Source: Salegentibacter lacus
GTDB taxonomy: Bacteria; Bacteroidota; Bacteroidia; Flavobacteriales; Flavobacteriaceae
DNA length: 49,933 nt
Assembly: GCF_020164555.1 (NCBI RefSeq)
Contig: NZ_JAIQZB010000024.1
Span: 1-49,933 of the forward strand
Direction: 5' to 3'
The notes beneath the pieces were generated by a model. The model saw only the letters and a program-made list of their open reading frames with translations, was not told the origin of the DNA and did not search any database. Both the position numbers and the translations under genes were made by a program. Shown one piece after another: positions 1 to 49,933 of this stretch. Each line of letters opens with the position of its first letter. Position 1 is the stretch's first letter.

Positions 1-1
1 A

Positions 2-136
2 TTTGTAAAAGGTTTAAACTATGTAGAAGAAGGTATCAAAGCTTACCAAGAAAAAATACTACTTAATAAACAAAAAAGCTTATTCAAAATGGCAAAAGAA
101 ATGAACATGGTAATCAGCTATAAAACAACAACTTGA
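2..136 (+). CDS. C-terminal end of a truncated CDS, possibly a transposase
   Basis: An open frame runs from the window edge to a TGA at 134-136 and gives 44 residues ending in VISYKTTT. The piece is Lys-rich and looks helical (GIKAYQEKI, LFKMAKEMNM). This resembles the C-terminal tail of some Bacteroidetes transposases, but no catalytic motif lies in the visible part, so the identity is a guess. A dispersed palindromic repeat follows within 10 bp. Confidence 0.4.
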   Translation, partial: FVKGLNYVEEGIKAYQEKILLNKQKSLFKMAKEMNMVISYKTTT

Positions 137-142
137 AAAATA

Positions 143-218
143 CGTCAATGGTAATTTATTTCAGGATCTAAGTTCGAGGGTAGGACCTGTTAGAAGCTGA
201 AACAAGTTCAGCTTGACG
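143..218. repeat. Dispersed palindromic element, degenerate copy
   Basis: The left end reads CGTCA, then TTTCAGGATCTAA. The right end (193-218) is a hairpin, AGCTGAA-acaag-TTCAGCT, followed by TGACG. Outer ends CGTCA/TGACG are inverted. The same architecture recurs at 8682-8761, 12998-13061, 38373-38444 and 39818-39897. Confidence 0.7.
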
Positions 219-256
219 AAAATTTAACTTTTCGCGCAGTCTCGTAAAATCTCAAA

Positions 257-1159
257 ATGCTCAAAATCGCTTACCATCCCATCTATAAACATCCTTTACC
301 CGAAGGTCACCGTTTCCCGATGGAGAAATATGAGCTTCTACCCAGGCAATTACTTCATGAAGGAACTTGTAGTGAAGACAATTTTTTTGAACCAGACTTT
401 CCAGATGAAAAACACATTCTCAATGTTCACGATGCTGGTTATTTTGAACGATTACGCGATTTAAAACTCAGCAAAAAAGAAATTAGAAGAAGTGGATTTC
501 CACTTTCTGAAGCTTTGGTAAAACGAGAAATGATTATTGCCGATGGTACGATGAAAGCCGTACATTATTCCCTGGAAAATGGGATTTCTTTTAATATTGC
601 CGGTGGCACGCATCACGCATATACCAATCGTGCAGAAGCTTTTTGCTTGCTCAATGACCAGGCGATTGCTGCCAGGTATCTTCAGCAAAAAAAATTAGTC
701 GAAAAGATCCTTATCGTAGACCTGGACGTTCATCAGGGAAATGGTACCGCTGAGATTTTTCAGGAAGATTCTTCGGTTTTCACCTTTTCTATGCACGGTA
801 AAGGAAACTATCCCTTCAAAAAAGAAAAGTCAGACCTCGATATGGAAGTACCTGATGGCAGTGGTGATGACCAGTATTTAAAACTCCTAAAAGAAACTTT
901 ACCCGATCTAATTGAAAAACAGAAACCCGATTTTATCTTTTACCTGAGTGGAGTGGATATTTTAGAAACCGATAAACTGGGCCGACTTTCCTGCACGGTT
1001 AATGGCTGTAAAGAAAGAGACAGGTTTGTTTTGCAAACCTGTCACGATCTAAACATTCCCGTACAATGTAGTATGGGCGGCGGATATTCTAAAGAGATAA
1101 GAGTGATTATAGAAGCCCACGCCAATACATATCGACTGGCTCGCGAAATCTATTTTTGA
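257..1159 (+). CDS. Histone deacetylase-family (AcuC-like) zinc amidohydrolase
   Basis: Predicted cytoplasmic Zn-dependent deacetylase of the arginase/deacetylase fold. The 300 residues match a compact bacterial HDAC domain. Visible motifs are the active-site HH at 119-120 (GGTHHAY), the metal motif DLDVHQGNG at 155-163 with ligands D157 and H159, the third ligand D234 in SGVD, and the transition-state Tyr277 in GGGYS. All catalytic residues are present, so the enzyme should be active. Bacterial members deacetylate acetylated polyamines, acetoin-pathway compounds or proteins; the substrate here cannot be told. It stands alone, preceded by a palindromic repeat, and its 3' end overlaps the convergent ssb gene by 10 bp. 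The ATG at 257 is in line with the family N-terminus (KIAYHP). Confidence 0.88.
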   Translation: MLKIAYHPIYKHPLPEGHRFPMEKYELLPRQLLHEGTCSEDNFFEPDFPDEKHILNVHDAGYFERLRDLKLSKKEIRRSGFPLSEALVKREMIIADGTMKAVHYSLENGISFNIAGGTHHAYTNRAEAFCLLNDQAIAARYLQQKKLVEKILIVDLDVHQGNGTAEIFQEDSSVFTFSMHGKGNYPFKKEKSDLDMEVPDGSGDDQYLKLLKETLPDLIEKQKPDFIFYLSGVDILETDKLGRLSCTVNGCKERDRFVLQTCHDLNIPVQCSMGGGYSKEIRVIIEAHANTYRLAREIYF

Positions 1160-1485
1160 CCCATTAACAACAATTCGTTACATACAACTTCGGTGATATA
1201 ACGCTTTGTTCCGTCTTTATCATCCCAACTTCGGCTGGTAAGCTTTCCTTCTACTCCAACTTCTTTACCTTTATTCACATATTTCTCTACCAGCTCTGCG
1301 GTTTTGCCCCAGGCCACAATATTATGCCATTGAGTATCGGTTACACGCTCGCCGTTTCCATTCTTGTAATTCTCATTGGTAGCTACCGAAAATTTCGCCA
1401 GTTTTTTACCAGACTCCAGGTTTACGATCTCAGGCTCTCTTCCCACATTCCCGATCAACTGTACTTTGTTTCTAATAGTGCTCAT
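1150..1485 (-). CDS. ssb: Single-stranded DNA-binding protein, short form
   Basis: The 111 residues form essentially one OB-fold: NKVQLIGNVGREPEI at the N-terminus, TQWHNIVAWGKTAELVEKYVNKG in the middle (W-H-N-I is the classic SSB signature) and a final strand ending LLLMGQK. The usual Gly/Pro-rich linker and acidic C-terminal tip (DDDLPF-like) are absent, so the protein probably lacks the standard docking site for SSB partner proteins. Flavobacteria often carry a longer housekeeping SSB as well; this may be a secondary or competence-type copy (inference). A TATGTTTG box lies 48 bp upstream. Confidence 0.92.
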   Translation of the reverse strand: MSTIRNKVQLIGNVGREPEIVNLESGKKLAKFSVATNENYKNGNGERVTDTQWHNIVAWGKTAELVEKYVNKGKEVGVEGKLTSRSWDDKDGTKRYITEVVCNELLLMGQK

Positions 1486-1533
1486 AACGTATTAATTTAA
1501 AAAGCTGAAAATCGTTAGTTCATTTCAACAGGA

Positions 1534-1541
1534 CAAACATA
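1534..1541 (-). promoter_or_regulatory. Bacteroidetes-type -7 box (TATGTTTG) for ssb
   Basis: The plus strand reads CAAACATA, giving TATGTTTG on the minus strand, a match to TAnnTTTG. It implies a 5' UTR of roughly 40 nt. No TTG is seen at -33 spacing, so support rests on the -7 box alone. Confidence 0.5.
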
Positions 1542-1582
1542 GACCAGAAATTCTGCAGTAATCGGTTGGTAATTATTTGTTT

Positions 1583-1608
1583 ACGTTTAAAGACGTTTGT
1601 AAACGTTT
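1583..1608. promoter_or_regulatory. Three ACGTTT direct repeats at exact 10-bp spacing
   Basis: ACGTTT starts at 1583, 1593 and 1603, so all three copies lie on one face of the helix. An inverted GTTTAC (1579-1584) / GTAAAC (1599-1604) pair overlaps them. They lie upstream of the ssb -7 box and of the divergent VWA lipoprotein gene, as expected for an operator. The rest of the 218-bp divergent intergenic region is plain AT-rich DNA. Confidence 0.4.
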
Positions 1609-1703
1609 GGAAATGATTAGTTGTAAAATTAGCTCTCATCACCACGCAACCTTTTTATCTTTTTCGCATCTAATTAAAGAAAGGACTACTAAATTGAAAT
1701 AAA

Positions 1704-2912
1704 ATGGAAAAAGTCATTAAAGTATTTTTACTGTTTATACTTTTCATCGTCATTGGATGTAGTGAAGATGCCATAAATGGATCAGATGAAGGACCAGAGG
1801 CGTTAAGAGATTCTTACGGAGAGGCTTCTGGAGACGGTTCCGGAGAGCCTTCGGCTGAAAATCCTAATAACGGCAATGGCGATCCTGATTCATCGGGACT
1901 AATTACCGCCGGAGAATGGAACGACCTTGAAAACTGGAATTTTTGGCTTGATTTAAATAATAATCAGGATTTTGCTGAAAAAATATACCATTGGGAATTT
2001 TATTTTAATAACCGGGTTTCTGTGTCCGTAAAAAATATGAGTGCCTTGCCTGTTATAGATGCAATTATAGAATTAAAAAATAAACAGGATGCTACAGTAT
2101 GGTCTGCAAAATCAGATAATAAAGGAAAGGCCGAGTTATGGATAAATCCTTTTGAATCTTCCTCTAGTTTCGATATAAACGATTATTCGCTTTGGATAAA
2201 TGACGAAAAGATTAATACAAGTTTGAAAGGAATTGATCAGGGCGTAAATGAGCTTCAAATTAAAAATACGAATGTAGCTCCAAATAATGTTGAAATAGCA
2301 TTTATTGTTGATGCTACAGGCTCTATGTCAGACGAGCTGGAATTTTTAAAAGACGATTTGAAAAATATTATTCAGAAAGTAGAAAATTCAAATTCAAATC
2401 TTGATATTTTAACTTCATCGGTCTTCTATCGTGACGTTGAAGACGAATACGTTGTTAGACATTCAGGTTTTTCAAGTGATATAAATACCACTTTAGATTT
2501 CATTAATAATCAATCTGCAAACGGTGGCGGCGATTTTCCTGAAGCAGTTCACACAGCCCTAAATAGAGCATTAAACGAGTTACAGTGGTCTTCTAACGCA
2601 CGTACACGTTTGGCTTTTTTAATATTAGATGCACCACCGCATCATAACCAACAGGTTATTTCTGACATTCAAAATTCAATTAAAAACGCAGCTGAAAAAG
2701 GAATTAAACTTATACCTGTTACCGCAAGCGGCATAGATAAAGAAACTGAATTCCTTATGCGCTATTTTTCAATGGCTACTAATAGCACTTATGTATTTAT
2801 AACCGATCACAGTGGCATTGGCAATGATCATATTGAGCCCTCCATAGGTGAATATAAAGTAGAATTTTTAAATGAATTACTTATAAGATTAATTAAGAAA
2901 TATTCTGAATAG
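1704..2912 (+). CDS. VWA-domain lipoprotein
   Basis: Predicted outer-membrane or surface lipoprotein of 402 residues. A hydrophobic signal ends in a lipobox with Cys19 (IVIGCSED), followed by a low-complexity Gly/Ser/Asp/Glu/Pro linker (about 22-66). A beta-rich domain with a carboxypeptidase-regulatory-like look covers about 80-190. A von Willebrand A domain follows, with a MIDAS motif DATGSMS from D203. VWA domains bind protein ligands through a metal. The gene is monocistronic, with a small hairpin terminator downstream. No partner gene identifies its role. The first 65 residues are unusually rich in GSGE-type linker sequence. Confidence 0.8.
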   Translation: MEKVIKVFLLFILFIVIGCSEDAINGSDEGPEALRDSYGEASGDGSGEPSAENPNNGNGDPDSSGLITAGEWNDLENWNFWLDLNNNQDFAEKIYHWEFYFNNRVSVSVKNMSALPVIDAIIELKNKQDATVWSAKSDNKGKAELWINPFESSSSFDINDYSLWINDEKINTSLKGIDQGVNELQIKNTNVAPNNVEIAFIVDATGSMSDELEFLKDDLKNIIQKVENSNSNLDILTSSVFYRDVEDEYVVRHSGFSSDINTTLDFINNQSANGGGDFPEAVHTALNRALNELQWSSNARTRLAFLILDAPPHHNQQVISDIQNSIKNAAEKGIKLIPVTASGIDKETEFLMRYFSMATNSTYVFITDHSGIGNDHIEPSIGEYKVEFLNELLIRLIKKYSE

Positions 2913-2950
2913 TTAATCACCCTTAATCCAGGCCGGAAAGAAATTCCTCA

Positions 2951-2970
2951 AACAACTGGAAGTTGTTTTT
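2951..2970 (+). terminator. Intrinsic terminator after the VWA lipoprotein gene
   Basis: AACAACT-gga-AGTTGTT forms a perfect 7-bp stem followed by TTT. The stem is AT-rich, so strength is uncertain, but the position 38 bp after the stop codon fits. Confidence 0.5.
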
Positions 2971-3002
2971 CTCTAGAAGAAAGCTTTTCTTGTAGAAAAA
3001 AG

Positions 3003-3638
3003 ATGCAAAAGGAAGAACCCAAAGTCTGGTATGCCTGTTATGGTTCCAATTTATTAAAAGAACGCTTTAGCTGTTATATTGGTGGCGGCCGGCCGGCAAA
3101 CGCGAAAAGAGTTTATCCTGGTTGCACCAACAAAACCCAACCCGAAAAATCTAAAGGAATAATCATCAATGGCGAACTTTATTTCGCTAAATCTTCAAAG
3201 ACCTGGAGTGGCGGTGGCGCCGGATTTATAAAATCTGATTTTGATAAGAACACCAAAACCCTGGGCAGGATGTACCTCATCACCCGTCAACAATTTATAG
3301 ACCTGGTGCAACAGGAAATAAAATTTGAAGGTGATTTTGATATAGACCTCGAACAGGTGATAAAAAACCGTAGTTTAGATATGAAAAATAATTCCTGGTA
3401 CGGGAAAATTATCTACCTGGGCGAAGATGACAACTGCCCTATCTTCACTTTTACCAATGAAGATTATTTAAAAGATGAAATAAATCCACCGCACGAATTT
3501 TATCTAAAAATCATCATTGATGGTTTAAAAGAAACCTATAATTTGAGTGATGCTGAAATTGAAACTTATTTAAAGACAAAAGAAGGCATTAAAGGTTTCC
3601 CCATTGAAGCTGAAATATCCCAACTAATTAAATCCTAA
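3003..3638 (+). CDS. Gamma-glutamylcyclotransferase-like (GGCT/AIG2-type) protein
   Basis: The N-terminus carries WYACYGSNLL (residues 9-18), the YGSN substrate-cradle motif of the GGCT-like fold, followed by RFSCYIGGG. At 211 residues it is longer than minimal GGCT proteins (about 150), the extra length being C-terminal. Characterised relatives release 5-oxoproline from gamma-glutamyl peptides. The general acid Glu cannot be assigned without alignment, so activity is inferred only from fold. It is 21 bp upstream of a cupin gene on the same strand and probably co-transcribed. No signal peptide, so cytoplasmic. Confidence 0.65.
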   Translation: MQKEEPKVWYACYGSNLLKERFSCYIGGGRPANAKRVYPGCTNKTQPEKSKGIIINGELYFAKSSKTWSGGGAGFIKSDFDKNTKTLGRMYLITRQQFIDLVQQEIKFEGDFDIDLEQVIKNRSLDMKNNSWYGKIIYLGEDDNCPIFTFTNEDYLKDEINPPHEFYLKIIIDGLKETYNLSDAEIETYLKTKEGIKGFPIEAEISQLIKS

Positions 3639-3659
3639 TTGCCATAAAATTAAAAAACT

Positions 3660-4025
3660 ATGAAATCGGAAAAAGTAAATCTAGAAGATAAATTCGAGCT
3701 TTTTAATGAACATTGGACGCCTAAAATTATTGGCGAACTTAATGGGCAACAGGTGAAATTAGCAAAACTGAAAGGTGAATTTGTCTGGCACGATCACAAA
3801 GACGAAGATGAAATGTTCCTGGTTATCAAAGGAAGCCTGAAGATTGAATTTCGTGACAAGACCATTAATCTAAGTGAAGGCGAAATGTATATCGTTCCAA
3901 AAGGAGTTGAGCACAACCCAGTAGCATCAGAAGAAGCCTGGATATTGCTTTTTGAACCGGCCACTACTAAACATACGGGTGATGTAAAAGATAATCGTAG
4001 TGTAGAAAATCTAGATTGGATCTGA
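3660..4025 (+). CDS. Small single-domain cupin protein
   Basis: One cupin barrel in 121 residues. Motif 1 is seen as H44, H46 and an acidic cluster to E51, ending in IKG (57-58). Motif 2 is PKGVEHNP with H85. This gives the usual 3-His/1-Glu metal site. Small stand-alone cupins of this kind are sugar or amino-acid-derivative binding proteins, isomerases or dioxygenases; nothing here fixes the substrate. It follows the GGCT-like gene closely, suggesting a two-gene unit. Confidence 0.82.
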   Translation: MKSEKVNLEDKFELFNEHWTPKIIGELNGQQVKLAKLKGEFVWHDHKDEDEMFLVIKGSLKIEFRDKTINLSEGEMYIVPKGVEHNPVASEEAWILLFEPATTKHTGDVKDNRSVENLDWI

Positions 4026-4072
4026 TTATTAAGCTTTATCCATAAATTGTAGCTCTTAAGTATAGGGAAAGC

Positions 4073-4080
4073 TATCTTTG
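4073..4080 (+). promoter_or_regulatory. -7 box TATCTTTG upstream of the DEAD-like gene
   Basis: An exact TAnnTTTG match. It lies 68 bp before the ATG at 4149 and after the cupin stop, predicting a transcript with a roughly 60-nt leader. A TTG sits 23 bp upstream, slightly wide for the -33 element. Confidence 0.5.
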
Positions 4081-4148
4081 CAAACTTCAGAAGCTTTTGG
4101 TCCCTTGTTCAACGATTAAAAAAATCAAAAGCTCTAATAATAAATCTT

Positions 4149-4766
4149 ATGTCGTTTAAAAAACTGAATATTCCGCTTAAAGAAGCCCTGGAAAGACTGG
4201 AAATTGAAACACCACTTCCTTTTCAGAAACAAATTTTACCCAAAATAAAAAGCGGAAGAGATCTTTTTATAGTAGCCCCAGAAGGAACTGGAAAAACCAC
4301 AGCACTTGTAATTAGCACCATTCAAAAACTGGAAAGTGCTGCTTTTGAAGATGCTCCCAGGGCACTTATTTATGTTCAGGACAAAGAAGCCGCCCTGGCT
4401 CTGGAAGAGGAATTCAACAAATTCACCAGGTATATGGATTTGCGAATCTTTAGCGCCTTTGACGCTCCCGATATAGAAAAACAAAAAATTGAAATTTACG
4501 ATGGCGTAGATATCGTAATCGCCACGCCAAAAAAGTTATTCAAGCTTTTTAAAATCACCGGTATTAATGTAAGTAAGTTAAAAATCCTTGCGGTAGAAGA
4601 CGCAGAATTTCTAACCAAAAACAGCGATTATAACGATTTAATTAGAATACCGCAGCATATCACCAAATGCCAATATCTGGTTTTCGCCTCCACGATGAAT
4701 CCTAAAATTGAACGCCTAAAAGATTCCTTTATGTCTCGCGCTGAAATGCTAAGATTAAAGGTGTAA
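4149..4766 (+). CDS. Single-RecA-domain DEAD/DEAH-box helicase-like ATPase
   Basis: This 205-residue protein contains only the first RecA domain of a DEAD-box helicase. A Q-like motif is at PLPFQKQ (22-28), and Walker A is APEGTGKTT (43-51). Motif II is degenerate: VEDAEF (149-154) replaces DEAD. A motif III-like FAST occurs near 178. The second RecA domain, with motifs IV-VI and the arginine finger, is absent, and no second-half gene follows. Similar short proteins are known as flavobacterial 'DEAD/DEAH box helicases', so this is probably a conserved form rather than a fresh truncation. It may bind ATP or RNA without unwinding. It is followed at 22 bp by the DUF4174 gene. Confidence 0.8.
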   Translation: MSFKKLNIPLKEALERLEIETPLPFQKQILPKIKSGRDLFIVAPEGTGKTTALVISTIQKLESAAFEDAPRALIYVQDKEAALALEEEFNKFTRYMDLRIFSAFDAPDIEKQKIEIYDGVDIVIATPKKLFKLFKITGINVSKLKILAVEDAEFLTKNSDYNDLIRIPQHITKCQYLVFASTMNPKIERLKDSFMSRAEMLRLKV

Positions 4767-4788
4767 GAGATTTTTTGTATTTTACTGT

Positions 4789-5217
4789 ATGCTAAAATTT
4801 GTAAGCTTTTTTCTATTAATTCTATTAAGTACTATGGGTTTAAATGCACAAGATCTTACGAAACACCAATGGAAGGACCGCCTGATTTTGATTATTGCTG
4901 AAGATGAAAACAACGAAAAATTTCAGCAGCAACTTACGCAACTCCAAAAGCACCAAAAAGGATTAAAAGATCGAAAACTGGTTATTTACCGAATTCTACC
5001 TAAAAAATATAAGATCGCTTTTCAAGATAAAAACTGGAAAAATTCAGCTCAATTTTATAAAAAATATAAAGCTGAAGAAAGCGATTTCAGGATAATACTT
5101 ATTGGTTTGGACGGTGGAGAAAAACTGGATCAAACAAAAGTCCTTTCCGTAGAAAAACTATTCAACACCATAGATAGTATGCCCATGCGGCAAGCAGAAA
5201 TGCGGAAAAACAGATAA
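4789..5217 (+). CDS. Secreted DUF4174 family protein
   Basis: 142 residues with a Sec signal peptide (MLKFVSFFLLILLSTMGLNAQ, cleavage after NAQ at about residue 21). The mature part has alternating strands and helices (RLILIIAED near the start, FRIILIGLDGGEK near the end) and finishes with the MRQAEM pattern seen in DUF4174 proteins. The fold is thioredoxin-like by layout, but no CxxC is present. Function unknown; periplasmic location inferred. Probably co-transcribed with the DEAD-like gene 22 bp upstream. Confidence 0.72.
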   Translation: MLKFVSFFLLILLSTMGLNAQDLTKHQWKDRLILIIAEDENNEKFQQQLTQLQKHQKGLKDRKLVIYRILPKKYKIAFQDKNWKNSAQFYKKYKAEESDFRIILIGLDGGEKLDQTKVLSVEKLFNTIDSMPMRQAEMRKNR

Positions 5218-5386
5218 CTCCACAAACAGTATAAAAACCTGAAATTCAGCAATTATTCAGGATTTTCTTTATATTTATTGTAAAAGCAAGCAAACTGCCC
5301 TAAAATAAGCTCGCAAGGTGTTATAAATAATAAGAATCAATTTCGAGGTAAGTCCTGGAGTATCTAAATCTCAATTATCGAGTAGA

Positions 5387-5734
5387 ATGGAAAAATCCTG
5401 TTTGGAATGTGGCGATAAAATTGTGGGTCGTGTAGATAAAAAATTCTGCAGCGATTACTGCCGCAATGCACACCACAACAACCTAAACAAAGACAGGAAA
5501 AACCTGGTTAGAAATGTAAATAACCTGCTTCGCAAAAATTACCGGATTTTAGAAGAATTCAATCCAAAGGAAAAAACCACGATTAGTAAAAATAAATTAC
5601 TGGCACGTGGTTTCAATTTTGAATATTTTACCAGCATCTATACAACCAAAACCGGTAAAGTCTACTATTTTGTATACGATCAGGGATATCTTCCTTTAGA
5701 AAATGGAATTTACGCTTTGGTTAAACGCAATTAA
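5387..5734 (+). CDS. Small Zn-ribbon protein, unknown function
   Basis: 115 residues. An N-terminal zinc site is formed by CLEC (5-8) and C..DYC (near 21 and 25) followed by RNAHH, a zinc-knuckle-like pattern. The rest is a basic helix (NKDRKNLVRNVNNLLRKNY) and a beta-rich tail ending YALVKRN. The basic region and Zn site suggest nucleic-acid binding (inference). Its TAA stop interlocks with the stop of the convergent CBS gene at TTAA 5731-5734. The 170-bp region upstream shows no clear promoter. Confidence 0.65.
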   Translation: MEKSCLECGDKIVGRVDKKFCSDYCRNAHHNNLNKDRKNLVRNVNNLLRKNYRILEEFNPKEKTTISKNKLLARGFNFEYFTSIYTTKTGKVYYFVYDQGYLPLENGIYALVKRN

Positions 5735-6198
5735 TCTCCCCAATTATTACTTTTTAAACGTACAGCTGCCCTTAGCACATCACTCTGACTAATTTGCCCT
5801 ATAAGTTTGCCGTGTTCAACTATCGGGAATCTCCTAAACCGTTTTTCGATAAAGAGTTTTGCAGCATCCATCACATTCATATTTCCGTCTATAGTTTCCA
5901 CATCACAAGTCATCCGCTTGCCAACTGTAGAATCTTCTAACGGCATATTGTAATATTGGCTATCTGAAATTTGTTTCATACAATCCCCTTCAGAAATAAG
6001 CCCTATCAATTTATTATTATCGTCTACCACACACCCACCGGAAATTTTGTGTTTGGTAAGTTTTTCGGCAACATCTAAAATATTTTCGTGCTCCTTAAAA
6101 GTAACCAGTGAGGTACTCATATAATCTCTAACCAACATGGGTGCACTCTTCGGCTTCTCCGGTTCTGCCCTTTTTCCCTGAAAACTTTTAATACCCAT
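5731..6198 (-). CDS. Tandem CBS-domain protein
   Basis: 155 residues with two CBS domains, about 22-82 (VRDYMSTSLVTF ... GLISEGDCMKQI) and about 92-150 (RMTCDVETID ... GQISQSDVLRAA). A Bateman pair like this usually binds adenine nucleotides and senses energy charge, but nothing is fused to it. A short Lys/Pro-rich N-terminal extension precedes the first domain. A near-consensus TATATTTA box lies at 6226-6233 on the minus strand, about 28 bp upstream. The target protein cannot be inferred from the neighbours. Confidence 0.88.
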   Translation of the reverse strand: MGIKSFQGKRAEPEKPKSAPMLVRDYMSTSLVTFKEHENILDVAEKLTKHKISGGCVVDDNNKLIGLISEGDCMKQISDSQYYNMPLEDSTVGKRMTCDVETIDGNMNVMDAAKLFIEKRFRRFPIVEHGKLIGQISQSDVLRAAVRLKSNNWGD

Positions 6199-6334
6199 AA
6201 CTTAATTTTTTGATTACTAATAACTTAAATATAGGTAAAATTTAATTATTCTGAAAGCTTGCTTTCCTGTATTACAATTCCCTAAAATCTTAAGTATCTT
6301 TAAATCCTGTAAACCTTTTGTTTTTTTCTGAATT

Positions 6335-8650
6335 ATGCTGAAAAATATACCTCGCTTTTTCTCACTTATTTTTATTGCCATTGCCGTTTGGTTCAGTTTT
6401 TACAGCAGCCAGCCAAAAACTATTGAAGACGAAGGCGCGGCTGAAACTACTTTTTCTACCCAACGCGCTTTTAACCACGTTGAAGCAATTGCACAAAAAC
6501 CACATTATGTGGGGACTGAAGCGCATAGCAGGGTAAGAAATTATATTGTTGGTGAGCTGCAAAAAATGGGTTTACAGGCTCAAACCCACGAAGATTACAG
6601 CCTTACCAAAAATGGAAATTTAGTTCGCCCTCAAAATATTTTAGCCCGTTTAGAAGGAAATGGAAACGGAGAAGCCCTTGTAATTATGACACATTACGAC
6701 AGCAATCCACATTCGTCTTTGGGTGCTAGTGACGCGGGCAGCGGTGTAGGGACTATTTTAGAAGGAATTCGTGCTTTTTTAGCTGACAATAAAGAGCACC
6801 AGAACGATATAATCATCTTATTTACCGATGCCGAAGAACTTGGTTTAAACGGCGCAGAGCTATTTATAAAAGGCCATCCCTGGGCAAAGGACACAAAACT
6901 TGCGCTAAATTTTGAAGCCCTTGGCAGCGACGGCGATTCGTTTATGTTTTTGGAAACAAATTCCGGAAACGCTGGACTCATCAATTCATTTAAAGAAGCA
7001 AATCCTGAATTTCCTGTTACAAATTCGCTCGTTTACAGCGTTTATAAAATGCTACCCAATGATACCGATCTTACCGTTTTACGCGAACAGGGCGATATTC
7101 CCGGTTATAATTTTGCGTTTATAGACGATCATTTTGATTACCACACAGCCACGGACACCCCAGAGAATTTAGATAAACAAACCCTTGCGCATCAGGGCAG
7201 TTATTTAATGCCGTTGCTTGATTATTTTAAGGATGCCGATTTAAGCGAAGCTAAAGCCGAAGAAGAAGTATTGTTTTTTAATATTCCCGGCGGGGAAATT
7301 ATTAGCTATCCCTTTTCCTGGATTTTCCCGATGCTTATCATTGCTTTTATATTATTTTTTATAATTCTGGGCTACGGATTTACACAAAACCGGCTTCAAC
7401 TCAAGCCAATTTTAAAAAGCATTATTCCGTTCACAGTTAGCTTAGCCTTTTCCGGCATATTGGTTTTTCTACTTTGGAAATTCCTTCTTTTCAGCTACGC
7501 CGAATATTCAGAAATGGAACAGGGTTTCATCTATAACGGCTACTATTACATCGCTGCATTTATTGCACTAAGTTTATTAATTGTTTTTTTTACTTATTAT
7601 CGTTTTAGACATATAGAAAATAAGGCTAACCTGTTCGTAGTGCCGTTATTTTTCTGGTTGTTGCTTTGCACGATACTATCGTTTTTCTTAAAAGGTGCGG
7701 CCTATTTTATTATTCCGGCCTTTTTTGCGCTACTGCAGCTTTTTGTAATGATAAGGCAGGAAAATCCAAATACTCTGCTAATGGCATTTTTAAGCCTTCC
7801 GGCGGTCTTTATTTTAGTGCCATTTATAAAGATGTTTCCGGTAGCTTTAGGCTTAAAAATATTGTTTGTTTCAGCTTTACTTACCGTTTTATTATTTCAA
7901 CTGCTATTACCTGTTTTTGCTTATTTTAAAAGCAATAAAAAAATCGCGGTATTCTTCTTTCTAATTTTCAATATCCTTTTAATTACCGCCCATTTTAAAG
8001 CTGATTTCACGGAAGAACACCCGAAACCAAATTCACTTGTGTATCTTTTTGATGCCGATAAAAATACTACCAATTGGTATTCTTACGATAATATGGTTGA
8101 TGACTGGACCGAAGCATATTTTGGTGAAGAACCGCTTATTGCACCTTCGGAAATTAACACTCTTAGCAGCAAGTATGGATCAAAGTTTACCTGGAAAACC
8201 AATGCTCCGGAAATCGATTTAAAAGCCCCCTCTATTATTTGGAAGAAAACAGATTCTTCTGAAACTGTAAATTCCTATCTTCTAAAGATCGCGCCAAACC
8301 GGAATATTAACCGAATTGAACTTTTTGCCGACCGGGGAACCGATTTTGAAACTTTTAAAGTCAATGATAAAACAGCTGACAGCGTGTATCTTGGACAGGA
8401 TAAATTTCACATTCACACCCGCCGTTGGCACGAAAGATTACTAACTTATCACGCCTCTAGCAGGGATACGCTCAGATTGGAATTTAGTTTGAAAAGTGAT
8501 AAAAAACCAGAATTCACCATTTATGAGTCAAGTTATGATTTACTGGAAAATGAGGCCTTAAATGTGCCGTCAAGACCTGAAACAATGATTCCGCGACCTT
8601 TTGTACTAAATGATGCTGTAATATTTAAGAAAACCATAAGCCCCGAGTAG
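6335..8650 (+). CDS. M28-family membrane metallopeptidase
   Basis: 771 residues. One N-terminal transmembrane segment (about 9-25) anchors a periplasmic M28 aminopeptidase domain with all five predicted ligands of the two-zinc site: H120 (THYDSNP), D133 (SDAGSG), E168 (DAEELG, with E167 as catalytic base), E194 (NFEALG) and H270 (DYHTATDTPEN). After residue 325 come about eight hydrophobic segments to about 560, then a soluble beta-rich C-terminal domain (about 570-771). The layout resembles ER metallopeptidase 1/vacuolar Pff1-like M28 proteins. It likely trims N-terminal residues of peptides at the inner membrane. Single gene; the dispersed repeat follows it. Confidence 0.88.
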   Translation: MLKNIPRFFSLIFIAIAVWFSFYSSQPKTIEDEGAAETTFSTQRAFNHVEAIAQKPHYVGTEAHSRVRNYIVGELQKMGLQAQTHEDYSLTKNGNLVRPQNILARLEGNGNGEALVIMTHYDSNPHSSLGASDAGSGVGTILEGIRAFLADNKEHQNDIIILFTDAEELGLNGAELFIKGHPWAKDTKLALNFEALGSDGDSFMFLETNSGNAGLINSFKEANPEFPVTNSLVYSVYKMLPNDTDLTVLREQGDIPGYNFAFIDDHFDYHTATDTPENLDKQTLAHQGSYLMPLLDYFKDADLSEAKAEEEVLFFNIPGGEIISYPFSWIFPMLIIAFILFFIILGYGFTQNRLQLKPILKSIIPFTVSLAFSGILVFLLWKFLLFSYAEYSEMEQGFIYNGYYYIAAFIALSLLIVFFTYYRFRHIENKANLFVVPLFFWLLLCTILSFFLKGAAYFIIPAFFALLQLFVMIRQENPNTLLMAFLSLPAVFILVPFIKMFPVALGLKILFVSALLTVLLFQLLLPVFAYFKSNKKIAVFFFLIFNILLITAHFKADFTEEHPKPNSLVYLFDADKNTTNWYSYDNMVDDWTEAYFGEEPLIAPSEINTLSSKYGSKFTWKTNAPEIDLKAPSIIWKKTDSSETVNSYLLKIAPNRNINRIELFADRGTDFETFKVNDKTADSVYLGQDKFHIHTRRWHERLLTYHASSRDTLRLEFSLKSDKKPEFTIYESSYDLLENEALNVPSRPETMIPRPFVLNDAVIFKKTISPE

Positions 8651-8681
8651 GCTTTGGTTTTGTAGCTTTGAGCTGATTGTT

Positions 8682-8761
8682 CGTCATCCTGAACTTGTTT
8701 CAGGATCTAACTTGATAAAAAATGCTCTCATATTAGAAGCTGAAACAAGTTCAGCTTGACG
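8682..8761. repeat. Dispersed palindromic element, complete copy
   Basis: This is the best-preserved intergenic copy. The left arm is CGTCATCCTGAACTTG followed by TTTCAGGATCTAA. The right arm is AGAAGCTGAAACAAGTTC followed by AGCTTGACG. Each arm is a hairpin, and the outer ends CGTCA/TGACG are inverted. It fills most of the gap between the M28 peptidase and the SDR gene. Confidence 0.8.
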
Positions 8762-8795
8762 CAATTAGGTACTACTGAACATCATTCACAAAATT

Positions 8796-9596
8796 ATGAA
8801 TATATCTATATTAGGAACTGGCTGGCTGGGATTGCCACTGGCAAAAAAGTTGAAAGAAGAGCACATTATAAAAGGCTCTGTAACCAGTCAGGAAAAAATG
8901 CAGCCATTACGTGAGGCCGGCATTGCACCATACCAGATTAAAATTTTCACCGAAGGTGTTCAGGGCGATCTTACTTCTTTCCTGGCGCATTCTGAATTGC
9001 TAATTATAGATATTCCGCCAGGATTACGCGGCGATTCCGCAGCGGATTTTGTAGGAAAAATAGGCAGAATTATAGATTATATAGAAAAATCATCTGTAGG
9101 AAAAGTGATTTTTGTGAGTTCTACTTCAGTCTATAAAGACGAAGAAACCTTCCCCGAATACACCGAAGAAAACGAAGCTAACGGAACTTCAGAAGCCGCT
9201 AAACAACTTATTTCTTCAGAAAAAATGTTATTGAAAAATGAACATTTTCAAACCACAGTTATTCGGTACGGTGGATTAATTGGTCCGGGTAGACACCCGG
9301 TAAATTACCTCGCTAAAAAAACCGGAATTAAAAATCCGAAAGCCCCGGTAAACCTTATTCAGCAGGAAGATTGTATAAAAATCATCAATCAGATCATCAA
9401 GAAAGAAGCCTGGGGAAAGACTTTTAACGCCGCCTACCCTCATCATCCCACCAAAGAAGATTACTATACTAAAACTGCAAAAGAAAAGAATTTAAATATT
9501 CCTGATTTTGACGAGAATGGGCTTTCTAAAGGCAAGAAAATAAGTTCGGTTAATTTAAAAGAGGTTTTGGATTATCAATTTGAGCAGGAAATCTAG
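8796..9596 (+). CDS. NAD(P)-binding SDR/epimerase-like protein (YeeZ-like)
   Basis: 266 residues. The N-terminus has a Rossmann glycine motif, ILGTGWLGLPLA (4-15). IDIPPG follows at about 72 and VIFVSSTSVY at about 104-113, where the Ser and Tyr match extended SDR/epimerase positions; the usual YxxxK spacing is not obvious. GRHPVNYLAKK and an EDCIKIINQII helix match YeeZ-type NAD-dependent epimerase-like proteins. Substrate unknown. It lies alone between repeat elements. The ATG at 8796 is followed directly by the Rossmann strand, supporting this start. Confidence 0.8.
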   Translation: MNISILGTGWLGLPLAKKLKEEHIIKGSVTSQEKMQPLREAGIAPYQIKIFTEGVQGDLTSFLAHSELLIIDIPPGLRGDSAADFVGKIGRIIDYIEKSSVGKVIFVSSTSVYKDEETFPEYTEENEANGTSEAAKQLISSEKMLLKNEHFQTTVIRYGGLIGPGRHPVNYLAKKTGIKNPKAPVNLIQQEDCIKIINQIIKKEAWGKTFNAAYPHHPTKEDYYTKTAKEKNLNIPDFDENGLSKGKKISSVNLKEVLDYQFEQEI

Positions 9597-9664
9597 AGAC
9601 CCTCTGAACCAGGCTGAGGATGACGTAAATAAAAAACCTCACAGATTTTAAAAACCTGTAAGGT
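9597..9664. repeat. Degenerate repeat half plus GACCTCACAGG-type palindrome
   Basis: Positions 9597-9625 read AGACCCTCTGAACC then AGGCTGAGGATGACG, a decayed right half of the dispersed element. At 9636-9664 an imperfect palindrome ACCTCACAG...CCTGTAAGGT follows; its perfect relative is at 10423-10453. No gene is visible in 9597-9718. Confidence 0.55.
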
Positions 9665-9718
9665 CTATAGTGAAGAAAGTTATTTCTTTCACTTCGTTTT
9701 AGCAAACTTGTGGTTTGG

Positions 9719-10258
9719 TTAGAACTTATAACCTACTCCTACCATCAAGGTATTTACTCCACTTTTAATATCTGTATCGTATTGTTCGGCAAACTCTATA
9801 GATTCGTCAGTGTATCTATTGGTTAGTTCAATACCGTAGCGTGCCTCAATAAAGAAATCCTCGGTGATATGATACCCTACACCAAATGCCGCATCTAAAC
9901 CAAATTCGTTGGTAGTGGGCACATCTTCTAATACAATAGTTGCCTGAGGACCCGCTTGTAAGTAAAAACCGGAATTTTCAATATAGTATTGTACGAGAAC
10001 CGGAATAGATAAGAAATCGGTTTCTTCTGCATTAAAATAATTTACAGAAGGTTGTAGATGCCAATTTTCATTGAATTGATAATCGGCTAAAAATCCTACA
10101 TAAAAACCGGAACCGTCTTCAGAAACCTGGGTACCACCCTCGGCATTAGCTTCTACTTCAACATTTGTATATCCGGCCTGTATACCCAAATCTACATTTT
10201 GAGCAAAGGAATTCAATCCCAGGAAAAGGAAGAAAACTAAAAAGAAATTTTTAATCAT
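9719..10258 (-). CDS. Outer-membrane beta-barrel protein (porin/OmpA-barrel type)
   Basis: 179 residues. A Sec signal peptide (MIKNFFLVFFLFLGLNSFAQ) is followed by alternating amphipathic strands: VDLGIQAGYTNVEVE, GFYVGFLADYQFNENWHLQPSVNYF, FYLQAGPQATIVLE, FFIEARYGIELTNRY, and a final NTLMVGVGYKF ending in Phe, the typical C-terminal signal of a membrane barrel. Eight strands are likely. Size and pattern fit the 'outer membrane beta-barrel protein' families (PF13568/PF13505-like). Function is probably structural. A TATGTTTG box lies 28 bp upstream. Confidence 0.85.
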   Translation of the reverse strand: MIKNFFLVFFLFLGLNSFAQNVDLGIQAGYTNVEVEANAEGGTQVSEDGSGFYVGFLADYQFNENWHLQPSVNYFNAEETDFLSIPVLVQYYIENSGFYLQAGPQATIVLEDVPTTNEFGLDAAFGVGYHITEDFFIEARYGIELTNRYTDESIEFAEQYDTDIKSGVNTLMVGVGYKF

Positions 10259-10286
10259 TTTGTTAGATAGTTTATGTTATAAACTA

Positions 10287-10294
10287 CAAACATA
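10287..10294 (-). promoter_or_regulatory. -7 box TATGTTTG for the beta-barrel gene
   Basis: The plus strand reads CAAACATA, an exact TAnnTTTG match on the minus strand, giving a leader of about 22 nt. No convincing -33 TTG is present. Confidence 0.5.
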
Positions 10295-10384
10295 GTTTTT
10301 ATTTGCGAAAACATTGGAAAAACCATAATGTTTAGGCTTTAAATTGAATTTCTCAAAATTGCTTGAGGGAATTATTTAATAGCT

Positions 10385-10562
10385 TAGATTCTGAAACCAG
10401 TTTCAGAATGACGTAAAAAAGAGACCTCACAGGTTTTTGAAACCTGTGAGGTCTAATATATTCAAGCTCCTTCGCTTTCAAAGGAAGGTCCTATTCCGCT
10501 GGAATGACGGAAGGGTTCAACCACTCCGGCCTTTCGGCCACCCCTCTTTAAAAAAGAGGAAA
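10385..10562. repeat. Cluster of palindromic repeats between mfd and the beta-barrel gene
   Basis: Three parts are seen. 10385-10413 is a half copy of the dispersed element (AGATTCTGAAACCAG...GAATGACG). 10423-10453 is a perfect 14-bp stem, GACCTCACAGGTTT / AAACCTGTGAGGTC, with a 3-nt loop. 10521-10559 has GGCC-tttc-GGCC and CCTCTTT-aaa-AAAGAGG hairpins. These could end mfd transcription, but no clean T-run follows on the minus strand. There is no credible gene in 10259-10565. Confidence 0.65.
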
Positions 10563-10565
10563 CTT

Positions 10566-13500
10566 TTAGGAAGCTTTTTCGACTTCTTCTTCCCTCACCC
10601 TAAAATCCAGGGGCTGCAAAACTTTTAAAGCGCTTTCTATCGAATTAATCTTTTCAAAAGTTAAAAGCAAACGCAAACCATTCCTGGTTTTCTTCTCTTT
10701 CATTGTACATTTATGCTTATGCGTTTGTACATATTGCAGCACTTTGGTAAACGTATTGGTTTGGTAAAACCTGGATTGCTGATCGGAAATAAAATAGCCT
10801 ATCAATTTACCTTGTTTTAATATGATCTTTTCAAGACCTATACTCGCCGCGATCCATTTTATACGTACACTATTTAGCAAATCTACCGCCTGGGTTGGTA
10901 ATTCTCCAAAACGGTCTACAAGCTCTGCTTCAAACTTTTGCAATTCTTCTTCTGAAGTAATTTTATTTAACTGTGTATATAAATTCAGCCTTTCAGTAAT
11001 ATTATTGATATAATCATCGGGGAAAAGAATTTCAAAATCGGTATCGATCTGCGCATCTTTTACAAAGGTTTTATCCTCTATATTTTCAGATTCATTATAA
11101 AGCTCCTGAAATTCATTTTCCTTTAATTCCTCAATTGCTTCATTTAGGATCTTTTGATAAGTATCAAAACCTATTTCATTGATAAATCCGCTTTGTTCAC
11201 CACCCAGTAAATCCCCGGCACCACGAATTTCCAGATCTTTCATTGCGATATTTATTCCGCTTCCTAATTCAGAAAACTGCTCTAAAGCGCTAATTCGTTT
11301 ACGCGCATCTTCGGTCATTACAGAATATGGCGGCGTTATAAAGTAACAGAAAGCTTTTTTGTTGCTTCGGCCTACTCTACCTCGCATCTGGTGAAGATCT
11401 GAAACCCCAAAATTATTCGCATTATTAATGAAAATAGTGTTCGCATTGGTAACATCAAGTCCGCTTTCCACGATTGTTGTTGAAACCAGAACATCAAACT
11501 CGCCATTTATAAAACTCAGCATCAGTTTTTCCAGCTTCTTACCTTCCATTTGCCCGTGACCTATACCAATTTTGGCATCTGGAACAACACGCTGAATCAT
11601 CCCCGCGACTTCTTTAATGTTTTCAATCCGATTATGAATAAAGAAAACCTGCCCACCACGCTGAATTTCATAGGACACCGCATCCCGTATTGTTTCTTCG
11701 GAAAAACGAATTACGTTGGTTTCTATAGGGTACCTATTTGGTGGCGGTGTAGTAATGGTAGATAAGTCTCGCGCGGCCATTAAACTAAACTGAAGCGTTC
11801 TTGGAATAGGCGTTGCCGTTAATGTAAGTGTATCTACATTTTCCTTGATAGTTTTCAGTTTATCCTTTACCGAAACTCCAAATTTTTGCTCTTCATCTAC
11901 GATCAGTAATCCAAGATCTTTAAATTTCACCGCTTTATTAACCAATTGGTGCGTACCAATCACAATATCAACTTTTCCATTCTCCAGATCGGCTAAGGTT
12001 TCACGGCGTTCTTTAGCGGTTCTAAACCTATTTAAATAATCTACTGTTACCGGGAAATCTTTTAAACGTTCAGTGAAAGTTTCATGATGTTGAAACGCCA
12101 AAATAGTGGTTGGCACTAGAACAGCAACCTGCTTGCCGTTATCTACCGCTTTAAAAGCTGCCCGAATAGCAACCTCTGTTTTTCCGAAACCGACATCACC
12201 ACAAACCAACCTATCCATAGGGCGCTCGTTCTCCATATCTTCTTTTACCGCCTGGGTCGCGGTACTTTGATCTGGCGTGTCTTCATACATAAAAGAGGCT
12301 TCCAACTCGTGTTGCAAGTAAGAATCTGGGCCAAAGGCAAAACCCTTTTGTAAGCGACGTTTTGCGTAAAGTTCAATTAAATTATAGGCAATATGCTTAA
12401 CCCGGGCCTTGGTTTTTTGCTTTAATTTCTTCCAGGCGTTGCTTCCCAATTTAAAGATCTTGGGCTCCTTGCCATCTTTCCCGTTATATTTTGAAATTTT
12501 ATGAAGCGAATGTATGCTGACATATAGAATATCTCGCTCGCCGTAGAAAAGCTTAATGGCTTCCTGCTTTTTTCCTTCAACATCAATTTTCTGAAGTCCG
12601 CCAAATTTCCCTATTCCGTGGTCAATATGTGTTACATAATCGCCAACTTCAAGATTACCGAGTTCCTTAAGCGTAATTGCCTGTTTTTTAGCATAACCAT
12701 TCTTAAGATGAAACTTATGATAACGCTCAAAGATCTGGTGATCGGTATAGCAAATATTTTTCCCGGTTTCATCTATAAAGCCCTGGAAAAGAGCTAAAGT
12801 TATCGTTTGGTATTTTACTTTTTGTTCCTGATCGTCAAAAATATCGTGAAAACGTTTGGCTTGCTGTTCGCTAACACAGAAAATATAATTGGTATACCCA
12901 TTTTCCTGATTTTCAATTAAGTTATCAATCAGTAAATCGAATTGCTTATTGAAGGAAGGCTGGGGTTTTGTTTGAAATTCTATACTTTTTACCCCGCCGT
13001 CACCCTGAACTTGTTTCAGGGTCTCATTCGACTTAGATCCTGAAATAAATTCAGGATGACGAAAGTAAGATTGGTTGCTCAGTTCAACAACTGAAAAAAG
13101 CTCCAGCTGACTTTTAATTAACTGCCCATTACAAAACAGTTCATTTGGTTCACTGTGTTTTACTTCTTCTGAAAGTTTCTGAAAAGCTTCTTCTGCTTTA
13201 CTGAAAAGTTTATCGGCCTGGGCTGTAAGTAAATCGAGATTTTTCACAAAAACCACCGTTTTTTCTGAAATATATCTTAGAAAACTTTCCCTTATTTCGT
13301 CCAGGTGCTTGTTTTCCACATTCGGCATCACCGAAATTTTCTTCACTTTATCTGTAGAAAGCTGGGTTTCCACATCAAAACTCCGAATGCTGTCTACTTC
13401 ATCGCCAAAAAACTCGATACGGTAAGGCTCATCGTTACTAAAGGAAAAAACATCTATAATTCCGCCACGCACTGAAAATTCGCCCGGTTCGGTTACAAAA

Positions 13501-14015
13501 TCTACCCGTTTAAATTTATATTCGAATAAAACCTCGTTCACAAAATCTATAGAAAGTTCATCTTCCACCGAAATTTTTAGCGTGCTTCTATCCAGTTCTT
13601 TTCGGGTAACTACTTTTTCAAAAAGAGCATCGGGATAGGTAACAATTATCGCCGGTTTTTTGCGCGAGTTGATTCGGTTTAAAACTTCGGCCCGTAATAA
13701 CACATTTGCATTATCTGTTTCCTCAATTTGGTATGGACGGCGGTAACTGCCTGGATAAAAAAGCACATTTTTTTCTCCTACCAGTTGCTCGAGATCGTTT
13801 AAATAATAAGCAGCTTCCTCTTTATCGTTAAAAATCAGTAAAAAGGGTTTTTCTGCTTCTTTAAAAGCATTGGCTACAACAAAAGAAAAGGCAGAACCAA
13901 CAAGTCCTTTTAGTTGAATTTTAGTGCGATTTTTTTCAGAAGAGACAAGGGAATCCTGCAATTCCTGCTGTTGCGGGGATTGTGCAAAGCTTTGGGCGAT
14001 AATAGTTTTACTCAT
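10566..14015 (-). CDS. mfd: Transcription-repair coupling factor Mfd
   Basis: Large ATP-dependent translocase that removes stalled RNA polymerase and recruits UvrA for transcription-coupled repair. About 1149 residues from ATG 14015, the usual length. Visible parts: N-terminal UvrB-homology region; the RNA-polymerase interaction domain (GDYVTHIDHGIGKFGG); Walker A GDVGFGKTE near residue 607; DEEQ near 705; the TATPIPRTL motif; the helicase C motif with MRGRVGRS; and the C-terminal TRCF domain. The longer TTG start at 14051 is rejected because that TTG is the -33 element of a promoter whose -7 box is 5 nt before the ATG. Odd: residues about 319-339 come from a dispersed palindromic repeat inserted in frame. 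Confidence 0.97.
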   Translation of the reverse strand: MSKTIIAQSFAQSPQQQELQDSLVSSEKNRTKIQLKGLVGSAFSFVVANAFKEAEKPFLLIFNDKEEAAYYLNDLEQLVGEKNVLFYPGSYRRPYQIEETDNANVLLRAEVLNRINSRKKPAIIVTYPDALFEKVVTRKELDRSTLKISVEDELSIDFVNEVLFEYKFKRVDFVTEPGEFSVRGGIIDVFSFSNDEPYRIEFFGDEVDSIRSFDVETQLSTDKVKKISVMPNVENKHLDEIRESFLRYISEKTVVFVKNLDLLTAQADKLFSKAEEAFQKLSEEVKHSEPNELFCNGQLIKSQLELFSVVELSNQSYFRHPEFISGSKSNETLKQVQGDGGVKSIEFQTKPQPSFNKQFDLLIDNLIENQENGYTNYIFCVSEQQAKRFHDIFDDQEQKVKYQTITLALFQGFIDETGKNICYTDHQIFERYHKFHLKNGYAKKQAITLKELGNLEVGDYVTHIDHGIGKFGGLQKIDVEGKKQEAIKLFYGERDILYVSIHSLHKISKYNGKDGKEPKIFKLGSNAWKKLKQKTKARVKHIAYNLIELYAKRRLQKGFAFGPDSYLQHELEASFMYEDTPDQSTATQAVKEDMENERPMDRLVCGDVGFGKTEVAIRAAFKAVDNGKQVAVLVPTTILAFQHHETFTERLKDFPVTVDYLNRFRTAKERRETLADLENGKVDIVIGTHQLVNKAVKFKDLGLLIVDEEQKFGVSVKDKLKTIKENVDTLTLTATPIPRTLQFSLMAARDLSTITTPPPNRYPIETNVIRFSEETIRDAVSYEIQRGGQVFFIHNRIENIKEVAGMIQRVVPDAKIGIGHGQMEGKKLEKLMLSFINGEFDVLVSTTIVESGLDVTNANTIFINNANNFGVSDLHQMRGRVGRSNKKAFCYFITPPYSVMTEDARKRISALEQFSELGSGINIAMKDLEIRGAGDLLGGEQSGFINEIGFDTYQKILNEAIEELKENEFQELYNESENIEDKTFVKDAQIDTDFEILFPDDYINNITERLNLYTQLNKITSEEELQKFEAELVDRFGELPTQAVDLLNSVRIKWIAASIGLEKIILKQGKLIGYFISDQQSRFYQTNTFTKVLQYVQTHKHKCTMKEKKTRNGLRLLLTFEKINSIESALKVLQPLDFRVREEEVEKAS
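12998..13061. repeat. Dispersed palindromic element inside the mfd coding sequence
   Basis: A 64-bp copy begins CGTCACCCTGAACTTG, then TTTCAGGGTCT, and ends AGATCCTGAAATAAATTC, then AGGATGACG. Translated within Mfd it gives RHPEFISGSKSNETLKQVQG. Both hairpin arms are intact, and the reading frame stays open through the element. Confidence 0.85.
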
Positions 14016-14020
14016 TGGCG

Positions 14021-14051
14021 CAAAGATAATTGCAGAAATATTGTCCCGCAA
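14021..14051 (-). promoter_or_regulatory. mfd promoter, -33 TTG / -7 TATCTTTG, near-leaderless
   Basis: On the minus strand TTG (14049-14051), a 20-bp spacer, TATCTTTG (14028-14021), 5 nt, then ATG. Both elements match the Bacteroidetes consensus. With transcription starting about 5-8 nt after the box, the mRNA would begin at or next to the start codon. Confidence 0.65.
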
Positions 14052-14187
14052 CCTCTCAACATTTTTTTAACGTTAGTTAATTCATACTTTCTTACTACCA
14101 AAGAATTTCTTTTCCATTCCACTTTTACCATTTTCATAACAGCAAAAACAACTGAAGTTGGTTAATTTCCCTTAAGAAACTAAAGTT

Positions 14188-15546
14188 ATGGGATTTGAGC
14201 ATTTTGATGTATTTGTAATAGGAACCGGGACCGCCGGAAAAGGTGTAGCCAAAGACTGCGCTAAAGCAGGATGGAAAGTTGCGATAGCCGATAACAGAGA
14301 GTATGGCGGTACCTGCCCAAATCGCGGCTGTGATCCTAAAAAAGTTTTAGTTGGGTTTACCGAAATTATAGATCGTGCCACTAAAATGCAGGGCAAGGGG
14401 ATTACCAAAATGCTGGAGATAAATTGGAGTGATCTTATGACTTTTAAAGAAACATTTGTAAATGCCATTCCTGCAGCAACCGAAAAAGATCTGGCTGCCC
14501 TGGACATCAAAATGTATCACCAATCTCCGAAATTTTTGGATGAGAATACACTTTCTGTTGAAGGCAAAACGGTAACCGCAGATAAAATTGTGATCGCTAC
14601 AGGTAATAAACCTATGCCATTGAGAATTCCCGGCGAAGAACACGCTTTATTTAGTGAAGATTTTCTTGATCTAAAAGAACTACCGGAAACAATGATTTTC
14701 ATAGGTGCCGGATATATTGGGATGGAATTTGCCCATATCGCCGCTCGTTTTGGAGTGAAGGTCACTATGGTAGATATGGTTTCCCGCCCACTTTTCAATT
14801 TTGATGAAGATGTGGTAAAATATATACAACAGGTTTCTGAAGAAGACCTGGGTATTGAATTCATATTTAATTTAGAAGTAAATGAGATTGAGAAACTTCA
14901 GAAGAATTTTAGAGTAAAAGGAATGCAGGATGGAAAAGAGATTTCAGCAAAAGCAGAAATGATTTTTAATACTGCCGGTAGAGTTCCTTCAATAGAAGAT
15001 TTAGACCTGAAAAAAGGAAATGTATCTTTTTCTAATAAAGGGATTACGGTAAATGAATTTCTGCAAAATACCACGAATAAAAATGTATTTGCCTGCGGCG
15101 ATGTTTCGGATAGTGAAGGCTTGCCCTTAACCCCGCTTTCTTCCCAGGAATCAAAGGTCGTTTCAGCAAATCTCTTAAATAGCAAAGCGCCTAAGAAAGC
15201 AGATTATCCGCCGCAACCTACGGTAGTCTTTACTTTGCCAAAATTGGCTTCGGTAGGACTTTCAGAAAAAGAAGCTAAGGAACAGGGATACGATTATACT
15301 TTAGAACATAAACTGGTTACAGATTGGTTTAATGCTAAGCATATCAATGAAAAAATATATGCTTATAAGACCTTAGTAGATAAAAAAACCGGACTCGTGC
15401 TTGGGGCTCATTTAGTTGGTCCGGAAGCTTCAGAAATTATTAATATGTTCGTAATGGCGATGTGTGGAAAGCTGGATTGCGAAACCTTAAAAAAGATGAT
15501 TTTCACTTATCCCAGTTGGGCAAGTGATATTAAAGGAATGGTTTAA
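14188..15546 (+). CDS. FAD/NAD(P)-dependent pyridine nucleotide-disulfide oxidoreductase, atypical
   Basis: 452 residues with the glutathione-reductase/lipoamide-dehydrogenase fold: FAD motif VIGTGTAGKG (10-19), redox-type pair C43 and C48 in GGTCPNRGCDPKK, NAD(P) motif FIGAGYIGMEFA (about 171-182), FAD motif FACGDVSDSEGLPLTP, and a C-terminal dimerisation domain. Two departures are visible. The active-site loop is CPNRGC rather than CVNVGC, and the C-terminal HPTxSE of true disulfide reductases reads YPSWASD, with Tyr441 at the catalytic His position. It is therefore probably not a lipoamide dehydrogenase or glutathione reductase; the substrate is unknown. Transcribed divergently from mfd. 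Confidence 0.85.
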   Translation: MGFEHFDVFVIGTGTAGKGVAKDCAKAGWKVAIADNREYGGTCPNRGCDPKKVLVGFTEIIDRATKMQGKGITKMLEINWSDLMTFKETFVNAIPAATEKDLAALDIKMYHQSPKFLDENTLSVEGKTVTADKIVIATGNKPMPLRIPGEEHALFSEDFLDLKELPETMIFIGAGYIGMEFAHIAARFGVKVTMVDMVSRPLFNFDEDVVKYIQQVSEEDLGIEFIFNLEVNEIEKLQKNFRVKGMQDGKEISAKAEMIFNTAGRVPSIEDLDLKKGNVSFSNKGITVNEFLQNTTNKNVFACGDVSDSEGLPLTPLSSQESKVVSANLLNSKAPKKADYPPQPTVVFTLPKLASVGLSEKEAKEQGYDYTLEHKLVTDWFNAKHINEKIYAYKTLVDKKTGLVLGAHLVGPEASEIINMFVMAMCGKLDCETLKKMIFTYPSWASDIKGMV

Positions 15547-15559
15547 ACCCTTGTCATTT

Positions 15560-16369
15560 TTATTGATTACTGGATTTCTTTTTGCTTTCAAGGAATCTAT
15601 ACATCGGGTTTGTTTCCTTATTCATCCAACCGTGATAAATAATATTTGAAAAAATGGCAATTGCACCTATTAAAGCTGAATAAGCGATAAGTGGAATTTT
15701 TCCAAAATGTCTGAAATAAATAGCGATTAAAGCCCAAACTCCAATAGCGGCGAATTCCCTCATATTTCTTCGCCAAATGATAGCGATATTTAGAAAAACA
15801 GCGACTGCAATCATAATCACCGTCCAGAGTTCTTCCCCGAAAAAAGGTGCGGTCCACTCAATTTTTGCAAGGTAAGCCGAGACATTGGCGATAGCCGCAA
15901 CGGCAATCCAACCTGAATACAGGCAAATAGGCCACCAGCTAAACGCAAGGATTTTTAAAGGCGCATCCCATCGTTCCATATTGGTATTCAGAATTATTTT
16001 TATAAGAGAGAAAAGAATTAAAAACATGAGCAATACTGAAACTCCCGTAAACTCATACAGCCAAAAAATTACCCAGGCAGCATTGGCCAGGTTAGCTGTT
16101 AAAAACCAGTAACCCGAATTTCTTAAAAACTCTAACTCATTTTTCGCTGAAAATGCCTGGAAAAGTTGATAGCCAGAAAAGACTAAAAGCGAAAGAAAAA
16201 TTATTCCCCAGATAGCAAAAGCATAACCTGCAGGGGTAAAAAGATTATAATACTCGGCGCTAAGGCTACCCATAGTATTCCCGTTAATTATTCCCGTTTG
16301 GGAAATATAGCTTACGGCAATGATTAATATTACAGAAATAAAATTCAAAACTGCGAGACGCTTTTCCAT
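15560..16369 (-). CDS. TspO/MBR-like tryptophan-rich membrane protein
   Basis: 269 residues, mostly hydrophobic, with about eight predicted transmembrane helices. FTPAGYAFAIWGIIF (49-63) and frequent Trp (AAWVIFWLY, FSWWPICLYSGW, ELWTVIMI) resemble the tryptophan-rich sensory protein/TspO group, although it is longer than canonical TspO (about 160). Relatives bind porphyrins or other small hydrophobic ligands. It starts 1 bp after the pdeM stop codon, so the two genes form one transcript, with pdeM first. The basic C-terminal tail (ESKKKSSNQ) suggests a cytoplasmic end. Confidence 0.7.
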   Translation of the reverse strand: MEKRLAVLNFISVILIIAVSYISQTGIINGNTMGSLSAEYYNLFTPAGYAFAIWGIIFLSLLVFSGYQLFQAFSAKNELEFLRNSGYWFLTANLANAAWVIFWLYEFTGVSVLLMFLILFSLIKIILNTNMERWDAPLKILAFSWWPICLYSGWIAVAAIANVSAYLAKIEWTAPFFGEELWTVIMIAVAVFLNIAIIWRRNMREFAAIGVWALIAIYFRHFGKIPLIAYSALIGAIAIFSNIIYHGWMNKETNPMYRFLESKKKSSNQ

Positions 16370-16370
16370 T

Positions 16371-17006
16371 TTAGCTGTTTTTTATTAAAATTACTTCATT
16401 TTGGGTAATCGCGTATGCTTTTTCGCCTTCATTTAGCTTCATCATATAATTCCCGGTGAATTCTCCAAAAGCAGGAAAAATTAACTGATCTTTTCTTCTG
16501 AAAAAACAAGGCAATTTAAGGCTTTGTTTTCCTTTTCCATTTAATCGGTACCCAGGATGAATATGACCGGAAAGGTTAAAGAAATCTGCCTTGTTTTCTG
16601 GATGGTGGGTAAGTAAAAAACCATTAAGCTGCCATTCTGAATGAATTTTGACACCCAGCTCTTCATATCTTAAGGGAGAAATTATATCGTGATTTCCTGC
16701 TATTAAAACTACTTCGGCTTCTACAAAACTGAGCCAGTTTTCGAATAATTTCCACTCACTATTAAGATCACTATGAAAAAGATCGCCAAGAAAACAGACG
16801 ATTTTAGGCTGAAACTTTCCTACTACTTCACTCAGCCTTAAAAAATTGGCATTGATTGCTTTATGAGGCACAGCGCTTCCAAACTTCCTGAAATGGGATA
16901 TTTTTCCCAGATGCACATCACTAATTAAAAGAATTTCTTTTTCCTTCCAGAAAGCGGCACCGCTGGGATGTAATTCAAAAGTTTGGTTTTGGAGATTTAT
17001 GGTCAT
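16371..17006 (-). CDS. pdeM: Ligase-associated DNA damage response endonuclease PdeM
   Basis: 211-residue calcineurin-like phosphoesterase. Metal motifs run in order: ISDVHLGK (28-35), LGDLFHSD (about 73-80), AGNHD (about 102-106), THHPE (about 132-136) and GHIHPGY (about 146-152). PdeM is normally encoded with an Lhr-type helicase, an ATP-dependent DNA ligase and a beta-CASP exonuclease. None of these partners is in this window; the neighbour is a TspO-like gene. Cytoplasmic; predicted Mn-dependent phosphodiesterase or nuclease. The ATG at 17006 places the first strand normally. Upstream lie two palindromic repeats and no clear promoter. Confidence 0.88.
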   Translation of the reverse strand: MTINLQNQTFELHPSGAAFWKEKEILLISDVHLGKISHFRKFGSAVPHKAINANFLRLSEVVGKFQPKIVCFLGDLFHSDLNSEWKLFENWLSFVEAEVVLIAGNHDIISPLRYEELGVKIHSEWQLNGFLLTHHPENKADFFNLSGHIHPGYRLNGKGKQSLKLPCFFRRKDQLIFPAFGEFTGNYMMKLNEGEKAYAITQNEVILIKNS

Positions 17007-17032
17007 AGGAATTTAGAACAACTAAAAAACTT

Positions 17033-17109
17033 CGTCATTGCGAGGCACGAAGCAATTAGTAAATTATAGTATTAAAGCTTGAGATTACTTCACTGCGTTC
17101 GTAATGACG
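17033..17109. repeat. Palindromic intergenic repeat, CGTCATTGCGAGG type
   Basis: It starts CGTCATTGCGAGGCACGAAG and ends CACTGCGTTCGTAATGACG. The terminal 11 bp are inverted with one mismatch. This repeat type (CGTCATTGCGAGG...) is widespread in bacterial intergenic DNA and differs from the CTGAAA-type element elsewhere in the window. Confidence 0.7.
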
Positions 17110-17158
17110 TTCTTCTGAAACACTCTGCTTTTAAAAATAAGTTTTATTTCATTTAATG

Positions 17159-17187
17159 TTAGGTCCTGAATCAAATTCAAGATGACG
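17159..17187. repeat. Half copy of the dispersed CTGAA-type element
   Basis: AGGTCCTGAATCAAATTC followed by AAGATGACG is a decayed right arm of the element at 8682-8761. It lies just downstream of the aminotransferase stop codon. Nothing else is seen in 17007-17198. Confidence 0.6.
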
Positions 17188-17198
17188 TTGCAATTCAA

Positions 17199-18353
17199 TT
17201 ACAGCTTATGCAAAATCTCTGCTGCTTTTTCTAAGGTTTCATCGGTTTTGGCGAAGCAGAAACGCAGCTGTTTGTGGTCTTTTCCATCCTTATGAAATAC
17301 AGAAACCGGGATGGTTGCTATCCCTTTTTCGGTAATTAATCTTTTTGCAAAATCCACATCGTGTTCATCGGTTATTTCAGAATAGTCCATCACCTGAAAG
17401 TAGGTTCCTTTTGAGGGTATGCCTTTAAACTTTGAACCTTGCAACAGCTCAAGGAATTTATCGCGTTTTTGCTGATAGAAATTTCCCAGGCTCAAATAGT
17501 GATCCGGATTTTTTAGGTATTCAGCGAAGGCCCTTTGCATTGGGTGATTTACACAAAAAACCGTGGCTTGATGAAATTTAATAATCTCTTTCATTAAAAC
17601 TTCAGGAGCTACACAGTACCCCATTTTCCAACCGGTATTGTGAAAAGTTTTCCCGAAAGAGGCGCAAACGATCGCCCGCTCGGCTAATCCGGGAAATTTG
17701 GAGGCGCTTTGGTGTTCTTCCTTATCAAAAATTAAATGTTCATAAACCTCATCGCTTAAAAGAATAATATTGGTATTCTTCAATAATTTCTCCAGTCGCT
17801 GCATATCATTTTTAGAAAGGATTGTTCCGGTTGGATTATGCGGCGTATTAATGACGATCATCCTGGTTTTAGAAGTGATTTTTTCTTCCACTTCCTGCCA
17901 GTCGATTGTAAAGTCTTTCCCTTTTAATTCTATCAAAACGGGTTTGCCTCCGGCCAGTTTAATATCGGGTTCATAAGAATCGTAAGCCGGTTTAAAGACA
18001 ATAACTTCATCGCCGGGATGAACAAACGCGCTTATCGCGCAATATAATGCTTGAGTAGCGCCCGCAGTAAAAATGATTTCAGAAGCTTCATTATATTCTT
18101 TCCCGTAGAGAGTTCCAATTTTAGCAACTATTTGTTCCCTTAATTCGGGAATACCATTCATTGGTGGATACTGATTGTAGCCATCTTTCATCGCTTTACA
18201 AACCAGCTCTTTCAAATGATTATCGGTTTCAAAATTCGGAAAACCCTGGGAAAGATCTATTGCATCGTGTTTTGTGGCCAACCCACTCATTACAGAAAAT
18301 ATACTGGTTTTCCCAGCGGGAAGTTTGGAAGGAAGATTTTGAAAATCTGGCAT
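17199..18353 (-). CDS. PLP-dependent methionine aminotransferase (YbdL-like)
   Basis: 384-residue fold-type I aminotransferase of class I/II. Motifs: DLSQGFPNFETD (36-47), GATQALYCA for cofactor phosphate contact, NTPHNPTG (about 168-175), DEVYEHLIF, and the Schiff-base lysine K235 in SFGKTFHNTGWK; a substrate-carboxylate Arg is in KQLRFCFAK near the C-terminus. QGFPNF and the overall pattern match methionine aminotransferase/kynurenine aminotransferase-like enzymes, which transaminate Met to 4-methylthio-2-oxobutanoate in methionine salvage. Monocistronic. The ATG at 18353 lies within a sequence shared with homologues (SKLPAGKTSIFS). Confidence 0.88.
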   Translation of the reverse strand: MPDFQNLPSKLPAGKTSIFSVMSGLATKHDAIDLSQGFPNFETDNHLKELVCKAMKDGYNQYPPMNGIPELREQIVAKIGTLYGKEYNEASEIIFTAGATQALYCAISAFVHPGDEVIVFKPAYDSYEPDIKLAGGKPVLIELKGKDFTIDWQEVEEKITSKTRMIVINTPHNPTGTILSKNDMQRLEKLLKNTNIILLSDEVYEHLIFDKEEHQSASKFPGLAERAIVCASFGKTFHNTGWKMGYCVAPEVLMKEIIKFHQATVFCVNHPMQRAFAEYLKNPDHYLSLGNFYQQKRDKFLELLQGSKFKGIPSKGTYFQVMDYSEITDEHDVDFAKRLITEKGIATIPVSVFHKDGKDHKQLRFCFAKTDETLEKAAEILHKL

Positions 18354-18472
18354 TGTTGTATTTTTAAATCCCCTTAAATGGGTTTTATTAAACGATGTGC
18401 TACATCGTAATCGGGTGAATTTTCTCTCTTTAAATAACTCCTGTGTTTTTCTCGACGTAGTTGATTAAGTTG

Positions 18473-18507
18473 CATAAAAAATCCCAAATTCAAAAAGAAT
18501 TTGGGAT
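18473..18507 (-). terminator. Intrinsic terminator of the sdh operon
   Basis: ATCCCAAATTC (18481-18491) pairs perfectly with GAATTTGGGAT (18497-18507) around a 5-nt loop. On the minus strand the stem is followed by a T-rich run. It lies 26 bp after the sdhB stop codon. Confidence 0.85.
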
Positions 18508-18532
18508 CAATTTATTTGTATTTAAGGAAGTT

Positions 18533-19279
18533 TTATCCTTTTACGCTAGCTGCAAGATATTCGCGGTTCATACGAGCGATATTCTCTAAAGAAATTCCTT
18601 TAGGACATTCTATTTCGCAGGCACCTGTATTACTACAGTTTCCAAACCCTTCTTCATCCATTTGTCTAACCATTGCCTGAACACGCTCGGTAGCTTCTAC
18701 ACGTCCTTGTGGAAGCAAAGCATATTGAGAAACTTTAGCTGAAGTAAACAACATAGCACTTGCATTTTTACAAGCCGCTACACAAGCTCCACAACCAATA
18801 CAGGTTGCCGCATTAAAAGATTCATCGGCCTTTTCTTTTTCTATAGGAATAGTATTCGCATCTACGGTATTCCCCGAAGTATTTACCGAAACATATCCCC
18901 AGGCTTGCTGAATCCTGTCAAAAGCAGTACGATCTACAATAAGGTCTTTTATAACTGGAAACGCTTTTGCTCTAAATGGCTCTATATAAATAGTATCACC
19001 ATCTTTAAAAGAACGCATATGTAACTGACAGGTAGCAATAAGTTTATCGGGGCCGTGTGGCTCACCGTTGATTTGCAAAGAACAGGAACCACAAATTCCC
19101 TCACGACAATCGTGATCAAATTGAATGGTATCTTCTCCCTTTTCTACCAACTGCTCGTTAAGGATATCCAGCATCTCAAGAAAAGACATATCTCCATCTA
19201 TCCCATCTACAGGATAATCTACCATTTTTCCTTTAGCAGTGGCATTTTCCTGACGCCATATTTTTAAGTTAAGCTTCAT
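18533..19279 (-). CDS. sdhB: Succinate dehydrogenase/fumarate reductase iron-sulfur subunit
   Basis: 248 residues. It carries the three Fe-S clusters that pass electrons from SdhA to the quinone site. The [2Fe-2S] ligands are CREGICGSC (about 58-66) with a further Cys. The [4Fe-4S] motif is [11 protein letters not shown] (about 148-158). The last Cys group is in [15 protein letters not shown] (about 205-219). All cluster ligands are present. Last gene of sdhCAB, 68 bp after sdhA with a repeat-derived hairpin between them, and followed by a strong terminator. Confidence 0.96.
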
Positions 19280-19308
19280 ATCTTAAAAGTATTGAGTAGT
19301 GAGTATTT

Positions 19309-19335
19309 AGTATTGAGCTCTTAATACTCAATACT
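19309..19335. repeat. AGTATTGAG inverted and tandem repeat between sdhA and sdhB
   Basis: AGTATTGAG (19309-19317) pairs with CTCAATACT (19327-19335) around a 9-nt loop. A further AGTATTGAG copy lies at about 19288-19296, next to a related GTGAGTATT string, so the gap is a small patch of repeats. It may form an mRNA hairpin within the sdh transcript. Confidence 0.55.
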
Positions 19336-19347
19336 GAAATCTCAATT

Positions 19348-21351
19348 CTATTTATAACTTCTTGTTTTCAATTCTATATTTTCAAATACTAGTTCTTCTT
19401 TGTGAAGAACAGCATCGGCGGGTTTTCCTTTATGTTCCCAGGCGGCAACGTATCTAAAGTTTTCGTCATCCCTCAAGGCTTCACCTTCTTCGGTTTGGTA
19501 TTCTTCTCTAAAATGCCCTCCACAAGATTCATTTCTATGTAAAGCATCCTTAGCGAATAATTCTCCAAGTTCAAGGAAATCTGCCACACGACCGGCTTTT
19601 TCAAGCTCGGCATTTTTAGAGGTTGCAGTTCCCGGAACTTTTACGTTTTTCCAGAAATCTTCTCTTAAAGCTGCAATTTCTTCAATCGCCTCTTTTAAGC
19701 CTTCTGCATTACGTGCCATTCCGCATTTGTTCCACATAATCAAGCCTAATTCCTTGTGATAGGAATCTACCGATTTGTTTCCATTGGCATTCATCAATTT
19801 ATCCATTCGCTCTTTCACCGCATTTTCAGTTTCTTCAAATTCAGGAGAATCTGTAGAAATTGCACCAGTACGAATATCATTCGATAAATAATTACCAATC
19901 GTGTAAGGCAATACAAAATAACCATCTGCTAATCCCTGCATTAATGCAGAAGCCCCAAGCCTGTTAGCACCGTGATCTGAGAAGTTAGCTTCTCCGGCAG
20001 CGTAACAACCCGGAATGGTAGTCTGTAAATTATAATCTACCCAAAGTCCACCCATTGTATAGTGAACGGCAGGATATATCATCATTGGGGTTTCATACGG
20101 ATTCTGGTCTACGATCTTCTGATACATATCGAAGAGGTTTCCGTATTTAGAAGCTACTACTTCTTTCCCTAGTTTTATTATTTCTTCTTTTGAAGCATTT
20201 TTATTTCCTGAAGTAAAGGCTTTCTCTTTTCCGTAACGCTCTATTGCACTGGCAAAATCAAGATATACAGCCTGTCCTGTTTTATTTACTCCAAAACCGG
20301 CATCACAACGCTCTTTGGCAGCTCTGGAAGCTACATCACGTGGCACAAGGTTACCAAATGCAGGATAACGACGCTCCAGGTAATAATCTCTATCTTCTTC
20401 TGAAAGTTCTGTTGGTTTCTTCTTGCCGGCTCTTATAGCTTCAGCATCTTCTTTTTTCTTCGGCACCCAGATTCTTCCATCATTCCGAAGGGATTCAGAC
20501 ATCAACGTAAGTTTAGACTGATGATCTCCAGAAACCGGTATACAAGTTGGGTGAATTTGTGTATAGCAAGGGTTGGCAAAATATGCACCTCTACGATGCG
20601 CTCTCCAGGCGGCCGTCACATTACTTCCCATCGCGTTAGTTGAAAGGAAGAAAACATTACCATAACCACCGGAAGCCAACACCACAGCGTGAGCAGAGTG
20701 GCGTTCAATTTCGCCAGTAATCATATTTCTGGCAATAATTCCCCGGGCTTTACCATCTACTAATACTAAATCCATCATTTCGTGACGGTTGTAAGGCTTG
20801 ATCTTTCCACGGTTAATCTGACGGTTCATTGCTGAATAAGCTCCAAGCAACAACTGCTGTCCCGTTTGTCCTTTAGCATAAAAAGTACGGGATACTAATA
20901 CCCCACCAAAAGAACGGTTATCTAAATAACCTCCATATTCACGGGCAAAAGGAACTCCCTGTGCCACACATTGATCTATAATATTTCCAGAAACCTCAGC
21001 AAGACGATAAACGTTCCCTTCGCGAGAACGATAATCCCCACCTTTTACAGTATCGTAAAATAAGCGATAATCTGAATCACCGTCTCCCTGGTAATTTTTT
21101 GAAGCGTTAATACCTCCCTGAGCGGCGATAGAGTGGGCACGTCTTGGAGAATCCTGGTAACAAAATGTTTTCACATTATAACCTAATTCGGCAAGAGTTG
21201 CAGCTGCACTACCCCCGGCAAGTCCTGTTCCTATTACAATAACGTCTATATTACGTTTGTTGGCAGGATTAACAAGATTGATATTATTTTTATGATTGGT
21301 CCACTTTTCTTTTAGAGGCCCTTTAGGTATTTTTGAATCTAAAACTGACAT
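19348..21351 (-). CDS. sdhA: Succinate dehydrogenase/fumarate reductase flavoprotein subunit
   Basis: 667 residues. It oxidises succinate to fumarate at a covalently bound FAD in the TCA cycle, on the cytoplasmic face of the inner membrane. The dinucleotide motif is [12 protein letters not shown] (about 39-50). The FAD-linking His is in [14 protein letters not shown]. The active-site region is seen as HPTCIPVSG and DVASRA, with the substrate motif [12 protein letters not shown]. No mitochondrial-type features. It lies 12 bp after sdhC, so the two are co-transcribed. Length fits the Bacteroidetes/Bacillus class-B type. Confidence 0.97.
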
Positions 21352-21363
21352 AAATCTTACGTA

Positions 21364-22026
21364 TTAAAGGTTATTAATATAGTGAAAAAGGGCTATAAAA
21401 ATAAATCCTAGCGGTATGATGATCGCATAAGCCTTGGTGAATCCTCTAAGTCCTTTGGCGTACTTATTTCTCCATCCAACAGATTGGAAAGAAGAAGAAA
21501 AGCCGTGATAAAGGTGAAGGGCCAAAAATACAAATGAAACCACGTATAATATTGTTCTAACCGGGCTTTGGAATTTCGCCACTAACTCGTCATAATAACG
21601 AGCAGCGTCTTCGGGATGCGATTCAATATATTTATGAATCATTTCCGGAAACCAGAAATCGTAAAAGTGAAGCCCTAAAAAAGCTAAAATTACAAGTCCG
21701 GAGTAAATCATATTTCTTGACACCCAGCTTGAATTTTCATTTCCGGCAAACTTCACATACTTTATGTCTCTTGCTCCACGGTTTTTCGCTTCCAGTATAA
21801 AACCCATTACAAAGTGAAAAATCACTCCAAAAATTAAAATCGGTTGCAATAAAGCCTGCACAAAAAAGTTGGTTCCCATAAAATGAGAAACCTCATTAAA
21901 GACGTCTTTACTGAATACTGAAATAAAATTGATACTGAAATGCTGAGCTAAAAATAAGACCAGAAATAGTCCCGATAAGGCCATAGCAAATTTTCTTGCT
22001 ATGGTTGAATTTAGAAATCCACCCAT
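21364..22026 (-). CDS. sdhC: Succinate dehydrogenase cytochrome b subunit (class B membrane anchor)
   Basis: About 220 residues with five predicted transmembrane helices: FAMALSGLFLVLFLAQHFS, ALLQPILIFGVIFHFVMGF, MIYSGLVILAFLGLHFYDF, TILYVVSFVFLALHLYHGF and AYAIIIPLGFIFIALFHYI. His residues within the helices can ligate two haem b groups, as in class-B enzymes that have a single fused anchor and no SdhD. The ATG at 22026 (MGGFLNSTIARK) is chosen over a GTG at 22077 because it gives the family N-terminus directly before helix I. First gene of sdhCAB. Confidence 0.94.
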   Translation of the reverse strand: MGGFLNSTIARKFAMALSGLFLVLFLAQHFSINFISVFSKDVFNEVSHFMGTNFFVQALLQPILIFGVIFHFVMGFILEAKNRGARDIKYVKFAGNENSSWVSRNMIYSGLVILAFLGLHFYDFWFPEMIHKYIESHPEDAARYYDELVAKFQSPVRTILYVVSFVFLALHLYHGFSSSFQSVGWRNKYAKGLRGFTKAYAIIIPLGFIFIALFHYINNL

Positions 22027-22119
22027 TGGTTTGATAATTTTATAGAAATTTAACAGCAAAAATACACTCCAAATCACTTACGGACAAACTTTCAAGCCTG
22101 TTTATAGGACTATTTAGAA

Positions 22120-22127
22120 CAAATATA
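22120..22127 (-). promoter_or_regulatory. -7 box TATATTTG for the sdh operon
   Basis: The plus strand reads CAAATATA, an exact TAnnTTTG match on the minus strand, about 94 bp before the sdhC ATG. No clear TTG at -33. A perfect palindrome, AAAGGTT-AA-AACCTTT (22178-22193), lies about 50 bp further upstream and could be a regulator site. Confidence 0.5.
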
Positions 22128-22286
22128 AGTAAGCGATAATTTTGTTGAAGACCATTATTCCCAATCTACACAATGCTAAAGGTTAAAACCTTTACCTAAT
22201 GCTATCTTCTAAAGCACTTCAATTTTTCCTGGTGAAAATTTATATAAATTACGGTTACACAATTCACAAACCAGGTTAAGAATGAA

Positions 22287-22338
22287 AACTCCATAAAAAA
22301 AGCTACCCATAGATTTAGGTAGCTTTTTTTTATGGAGT
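22287..22338 (-). terminator. Strong intrinsic terminator of asnB
   Basis: AACTCCATAAAAAAAGC then TACC pairs with GGTAGC, a T8 run and ATGGAGTT, an almost perfect stem of about 20 bp with one bulged base and a 10-nt loop. T-runs lie on both strands, so it may act in both directions. It begins 9 bp after the asnB stop. Nothing else but the sdh promoter and palindrome is seen in 22027-22347. Confidence 0.88.
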
Positions 22339-22347
22339 TTAGTTTTT

Positions 22348-24018
22348 CTAATCTTTTTTATAACTATCAGCATGAACATTAGCCACTGCTCTACCCGATG
22401 GATCGTTCATATTTTTAAAAGACTCATCCCACTCTAAAGCGGTTGGGGTACTACAAGCTACAGAGGGTACAGATGGAACTGACTTTGCTGCCGCATCGCT
22501 TGGGAAATGATCGGTAAAAATAGATCGGTAGTAATATTCTTCTTTACTAGATGGTGGTTGAATTGGAAATTTAAAGTGTGCATTTTTAAGCTGCTCATCA
22601 CTCACCTCTGCATTAACCAATTCTTTTAGAGTATCTATCCAACTATAACCAACACCATCCGAAAATTGTTCTTTTTGTCTCCAGGCTACGCTTTCTGGCA
22701 AATAATCTTCAAATGCCTTTCTTAGTACCCATTTTTCAATACGTTCCCCGGTAATCATTTTATCTTTAGGATTTATTCGCATAGCTACATCCATAAATTC
22801 TTTATCCAGGAAAGGAACACGCCCCTCTATACCCCAGGCACAAAGAGATTTATTAGCTCGTAAACAATCATATTGATGTAATTTATCTAATTTTCGAACG
22901 GTCTCCTCGTGAAAATCTTTTGCACTCGGAGCTTTATGAAAGTAAAGATACCCGCCAAATAATTCATCTGCACCTTCACCCGAAAGCACCATTTTAATCC
23001 CCAAAGATTTGATAGTTCTAGCCATTAAATACATAGGAGTAGACGCCCTAATTGTAGTTACATCATAAGTTTCTAAATGATAAATCACATCTTTAATCGC
23101 ATCTAACCCTTCCTGTATGGTGAATTTTATTTCGTGATGCACCGTATCTAAATGATCGGCCACTTTTTGTGCAGCAGCAAGATCTGGCGACCCCTCTAAC
23201 CCAATGGCAAAAGAGTGTAATCTTGGGTACCATGCCGCATCTTTATCGTCACTCTCTATTCTTTTTTCTGAATATAATTTGGCAACTGCAGAAGTAATTG
23301 AAGAATCTAAGCCACCTGAAAGTAAAACACCATAAGGCACATCACTCATCAACTGCCGGTGTACCGCTTTTTCAAGAGCTTCCTTTAAATCTTCGATACT
23401 GGTTTCATTATCCTTTACGGCATCATATTCCATCCAGTCGCGCTCATACCATTTTTGGAAACCTTCCTTTTTACTAGATAAATAATGCCCGGGAGGAAAT
23501 AATTCAATCTTAGTACATTTACCTTCCAAAGCTTTAAGTTCTGAAGCTACATAAAAAGTTCCATTTTGATCCCAGCCTACATATAAAGGAATTATACCCA
23601 TATGATCGCGAGCAATAAAATACTCATCATTTTCGACATCATAAATAGCAAAACCAAAAATCCCGTTTAATTCATCTAAAAAGCTATCTCCTTTTTCTTT
23701 ATAAAGCGCGAGGATAACTTCACAATCAGATTTTGTTTGAAAGTTATAATTTGGAAACTGACTTCTTAATTCATTATGATTATAGATTTCTCCATTTGCA
23801 GCAAGCACAAGTTGTTTATCATCAGACAATAATGGTTGTCCACCAGAAATGGGATCTACAATGGCCAGGCGTTCATGTGCCAAAATCGCTTTTTCATCAC
23901 TATAAATTCCACTCCAGTCTGGGCCACGATGTCTTAAACATTTAGCCATTTCTAATATTTGAGGTCTTAAGTCTTCAGACCTCTCTTTTAAATCGAAAGC
24001 ACAAACAATTCCACACAC
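22348..24018 (-). CDS. asnB: Asparagine synthase B (glutamine-hydrolysing)
   Basis: 556 residues with two domains. The N-terminal class-II glutamine amidotransferase has nucleophile Cys2 exposed after Met removal (MCGIVCAFD), RHRGPDWSG and NGEIYNHNELR. The C-terminal synthetase domain has the PP-loop VLLSGGLDSSI (about 229-239) that binds ATP, and LSGEGADELFGGY. It makes Asn from Asp, Gln and ATP in the cytoplasm. The length matches AsnB. Monocistronic, with its own strong terminator. Upstream on the minus strand AATATTTG at 24050-24057 is one base off the -7 consensus. Confidence 0.96.
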   Translation of the reverse strand: MCGIVCAFDLKERSEDLRPQILEMAKCLRHRGPDWSGIYSDEKAILAHERLAIVDPISGGQPLLSDDKQLVLAANGEIYNHNELRSQFPNYNFQTKSDCEVILALYKEKGDSFLDELNGIFGFAIYDVENDEYFIARDHMGIIPLYVGWDQNGTFYVASELKALEGKCTKIELFPPGHYLSSKKEGFQKWYERDWMEYDAVKDNETSIEDLKEALEKAVHRQLMSDVPYGVLLSGGLDSSITSAVAKLYSEKRIESDDKDAAWYPRLHSFAIGLEGSPDLAAAQKVADHLDTVHHEIKFTIQEGLDAIKDVIYHLETYDVTTIRASTPMYLMARTIKSLGIKMVLSGEGADELFGGYLYFHKAPSAKDFHEETVRKLDKLHQYDCLRANKSLCAWGIEGRVPFLDKEFMDVAMRINPKDKMITGERIEKWVLRKAFEDYLPESVAWRQKEQFSDGVGYSWIDTLKELVNAEVSDEQLKNAHFKFPIQPPSSKEEYYYRSIFTDHFPSDAAAKSVPSVPSVACSTPTALEWDESFKNMNDPSGRAVANVHADSYKKD

Positions 24019-24340
24019 AGCTTTAAAATTTTAAGTATTAATATTGAAACAAATATTGAATTAATATTTCATAAAAAAAGCCAATATAGGATATTTGGTT
24101 ACATATGAAAATTTAAAATTACATATTAACTCCATATTAAAAATTAAATTTAATAATAATTACGATTTAATTTCAGCAGTAAAATTTTTGGAAAGCATTA
24201 AAAATATTATTCCTAAAATTGAAAATTGCAAAAATCAACTTTTGTCGAATTTTTCCGATTTTGCAAAAACTTAATGGGAAGTAAGCCAGGTTTTTAGTAA
24301 TTTCAGGAGATAGAATTTCACCATTAATTCATAAGTTTTC
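24019..24340. other. AT-rich divergent intergenic region, asnB / cbpA
   Basis: 322 bp with no credible ORF. It holds a possible asnB -7 box (24050-24057, minus) and an inverted repeat, TTGCAAAAATC (24226-24236) / GATTTTGCAA (24257-24266), with one extra A in the left arm. The DNA is rich in A and T tracts and probably carries both divergent promoters. No terminator or RNA gene is seen. Confidence 0.45.
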
Positions 24341-25285
24341 ATGGATTTTATAGACTACTACAAACTGCTGGAATTAGATAAATCTGCCAGCCAGGCTGAT
24401 ATTAAAAAAGCCTACCGGAAGCTGGCCAGGAAATATCACCCAGATCTCAACCCAAATAACAAGGAAGCTCAGCTTAGGTTTCAACAAATAAATGAAGCCA
24501 ACGAAGTGTTGAGCGATCCTGAAAAACGAAAAAAATACGACCAGTACGGGAAAGACTGGCAACACGCAGATGCCTACGAGGAAGCCAAAAAGCAACAACA
24601 AGCTTCAGGCGGAAGAGCCCATTCCGGTGGTGGCTATGGAGGTTCGGGCTTTGGTGGCGGCCAAAGCAGTCATTCCTATTCAGGAAATTTTGACGATGAT
24701 ACTTTTTCAGACTTTTTTGAGGAAATGTTTGGCAGTGGCGCAAGAGCTCACGGTTCGGGTCGCGACCGACATTTTAAAGGGCAGGATTTTAATGCTGAGT
24801 TTCAACTAAACTTAAGCGATGTTTACACCAGCCACAAACAAACACTCACGGTAAATGGGAAGAATATTCGACTTACAATTCCCGCCGGAGTTGAGAATGG
24901 GCAAACCATTAAAATTAAGGGTCATGGCGGCCCAGGTGTTCAGGGCGGCCCCAAAGGCGATCTTTTTATCACTTTTAATATTATAAACAACACAAAATTC
25001 AAAAGAGAAAAAGAGAATTTATTCGCTACCATAGACATCGATCTATATACTGCATTGCTTGGTGGAGAAATAACCGTAGACACTTTTAGCGGAAAAGTAA
25101 AATTAAACGTGAAACCCGAAACCCAGCCCGACACGAAAGTAAAATTAAAAGGGAAAGGTTTCCCTAAATATAAAAAGGAAGATCAGTTTGGGGACTTAAT
25201 TATCACTTACCACATAAGAATGCCTACCAACTTAAGCAGCCGAGAAAAAGAATTATTTAGAGAACTTCAAAAATTACGCTCATGA
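24341..25285 (+). CDS. cbpA: DnaJ-family co-chaperone, CbpA type
   Basis: 314 residues. The J domain (about 4-70) has the HPD triad at 33-35 (KYHPDLNPN), which stimulates DnaK ATPase. A Gly/Ser/His-rich linker (about 88-120) includes [14 protein letters not shown]. Two beta-barrel substrate-binding domains follow, with the DnaJ_C pattern ([38 protein letters not shown]). The CxxCxGxG zinc finger of DnaJ is absent, which places it with CbpA. The following cbpM-like gene overlaps it by 4 bp, confirming the assignment. Cytoplasmic and possibly nucleoid-associated. Confidence 0.9.
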
Positions 25286-25572
25286 ATTTAGAAGATTTAA
25301 TCCCCACCGATGAGATTTGTATTCGATATAAAGTTGAACGCACTTTTGTAAGCTCCTTGTACGAAAGCGGTTTGATTGAAGTCGTGACCATTGAAGAAAC
25401 TCAATATGTGCATTGCGATGACATTTCAGAATTTGAAAGGTTAAGGCGATTGCATTACGATCTGGACATTAATCTAGAAGGCCTGGAAGCAATTCAACAT
25501 TTAATTGGAAAGGTAAAAAAACTGCAAAAGCAAAATCGCAAGCTTAAAAACCGATTGGGCTTATATGAATAA
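25282..25572 (+). CDS. cbpM: CbpM-like chaperone modulator (MerR-type)
   Basis: 96 residues. A MerR-like winged-helix start ([29 protein letters not shown]) is followed by [23 protein letters not shown] and a basic coiled-coil tail ([16 protein letters not shown]). In E. coli CbpM binds the J domain of CbpA and inhibits its co-chaperone and DNA-binding activity. The ATG overlaps the last codons of cbpA (ATGA arrangement), indicating translational coupling, so the same regulation is likely. Confidence 0.85.
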
Positions 25573-25603
25573 TGTGAGAACTTTTTACTCTGTTAGATAT
25601 TGA

Positions 25604-25611
25604 TAACTTTG
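25604..25611 (+). promoter_or_regulatory. -7 box TAACTTTG upstream of the small membrane protein and pepP
   Basis: Exact TAnnTTTG match 62 bp before the ATG at 25674. A T-rich string occupies the -33 position. Confidence 0.5.
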
Positions 25612-25673
25612 CACCAAATCGAAGAAACTAATTTTTAATTAACTCGGTTTCCGATTTCAGTTTAGAAAAAAGA

Positions 25674-25898
25674 ATGAAAACAACTTTCTCGAAATTGGTT
25701 CAGAACCCATTTACCTGTATACTCTTGTTTTCCATATTTTTTATAATTTGGGATTATGGATGGGAATATTTTATAAATGACGATATCCCTGAATTCTTAG
25801 ACTCAATACCCCACAGTCTTTTCATTGGAGTTTTTGTCGGTCTTTTTTTCTACTACTGGAATATAAAACCTGCATTAAATAAGAAAAAGAAACAATAG
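25674..25898 (+). CDS. Small two-helix membrane protein, unknown
   Basis: 74 residues with two hydrophobic segments (about 14-32, TCILLFSIFFIIWDYGWEYF; about 47-62, SLFIGVFVGLFFYYW) joined by a short acidic loop (INDDIPEFLD). It ends in a Lys-rich tail (NKKKKQ), so both ends are probably cytoplasmic. I do not recognise a family. It has its own -7 box and lies 10 bp before pepP, which suggests a bicistronic mRNA. Confidence 0.65.
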   Translation: MKTTFSKLVQNPFTCILLFSIFFIIWDYGWEYFINDDIPEFLDSIPHSLFIGVFVGLFFYYWNIKPALNKKKKQ

Positions 25899-25908
25899 AT
25901 ATAATAAT

Positions 25909-27201
25909 ATGAGATACGATCAAATAGACAGTAAATTATTTATAAAAAACCGTAAAAGCTTTATGGCCGGAATGAAAGCCAACAGTCTTGCGGTTTTTAA
26001 TGCCAACGATATTTTCCCAATTGGCGCCGACAGCACAATGCCTTTTCAGCAAAACCGCGACCTTTTTTATTTAAGTGGTGTAGACCAGGAAGAAGTTATT
26101 TTAGTACTTTTTCCTGATGCTCCAAAACCCGAACATCGTGAGATTTTATTTCTTACAGAAACCAATCCGCATATCGCAGTTTGGGAAGGCGCGAAATTAG
26201 ACAAGAAAAAAGCACTGGAAGTTAGCGGTGTAGAAACCGTTTACTGGCTTCAGGATTTTGAGAAGATTTTCTTTGAAGTGATGTCGCAATGCGAAACGGT
26301 TTATTTCAATACCAACGAACATTATCGTGCGAATGTGCAGACTGAAACTCGTGACGATCGATTTATAAAATGGTGCAAGGAGAAATATCCGGCGCACCAG
26401 GTTGCGAAAAGCAATCCTATTTTACAGCGTTTACGTTCGGTAAAAGATCCCATCGAACTAGACTTGATGCAGAAAGCCTGTGATATTACCGAAAAGGCTT
26501 TCCGCAGAGCTTTGAAATTCACAAAACCCGGAGTTTGGGAACACGAAATTGAAGCTGAATACTGGCATGAAATGATTAGAAATCGTAGCCGCGGATTCGC
26601 TTATACGCCAATTATTGCCAGCGGAAATAACGCTAACGTGCTACATTACACTGAGAATAACCAGCAATGTAAAGAAGGAGATTTAATCCTTATAGACACC
26701 GGTGCAGAATATGCTAATTATTCGAGTGATATGACCAGAACTATTCCGGTTTCAGGAAAGTTTTCAGATCGCCAGAAACAGATCTACAATACGGTAAACA
26801 AGGTAAAGAAAGAAGCCACAAAATGGTTAGTTCCAGGAACTATTTGGGCAGAATACCACAAGGAAGTTGGTAAGTTAATGACTTCAGAATTATTAGATTT
26901 AGGCCTGCTGGATAAAGCCGATGTCCAAAATGAAGACCCAAAATGGCCAGCTTATAAAAAATATTTTATGCACGGTACCGCGCATAATATCGGATTAGAC
27001 ACCCACGATTACGGGATTTTAACCGAACCTATGAAACCTAACCAGGTTTTTACCGTAGAACCGGGAATCTATTTACCCGATGAAGGCTTTGGAATTCGTT
27101 TGGAAGACGATGTGATAATTCAGCCAGAAGGTGAGCCTTTTAACCTGATGCGTAATATCCCCATTGAAATTGAAGAAATTGAAGAGATTATGAATTCTTA
27201 G
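25909..27201 (+). CDS. pepP: Xaa-Pro aminopeptidase (M24B, PepP-like)
   Basis: 430 residues. The N-terminal domain (about 1-170, including PFQQNRDLFYLSGVDQ) precedes a pita-bread M24 catalytic domain. The five metal ligands are visible: D263 (IDTGAEY), D274 (YSSDMTRT), H355 (MHGTAHNIGLD), E384 (TVEPGIY) and E399 (RLEDDV). The enzyme removes the N-terminal residue from peptides with Pro in position 2. Cytoplasmic, with no signal peptide. Downstream, 27202-27355 holds no gene. Confidence 0.93.
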   Translation: MRYDQIDSKLFIKNRKSFMAGMKANSLAVFNANDIFPIGADSTMPFQQNRDLFYLSGVDQEEVILVLFPDAPKPEHREILFLTETNPHIAVWEGAKLDKKKALEVSGVETVYWLQDFEKIFFEVMSQCETVYFNTNEHYRANVQTETRDDRFIKWCKEKYPAHQVAKSNPILQRLRSVKDPIELDLMQKACDITEKAFRRALKFTKPGVWEHEIEAEYWHEMIRNRSRGFAYTPIIASGNNANVLHYTENNQQCKEGDLILIDTGAEYANYSSDMTRTIPVSGKFSDRQKQIYNTVNKVKKEATKWLVPGTIWAEYHKEVGKLMTSELLDLGLLDKADVQNEDPKWPAYKKYFMHGTAHNIGLDTHDYGILTEPMKPNQVFTVEPGIYLPDEGFGIRLEDDVIIQPEGEPFNLMRNIPIEIEEIEEIMNS

Positions 27202-27355
27202 TTTTCAAAACTTTCAAGGTCATTACAAGCGACGTTAGGAGCGCGGTAATCTTTTGTTGGAAAATGGATCTACTTAAAAGCTCGTTCTGTTTTAAGAAGA
27301 GATTGCTTCAGTCGTCACCTCCTTCCAATTACAATTTCATCAAAATATTAAAACC

Positions 27356-27392
27356 AAAGCCACGAATCTATTTGAAAATTCGTGGCTTTTTG
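27356..27392 (+). terminator. Strong intrinsic terminator abutting the next gene
   Basis: AAAGCCACGAAT (27356-27367) pairs perfectly with ATTCGTGGCTTT (27378-27389) around a 10-nt loop, then T-rich sequence. It most likely ends the pepP transcript. Its 3' edge is only about 15 nt before the ATG of the hydrolase gene. Confidence 0.85.
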
Positions 27393-27406
27393 TATTGTTA
27401 AAAACA

Positions 27407-28177
27407 ATGAGAACAACCTACAAAAATACTCCTATCTCTTTTACAAGTCAGGGAACCGGAAATCCGCTTGTGCTACTTCACGGGTTTTTAGAGTCTAAAG
27501 AAATATGGAAAGAATTTGCCGAAGAATTTTCCAAAAAGCGACAAATAATCTGCATAGATCTCCCCGGACACGGAGAATCCGGAAATATCTGCGAGATTCA
27601 TACAATGGCAGTTATGGCCGAAGCAGTAAAATCTGTTCTAGATGAACTCAAAATTGAAAAAGCTTCTTTCGCCGGTCATTCTATGGGTGGTTATGCAAGT
27701 TTGGAAATCCAAAATATTTTTCCTACAATGTGCAATAGTCTGGTGCTGGTAAATTCTACCCCGCAGGCAGATTCTGAAGAACGTAAAGTCAATCGCGATC
27801 GTGCGGCTGCTTTGGTTCTAAAAAACAAAAAGGCTTTTGTGAGTATGGCGATCTCAAATTTGTTAACGCCAGAAAACAATAAGGTATTCAAATCTCAAAT
27901 TGAATTAATAAAAAACCGCGCCCTGGAGTTTTCTACTCAAGGAATCTACGCCGCCATAAAGGGTATGAAAATTCGTACAGATCATGCCGGGCTTTTTGCA
28001 AAATTTAAAGGACAAAAAATTGTTGTAGCAGGAAAGCAGGATCCTGTTTTAGATTTTAACACGATAAAAACCATAGCTTTAAGCTGTGGTTCTAAGTTCG
28101 AAAATCTTCCAGATGGGCATTTGTCCTTTTTGGAGAACAAAACAGAAGTTCGAAGAATTTTGCATTTAATCGATTAA
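27407..28177 (+). CDS. Alpha/beta-fold hydrolase
   Basis: 256 residues from the ATG. The oxyanion region is LVLLHGFLESKEIW. The nucleophile elbow GHSMGG has S92. The acid is probably the Asp in GKQDPVLDF and the base is His in PDGHLSFLEN, giving a full Ser-Asp-His triad. No signal peptide. The sequence resembles small esterases and MenH/BioH-like hydrolases; the substrate is unknown. A TTG 12 nt upstream could extend it by four codons but is not needed. The gene begins directly after a terminator, so its promoter must overlap that hairpin, or it depends on readthrough. Confidence 0.85.
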   Translation: MRTTYKNTPISFTSQGTGNPLVLLHGFLESKEIWKEFAEEFSKKRQIICIDLPGHGESGNICEIHTMAVMAEAVKSVLDELKIEKASFAGHSMGGYASLEIQNIFPTMCNSLVLVNSTPQADSEERKVNRDRAAALVLKNKKAFVSMAISNLLTPENNKVFKSQIELIKNRALEFSTQGIYAAIKGMKIRTDHAGLFAKFKGQKIVVAGKQDPVLDFNTIKTIALSCGSKFENLPDGHLSFLENKTEVRRILHLID

Positions 28178-28180
28178 TTT

Positions 28181-28211
28181 TAACTTTTTGCCGAAAGTTT
28201 AACTTTTTTTT
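28181..28211 (+). terminator. Weak terminator after the alpha/beta hydrolase gene
   Basis: AACTTT-ttgccg-AAAGTT forms a 6-bp stem, then TAAC and a run of T residues. Short and AT-rich, so only tentative. Confidence 0.35.
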
Positions 28212-28249
28212 ATACTTTAGACTTTCAGAAACAAGAAAATCAAGCTTTT

Positions 28250-28501
28250 ATGAAAGAAAGAACCCCTACAAGATTTTCGTTCGGAAAAGTTTTTTGCAGC
28301 ATTTTCGGACATAGGCTACGTGTATCAAAAAATGTTACAGACCACGTACACGAATACAAATGCGAGAAATGCGGTATGGAAATGACCGATACCGCAAATG
28401 GTTTTTTGGCTCGTTTAACCCCAAAATTTAAAGAAACCAACAATTATATTTCGAAAATACATCAAAAAAGAAAGCGCAAGCATTTTGCCCACGCTTCTTA
28501 A
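28250..28501 (+). CDS. Small basic Zn-ribbon-like protein, unknown
   Basis: 83 residues. A CxxC pair is seen in EYKCEKCGME (about 43-52), with a possible second half-site from Cys17 and His21 (KVFCSIFGHRL). The C-terminus is strongly basic (IHQKRKRKHF). Short proteins with this pattern (FGH...VSKNVT...YKCEKCG) look typical of Flavobacteriaceae, but I know no function. It lies convergent to thiL with a 31-bp gap. Confidence 0.62.
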   Translation: MKERTPTRFSFGKVFCSIFGHRLRVSKNVTDHVHEYKCEKCGMEMTDTANGFLARLTPKFKETNNYISKIHQKRKRKHFAHAS

Positions 28502-28532
28502 TATCCTATTTCGAAATTAAATTTTCGAAATC

Positions 28533-29606
28533 TTATTCCTTATTTTCAGAATTATCATTTTTATCATCCATCGAATTCCAGCCACGTGCAATTAGTGGTA
28601 ATTTCTGATTAGCACGGGTTATTAAATGCATTCCTTCTTTTTCTTCTGCCATATGCCCAATAACGGTTAAATTGGGATTTGCCTTTATTTTATCATAATC
28701 GTCCTGAGAAATAGTAAAAAGCAATTCATAATCTTCTCCGCCGCTTAACGCGATGGTCGTGCTGTCAATATCAAATTCCTCACAAACCGAAATTACGGCA
28801 GGATCTAGCGGAATTTTCTCTTCGAATAAATTCGCACCAACCTGAGAGTTTTTGCACAAATGGATAATTTCAGAAGAAAGTCCGTCGCTAATGTCTATCA
28901 TGGAAGTTGGTTTCACACCGAGTTCCTTCAATAGAGGAGCAATATCTTTTCTAGCTTCCGGCTTTAATTGCCTTTCGATTAAATAAGTATAAGGATCAAG
29001 ATCTGGCTGAGCGTTTGGATTAGCCTTAAAAACTTCTTTCTCACGTTCCAGAATTTGCAAGCCCATATAGGCGGCACCAAGATCGCCGGTAACCACCAAA
29101 AGGTCGTTGGGTTTCGCACCGCTGCGGAAAACAATATCTTCTTTTTCGGCTACACCAATTGCGGTAATACTAATTAACAATCCAGAGGTTGAAGAAGTAG
29201 TATCACCACCAACCACATCAATATTATATAATTTTGCAGCCAGCTCAATCCCGGAGTATAATTCTTCCAAAGCTTCTACCGGAAACCGGTTGGAAGCAGC
29301 TATAGAAACGGTAATTTGAGTGGCTTTTGCATTCATCGCGTAAACATCAGATAAATTCACCATTACAGCTTTATAACCCAGATGCTTCAGCGGCATATAC
29401 GCCAGGTCAAAATGCACACCTTCAACCAAAAGATCGGTAGTAACCACGGTTTGCATATTTTCAAAATTCAATACCGCAGCATCGTCGCCTATTGCTTTTA
29501 CGGTTGAAGAGAGTTTGGGCCTAAACCCTTTAGTAAGGTGATCTATTAATCCAAATTCACCTAATTCTGAAAGGTTTGTACGCATATCCTGACTATCCTG
29601 AAACAT
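28533..29606 (-). CDS. thiL: Thiamine-monophosphate kinase
   Basis: 357 residues. It phosphorylates thiamine phosphate to thiamine diphosphate with ATP. Motifs of the AIR-synthase/ThiL fold: LSELGEFGLIDHL (13-25), IGDDAAVLNF (about 41-50), TTDLLVEGVHFD (about 56-67), NLSDVYAMNAK (about 84-94), VVGGDTT (about 135-141), and DISDGLSSEIIHL with SGGEDYELLF in the C-terminal half. A family-typical N-terminus supports the ATG at 29606. A polar C-terminal tail (DDKNDNSENKE) extends past the fold. No other thiamine genes and no TPP riboswitch are seen nearby. Confidence 0.95.
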   Translation of the reverse strand: MFQDSQDMRTNLSELGEFGLIDHLTKGFRPKLSSTVKAIGDDAAVLNFENMQTVVTTDLLVEGVHFDLAYMPLKHLGYKAVMVNLSDVYAMNAKATQITVSIAASNRFPVEALEELYSGIELAAKLYNIDVVGGDTTSSTSGLLISITAIGVAEKEDIVFRSGAKPNDLLVVTGDLGAAYMGLQILEREKEVFKANPNAQPDLDPYTYLIERQLKPEARKDIAPLLKELGVKPTSMIDISDGLSSEIIHLCKNSQVGANLFEEKIPLDPAVISVCEEFDIDSTTIALSGGEDYELLFTISQDDYDKIKANPNLTVIGHMAEEKEGMHLITRANQKLPLIARGWNSMDDKNDNSENKE

Positions 29607-29843
29607 AACTTATTATTTTAATTTGCAAAATAACTGAATATTATTCAACTGCCATTATTTAGATAGGCATAGATTAAAAAAACGCCGGTTTACTTATTTA
29701 ATAAAAAATGATAATTAAATGCAAAACGCATTAGTTTTCAGTTATTTATATGCTATTAACCTTTCAAAAATTAGAATTGGCAGGACTTATCAATGTATTC
29801 TTAAAACATATACCAGCGCTATGGTAAACCGCTTGTTTTATAG

Positions 29844-29851
29844 TATATTTG
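29844..29851 (+). promoter_or_regulatory. -7 box TATATTTG of the suf operon
   Basis: Exact TAnnTTTG match, 30 bp before the ATG of the first suf gene. No TTG at the expected -33 spacing. Nothing else of note in 29607-29881; a 62-codon frame there is judged spurious. Confidence 0.55.
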
Positions 29852-29881
29852 TACCCAATTTAGAATTAATCTTTTTAAGCT

Positions 29882-30211
29882 ATGATAAAAGTAAGCGAAA
29901 GCGCTAAAAAAAAGATTGCCGCACTTATGAGTGAAGAGGGTTTTGACAATTTGCAAGACTTTGTTCGAGTAGGTGTAAAAAGCGGAGGCTGCTCCGGTTT
30001 GTCTTACGAATTGAATTTTGACAAATCTAAAGCCGAAGACGACAAACTTTTTGAAGATAACGATATAAAAATAGTAGTAGATAAACGCAGTGTTTTATAC
30101 CTGGCGGGAACCGTTTTAGAATTTTCCGGTGGATTAAACGGCAAAGGATTTGTTTTTAACAATCCAAACGCCCAAAGAACCTGTGGATGCGGAGAAAGTT
30201 TTTCTCTGTAA
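29882..30211 (+). CDS. sufA: A-type iron-sulfur carrier (SufA/IscA/HesB family)
   Basis: 109 residues with the three invariant cysteines of A-type carriers: C37 (SGGCSGLSYEL) and C101/C103 (RTCGCGESF). It accepts a nascent Fe-S cluster from SufBCD and delivers it to apo-proteins. As the first gene of the suf operon behind a TATATTTG box it is the likely SufA, although sequence alone does not separate SufA from IscA or ErpA. sufB follows after an 87-bp gap. Confidence 0.9.
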   Translation: MIKVSESAKKKIAALMSEEGFDNLQDFVRVGVKSGGCSGLSYELNFDKSKAEDDKLFEDNDIKIVVDKRSVLYLAGTVLEFSGGLNGKGFVFNNPNAQRTCGCGESFSL

Positions 30212-30298
30212 TAGATTTAGAAGGAACAAATTTAAAAACAGGACTTAAACCTTGAATTTTTAAACTTTGAACCTTGAATAATTTTAGAAAAAATTGAG

Positions 30299-31744
30299 AT
30301 GGCATATACTGAAGATGATTTAAAAAAAGAGCTCGAAACGAAAGAATATGAGTATGGGTTTTACACCGATATTGAATCGGATACATTCCCCGTGGGATTA
30401 AATGAAGATATTGTTAGAGCGATCTCCAAAAAGAAAGAAGAACCCGAATGGATGACTGAGTGGCGACTGGAAGCATATCGTCACTGGAAAACCATGAAAG
30501 AACCTGAATGGGCTAATGTACATTACGAGAAGCCTAATTTTCAGAATATTTCTTACTATTCGGCTCCCAATAAAAAACCGAAATACGAAAGTTTAGATGA
30601 AGTAGATCCTGAATTGCTGGAAACCTTTAAAAAACTTGGTATTTCTGTAGATGAGCAGAAAAAACTTGCCGGTGTTGCCGTTGATATCGTAATGGACTCT
30701 GTTTCAGTAACCACTACATTCAAAAAAACGCTTGCTGAAAAAGGAATTATATTCTGTTCTATTTCTGAAGCTATAAGGGAACATCCTGAGCTTGTAAAAA
30801 AATACATCGGATCGGTGGTACCTACCACAGATAACTTTTACGCGGCATTAAATTCCGCAGTATTTAGTGATGGCTCGTTTTGCTACATTCCAAAAGGCGT
30901 TAGATGCCCAATGGAACTTTCAACGTATTTTAGAATTAACCAGGCTGGTACAGGGCAATTTGAGCGTACGCTAGTAGTTGCAGAACCGGGAAGTTACGTA
31001 AGTTACCTTGAAGGTTGTACTGCCCCAACCCGTGATGAAAATCAATTACATGCGGCGGTGGTAGAATTGGTTGCAATGGACGACGCCGAAATTAAATACA
31101 GTACAGTTCAAAACTGGTTCCCAGGAAGTAAAGAAGGAAAAGGCGGGGTTTACAATTTTGTAACTAAGCGTGGAATTTGCGAAAAAGGAGCGAAGATTTC
31201 CTGGACGCAGGTTGAAACTGGATCGGCAGTAACCTGGAAATATCCTTCCTGTATTTTAAAAGGAGATAATTCTATTGGTGAATTTTATTCTATCGCGGTT
31301 ACCAATAACCACCAGCAGGCAGATACCGGCACAAAAATGGTACACCTTGGTAAAAATACTAAGAGTACCATAATTTCTAAAGGTATTTCGGCAGGACAGT
31401 CGCAAAACTCCTACCGTGGATTAGTTCAAATTAACAGTAGAGCAGAAAACGCCCGTAACTTTTCACAATGTGATTCCCTTTTAATGGGGAATAAATGTGG
31501 CGCGCATACCTTCCCGTATATTGAAGTTAAAAACAAAACCGGGCAGGTAGAACACGAAGCTACCACCAGTAAAATTGGGGAAGACCAGATTTTTTACTGT
31601 AACCAACGTGGTATTGATACCGAAAAAGCTATTGCCCTTATTGTAAATGGGTTTAGTAAAGAGGTATTGAACAAATTACCTATGGAGTTTGCAGTGGAAG
31701 CACAAAAACTATTAGAAATTTCCCTTGAAGGATCTGTAGGATAA
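30299..31744 (+). CDS. sufB: Fe-S cluster assembly scaffold SufB
   Basis: 481 residues with the right-handed beta-helix core of SufB, the usual length. Recognisable blocks are [20 protein letters not shown] near the N-terminus, [25 protein letters not shown] (Cys near residue 240), [12 protein letters not shown], and [17 protein letters not shown] with the conserved Cys pair. SufB builds the cluster in the SufB-SufC2-SufD complex, receiving sulfur from SufS via SufE. The ATG is preceded by the ordinary AT-rich leader of this genome. A lipoprotein gene follows at 24 bp. Confidence 0.97.
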
Positions 31745-31768
31745 ATAGGGAAAATGATGATTGAACAA

Positions 31769-32158
31769 ATGAAGAAGTTTTTGCTAATTCTTGCTCTAGC
31801 TATTACAGCTTTTTCCTGTCAGGACGAAAGCCGTCAGGATCTTATGAATCAAAATGAAACAGAAAAAGTTCCTGACAGTATTCAAACGCTAACCGGGGAA
31901 TTTATCTATGCCGGAGATGCAGCGATTTTAAGAGGAAGCGATTTTGTTTACGGCGTAACTATAGATTCAATGTCTAAAACACTGGCCGAGCAGATACAAC
32001 CATTTCAAAAAGAAGAATTTGATTTGGTTACCGTAAGAGTAAAAGGTAAAATCGTTCCAAAACCACGACAGGAAGGTTGGGACGAGAATATAGAAATAAG
32101 AGAAATTATTGAAATTCTGGATGCCGAAAAGGTTCTGGAAGAACAGGAAGAAAAATAA
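31769..32158 (+). CDS. Small lipoprotein encoded between sufB and sufC
   Basis: 129 residues from ATG 31769 (MKKFLLILALAITAFSCQDE), with lipobox Cys17 (TAFSC), so predicted periplasmic or outer-membrane lipoprotein. An upstream ATG at 31754 would add five residues before the signal and is less likely. The mature region (GEFIYAGDAAILRGSDFVYGV ... VRVKGKIVPKP ... EIREIIEILDAEKV) has the strand pattern of a small OB-like barrel, reminiscent of the NlpE C-terminal domain (tentative). It separates sufB from sufC although their products form one cytosolic complex. Function unknown. Confidence 0.75.
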   Translation: MKKFLLILALAITAFSCQDESRQDLMNQNETEKVPDSIQTLTGEFIYAGDAAILRGSDFVYGVTIDSMSKTLAEQIQPFQKEEFDLVTVRVKGKIVPKPRQEGWDENIEIREIIEILDAEKVLEEQEEK

Positions 32159-32165
32159 TAATCCA

Positions 32166-32185
32166 ATCCCGAGTTTATTCGGGAT
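32166..32185. repeat. ATCCCGA hairpin before sufC
   Basis: ATCCCGA (32166-32172) pairs with TCGGGAT (32179-32185) around a 6-nt loop, in the 42-bp gap ahead of sufC. No T-run follows, so it is more likely a repeat or mRNA-processing hairpin than a terminator. Confidence 0.5.
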
Positions 32186-32200
32186 GCATACAGAGAATTT

Positions 32201-32953
32201 ATGCTAAAAATAAAGAATTTACACGCGAGTATAGAAGATAAGGAAATCCTAAAAGGAATTAATCTTGAAATTAATCCGGGAGAAGTTCACGCTATTATGG
32301 GGCCTAACGGTTCAGGAAAAAGCACGCTTTCTTCGGTAATTGCCGGGAAAGAGGAATTTGAACAAACCCAGGGTGAAATACTTTTTGAAAACACAGAGAT
32401 TTCAGAAATGGATCCTGAAGAAAGAGCACATAAAGGCATCTTTCTTTCTTTTCAATATCCGGTGGAAATTCCGGGAGTTTCAGTTACGAATTTTATGAGA
32501 ACTGCGATCAATGCTCATAGAAAAGCTAACGGACTGGAAGATATGCCGGCCAATGAAATGCTGAAAAAGATTCGCGAGAAATCTGCAGCTTTAGAAATAG
32601 ATCGTAAATTTTTATCAAGATCTTTAAATGCAGGGTTTTCAGGAGGAGAGAAGAAAAGAAATGAGATCTTCCAAATGGCTATGTTAGAACCAAAATTAGC
32701 TATTCTTGATGAAACCGATTCAGGTTTGGATATCGATGCATTAAAAATTGTTGCCGACGGAGTGAACAAGTTAAGAAGCAAAGACAATGCGGTATTGTTA
32801 ATTACTCACTATCAGCGTTTGCTTAACTATATTGTACCAGATGTGGTTCACGTAATGATAGACGGTAAAATCGTAAAATCTGGCGGCAAGGAACTAGCAC
32901 TCGAGCTGGAAGAAAGAGGTTACGAATGGGTAAAAGCTGAAAAAGCAGTTTAA
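32201..32953 (+). CDS. sufC: Fe-S assembly ATPase SufC
   Basis: 250-residue ABC-type ATPase. Walker A GPNGSGKST is at 34-42, the signature is FSGGEKKRNEI (about 148-158), and Walker B is LAILDETDSGLDIDAL, with the SufC-specific D-E-T-D-S-G-L-D stretch. FLSFQYPVEIPGVSV is a SufC hallmark. It powers conformational changes of SufBCD during cluster building in the cytoplasm. The next gene is sufD, after a 69-bp gap with two palindromes. Confidence 0.97.
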   Translation: MLKIKNLHASIEDKEILKGINLEINPGEVHAIMGPNGSGKSTLSSVIAGKEEFEQTQGEILFENTEISEMDPEERAHKGIFLSFQYPVEIPGVSVTNFMRTAINAHRKANGLEDMPANEMLKKIREKSAALEIDRKFLSRSLNAGFSGGEKKRNEIFQMAMLEPKLAILDETDSGLDIDALKIVADGVNKLRSKDNAVLLITHYQRLLNYIVPDVVHVMIDGKIVKSGGKELALELEERGYEWVKAEKAV

Positions 32954-32963
32954 AAAGTTATTT

Positions 32964-33006
32964 AGTCTTTTAAAGACTGCTAAAAGTTTCCCGCCTAGGC
33001 GGGAAA
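32964..33006. repeat. Two adjacent palindromes between sufC and sufD
   Basis: AGTCTTT-t-AAAGACT (32964-32978) and a perfect 20-bp palindrome, TTTCCCGCCTAGGCGGGAAA (32987-33006). The GC-rich one stands out from the local AT-rich DNA. Neither has a T-run after it; possible RNA-stability or repeat elements inside the operon. Confidence 0.6.
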
Positions 33007-33022
33007 GACAAAATACAGTATA

Positions 33023-34339
33023 ATGGAATTGAAAGAAAAATTAGTATCATCATTCCTGGCTTTTGAAGAAGAGTACACAGGAGCTAACGATGATCTTCAT
33101 AAGATAAGAAATCAGGCGATTAAGGACTTTGAAACTATAGGTTTCCCAAGCCGAAAGGAGGAAGATTATAAATACACTTCCCTTAAATCGGTTTTAAAAG
33201 AAGATTACAGTCTTTTTCCGAAGAAGGAAAACGCTATAGAATACAAAGACATTAAAAAATACCTTATTCACGAGATAGATACTTACGACCTGGTATTTAT
33301 AGATGGTATTTATTCATCGCACTTATCCAGCACTACGCACGATAAGATTGACGTTTGCTTAATGTCTTCGGCTTTAAATAAAGATCTTTACAAGCCATTA
33401 ATTGATAATTATTTCAACAAAATTGCTCCAAAAAACGGACTAAACTCGTTGAATACGGCTTTTACAAAAGAAGGTGCGTTTATTCATATTCATAAGAATA
33501 CAATGGCTGATAAGCCAATCCAGATCATAAATTTCTCTACCGGAAATGAATCTTCTATATTGGTGCAGCCTCGTAATTTAATTGTGGTAGACGAGAATTC
33601 ACACTGCCAAATTATTGAGCGTCACCAGAGTTTAACCGAACAACCGGTACTTACTAATTCGGTTACTGAAATATTTGCCGATAAACGTGCTATTGTAGAT
33701 TACTACAAGATTCAGAATGATAAACTTTCGGCTTCTTTAATTGACAATACTTACATCGAACAAAAATCTGAAAGTTTCTGTTCGGTACACACTTTTTCCT
33801 TTGGCGGGAAATTAACCCGAAACAATCTTAACTTCTATCAAAGAGGAGAGCGCATAGATTCTACAATGAAAGGTATAACCATCATTGAAGGGAAACAGCA
33901 CGTAGACCATAACACTTTGGTACACCATATTGAACCAAACTGTGAATCCCACCAGGATTACAAAGGTATTTTTGATGAAAAATCGGTTGGTGTTTTTAAC
34001 GGAAAAGTAGTGGTTGAAAAAGAAGCGCAAAAAACAAACGCATACCAGTCTAACAACAATGTTTTATTAAACGACAAAGCAACCATAAACTCAAAACCTC
34101 AGCTGGAAATTTTTGCAGATGATGTAAAATGTAGCCACGGTTGTACTATTGGGCAGTTAGACGAAGATGCTTTATTTTATCTTCAGTCTCGTGGGATTCC
34201 AAGAAAAGAAGCCAGCGGACTTTTAATGTACGCTTTTGCCAATAATGTATTGGAAAGTGTAAAAATTCCGGAAATTAAAAAGAGAATCAATAAACTTATA
34301 GCCCTTAAACTGGGCGTAGAATTAGGATTCAACTTGTAA
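33023..34339 (+). CDS. sufD: Fe-S cluster assembly protein SufD
   Basis: 438 residues. SufD is a SufB paralogue with the same beta-helix core and forms the SufBC2D scaffold, with roles in iron entry. Family blocks are GFPSRKEEDYKYTSLKSV near the N-terminus, GKQHVDHNTLVHH, and NGKVVVEKEAQKTNAYQSN with LLNDKATINSKPQLEIFADDVKCSHG and IPRKEASGLLMYAFANNVL towards the C-terminus. The KCSHG cysteine and conserved His are present. Followed by sufS at 47 bp. Confidence 0.96.
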   Translation: MELKEKLVSSFLAFEEEYTGANDDLHKIRNQAIKDFETIGFPSRKEEDYKYTSLKSVLKEDYSLFPKKENAIEYKDIKKYLIHEIDTYDLVFIDGIYSSHLSSTTHDKIDVCLMSSALNKDLYKPLIDNYFNKIAPKNGLNSLNTAFTKEGAFIHIHKNTMADKPIQIINFSTGNESSILVQPRNLIVVDENSHCQIIERHQSLTEQPVLTNSVTEIFADKRAIVDYYKIQNDKLSASLIDNTYIEQKSESFCSVHTFSFGGKLTRNNLNFYQRGERIDSTMKGITIIEGKQHVDHNTLVHHIEPNCESHQDYKGIFDEKSVGVFNGKVVVEKEAQKTNAYQSNNNVLLNDKATINSKPQLEIFADDVKCSHGCTIGQLDEDALFYLQSRGIPRKEASGLLMYAFANNVLESVKIPEIKKRINKLIALKLGVELGFNL

Positions 34340-34386
34340 ATCGCTATCTAAAGTAGCTTTAAAAGAATCCTCAAATCAGTATAAAA

Positions 34387-35625
34387 ATGAGCATTGCTAC
34401 TAATAATATAGCATTTAACGTTGAAGATATTAGAAAAGACTTCCCTATTCTGAATAGGGAAGTTAATGGTTATCCCCTGGTTTATCTGGATAATGCGGCA
34501 ACTTCGCAAACTCCAAAACAGGTGATGGATGCTATTGTAGATTATTATTCTAACTACAATGCCAATATTCATCGCGGCGTGCACAGTCTTTCTCAGGAAG
34601 CAACCGATAAATATGAAGGAGCAAGAATAAAAATTCAGCAACATTTTAATGCTGAAAAAGCTCATGAAATTATTTTTACTTCGGGAACCACTCACGGGAT
34701 TAATCTTGTGGCAAGTGGTTTCGCTTCTATTCTCAAAAAGGGGGATGAAATCCTTGTTTCAGCACTAGAGCACCATTCCAATATTGTGCCCTGGCAAATG
34801 CTTTGTGAAAAAACGGGAGCAATCTTGAAGGTAATACCCATGAACGAGCAGGGCGAACTCATTTATGAATCTTTTGAAGAATTGCTTTCAGAAAACACTA
34901 AAGTGGTTTTCCTAAATCACGTTTCAAACGCTTTGGGCACCATTAATCCTATCAAAAAAATTATAGATAAAGCCCACGAAAAAGGCGCCGCTGTTCTAAT
35001 AGATGGCGCGCAGGCTGCTCCGCATATCAAAGCAGATGTGCAGGCACTCGATGTTGATTTCTACGTGGTTTCTGCCCATAAAATGTGCGGTCCAACCGGA
35101 GTTGGCGTTTTATACGGGAAAGAAGAATGGCTCAATAAACTTCCACCCTATCAAGGTGGTGGCGAAATGATCGCAACGGTTAGTTTTGAAAAAACAACCT
35201 ATGCTGAACTTCCGCATAAATTTGAAGCCGGCACGCCCAATATATGTGGTGGTATCGCTTTTGGCGCAGCCATAGATTATATGAACGCTATCGGTTTTGA
35301 AGCTATTGCCCACTACGAAGAGGAATTGCTGGATTATGCCACTTTAAAACTTCAGGAAATTGAAGGAATGGAACTCTACGGGACTTCGAGAGAAAAAACC
35401 GCCGTGATTTCCTTTAATATTGAAGGGCTTCATCCGTATGATATTGGTACGCTTGTCGACAAAATGGGTATAGCGGTAAGAACGGGACATCATTGTGCCC
35501 AGCCTATTATGGATTTTTATAAAATTCCGGGCACTGTAAGGGCTTCTTTCTCGTTTTACAATACAAAAGAAGAAATTGACCGGTTTATCGATGCGGTTAA
35601 AAAAGCTAAATCAATGCTCTCTTAA
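34387..35625 (+). CDS. sufS: Cysteine desulfurase SufS
   Basis: 412-residue PLP enzyme of NifS group II. The cofactor lysine is K232 (VVSAHKMCGPTG) and the catalytic Cys is C370 (RTGHHCAQPIM), in the RxGHHCA context of SufS rather than IscS. YLDNAATSQTPKQVMDA near the start, with NIHRGVHSLS, also matches. It removes sulfur from cysteine and passes the persulfide to SufE, encoded two genes downstream. Cytoplasmic. The META lipoprotein gene starts 10 bp after its stop. Confidence 0.97.
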   Translation: MSIATNNIAFNVEDIRKDFPILNREVNGYPLVYLDNAATSQTPKQVMDAIVDYYSNYNANIHRGVHSLSQEATDKYEGARIKIQQHFNAEKAHEIIFTSGTTHGINLVASGFASILKKGDEILVSALEHHSNIVPWQMLCEKTGAILKVIPMNEQGELIYESFEELLSENTKVVFLNHVSNALGTINPIKKIIDKAHEKGAAVLIDGAQAAPHIKADVQALDVDFYVVSAHKMCGPTGVGVLYGKEEWLNKLPPYQGGGEMIATVSFEKTTYAELPHKFEAGTPNICGGIAFGAAIDYMNAIGFEAIAHYEEELLDYATLKLQEIEGMELYGTSREKTAVISFNIEGLHPYDIGTLVDKMGIAVRTGHHCAQPIMDFYKIPGTVRASFSFYNTKEEIDRFIDAVKKAKSMLS

Positions 35626-35635
35626 TTAATAAAGA

Positions 35636-36064
35636 ATGAAAAAGATCTTATTCTTAATCAGTGTGTTTTTAATAGTTTCATGCGGAAATTCAGAAGAAAA
35701 GATTTCAGAAGATCCTGCAGATTTAAAATCCATTAATAGCGATTATGAATTGTTGGAGATGGATGGGGAAGATATTTCTTCCGAAGGTTTTATTTTAAAT
35801 TTTAATGGAGAAGAACAAAGACTTTCGGGAAAAACAGGTTGCAATAATTTTGTAGCGACTTATAAAATTGAAGATTCCATTATTAAATTCAATCCTCCGA
35901 TGGGAACAAAAATGTACTGCGAAGGACAGATGGAATATGAAGAGATTTTTAATGAAGTAATCCCAGAAATTAGAAATGTTAGAATTAGCGATAAAGATTT
36001 AATATTTTTATCTGGAGAAAATCAGGAGCTTTTAAACCTGCAAAAAACAGAAGACAGTGAGTAA
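35636..36064 (+). CDS. META-domain (HslJ-like) lipoprotein
   Basis: 142 residues with lipobox Cys16 (LIVSCGNS), so a predicted lipoprotein. The mature domain has the META pattern (YELLEMDGEDI ... SGKTGCNNFVATY ... FNPPMGTKMYCEG) with two Cys and a GCNNF turn like HslJ. META proteins are linked to stress or antibiotic tolerance, but the precise function is unknown. It sits between sufS and sufE and overlaps the GTG start of sufE by 8 bp, so it is translationally linked to the operon. Confidence 0.8.
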   Translation: MKKILFLISVFLIVSCGNSEEKISEDPADLKSINSDYELLEMDGEDISSEGFILNFNGEEQRLSGKTGCNNFVATYKIEDSIIKFNPPMGTKMYCEGQMEYEEIFNEVIPEIRNVRISDKDLIFLSGENQELLNLQKTEDSE

Positions 36065-36485
36065 GACGATACAGGAAATACAGGAAGAGATTGTAGACGA
36101 GTTCGCGATGTTCGAGGACTGGATGCAGCGTTATGAATATATGATAGAGCTTGGAAAAGCACTTCCTTTAATTGACGAAAAATACAAAATTGACGAAAAC
36201 CTTATTAAAGGTTGCCAAAGTAAAGTGTGGGTTCACGCCGAGCTGGAAGATGAAAAACTGGTTTTTACCGCAGATAGCGACGCTATAATCACCAAAGGAA
36301 TTGTAGCTATTTTGATCAGGGCCTTTTCCAATCATCATCCTTCGGCAATTATTGAAGCCGACACGAAATTTATTGATGATATTGGCTTGAAAGAGCATTT
36401 GTCTCCTACCCGCGCCAATGGTTTGGTGAGTATGATCAAACAACTTAAAATGTATGCCGTGGCATACCAAACACAACTCAATTAA
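36057..36485 (+). CDS. sufE: Sulfur acceptor SufE
   Basis: 142 residues. The persulfide-carrying Cys is C53 in IKGCQSKVW, the SufE active-site motif. The N-terminal helix (EIVDEFAMFEDWMQRYEYMIELG) and the final ANGLVSMI segment match the family. It stimulates SufS and carries sulfur to SufB. The start is a GTG at 36057, inside the last codons of the META lipoprotein gene; it gives the expected N-terminus, and no in-frame ATG is available before Met18. Confidence 0.93.
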   Translation: MSKTIQEIQEEIVDEFAMFEDWMQRYEYMIELGKALPLIDEKYKIDENLIKGCQSKVWVHAELEDEKLVFTADSDAIITKGIVAILIRAFSNHHPSAIIEADTKFIDDIGLKEHLSPTRANGLVSMIKQLKMYAVAYQTQLN

Positions 36486-36486
36486 G

Positions 36487-36810
36487 ATGGAACAAGAAAT
36501 AAACACCGAGGAATTAGGAGAAAAAATCGTAAAGGTTTTAAAAACCATTTACGACCCTGAAATCCCTGTAGATATATACGAATTAGGCCTTATTTACGAT
36601 GTGATGGTAAATACCGATCACGAAGTAAAAATCTTAATGACATTAACCACACCTAACTGCCCGGTAGCCGAAAGTTTACCGCAGGAAGTAAAGGAAAGGG
36701 TAGCTTCTATCGATACGGTGAAAGATGCCGAGGTAGAAATTACTTTCGATCCGCCGTGGAACCAGGATCTTATTAGCGAAGAAGCAAAACTGGAATTAGG
36801 ACTTTTATAA
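36487..36810 (+). CDS. SufT-like DUF59/MIP18-family Fe-S maturation factor
   Basis: About 107 residues in one MIP18/DUF59 domain: TIYDPEIPVDIYELGLIYDV, then LTTPNCPVAESLP with the conserved Cys, and ITFDPPWNQDLIS. Members aid maturation of Fe-S proteins in the cytoplasm, and the C-terminal domain of SufT is of this type. The ATG at 36487 is 1 bp after the sufE stop and is preferred to an in-frame ATG at 36454 inside sufE. Part of the suf operon by spacing. Confidence 0.9.
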   Translation: MEQEINTEELGEKIVKVLKTIYDPEIPVDIYELGLIYDVMVNTDHEVKILMTLTTPNCPVAESLPQEVKERVASIDTVKDAEVEITFDPPWNQDLISEEAKLELGLL

Positions 36811-36846
36811 GCTATAATTTTTAATCATTAAATTCGACTTTAATTT

Positions 36847-37359
36847 ATGGCTGAAGAAATTGTAAACCGGATAGCCAATAGCAAACTTATCACGTTTAAT
36901 CTTGAGGATTATTATCCTGAAGGGGAACGCGTGTTGTTTGATGTTAAAGACTGGCTTCTGGAAGGTTTTGTACTGCGCGAGGGTGAGTTTAGGCAACAGG
37001 CTAAAAACCACGATTGGAGCCAGTACGAAGGCAAATTCATTGCACTTACCTGCTCCAGCGATGCGATTATCCCGGCCTGGGCATTTATGTTATTGGCTAC
37101 CTATTTACAGCCTTACGCAAAAAAAGTAATAACCGGCAATCTGGAAACACTGGAAACCGTGCTATATACGGAAGTTATTCAGAAAATGGATCTTAACGAT
37201 CTTACAGATAAACCTGTGATTATCAAAGGCTGTTCCCACAAACCGGTGCCTAAAAATGCTTATTTGCTTTTAATAGAAAAACTACAACCCGTAGTTAAAA
37301 GTTTAATGTATGGTGAGGCCTGCTCATCGGTACCCTTGTATAAAAAACCAAAAAATTAA
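36847..37359 (+). CDS. DUF2480 family protein
   Basis: 170 residues. The sequence (MAEEIVNRIANSKLITFNLEDYYPEGER, WLLEGFVLREGEFRQ, CSSDAIIPAWAFMLLATYLQP, KGCSHKPVPKNAYLLL, YGEACSSVPLYK) matches DUF2480, a Bacteroidetes family commonly found after suf genes. The conserved Cys/His residues in KGCSHK and EACSS could bind metal or a cluster (inference). No signal peptide, so cytoplasmic. Function unknown; position suggests a role in Fe-S assembly or sulfur transfer. Confidence 0.85.
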   Translation: MAEEIVNRIANSKLITFNLEDYYPEGERVLFDVKDWLLEGFVLREGEFRQQAKNHDWSQYEGKFIALTCSSDAIIPAWAFMLLATYLQPYAKKVITGNLETLETVLYTEVIQKMDLNDLTDKPVIIKGCSHKPVPKNAYLLLIEKLQPVVKSLMYGEACSSVPLYKKPKN

Positions 37360-37455
37360 GATGAACCAGTATGATGCTGGATGCAAAATTAACAATACCA
37401 GGAAGTGGTTATATTCCTGTATTAGCGTTCAGGTGACATTCAGAATTATAAGAAA

Positions 37456-38346
37456 ATGAAAAAATTAATACTTGCTTTCGTCCTATTTGGCGGAATTTTT
37501 AATTTATCGGCTCAGGAAGAGGAAGAAGAACAAAAACAAGGATGGACTAAAGAAGGAAACATTTCCTTGCTTTTTAATCAATCGGCCTTTAACGAAGAAT
37601 GGACTGGCGGGGGGACTTCAAACCTTGCAGGGAATTTACTTTTTGATTATAATTTCAATTATCTAAAAGACGATTTTACCTGGGACAATAGGTTGCTTTT
37701 GGACTATGGAATCACCAAGCAACGTAGTGATGAGTTTGCAAGAAAAACAAGTGACCGTTTAGAACTTAACTCAATCGCAGGGAAGCAAGTACAGGACTCC
37801 AACTGGTATTATTCACTTTTTCTTAATTTTAGAACACAAATTACCAAAGGTTATAAATTTGGTGAAGACGAAACCGGAGAAACTACCCGAACAGAATATA
37901 CTAACTTTTTATCACCCGCCTACCTTCAGTTTGGCCCCGGGATGATGTGGAAAAAAAGTGAAAATTTCTATGTAAATATTGCACCGGCTACCGGTAGAAT
38001 GGTTTTTGTTGATAAAGATTTCACTTCGGGGCCAGATTATACAGATGGCGATTATTTTGGAGTAGATGCTAATAAAGCGATGCGTTTTGAATTTGGCGCC
38101 TCGGTTTCTGGATACGCTAAATTTGATGTTATTGAAAATGTAACGATGGAAAATCTACTTAACTTATATTCCAATTACCTCGAAGACCCGCAGAACGTAG
38201 ATATCGATTATACCATGAACATGAAAATGAAGATTAACGATTACCTTTCTACAAATCTTATTTTTCAGGCTATTTATGATGATAATGCTGTAAAAGGCTT
38301 CCAAATCAGGGAGGTTTTCGGTTTAGGATTTAACTATGGATTTTAA
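37456..38346 (+). CDS. DUF3078 secreted outer-membrane beta-barrel-like protein
   Basis: 296 residues. Signal peptide MKKLILAFVLFGGIFNLSAQ. The mature part is rich in aromatic-ending strands (WTKEGNISLLFNQSAFNEEWTGGGTSNLAGNLLFDYNF; LLLDYGITKQRSDEF) and ends VFGLGFNYGF, a C-terminal Phe as in outer-membrane barrels. The pattern is that of DUF3078. Often adjacent to suf/DUF2480 genes in flavobacteria, but no functional link is known. The 96-bp gap before it shows no -7 box, so it may be transcribed with suf. The terminator at 38463 follows. Confidence 0.82.
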   Translation: MKKLILAFVLFGGIFNLSAQEEEEEQKQGWTKEGNISLLFNQSAFNEEWTGGGTSNLAGNLLFDYNFNYLKDDFTWDNRLLLDYGITKQRSDEFARKTSDRLELNSIAGKQVQDSNWYYSLFLNFRTQITKGYKFGEDETGETTRTEYTNFLSPAYLQFGPGMMWKKSENFYVNIAPATGRMVFVDKDFTSGPDYTDGDYFGVDANKAMRFEFGASVSGYAKFDVIENVTMENLLNLYSNYLEDPQNVDIDYTMNMKMKINDYLSTNLIFQAIYDDNAVKGFQIREVFGLGFNYGF

Positions 38347-38372
38347 AATATTACAAATAAACTAGCCCGTAA

Positions 38373-38444
38373 CGTCAAGCTGAACTCGTTTCAGCATCTA
38401 TCCTGATCTGGAAACTACTTAGACGCTGAAATAAACAGCGTGAC
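38373..38444. repeat. Dispersed palindromic element copy
   Basis: Left arm CGTCAAGCTGAACTCG, then TTTCAGC; right arm GACGCTGAAATAAACAGCGTGAC. Same layout as the element at 8682-8761, with compensated stem changes (AGCTGAA/TTCAGC; GCTG/CAGC), which suggests that the hairpins are kept. Confidence 0.7.
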
Positions 38445-38462
38445 TGTAAACAAACTAAAAAC

Positions 38463-38490
38463 AACCTGCCCTAATACGGCAGGTTTGTTA
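38463..38490 (+). terminator. Intrinsic terminator after DUF3078 / suf region
   Basis: AACCTGCC (38463-38470) pairs with GGCAGGTT (38478-38485) around a 7-nt loop, followed by a T-rich stretch. A plausible end of the long suf transcript. Confidence 0.75.
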
Positions 38491-38561
38491 TTTTATTAGA
38501 TTTTTTAGTTAAATATATGTTGAAATAATTTCCGCAAAAATCGCAGTAGCAATCTATTGTG

Positions 38562-38569
38562 TAACTTTG
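38562..38569 (+). promoter_or_regulatory. hflX -7 box TAACTTTG, 5 nt before the ATG
   Basis: Exact TAnnTTTG match ending 5 nt before the ATG at 38575, the same geometry as at mfd. It predicts a near-leaderless mRNA and makes the in-frame TTG at 38557 unusable. No clear -33 TTG. Confidence 0.6.
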
Positions 38570-38574
38570 TATTT

Positions 38575-39795
38575 ATGATTGAAAAAACCGACCTAACCCA
38601 CGAAAAAGCTGTTCTAATTGGTATTGTAACCAAAGAACAGGGGCACGATAAATTAAAAGAATATCTGGACGAATTAGAGTTCCTAACCTATACCGCCGGC
38701 GGGGAAGTGATTAAGCGTTTCAGCCAGAATATGGACAAGCCCAACCCCAAAACATTTATTGGGACAGGGAAAATGAATGAATTAAAAGAATTCGTTGATG
38801 AAAATGATGTAGGTACCGCTATTTTTGATGATGAACTTTCTCCTGCACAGCAAAAGAATATTGAAAAAATCTTAAAGTGTAAAGTATTAGATAGAACTAC
38901 GCTTATTCTCGATATTTTTGCCCAACGGGCACAAACCAGCTACGCGAGGACACAGGTAGAACTGGCACAATATGAATATTTACTACCAAGACTTGCCGGT
39001 ATGTGGACTCACCTTGAACGCCAGCGTGGTGGTATTGGAATGCGTGGACCCGGGGAAACAGAAATAGAGACTGACCGTAGGATTGTTCGGGATAAAATTG
39101 CGCTTTTAAAAAAGAAACTGGAAACTATAGACAAGCAAATGGAAGTGCAACGCGGTAACCGCGGTCAATTGGTTAGGGTGGCATTAGTAGGTTACACAAA
39201 CGTTGGAAAATCTACCTTAATGAATACCATTAGCAAGAGTGAGGTTTTTGCAGAAAATAAGCTTTTCGCAACTTTAGATACTACGGTAAGAAAAGTCGTG
39301 ATTCGCAATTTACCATTCCTTTTAACGGATACGGTTGGGTTTATAAGGAAACTTCCCACGCAACTGGTAGAGTCTTTTAAATCGACCTTAGATGAAGTTA
39401 GGGAATCCGATTTGTTACTGCACGTAGTAGATATTTCACATCCCAATTTTGAAGATCATATAGAGTCTGTTAACCAGATCATGAGCGAGATTAAGAGTAA
39501 TGACAAACCAACCATTATGGTTTTTAATAAGATCGATCAATATGAAGCTGAAGAAATTGAAGAGGACGATTTAATTACTGAAAAAACGAAGGAGCATTAC
39601 ACACTTAAAGAATGGAAGCAAACCTGGATGAACAAAATGGGCGATAATGTCTTGTTTATTTCAGCTTTGAACAATGAGAATATGGAGGATTTCCGCAGAA
39701 AAGTTTATGAAGCGGTTCGTAAAATCCATATTACCCGTTTCCCTTATAATAATTTTCTCTATCCGGAATATGATAAATATGGAGAGGAAAAATAG
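38575..39795 (+). CDS. hflX: Ribosome-associated GTPase HflX
   Basis: 406 residues. The HflX N-terminal domain (FIGTGKMNELKEFV, then DRTTLILDIFAQRAQTSYARTQVELAQYEYLLPRL) leads through a glycine-rich RGGIGMRGPGETEIETDRR linker and coiled coil to the G domain: G1 GYTNVGKST, G2 ATLDTT, G3 DTVGFI, G4 NKID and a G5-like ISALN. HflX splits stalled or heat-damaged ribosomes. The insert EAEEIEEDDLITEKTKEH after G4 is acidic. The ATG at 38575 is chosen because a TAnnTTTG box ends 5 nt before it. Confidence 0.95.
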   Translation: MIEKTDLTHEKAVLIGIVTKEQGHDKLKEYLDELEFLTYTAGGEVIKRFSQNMDKPNPKTFIGTGKMNELKEFVDENDVGTAIFDDELSPAQQKNIEKILKCKVLDRTTLILDIFAQRAQTSYARTQVELAQYEYLLPRLAGMWTHLERQRGGIGMRGPGETEIETDRRIVRDKIALLKKKLETIDKQMEVQRGNRGQLVRVALVGYTNVGKSTLMNTISKSEVFAENKLFATLDTTVRKVVIRNLPFLLTDTVGFIRKLPTQLVESFKSTLDEVRESDLLLHVVDISHPNFEDHIESVNQIMSEIKSNDKPTIMVFNKIDQYEAEEIEEDDLITEKTKEHYTLKEWKQTWMNKMGDNVLFISALNNENMEDFRRKVYEAVRKIHITRFPYNNFLYPEYDKYGEEK

Positions 39796-39817
39796 AGTTC
39801 GGGTGAAAAACTTGGGA

Positions 39818-39897
39818 CGTCAAGCTGAACGGGTTTCAGCTTCTAATATGATTTCAATATCTAAAACCTTAGACCCTGAAATAAATTCAGGGTTACG
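39818..39897. repeat. Dispersed palindromic element, complete copy
   Basis: Left arm CGTCAAGCTGAACGGG, then TTTCAGCTTCTAA; right arm AGACCCTGAAATAAATTC, then AGGGTTACG. The right arm closely matches the one inside mfd. It sits between hflX and a secreted-protein gene. Confidence 0.8.
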
Positions 39898-39964
39898 ACT
39901 TAAAATCTTCTAAAAAATTATATGTTTTTTTTAGTAAATTAGAGTAGACCAATAACTTACTACA

Positions 39965-40693
39965 ATGAAAAATTTAATCTTACTAGCCTTGCTTTTTTGC
40001 TTCGGAATAATGACCGCTCAGGAATTGGATGGTGCCTGGAAATTAATCGAAAAGGACGGTAAAGCTGTTAATGATCGGGAAGTGATTAAAATTATACAGG
40101 ATGGTTATTTTGCCTTAGGATCTAAAAATCTTAGTGATGATGAATTTTTGGGTGCCGCCGGAGGGGAACTCAGCCTCAAAGATGAAACCCTTACTGAAAA
40201 AAGGGATTTTGACACTTATGATCCTGAAAAAATTGGCGCAGAACACGAATATAACATATTCTGGGAAGGAGATAATAAAATGGAAATCTCTGACGGAATT
40301 ACCACTAAAATTTGGGAACGAGTTGCAGATAAAACCGATGCCCTAACCGGTACTTGGGTAATTACCGGCCGTGAAAGAGATGGCGAGATGAACACGATGA
40401 CTCCAGGCGACAGGCGTACGGTAAAGATCTTAAGTGGTGGCAGGTTTCAATGGATCGCATTTAACTCGGCTACCAAAGAATTTAACGGAACCGGCGGAGG
40501 AACCTATACCGCCGAAGATGGAAAATACATTGAAAATATTGAGTTCTTCTCAAGAGATGTCAGTCGTGTAGGTGCCAGTTTAGAATTTCAATATGAAGTG
40601 AAAAATGGCAAATGGCATCACAAAGGAAAAAGTTCTAAAGGAGATCCTATTTATGAAATCTGGTCGCCATACAGCGAGGCTTATCAGAAATAA
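39965..40693 (+). CDS. Secreted protein with two tandem lipocalin-like repeats
   Basis: 242 residues. Signal peptide MKNLILLALLFCFGIMTAQ. Two homologous halves are visible: about 20-118 (LDGAWKLIEKDGK ... VIKIIQDGYFAL ... AAGGELSLKD ... TTKIWERV) and about 123-237 (LTGTWVITGRERDGE ... TVKILSGGRFQWI ... GTGGGTYTAED ... IYEIWSPY). Each half starts with the GxW motif of small lipocalin-like barrels. Flavobacterial relatives are called only 'membrane or secreted protein'. A ligand-binding role is a guess. Convergent with the next gene (22-bp gap). Confidence 0.68.
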   Translation: MKNLILLALLFCFGIMTAQELDGAWKLIEKDGKAVNDREVIKIIQDGYFALGSKNLSDDEFLGAAGGELSLKDETLTEKRDFDTYDPEKIGAEHEYNIFWEGDNKMEISDGITTKIWERVADKTDALTGTWVITGRERDGEMNTMTPGDRRTVKILSGGRFQWIAFNSATKEFNGTGGGTYTAEDGKYIENIEFFSRDVSRVGASLEFQYEVKNGKWHHKGKSSKGDPIYEIWSPYSEAYQK

Positions 40694-40715
40694 CTTTCAA
40701 AAATATTATTCAAAA

Positions 40716-41123
40716 TCACCTCACTAAGAAAGCCTCTTTTGGCATGTAGAATTCGCCCTGAGGAACTTCTTTTAGGTAAAACCGAATCGCTTTTTCGCTG
40801 TCTATATATTGTAAACGTATTTTCCCGGAAGTATAACTCACAGCACTTTCTATGGTGCCATCGTAAACTCCTTCTGCAATTTTAATAAGACTAATTGTAA
40901 ATGCATTTCCATTTTTTCTTTGACAATCGGTATTTTCTCCCTGTGCGAAAATTACACAGTGATTGCCTTTAATACTTCCCTGACTTTCATATTCCAGCTC
41001 TAATTCCATGGTGTTTTGTCCATCTGGAGACTCCCAAAACCAATTACCGGCAAAATCCTGGGAAAACTGGGCGAATCCTAAATTGGTAGTAAGTAAAAAC
41101 AGAAAGAGTAAAGTTTGCTTCAT
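40716..41123 (-). CDS. Small secreted protein, unknown
   Basis: 135 residues. Signal peptide MKQTLLFLFLLTTNLGFAQ. The mature part is beta-rich, beginning FAGNWFWESPDGQNTMELELEYES and ending FYMPKEAFLVR, with two Cys (NHCVIF, NTDCQRK) that could form a disulfide. The GNWFWES start is lipocalin-like, as in the convergent neighbour. No family recognised. It lies 30 bp downstream of the DUF5689 gene and may share its transcript, which would tie it to the TonB-dependent receptor operon. Confidence 0.6.
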   Translation of the reverse strand: MKQTLLFLFLLTTNLGFAQFSQDFAGNWFWESPDGQNTMELELEYESQGSIKGNHCVIFAQGENTDCQRKNGNAFTISLIKIAEGVYDGTIESAVSYTSGKIRLQYIDSEKAIRFYLKEVPQGEFYMPKEAFLVR

Positions 41124-41153
41124 ATTCCGATTTTAAAATGATAAACAATTTAC

Positions 41154-42533
41154 TCAATTCCCGCTTATACGTATGTTATCAATATCATAAGTTGTGCTTT
41201 TATCTGGCGCGGCACCTAAATATCTAAAGGCAAAATTAATAGCTCCCTTTAAACAGGAAATATCTATGTCACTTTTCACAAAGCCCTTCCCATACTGATT
41301 TGTAGGTCCAATTGGAATAACCGCATCTAAAGGTGTCCATTGTGTGGTTAGTACATTTCCGGTAAATTCTTCTGTGATAAGCACACTTAGAATGGTTGCA
41401 TTATCATAAGAAGACATAATTTCAAAAGATAAACGTGCTCCTGAAACACTCTCTAAATCTACTGGCGGACTCACCAGCCAGGCTTCCATAGGAGTTTCTT
41501 CGGTATTAAATGCAGAAACCCGAACATACCGATTACCATCAAATGTTCCTGGTTCAAAAGCTTTGCCTCCGTTTACATTTATGTTAGTCCATCCATTATT
41601 TTCCAATGCAGAAAGACTGCTTAGGTTGGTGAAATTTTCCTCAAAGAAAATCTCACTTCTTGTAGTAGTATTACTTTCACAGTTTAGAAATTCCGGGTCG
41701 CAACGGTCTCCTTCGAAGCTAAAATCATCGGGAGAATTTACCGCGATCACAAAATAATCATCGTAAAAATTTCGGCTTAAAATTCCTTTTACGCTTCCGG
41801 AATTTTCTGGCAAATACAAAGACTTAAATCCCGAAAAGGTGCTGGTGCTTAACATAGCGCTGGCTCCGGTGCTGCAACTTTCCAGCTGCCGTTCCCCATC
41901 ATACTCATCGGTTACTTCCCCCGCAAAAGTATAATGATGTTGTTCCCGGAGAAGGTTTCGGTTAAACTGAACATGCTCAATCTCAATAAATAAATTTTCG
42001 TGTACTTCCGTGAATTCTGAAATCTCAATCTTAAGCGGAACAATCTCCGCCGTTTCCTCTGTCCTAATTATATGATCGTCTATCCTGGAAGGAGGGATTG
42101 CCAACACATCTCCCCTATTCTGGATTCCCAATTGGTGTACGCCATTGTTAGACCATAAAGCGAGTCCGTCTAGTTTCACATAAATTTTTCTACCAAAATT
42201 ATAGGTTTCAAAAAGCGAATTATCATCAACCAGAAGTAAAATTCCCGCTATCGGGTTTTCTGGTTTATCCTGCAACACCAATTCTTTATAAAAGTTCCCA
42301 CCCTCATCGCTGGAAACCACATAAGCTTCCATCAAAGTATTAGTTTCTGAAAAAACATAGATATCTTCAGTTTCAGGTTTAAAATTGCTTTTTACAGCCG
42401 AAATTCCTGTGATATCTCCTTCAATATTCATCTCTTCAGTTTTGGATTCCGGCAGCTGAAAATCGTCGGTTTTTACGCAAGAAATAACTGAAAAAATGAA
42501 TAAAATAGTTGCAATTAAATTAAAGTTTTTCAT
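41154..42533 (-). CDS. DUF5689 / choice-of-anchor lipoprotein paired with a TonB-dependent receptor
   Basis: About 459 residues. Lipobox Cys19 after MKNFNLIATILFIFSVIS. A DUF5689-type domain covers about 40-280 (AYVVSSDEGGNFYKELVLQD; GRKIYVKLDGLALW; LFIEIEHVQF). A jelly-roll 'choice-of-anchor J'-like domain covers about 300-459 (FEENFTNLSSLSALENNGW ... AWLVSPPVDLE ... YDIDNIRISGN). ATG 42533 places the signal peptide at the start; ATGs at 42539 and 42557 are also in frame. It begins just after the end of the receptor gene, so the pair forms an operon. DUF5689 domains often accompany secreted nucleases. Probably a surface substrate-binding partner of the receptor. Confidence 0.78.
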   Translation of the reverse strand: MKNFNLIATILFIFSVISCVKTDDFQLPESKTEEMNIEGDITGISAVKSNFKPETEDIYVFSETNTLMEAYVVSSDEGGNFYKELVLQDKPENPIAGILLLVDDNSLFETYNFGRKIYVKLDGLALWSNNGVHQLGIQNRGDVLAIPPSRIDDHIIRTEETAEIVPLKIEISEFTEVHENLFIEIEHVQFNRNLLREQHHYTFAGEVTDEYDGERQLESCSTGASAMLSTSTFSGFKSLYLPENSGSVKGILSRNFYDDYFVIAVNSPDDFSFEGDRCDPEFLNCESNTTTRSEIFFEENFTNLSSLSALENNGWTNINVNGGKAFEPGTFDGNRYVRVSAFNTEETPMEAWLVSPPVDLESVSGARLSFEIMSSYDNATILSVLITEEFTGNVLTTQWTPLDAVIPIGPTNQYGKGFVKSDIDISCLKGAINFAFRYLGAAPDKSTTYDIDNIRISGN

Positions 42534-42543
42534 AACCATAGTT

Positions 42544-42720
42544 TTAAAATCGAACATAGATCATAGCAAAATAGGAAGCACCGGTGCCATACCAGTATTT
42601 AGGACCAAAAATGGGGATTTCCCTCTCACGGTCTTGTTTGAGGGTACGATAATTAGCGTTTCGGGACTGTTCAAAACCACCGGTTTTATAGAGCTTATCA
42701 AAAATATTATTCAGGCTAAC
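42544..42720 (-). pseudogene. Detached C-terminal end of the TonB-dependent receptor (after frameshift)
   Basis: Read in the +1 frame relative to the receptor, this gives VSLNNIFDKLYKTGGFEQSR ... PKYWYGTGASYFAMIYVRF, a typical receptor end: a 'NNIFD' strand motif and a last strand ending in Arg-Phe. It continues the receptor exactly where its frame hits a stop. It has no start of its own other than a TTG in the homopolymer region. Joined with the upstream part it would restore a protein of about 937 residues. Confidence 0.85.
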
Positions 42721-45358
42721 AAAAAAAACCAATAAACTTACCTTTCACCAACCAGGATTTTCCGCCGATAGCATTTACCAGCATATAATCGCTAAACTGT
42801 TCTTGTTTAAGAAGATTTGCTGCAATATTTTCTTCATAATTAAGAATTGGCAAACCATCGGTATCGTTTAGAAAATTTGAGGTTCTCGTTAACGGACTGA
42901 TATCTAAAAAAGCCTGAGAGAAAAAGTTGACCGTAGTTCCAAACCACCAGTAATCGGGATCCCGATATTCAAAACCTATTTGAGCCGCTCTTTGTGGACC
43001 CCTGGCAATGCGGTAATTTTTTAGATAAGAAGTCCCGTAATCTACGATATCATTAAAATCGTCTGAAGTCAAATAGAGTTCTGGGTTATTGTTATAGGTA
43101 AATTGTCCCATTGCTGCTGCAGCCTTTAATTTTATGGCTGAAGTTAATTGCGCTTCAATTCCCATTTCCAGACCTAAATGCTGTTTGTCAATTCCGCTTA
43201 AAACCTCTTGTACAAATGCGGTAGTACTATTTCTCCCCAATCCGGAAAGTCCGTCGGCGTAGTAAAAGGAAATTTCGGTAGCATCTTTAATTTGGGTATA
43301 ATAGGCAGAAAGTCTTGCTTTGATATTAGTTGATCTATACCTGTAACTAAAATCTACATTCTGAATTTGCTCACTCGTAAGCCCAATTACCACCTCGTTA
43401 TTCTGGCGTGAGTTAGAGAAGGAATTGCGTAAATTTGGAGGCTTGGTAAACCAGGCCGCGTTAACCGCAAATAAATGTTTTGCGGTGAGTTTATAATTTG
43501 CTCCAATTTTTCCTCCAAAATCAGGGAAATTCAGTTGCTCACTTTTACCCAGGGAATTATCGGGAAAATTTCCGTTTTGAAACAATCCTTCTCTTTGATA
43601 AGCAGTTTGGGAAGTCGTAAGTCCAACATAGAAATCCAACCGATCATAATCGAAATTTGCCTGGCCAAAAGCTTTTACGGTATTCGCGTATAACCTGAAA
43701 TTATATTTATAAGGTTGATCTTCTGAAACACTTCGGTTTGGGTTTTGGAGATCACTTTGGGCTCTTTCTTCAAGGGAAGTTTCCTCATCCCCTTCAGCAA
43801 AAAAATCGACATCGAGAAAGGTTTCGCCTCCCAGCATAGCCTTAATCGAAGCAAAATTATGGGAATCCAGATAAGAAAATGCCAGCTTTCCGTCCAGATC
43901 TATATTGTCATTAATTTTAGCTGAAACTATGGAATTAATATCAAATTTAAGATCATCGTTGCGGTCTTCAGCTAAAGCGTAAATCGTATAACCTGCAGCA
44001 TTATTTGCATTGTAAAGCTGTTCCCAATTTAACTGCCCGTTTTCTTTAAAATCCTGCTGCGCTAGGTATGCAGCTTCATAATTAGGATTGTCGGCAAAGC
44101 GTAAATAGTAACTGGGAAGCTTTTGGTAATAGGTAGGATCTGGATTTGTGCCACCACCAACATAACTACTCTGATCATTAATTTCAGCCAGTCGGGTGCC
44201 CCCAAAATCGATCCTGGAATTTCCGGTTTTCCCAAACTGAAAAGCAAAATTATTACTGATACTTACTTTTTCTGACAACTTCCAGAAATGATTCAGCATC
44301 AAGATTGGTTCTTTTATTTCCCTAATCCTGGAATTTCTCATTTCCCCATCCTGATAGCCCCAATAGGCATTATACTTCCTTCCCTTTAATTCGAAAACTT
44401 CAGCAGTATTGGGTGAAGATTTTCCGCGGATATTTGGTGTGTAAAATCCGGTAAAGTTTAAACTATGTTTTTCATTAAAAGTCTTTTCAACAGAAATAAA
44501 AAATCCGTTAGCATCGTATAAAGTGCCATCAACATAGACCTCTTTTGCAAACCGCCGCGACCCAGAAATTGCATAAGCCCAGCCATTTTTTAATTCTCCT
44601 GAACCATACGTGGCCATTAATCGGCCGTTGTAACTTCGGTTGGCGGCGGCGATAGATGCTTTTCCGCCTTTAGCATATTTTGAAGCTCGCATTATAATAT
44701 TTGTTGTCCCCGCCAGTCCGCCAAAACTCACCTGGGACGGACTTAATCCCATAGAGAAAACCTGGTTGCGCTGCACATCATTTAATCCGCCCCAAGTGCT
44801 CCACTGCGGCCGTCCGGTATAAATTTTATTCATTTCTACGCCATTAATTAAAACCTTGCCGTGTTCGCTGTCCAAACCTCGAGGACGAAAGAACGTCTGA
44901 CTGAAATCGAAAGCCGCAGCATTAAGAAAAACATCGCGGGAAGCTTGTAAAAGCCCGGATAGATTATCAATATGCGCTTCATCTTCATCCAGCTCTGCAT
45001 CAGAAAGACTAATAGTGCCTATTTGATTGGCATAATCAGTAAGGATGGGTTGCATCAGCATCAAACCGAGATCTTTGTTGGTTTCAGCTTCAATAACTAC
45101 CGGCAGTCGGAGTTCCTTATAATCGGACAGGGTAATTTTTAAAACCTGTTCTCCAAAGGGAAGTTCTTCCGACGTAAATAAGAAATCACCGTTTTCATCT
45201 GAAATTGCTTCAAAAACACTTCCTTCTATAAGTAATTTAGCCCCGGGCAATTCTTTATAGGTTTGTGCATCTACCAATTTTCCTCTCAGGGAAATTTCCT
45301 GGGCAAATGAGGCTGAGAATCGCAGTCCCAAAATGAGAAGAAAAAAGAAAAATTTCAT
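42716..45358 (-). CDS. TonB-dependent outer-membrane receptor, frameshifted near the C-terminus
   Basis: 880 residues as read. Signal peptide MKFFFFLLILGLRFSASFAQ. A carboxypeptidase-regulatory-like domain (about 22-108) precedes a plug domain (about 120-240; FFRPRGLDSEHGKVLINGVEMN; AGTTNIIM) and a long beta-barrel. Within a T8 tract (plus-strand A8 at 42721-42728) the frame shifts, and translation ends GFFC instead of continuing GFFVSLNNIFD. A T7 tract would restore the full barrel. As sequenced, the protein lacks its last strands and the C-terminal Phe needed for outer-membrane insertion. It is not SusC-type (no SusD neighbour). Cause: sequencing error, phase variation or a real mutation. 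Confidence 0.9.
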   Translation of the reverse strand: MKFFFFLLILGLRFSASFAQEISLRGKLVDAQTYKELPGAKLLIEGSVFEAISDENGDFLFTSEELPFGEQVLKITLSDYKELRLPVVIEAETNKDLGLMLMQPILTDYANQIGTISLSDAELDEDEAHIDNLSGLLQASRDVFLNAAAFDFSQTFFRPRGLDSEHGKVLINGVEMNKIYTGRPQWSTWGGLNDVQRNQVFSMGLSPSQVSFGGLAGTTNIIMRASKYAKGGKASIAAANRSYNGRLMATYGSGELKNGWAYAISGSRRFAKEVYVDGTLYDANGFFISVEKTFNEKHSLNFTGFYTPNIRGKSSPNTAEVFELKGRKYNAYWGYQDGEMRNSRIREIKEPILMLNHFWKLSEKVSISNNFAFQFGKTGNSRIDFGGTRLAEINDQSSYVGGGTNPDPTYYQKLPSYYLRFADNPNYEAAYLAQQDFKENGQLNWEQLYNANNAAGYTIYALAEDRNDDLKFDINSIVSAKINDNIDLDGKLAFSYLDSHNFASIKAMLGGETFLDVDFFAEGDEETSLEERAQSDLQNPNRSVSEDQPYKYNFRLYANTVKAFGQANFDYDRLDFYVGLTTSQTAYQREGLFQNGNFPDNSLGKSEQLNFPDFGGKIGANYKLTAKHLFAVNAAWFTKPPNLRNSFSNSRQNNEVVIGLTSEQIQNVDFSYRYRSTNIKARLSAYYTQIKDATEISFYYADGLSGLGRNSTTAFVQEVLSGIDKQHLGLEMGIEAQLTSAIKLKAAAAMGQFTYNNNPELYLTSDDFNDIVDYGTSYLKNYRIARGPQRAAQIGFEYRDPDYWWFGTTVNFFSQAFLDISPLTRTSNFLNDTDGLPILNYEENIAANLLKQEQFSDYMLVNAIGGKSWLVKGKFIGFFC

Positions 45359-45457
45359 TGGGTTTTATTTCCATATTTATTATAAGTTTAGATAAATTAG
45401 ATATAAGAAACAAAGGATCAGTGTTTTATGTGAATATTTTAAAGAATTTGTAAGTTT

Positions 45458-46546
45458 ATGATTACCCGTATTTTTCCCCTTTTTAGCATTTGTCTTATAA
45501 TCTTGTTTTCGGTTGAAAGTGTTTTCTCACAGACTAAAAAAGATTATAAAATTGTGAGTATTGCATTCTATAATGTTGAAAATCTCTTTGATACAGAAAA
45601 CAATCCGTTCACTTTTGATGACGATCGTACCCCTGAAGGTGATGATGTTTGGACCCAGGAAAAATACCGTGATAAATTGCAAAAACTGTCTGGAGTTATG
45701 GCTGAAATAGGCGCTGAAATCACAAAACAGCCTCCGGCAATTCTCGGCATTTGTGAAGTTGAAAACCGACGAGTTTTAGAGGATCTAATCAACGAACCCA
45801 AACTGAAGAAATATAACTATGGTATAGTACATTACGATTCGCCCGATCGCCGTGGTATTGATGCGGCTTTATTATATAGAAAAGATGTTTTTAGACTGGA
45901 AAATTCGGTTTCTCACGAGTTATTGATCTATAACAGCAAAGAACCTGATAAGCGTGTGTATACCCGGGACCAATTGGTAGTGAGCGGCGAAATTGATGGA
46001 GAGAAATTGCATTTTATAGTGAATCATTGGCCGTCCAGGAGTGGCGGCGAAGCAGCGAGTAGTTACAAGAGGGAAAAAGCAGCGGCCCTGAATAAAACTA
46101 TACTCGATTCAATTTTTAAACAGGAACCTTTAGCAAAGGTTATAAGTATGGGTGATTTTAACGATGATCCTGTCAATAAAAGTTTCAAGGAAATACTGAA
46201 AACAGAGGCAGAACAAAATGATTTAAATCTTCATCAATTATATAATCCTATGGAGAATATGTTGAAAAAAGGAATGGGCACGCTGGCCTACCGTGATGGC
46301 TGGAATTTATTTGACCAGATTCTAGTTTCAGGAGGTTTAACCGGGAAAGACTATTCTAGTTTTCAGTTTTATAAAGCAGGAATATTTAACAAGAAATATC
46401 TAATCACTGAAAACGGGCAATACAAGGGTTATCCCTTCCGAAGTTATGGCTATAGCGGTTATCAGGGTGGCTACAGTGACCATTTTCCGGTATATATTTA
46501 CCTGATTAAAAAAGTCTCTTCAAACTCTCTTGACGCCAGAGAGTAA
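45458..46546 (+). CDS. Secreted endonuclease/exonuclease/phosphatase family protein
   Basis: 362 residues. Signal peptide ending VFSQ (about residue 25). Motifs of the DNase I/EEP fold in order: IAFYNVENLFD (about 35-45), LGICEVENRR with the metal Glu, GIDAALLYR, VNHWPSRSGG, MGDFNDDP (D233, N235), and YSDHFPVYIY (D341, H342). All catalytic positions are present. Extracytoplasmic members cleave nucleic acids or phospho-compounds. Divergently transcribed from the receptor-DUF5689 operon, which suggests shared control and a joint scavenging role. The 99-bp spacer has no perfect TAnnTTTG box. Confidence 0.88.
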   Translation: MITRIFPLFSICLIILFSVESVFSQTKKDYKIVSIAFYNVENLFDTENNPFTFDDDRTPEGDDVWTQEKYRDKLQKLSGVMAEIGAEITKQPPAILGICEVENRRVLEDLINEPKLKKYNYGIVHYDSPDRRGIDAALLYRKDVFRLENSVSHELLIYNSKEPDKRVYTRDQLVVSGEIDGEKLHFIVNHWPSRSGGEAASSYKREKAAALNKTILDSIFKQEPLAKVISMGDFNDDPVNKSFKEILKTEAEQNDLNLHQLYNPMENMLKKGMGTLAYRDGWNLFDQILVSGGLTGKDYSSFQFYKAGIFNKKYLITENGQYKGYPFRSYGYSGYQGGYSDHFPVYIYLIKKVSSNSLDARE

Positions 46547-46590
46547 TCCACAAATTTGCGAATTAGAATTCAATTCAAATTTAGAAAACT

Positions 46591-47028
46591 CTAGAACCAA
46601 GCGCTCCAGGGAATTCGGGATAGCATAATCAATAAACCTAAAGTATAAAATATAGCAAGCGTTTTAAACTTAGGTTTTGAAGTGAGTTTGCTTTTGTGTT
46701 TTGAATATCCAATGGTTATTAGTGCAACAGCAATAATCATCATTAAGGGATGTTCCACAATATAAAGTCTAAGCGTTGAATCTGGCATTACTGTACCCAT
46801 TCCTTCTTCCAGAAGTACCGAAAAATAAGGAGACACAAAGTATAAAACAATTCCTATTAAAAGCTGAATATGCGAGGTGATAAGGGTGAAAAGTGCAATC
46901 CTAAAATTAGTCGCTCCATATTCTTTATTTGAAGCATAACCTATAATTGCATTTATAGAAGCCACGAATAAAACAATAAGTACTAAATAAGCCCAATAAG
47001 AATGTATGAATTGTACAGTTGGATACAT
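46591..47028 (-). CDS. Four-helix membrane protein, cytochrome b-like
   Basis: 145 residues with four predicted transmembrane helices (YWAYLVLIVLFVASINAIIGY; FTLITSHIQLLIGIVLYFV; HPLMMIIAVALITIGYSKH; FYTLGLLIMLSRIPW). Conserved-looking His residues in the helices (H9, H53, H93) could ligate haem, and relatives in flavobacteria are called 'cytochrome B'. The haem role is inferred. It ends RIPWSAWF. A near-consensus TATCTTTA box lies 16 bp upstream on the minus strand (47045-47052). Confidence 0.7.
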   Translation of the reverse strand: MYPTVQFIHSYWAYLVLIVLFVASINAIIGYASNKEYGATNFRIALFTLITSHIQLLIGIVLYFVSPYFSVLLEEGMGTVMPDSTLRLYIVEHPLMMIIAVALITIGYSKHKSKLTSKPKFKTLAIFYTLGLLIMLSRIPWSAWF

Positions 47029-47250
47029 AGAAGTGAATTTTTAGTAAAGATAGGATTTTCTATAAAAATGCAACTTAAATGTACTTCTTAGTTTGACATA
47101 GGTTTGAAGCATTTTTATATTATATAACTAAAATTCAATATTTAAAATCATTATTCAGTTTTTTGGCATTTTAATTGATAACTATTTAAAATACCAATCA
47201 TTCTATTAAGTTTCTTATTATTTATTCACTAACTATTAATCTAATATCTT

Positions 47251-47358
47251 ATGAAACCTAAGAAAAATGCCAAAGCCGATCTTCGGAAAAAATCAAACTT
47301 GTTTTTATCATTCGGACTTATCATGGCCTTACTAGCCAGTTTGCTCTTAATAGAATGA
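47251..47358 (+). pseudogene. tonB: N-terminal membrane-anchor fragment of TonB (before frameshift)
   Basis: A 35-codon frame: MKPKKNAKADLRKKSNLF, then one transmembrane segment (FLSFGLIMALLASLLLIE) and TGA. This is the usual start of flavobacterial TonB, which continues ...IEWKTYD. Here GAATGAAAAC occurs where GAATGGAAAAC is expected, a missing G. The stop overlaps the next ATG as ATGA (47355-47358). Confidence 0.85.
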
Positions 47359-47966
47359 AAACTTATGATAAGGAAGAGTTTTCAAAAGATCAGGTCTATT
47401 TGGATGATTTTGAAGAAGAAGTAATTCCTATTACCGAGTTAGTAACCACTCCACCACCAAAACCGCCTGTAATTCCCGATGTAATAGATGTAGTAAAAGA
47501 TGACCCGGAAGTTAAAGAAAACGAAATTGAGTCTACTGAGACAAACCTCGACGACATTGTAGAACCTGATGAAATAATTGAGCATAAGCCGGATGAAGAA
47601 GTAGAAACAATACCTTTCACTTTAATTGAAGATGTACCTATATTCCCGGGTTGTGAAGCGCTTGAGGATAATGCAGCGAGAAAAACCTGTATGAGCGAGA
47701 AAATCACCGCTTACGTAAACAAAAACTTCAATAAGGACCTTGGAAGGGAATTAGGGCTCTCAGGAATTAACCGCATCAATATACTTTTTCAAATAAATAC
47801 TGAAGGAGATATCGTAAATATTCAGGCACGAGCACCACATCCAAAGCTAGAAGAGGAAGCCAAAAATATCATTAAATCTTTACCACAAATGCAGCCCGGA
47901 AAGCAACGCGGAAAACCTGTTAATGTAAACTATGCCCTACCAATAATTTTTCAGGTTCAAAATTAA
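47355..47966 (+). CDS. tonB: Energy transducer TonB, periplasmic part cut off from its anchor
   Basis: 203 residues as read: a Pro/acidic periplasmic spacer (about 30-85; PPPKPPVIPD, then DDPEVKENEIESTETNLDD) and a C-terminal TonB domain (about 90-203; VPIFPGCEALEDNAARKTC; INILFQINTEGDIVNIQARAPHPKLEEEA; VNYALPIIFQVQ). The two Cys in FPGCE and KTCM are typical of Bacteroidetes TonB. Alone it has no membrane segment or signal and could not reach the periplasm. The missing anchor is encoded just upstream in another frame (47251-47358). The intact gene would be 47251-47966, 238 residues. No exbB/exbD nearby. Confidence 0.88.
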   Translation: MKTYDKEEFSKDQVYLDDFEEEVIPITELVTTPPPKPPVIPDVIDVVKDDPEVKENEIESTETNLDDIVEPDEIIEHKPDEEVETIPFTLIEDVPIFPGCEALEDNAARKTCMSEKITAYVNKNFNKDLGRELGLSGINRINILFQINTEGDIVNIQARAPHPKLEEEAKNIIKSLPQMQPGKQRGKPVNVNYALPIIFQVQN

Positions 47967-48001
47967 AGATCAACTTACTACTACACCTATAAATTCAATT
48001 T

Positions 48002-49777
48002 ATGAAGTATAATTTACTATTTATTCTAAGCCTATTTCTCTGCAACTCGATTTCGGCACAAACAATAACCGGAACGATAAGCAATGAAAATTCAACACCT
48101 CTTCCCGGGGTTAACATTATTAATAAGAGCACTAATTCCGGGACACAAACCGACTACGACGGAAATTATAGCATTAAAGCTAAAAAAGGAGATCTTCTTA
48201 CATTCAGCTTTATTGGTTATAAAACCAAAGAGATTAAAGTTAAAGATAAAAAGGTAATCAATATCTCCTTGGAGCCGGATAATAATGTTTTAAACGAGGT
48301 AGTAGCAGTAGCAATAGCGGATTCAGAAACAATAAGAATTCGAGGAACTTCAGGTTTAAAGCCTGGAGCTGCTTATAACACCGAATCCTATAAAGAAAAA
48401 AACGAGAATATCTTCAAGAGCGTTAAGACCGCACCACTTTCTACCTTTTCTATAGATGTAGACCGTGCTTCTTACGGCAATATTAGGAGAATGATCAACA
48501 ATGGGCAGGAGATCCCAAAAGGTGCCGTTAAAATAGAAGAAATGGTCAATTATTTCAACTATGACTATGCGGGTCCTAAAGATGAACATCCATTTGCCAT
48601 ACATACAGAAGTAGCTAAATCTCCGTGGAATCAAGAGACAAAAATTGCGAAAATTGCGTTACAGGGGAAAAATATTCCTACTGAAGATATCCCGGCATCT
48701 AATCTTACATTTCTACTAGATGTATCAGGCTCTATGAGTTCTCCTAACAAATTACCCTTACTAAAATCATCTTTTAAAATTCTGGTTAACCAGTTACGAG
48801 AAAAAGATCGAGTGGCCATAGTGGTTTACGCAGGTGCTGCTGGGGTAGTTTTAGAATCCACACCTGGCAGTGAAAAAATAAAGATCCTGGAAGCGATTAA
48901 TAATCTAAATACCGGAGGCTCTACTGCTGGGGGTGAAGGCATACAATTAGCATATAAAATTGCAAAAGAGAATTTTATTGAAGGCGGAAATAACAGGGTG
49001 ATACTCGCAACAGATGGAGATTTTAATATTGGCGCCAGCAGTGATAGCGCAATGAAAGAATTGATTGAAGAGAAAAGGGAAAGCGGTGTATTTTTAACTG
49101 CTTTAGGTTATGGAATGGGAAATTATAAGGATTCGAAACTGGAAAGCATTTCCCAGGCCGGCAATGGCAACCATGCTTATATAGATAGCATGCAGGAATC
49201 TAGACGAGTGCTGGGAACCGAGTTTGGCGGAACACTTCACACCATTGCCAAAGATGTAAAAATCCAGGTGGAATTCAATCCCGCAAAAATCCAGGCTTAC
49301 CGCTTAATTGGATATGAAAATCGATTACTAAATGCTGAAGATTTTAATGATGATAAAAAGGATGCCGGAGAACTCGGGAGTGGCCATACCGTTACAGCTC
49401 TTTATGAACTAATTCCTGTAGGAGTTGAAAGTGAATATCTGAAAGAAATAGACTCACTGAAGTATACTAACACCGAAATAAAAAATAATAGCAATGAGTT
49501 ATTTACGGTGAAATTCAGGTATAAGAATCCTGAAGGTTCAAAGAGTAAGCTTATTACAAAGACGGTAAAGGATACAGAAAAAGATTTTGAAGAAGCCAGT
49601 ACCGATTTTAAGTTTGCCTCCGCCGTTGCGCTTTATGGAATGAAATTAACCGATTCAGAATTTGTGGAAAATCAAAATACTGAATTGATTTTGGAGCTCG
49701 CCGAAAAAGGTCGTGGAGAGGATAAAGAAGGTTATAGAGCTGAATTTATAAGACTTGTAAAAAGTGAAGTAAATTAA
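48002..49777 (+). CDS. Secreted VWA-domain protein (YfbK-like, with carboxypeptidase-regulatory-like domain)
   Basis: 591 residues. Signal peptide ending ISAQ (about residue 20). The N-terminal CarboxypepD_reg-like domain (about 21-95; GTISNENSTPLPGVNIINKSTNSGT) is followed by a vWF N-terminal segment (PLSTFSIDVDRASYGNIRRMI). The VWA domain has MIDAS DVSGSMS from D240, and a C-terminal DUF3520-like domain follows (LIGYENRLLNAEDFNDDKKDAGELGSGHTVTALYEL). This order is common in Bacteroidetes YfbK-like proteins, of unknown function, probably metal-dependent adhesion or envelope assembly. 35 bp after tonB, likely the same transcript; terminator follows. Confidence 0.88.
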   Translation: MKYNLLFILSLFLCNSISAQTITGTISNENSTPLPGVNIINKSTNSGTQTDYDGNYSIKAKKGDLLTFSFIGYKTKEIKVKDKKVINISLEPDNNVLNEVVAVAIADSETIRIRGTSGLKPGAAYNTESYKEKNENIFKSVKTAPLSTFSIDVDRASYGNIRRMINNGQEIPKGAVKIEEMVNYFNYDYAGPKDEHPFAIHTEVAKSPWNQETKIAKIALQGKNIPTEDIPASNLTFLLDVSGSMSSPNKLPLLKSSFKILVNQLREKDRVAIVVYAGAAGVVLESTPGSEKIKILEAINNLNTGGSTAGGEGIQLAYKIAKENFIEGGNNRVILATDGDFNIGASSDSAMKELIEEKRESGVFLTALGYGMGNYKDSKLESISQAGNGNHAYIDSMQESRRVLGTEFGGTLHTIAKDVKIQVEFNPAKIQAYRLIGYENRLLNAEDFNDDKKDAGELGSGHTVTALYELIPVGVESEYLKEIDSLKYTNTEIKNNSNELFTVKFRYKNPEGSKSKLITKTVKDTEKDFEEASTDFKFASAVALYGMKLTDSEFVENQNTELILELAEKGRGEDKEGYRAEFIRLVKSEVN

Positions 49778-49810
49778 TCGACAGTTTACCAAACAACCTT
49801 TAAAACAAAG

Positions 49811-49837
49811 AGGCTGTCTGAAAAGGCAGCCTTTTTT
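49811..49837 (+). terminator. Intrinsic terminator after the VWA protein gene
   Basis: AGGCTGTC (49811-49818) pairs with GGCAGCCT (49825-49832), 8 bp with one G-U, loop TGAAAA, followed by five T. Confidence 0.85.
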
Positions 49838-49873
49838 GTTGTATTATTTTCTGGTTTTTAGTATTTTCATGTA

Positions 49874-49933
49874 ATGAAAGCCAAAGCAGTATTTAAGACC
49901 TATGACCAGTCGCAGTTAAGTCTTTTACCTCCC
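49874..49933 (+). CDS. Start of an IS transposase (IS1182-like), cut by the window end
   Basis: The first 20 codons read MKAKAVFKTYDQSQLSLLPP. The block Y-x-Q-x-Q-L-x-L-L-P-P is the N-terminal signature of IS1182-type transposases. No terminal inverted repeat can be assigned because the right end is outside the window. Confidence 0.7.
   Translation, partial: MKAKAVFKTYDQSQLSLLPP

Follow-up and report, generated by a model that had tools for sequence, protein, structure and literature searches.

A CGTC-tagged palindromic repeat read in frame within mfd of Salegentibacter lacus, and repeat arms in the same Mfd loop of other Flavobacteriaceae

The repeat within mfd and its copies in the window genome

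The window analyzed here is a 49,933-nucleotide stretch of Salegentibacter lacus (contig NZ_JAIQZB010000024.1, positions 1 to 49,933), in which the gene for the transcription-repair coupling factor Mfd contains a short palindromic element. The features of interest are as follows.

10566-14015, minus strand: mfd, transcription-repair coupling factor, 1149 aa
12998-13061, minus strand: 64-bp CGTC-tagged palindromic repeat pair inside mfd, the central feature
12998-13022, plus strand: unit 1, a CGTC tag, an 8-bp stem (ACCCTGAA/TTCAGGGT, pairing 8/8) and a 5-nt loop
13037-13061, minus strand: unit 2, a CGTC tag, an 8-bp stem (ATCCTGAA/TTCAGGAT, pairing 8/8) and a 5-nt loop
12999-13061, minus strand: codons supplied by the repeat, Mfd residues 319-339 (RHPEFISGSKSNETLKQVQGD)
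143-218, no strand assigned: intergenic relative of the repeat with one degenerate arm
8682-8761, no strand assigned: intergenic copy, 31 bp past the stop of the ORF at 6335-8650
38373-38446, no strand assigned: intergenic copy, 26 bp past the stop of the ORF at 37456-38346
39818-39898, no strand assigned: intergenic copy, 22 bp past the stop of the ORF at 38557-39795

The 64-bp element is an inverted pair of units, each starting with CGTC on its own strand, and folds as a long hairpin; the complement of unit 1 is the right unit along the reading direction of mfd. The minus-strand frame is open through the repeat with no stop, giving the peptide RHPEFISGSKSNETLKQVQGDGG (Mfd residues 319-341), in which GG directly follows RHPEFISGSKSNETLKQVQGD. 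An earlier reading made from the letters alone (the sequence-only reading) had proposed a repeat copy within the Mfd coding sequence that is read through and adds roughly 21 residues near 320-340, and it was right both on what the element is and on how it alters the coding sequence: the hairpin-forming copy lies at 12998-13061 and residues 319-339 correspond to a net gain of 21 in alignments. It placed the insert in the linker region ahead of the polymerase-interaction domain; more exactly, the site is the loop that joins domains 1b and 3, some 115 residues ahead of the RID domain (455-510). Structural modeling, which it had suggested for deciding whether the segment is a surface loop, returns a low-confidence loop (pLDDT <50).

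The same element had been said to lie between genes elsewhere, and the window indeed contains four intergenic relatives, one of them degenerate. Those at 8682-8761, 38373-38446 and 39818-39898 stand 22-31 bp past stop codons between co-directional genes, and PMC3733652 (Di Nocera, De Gregorio and Rocco 2013) describes REPs placed in this way. The repeat is far beyond chance in the 4.05-Mb window genome: a one-arm pattern with at most one mismatch has 156 matches, and the reversed pattern has none. Placement covered the 98 exact arms, the other 58 having one mismatch; most exact arms are single, and together they form 79 sites. Taking ORFs of at least 120 aa, and counting as inside only what is over 45 nt away from both ends, 76 sites are intergenic, two are at ORF ends (one close to the end, one overlapping it) and one is inside a gene. 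That gene is mfd, the only one with a copy well inside, which favors the neutral capture considered below. There are 16 distinct exact inverted pairs in the genome and, with the first seven bases of each treated as generic, no pair but that of mfd is open in any of the six frames. The usual TTAGA puts a stop, TAG, in the mfd frame, and the mfd copies examined in this frame have GAG, CAG, GTG or AAG there, as judged by eye.

The main text of PMC3733652 describes CGTC-tagged REPs without a dedicated transposase that are predominantly paired as inverted (HH) dimers, with a stem of 8-9 bp, a loop of 4-5 nt, almost invariable A-T complementarity at the first two stem positions and a 3-nt unpaired tail fitting CCA in most cases, though not all; Bacteroidetes are among the phyla listed as having such repeats. 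The window element resembles these in its tag, 8-bp stem, 5-nt loop, paired units and mostly intergenic location; over the whole genome, 16 distinct exact pairs stand beside a majority of single arms. It has A and T at the first two stem positions of unit 2 and A then C in unit 1. Its units finish CTAA or CTCA after the stem, not CCA. As with the published repeats, no transposase was found beside the copies, as judged from Y1_Tnp and RAYT loci. The sole Y1_Tnp match in the window genome (G000:C35:38297-38527, L001) is a degenerate transposase remnant with three stops, and no arm of the mfd repeat is present in the 3.2-kb locus around it. RAYT-associated GTAG REPs share short, often paired palindromic units with the window element, but carry a tag other than CGTC, and none of 30 RAYT loci from the family (1.8-3.4 kb each) holds a window repeat arm.

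The sequence-only reading also drew a comparison with the palindromic elements (RPEs) of Rickettsia, and this is apt: PMC3733652 equates RPE-4 and RPE-6 of R. conorii with CGTC repeat families, and by its sequence features the window element fits the class that includes them. Both are palindromic repeats lying in frame inside genes. The host phylum differs, and so does the count within genes: the window genome has one gene with an internal exact copy, and of the genomes in that survey R. conorii has the most intragenic CGTC repeats.

Distribution of the insert within Salegentibacter

We searched 15 Salegentibacter genomes and recovered full-length mfd from 14; G013, which is 61% complete, gave none. 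The insert is present in six of the 14 genes (G000, which is the window genome and the reference for codon comparisons, and G007, G014, G004, G008 and G012), and the loop in the other eight is 15 residues long. An assembly error is unlikely, since the insert is found in five genomes besides that of the window. The sequence-only reading had expected alignments to show a clean insertion. A net gain of 63 nt, or 21 residues, between conserved flanks and its absence from 8/14 genes agree with this, but the insertion is not clean: 64 bp cannot be divided evenly into codons, and it has taken the place of about 12 nt of the old loop. No clean target duplication was seen by eye at the Salegentibacter insert, and none of 15 recG loci, taken as a control, contains a class A arm (the class of the window repeat). 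The earlier description of the element as mobile is borne out as to its multicopy state and its insertion relative to close relatives; movement itself we infer.

Relative to the window insert, that of G012 is shorter and that of G008 is longer by a nested 24 nt. In G008 (locus L105) the mfd repeat itself encloses a second short palindrome, of which that genome has three exact copies, the one in mfd included; variants of it occur in 5/9 genomes searched. The spacer between the two units is common to the bearers with few changes, and the flanking codons are shared by most of them, G004 being different, so that the insert looks homologous among bearers. The bearers are nonetheless not a clade (AU p of 0.003 with the mfd tree excluding the insert, and 8e-6 with the recG tree), so one insertion passed down vertically, with neither exchange nor loss, does not agree with the trees. 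By local identity mfd is a mosaic: across ~180 nt upstream of the insert, for example, the G009 gene and that of the window hardly differ. The patchy distribution would most likely stem from interspecific exchange of mfd alleles. Exact arms number 10 to 55 per genome in the five other bearers, and 0, 0, 1, 1, 13, 14, 27 and 46 in the eight non-bearers.

The mfd gene stays in frame with the insert and the remainder of it changes mostly silently, with about nine to twelve silent changes per replacing one, except in G012. Silent and replacing changes relative to G000 number 2 and 7 in the insert of G008 (307 and 35 in the rest of mfd; Fisher p 7e-6), 2 and 3 in that of G004 (297 and 34; p 0.011) and 0 and 4 in that of G012 (439 and 127; p 0.003). 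The insert peptide thus looks weakly constrained in three of five comparisons, the more distant ones, as far as codon changes can indicate; this is not evident in the other two, as G014 has one silent and one replacing change (p 0.15) and G007 has no codon change (p 1.0). In the right unit all eight stem pairs are kept in four bearers, 6/8 in G004 and 5/8 in G008, and across the six bearers the left unit keeps 8, 8, 7, 8, 6 and 8 pairs. Given the replacing changes and the eroded stem pairs, neither peptide nor hairpin is strictly kept. The gene with its insert may remain functional, and the segment forms part of the predicted protein.

Repeat arms in the Mfd loop of other genera

We scanned the best 80 of 585 confirmed candidate Mfd loci, a sample that favors near relatives because only the best were kept (one of them, L039, has the same insert as Salegentibacter G012), with four pattern classes (A, B, C and D) at up to three mismatches. 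At least one arm lies in the linker in 24 of these best 80 loci, and the linkers contain 26 arms of four classes in 4,698 bp, compared with 5 in 266 kb in the rest of mfd, 1 in 528 kb in other ORFs and 47 in 88 kb of intergenic DNA; the reversed patterns gave none. The linker counts of B, C and D are biased upward, because linkers were the source of these patterns. Class A alone, which was known from the window's intergenic copies, is found 12 times in the linker, 29 times in intergenic DNA and not at all in the rest of mfd or in other ORFs of the same best 80 of 585 loci. The five arms of mfd outside the linker in these loci are confined to two further sites of variable length, near residues 25 and 400. 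Arms at such sites occur in Allomuricauda-type relatives (L070, L083 and L085 near 4073, L096 near 4079 and L090 near 5215).

For the sequence-only reading, a homologous segment of different DNA sequence in all orthologues from unrelated flavobacteria would have spoken against its view. Segments of different DNA do in part occur at this place in other genera, but many of them are palindromic repeat arms too. On an 81-row tree built without the linker, a minimum of 13 changes is required for the presence of any repeat and 17 for the class label (gains and losses together), with 27 rows labeled, L058 and L078 of them by eye. A relationship between classes B and C is possible; should A, B/C and D be unrelated, the minimum is three insertions, and the true number is probably higher.

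The other hosts vary in copy number, the reversed patterns of classes A-D giving none. Exact class A arms number 7 in the genome of L069, 5 in L034, 3 in L058, 2 each in L031, L086 and L089, 1 each in L033, L073 and L094, and 0 in L065 and L100. In L094 (G189) the single arm is the mfd copy, a possible fossil of a vanished family. Class B at up to one mismatch has 18 matches in L099, 3 each in L084, L085 and L090, and 1 each in L053 and L064, where the sole match is the mfd copy itself. Exact class C arms number 37 in L070, 25 in L068, 18 in L057 and 8 in L096, and class D at up to one mismatch has 8 matches in L078 and 3 in L077. By these counts class C, class B in L099 and, to a lesser degree, class D are repeats in their own hosts. 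The rarity of class A outside Salegentibacter, and of class B in most hosts, may mark them as relics, and these low numbers count partly against a simple multicopy reading.

Mfd is not the only gene entered in the family, as other ORFs also have arms. Class C sites lie well inside ORFs at 1/28 sites in G189, 2/24 in G186 (from 29 of its 30 arms) and 2/16 in G185, all Allomuricauda-type genomes, and class B does so in G191 at one of seven sites chosen from 18. In-frame arms in other genes were noted at L241, L252, L253, L268, L269 and L275, and the arm-bearing ORFs belong to the radical SAM/HemN, arginyl-tRNA synthetase, GSCFA (twice), methylmalonyl-CoA mutase and FGAR amidotransferase (PurL-like) families. 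Mfd is the most repeatedly entered gene among the loci and genomes examined.

Origin of the insert and the use of the loop

We favor neutral capture of a CGTC-tagged REP dimer in a length-tolerant linker of Mfd, with patchy allele exchange afterwards, at a probability of roughly 0.68; the repeat is multicopy, is an insertion relative to close relatives, and lies in frame in a loop of varying length. A short non-autonomous dimer would have entered mfd of a Salegentibacter ancestor, presumably by transposition and with replacement of about 12 nt of the old loop, and would have survived by virtue of a variant with one open frame and a linker that accepts extra residues, its later patchy spread or loss being due to exchange of mfd alleles between species. 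Many insertions, of which the tolerated ones were kept, and perhaps repeats landing in repeats, could have refilled the loop with different classes across the Flavobacteriaceae. Against this, several other genera have genomes in which the class that entered mfd has few copies, and its mobility there is conjectural. Tolerance alone may also not suffice, as tolerant loops should be common, yet the Mfd loop takes 26/32 coding matches in the best 80 of 585 loci.

A more far-reaching proposal, which we regard as less likely than not, is that the domain 1b-domain 3 loop is a true repeat-capture site in the Flavobacteriaceae, entered independently by unrelated families, even nested, through target preference or because altered linkers are favored; if so, a repair protein is being remodeled by successive selfish repeats. 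Taken separately, each of these two causes seems to us less probable still. With target preference, this stretch of mfd would be a favored DNA target of the mover and so be entered more than other tolerant loops, and it is an unlikely though not negligible explanation: linker arm density is about ten times that of intergenic DNA and far above that of other ORFs, the same place is used by four pattern classes, and a repeat is nested in a repeat in G008, but junctions differ between genera with no common target word or duplication by eye, and the density is inflated by the linker-derived patterns, class A alone giving the lower count above. An adaptive role, in which selection retains the inserted hairpin or peptide for its effect on the expression of mfd or the activity of its product, is improbable. 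It would explain why one loop of one repair protein has been filled again and again, and why the mfd copy is the only exact class A arm in G189 and the only class B match within one mismatch in the L053 and L064 genomes, and it is in keeping with the many replication and repair genes with REPs in PMC3733652; the peptide is however weakly constrained, with stems eroding in some species, 8/14 Salegentibacter do without it and the encoded peptides differ between classes. That an ordinary linker resembles a repeat by chance can be dismissed for practical purposes, since, although linker lengths vary freely from 14 to 42 residues and 15 linkers of at least 18 residues have no arm by scan in the best 80 of 585 loci (two of them, L058 and L078, resembling degenerate arms by eye), the window arms are exact members of a 156-arm family with reversed controls of 0, and copy counts rule out chance resemblance in the window.

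The element is of a known kind, palindromic repeats in genes being known already, and it is the recurrence in one loop that is unusual; the Mfd loop is an unusual landing place for palindromic repeats in coding DNA. PMC3733652 reports REPs inside genes, many of them for DNA synthesis and repair, and its authors found those in repair genes hard to see as fortuitous and speculated on an adaptive role. The word mfd is absent from its main text, and the sections consulted do not describe several repeat classes in one loop across genera; the closest parallel there is recB, in which two Xanthomonas species have different REPs at nearly the same position. Relatives whose loops hold different repeat classes form a natural series in which neutral, targeted and useful insertions might be told apart, and flavobacterial Mfd, with the insert present in some close relatives and missing from others, makes the question raised in PMC3733652 about REPs in repair genes testable.
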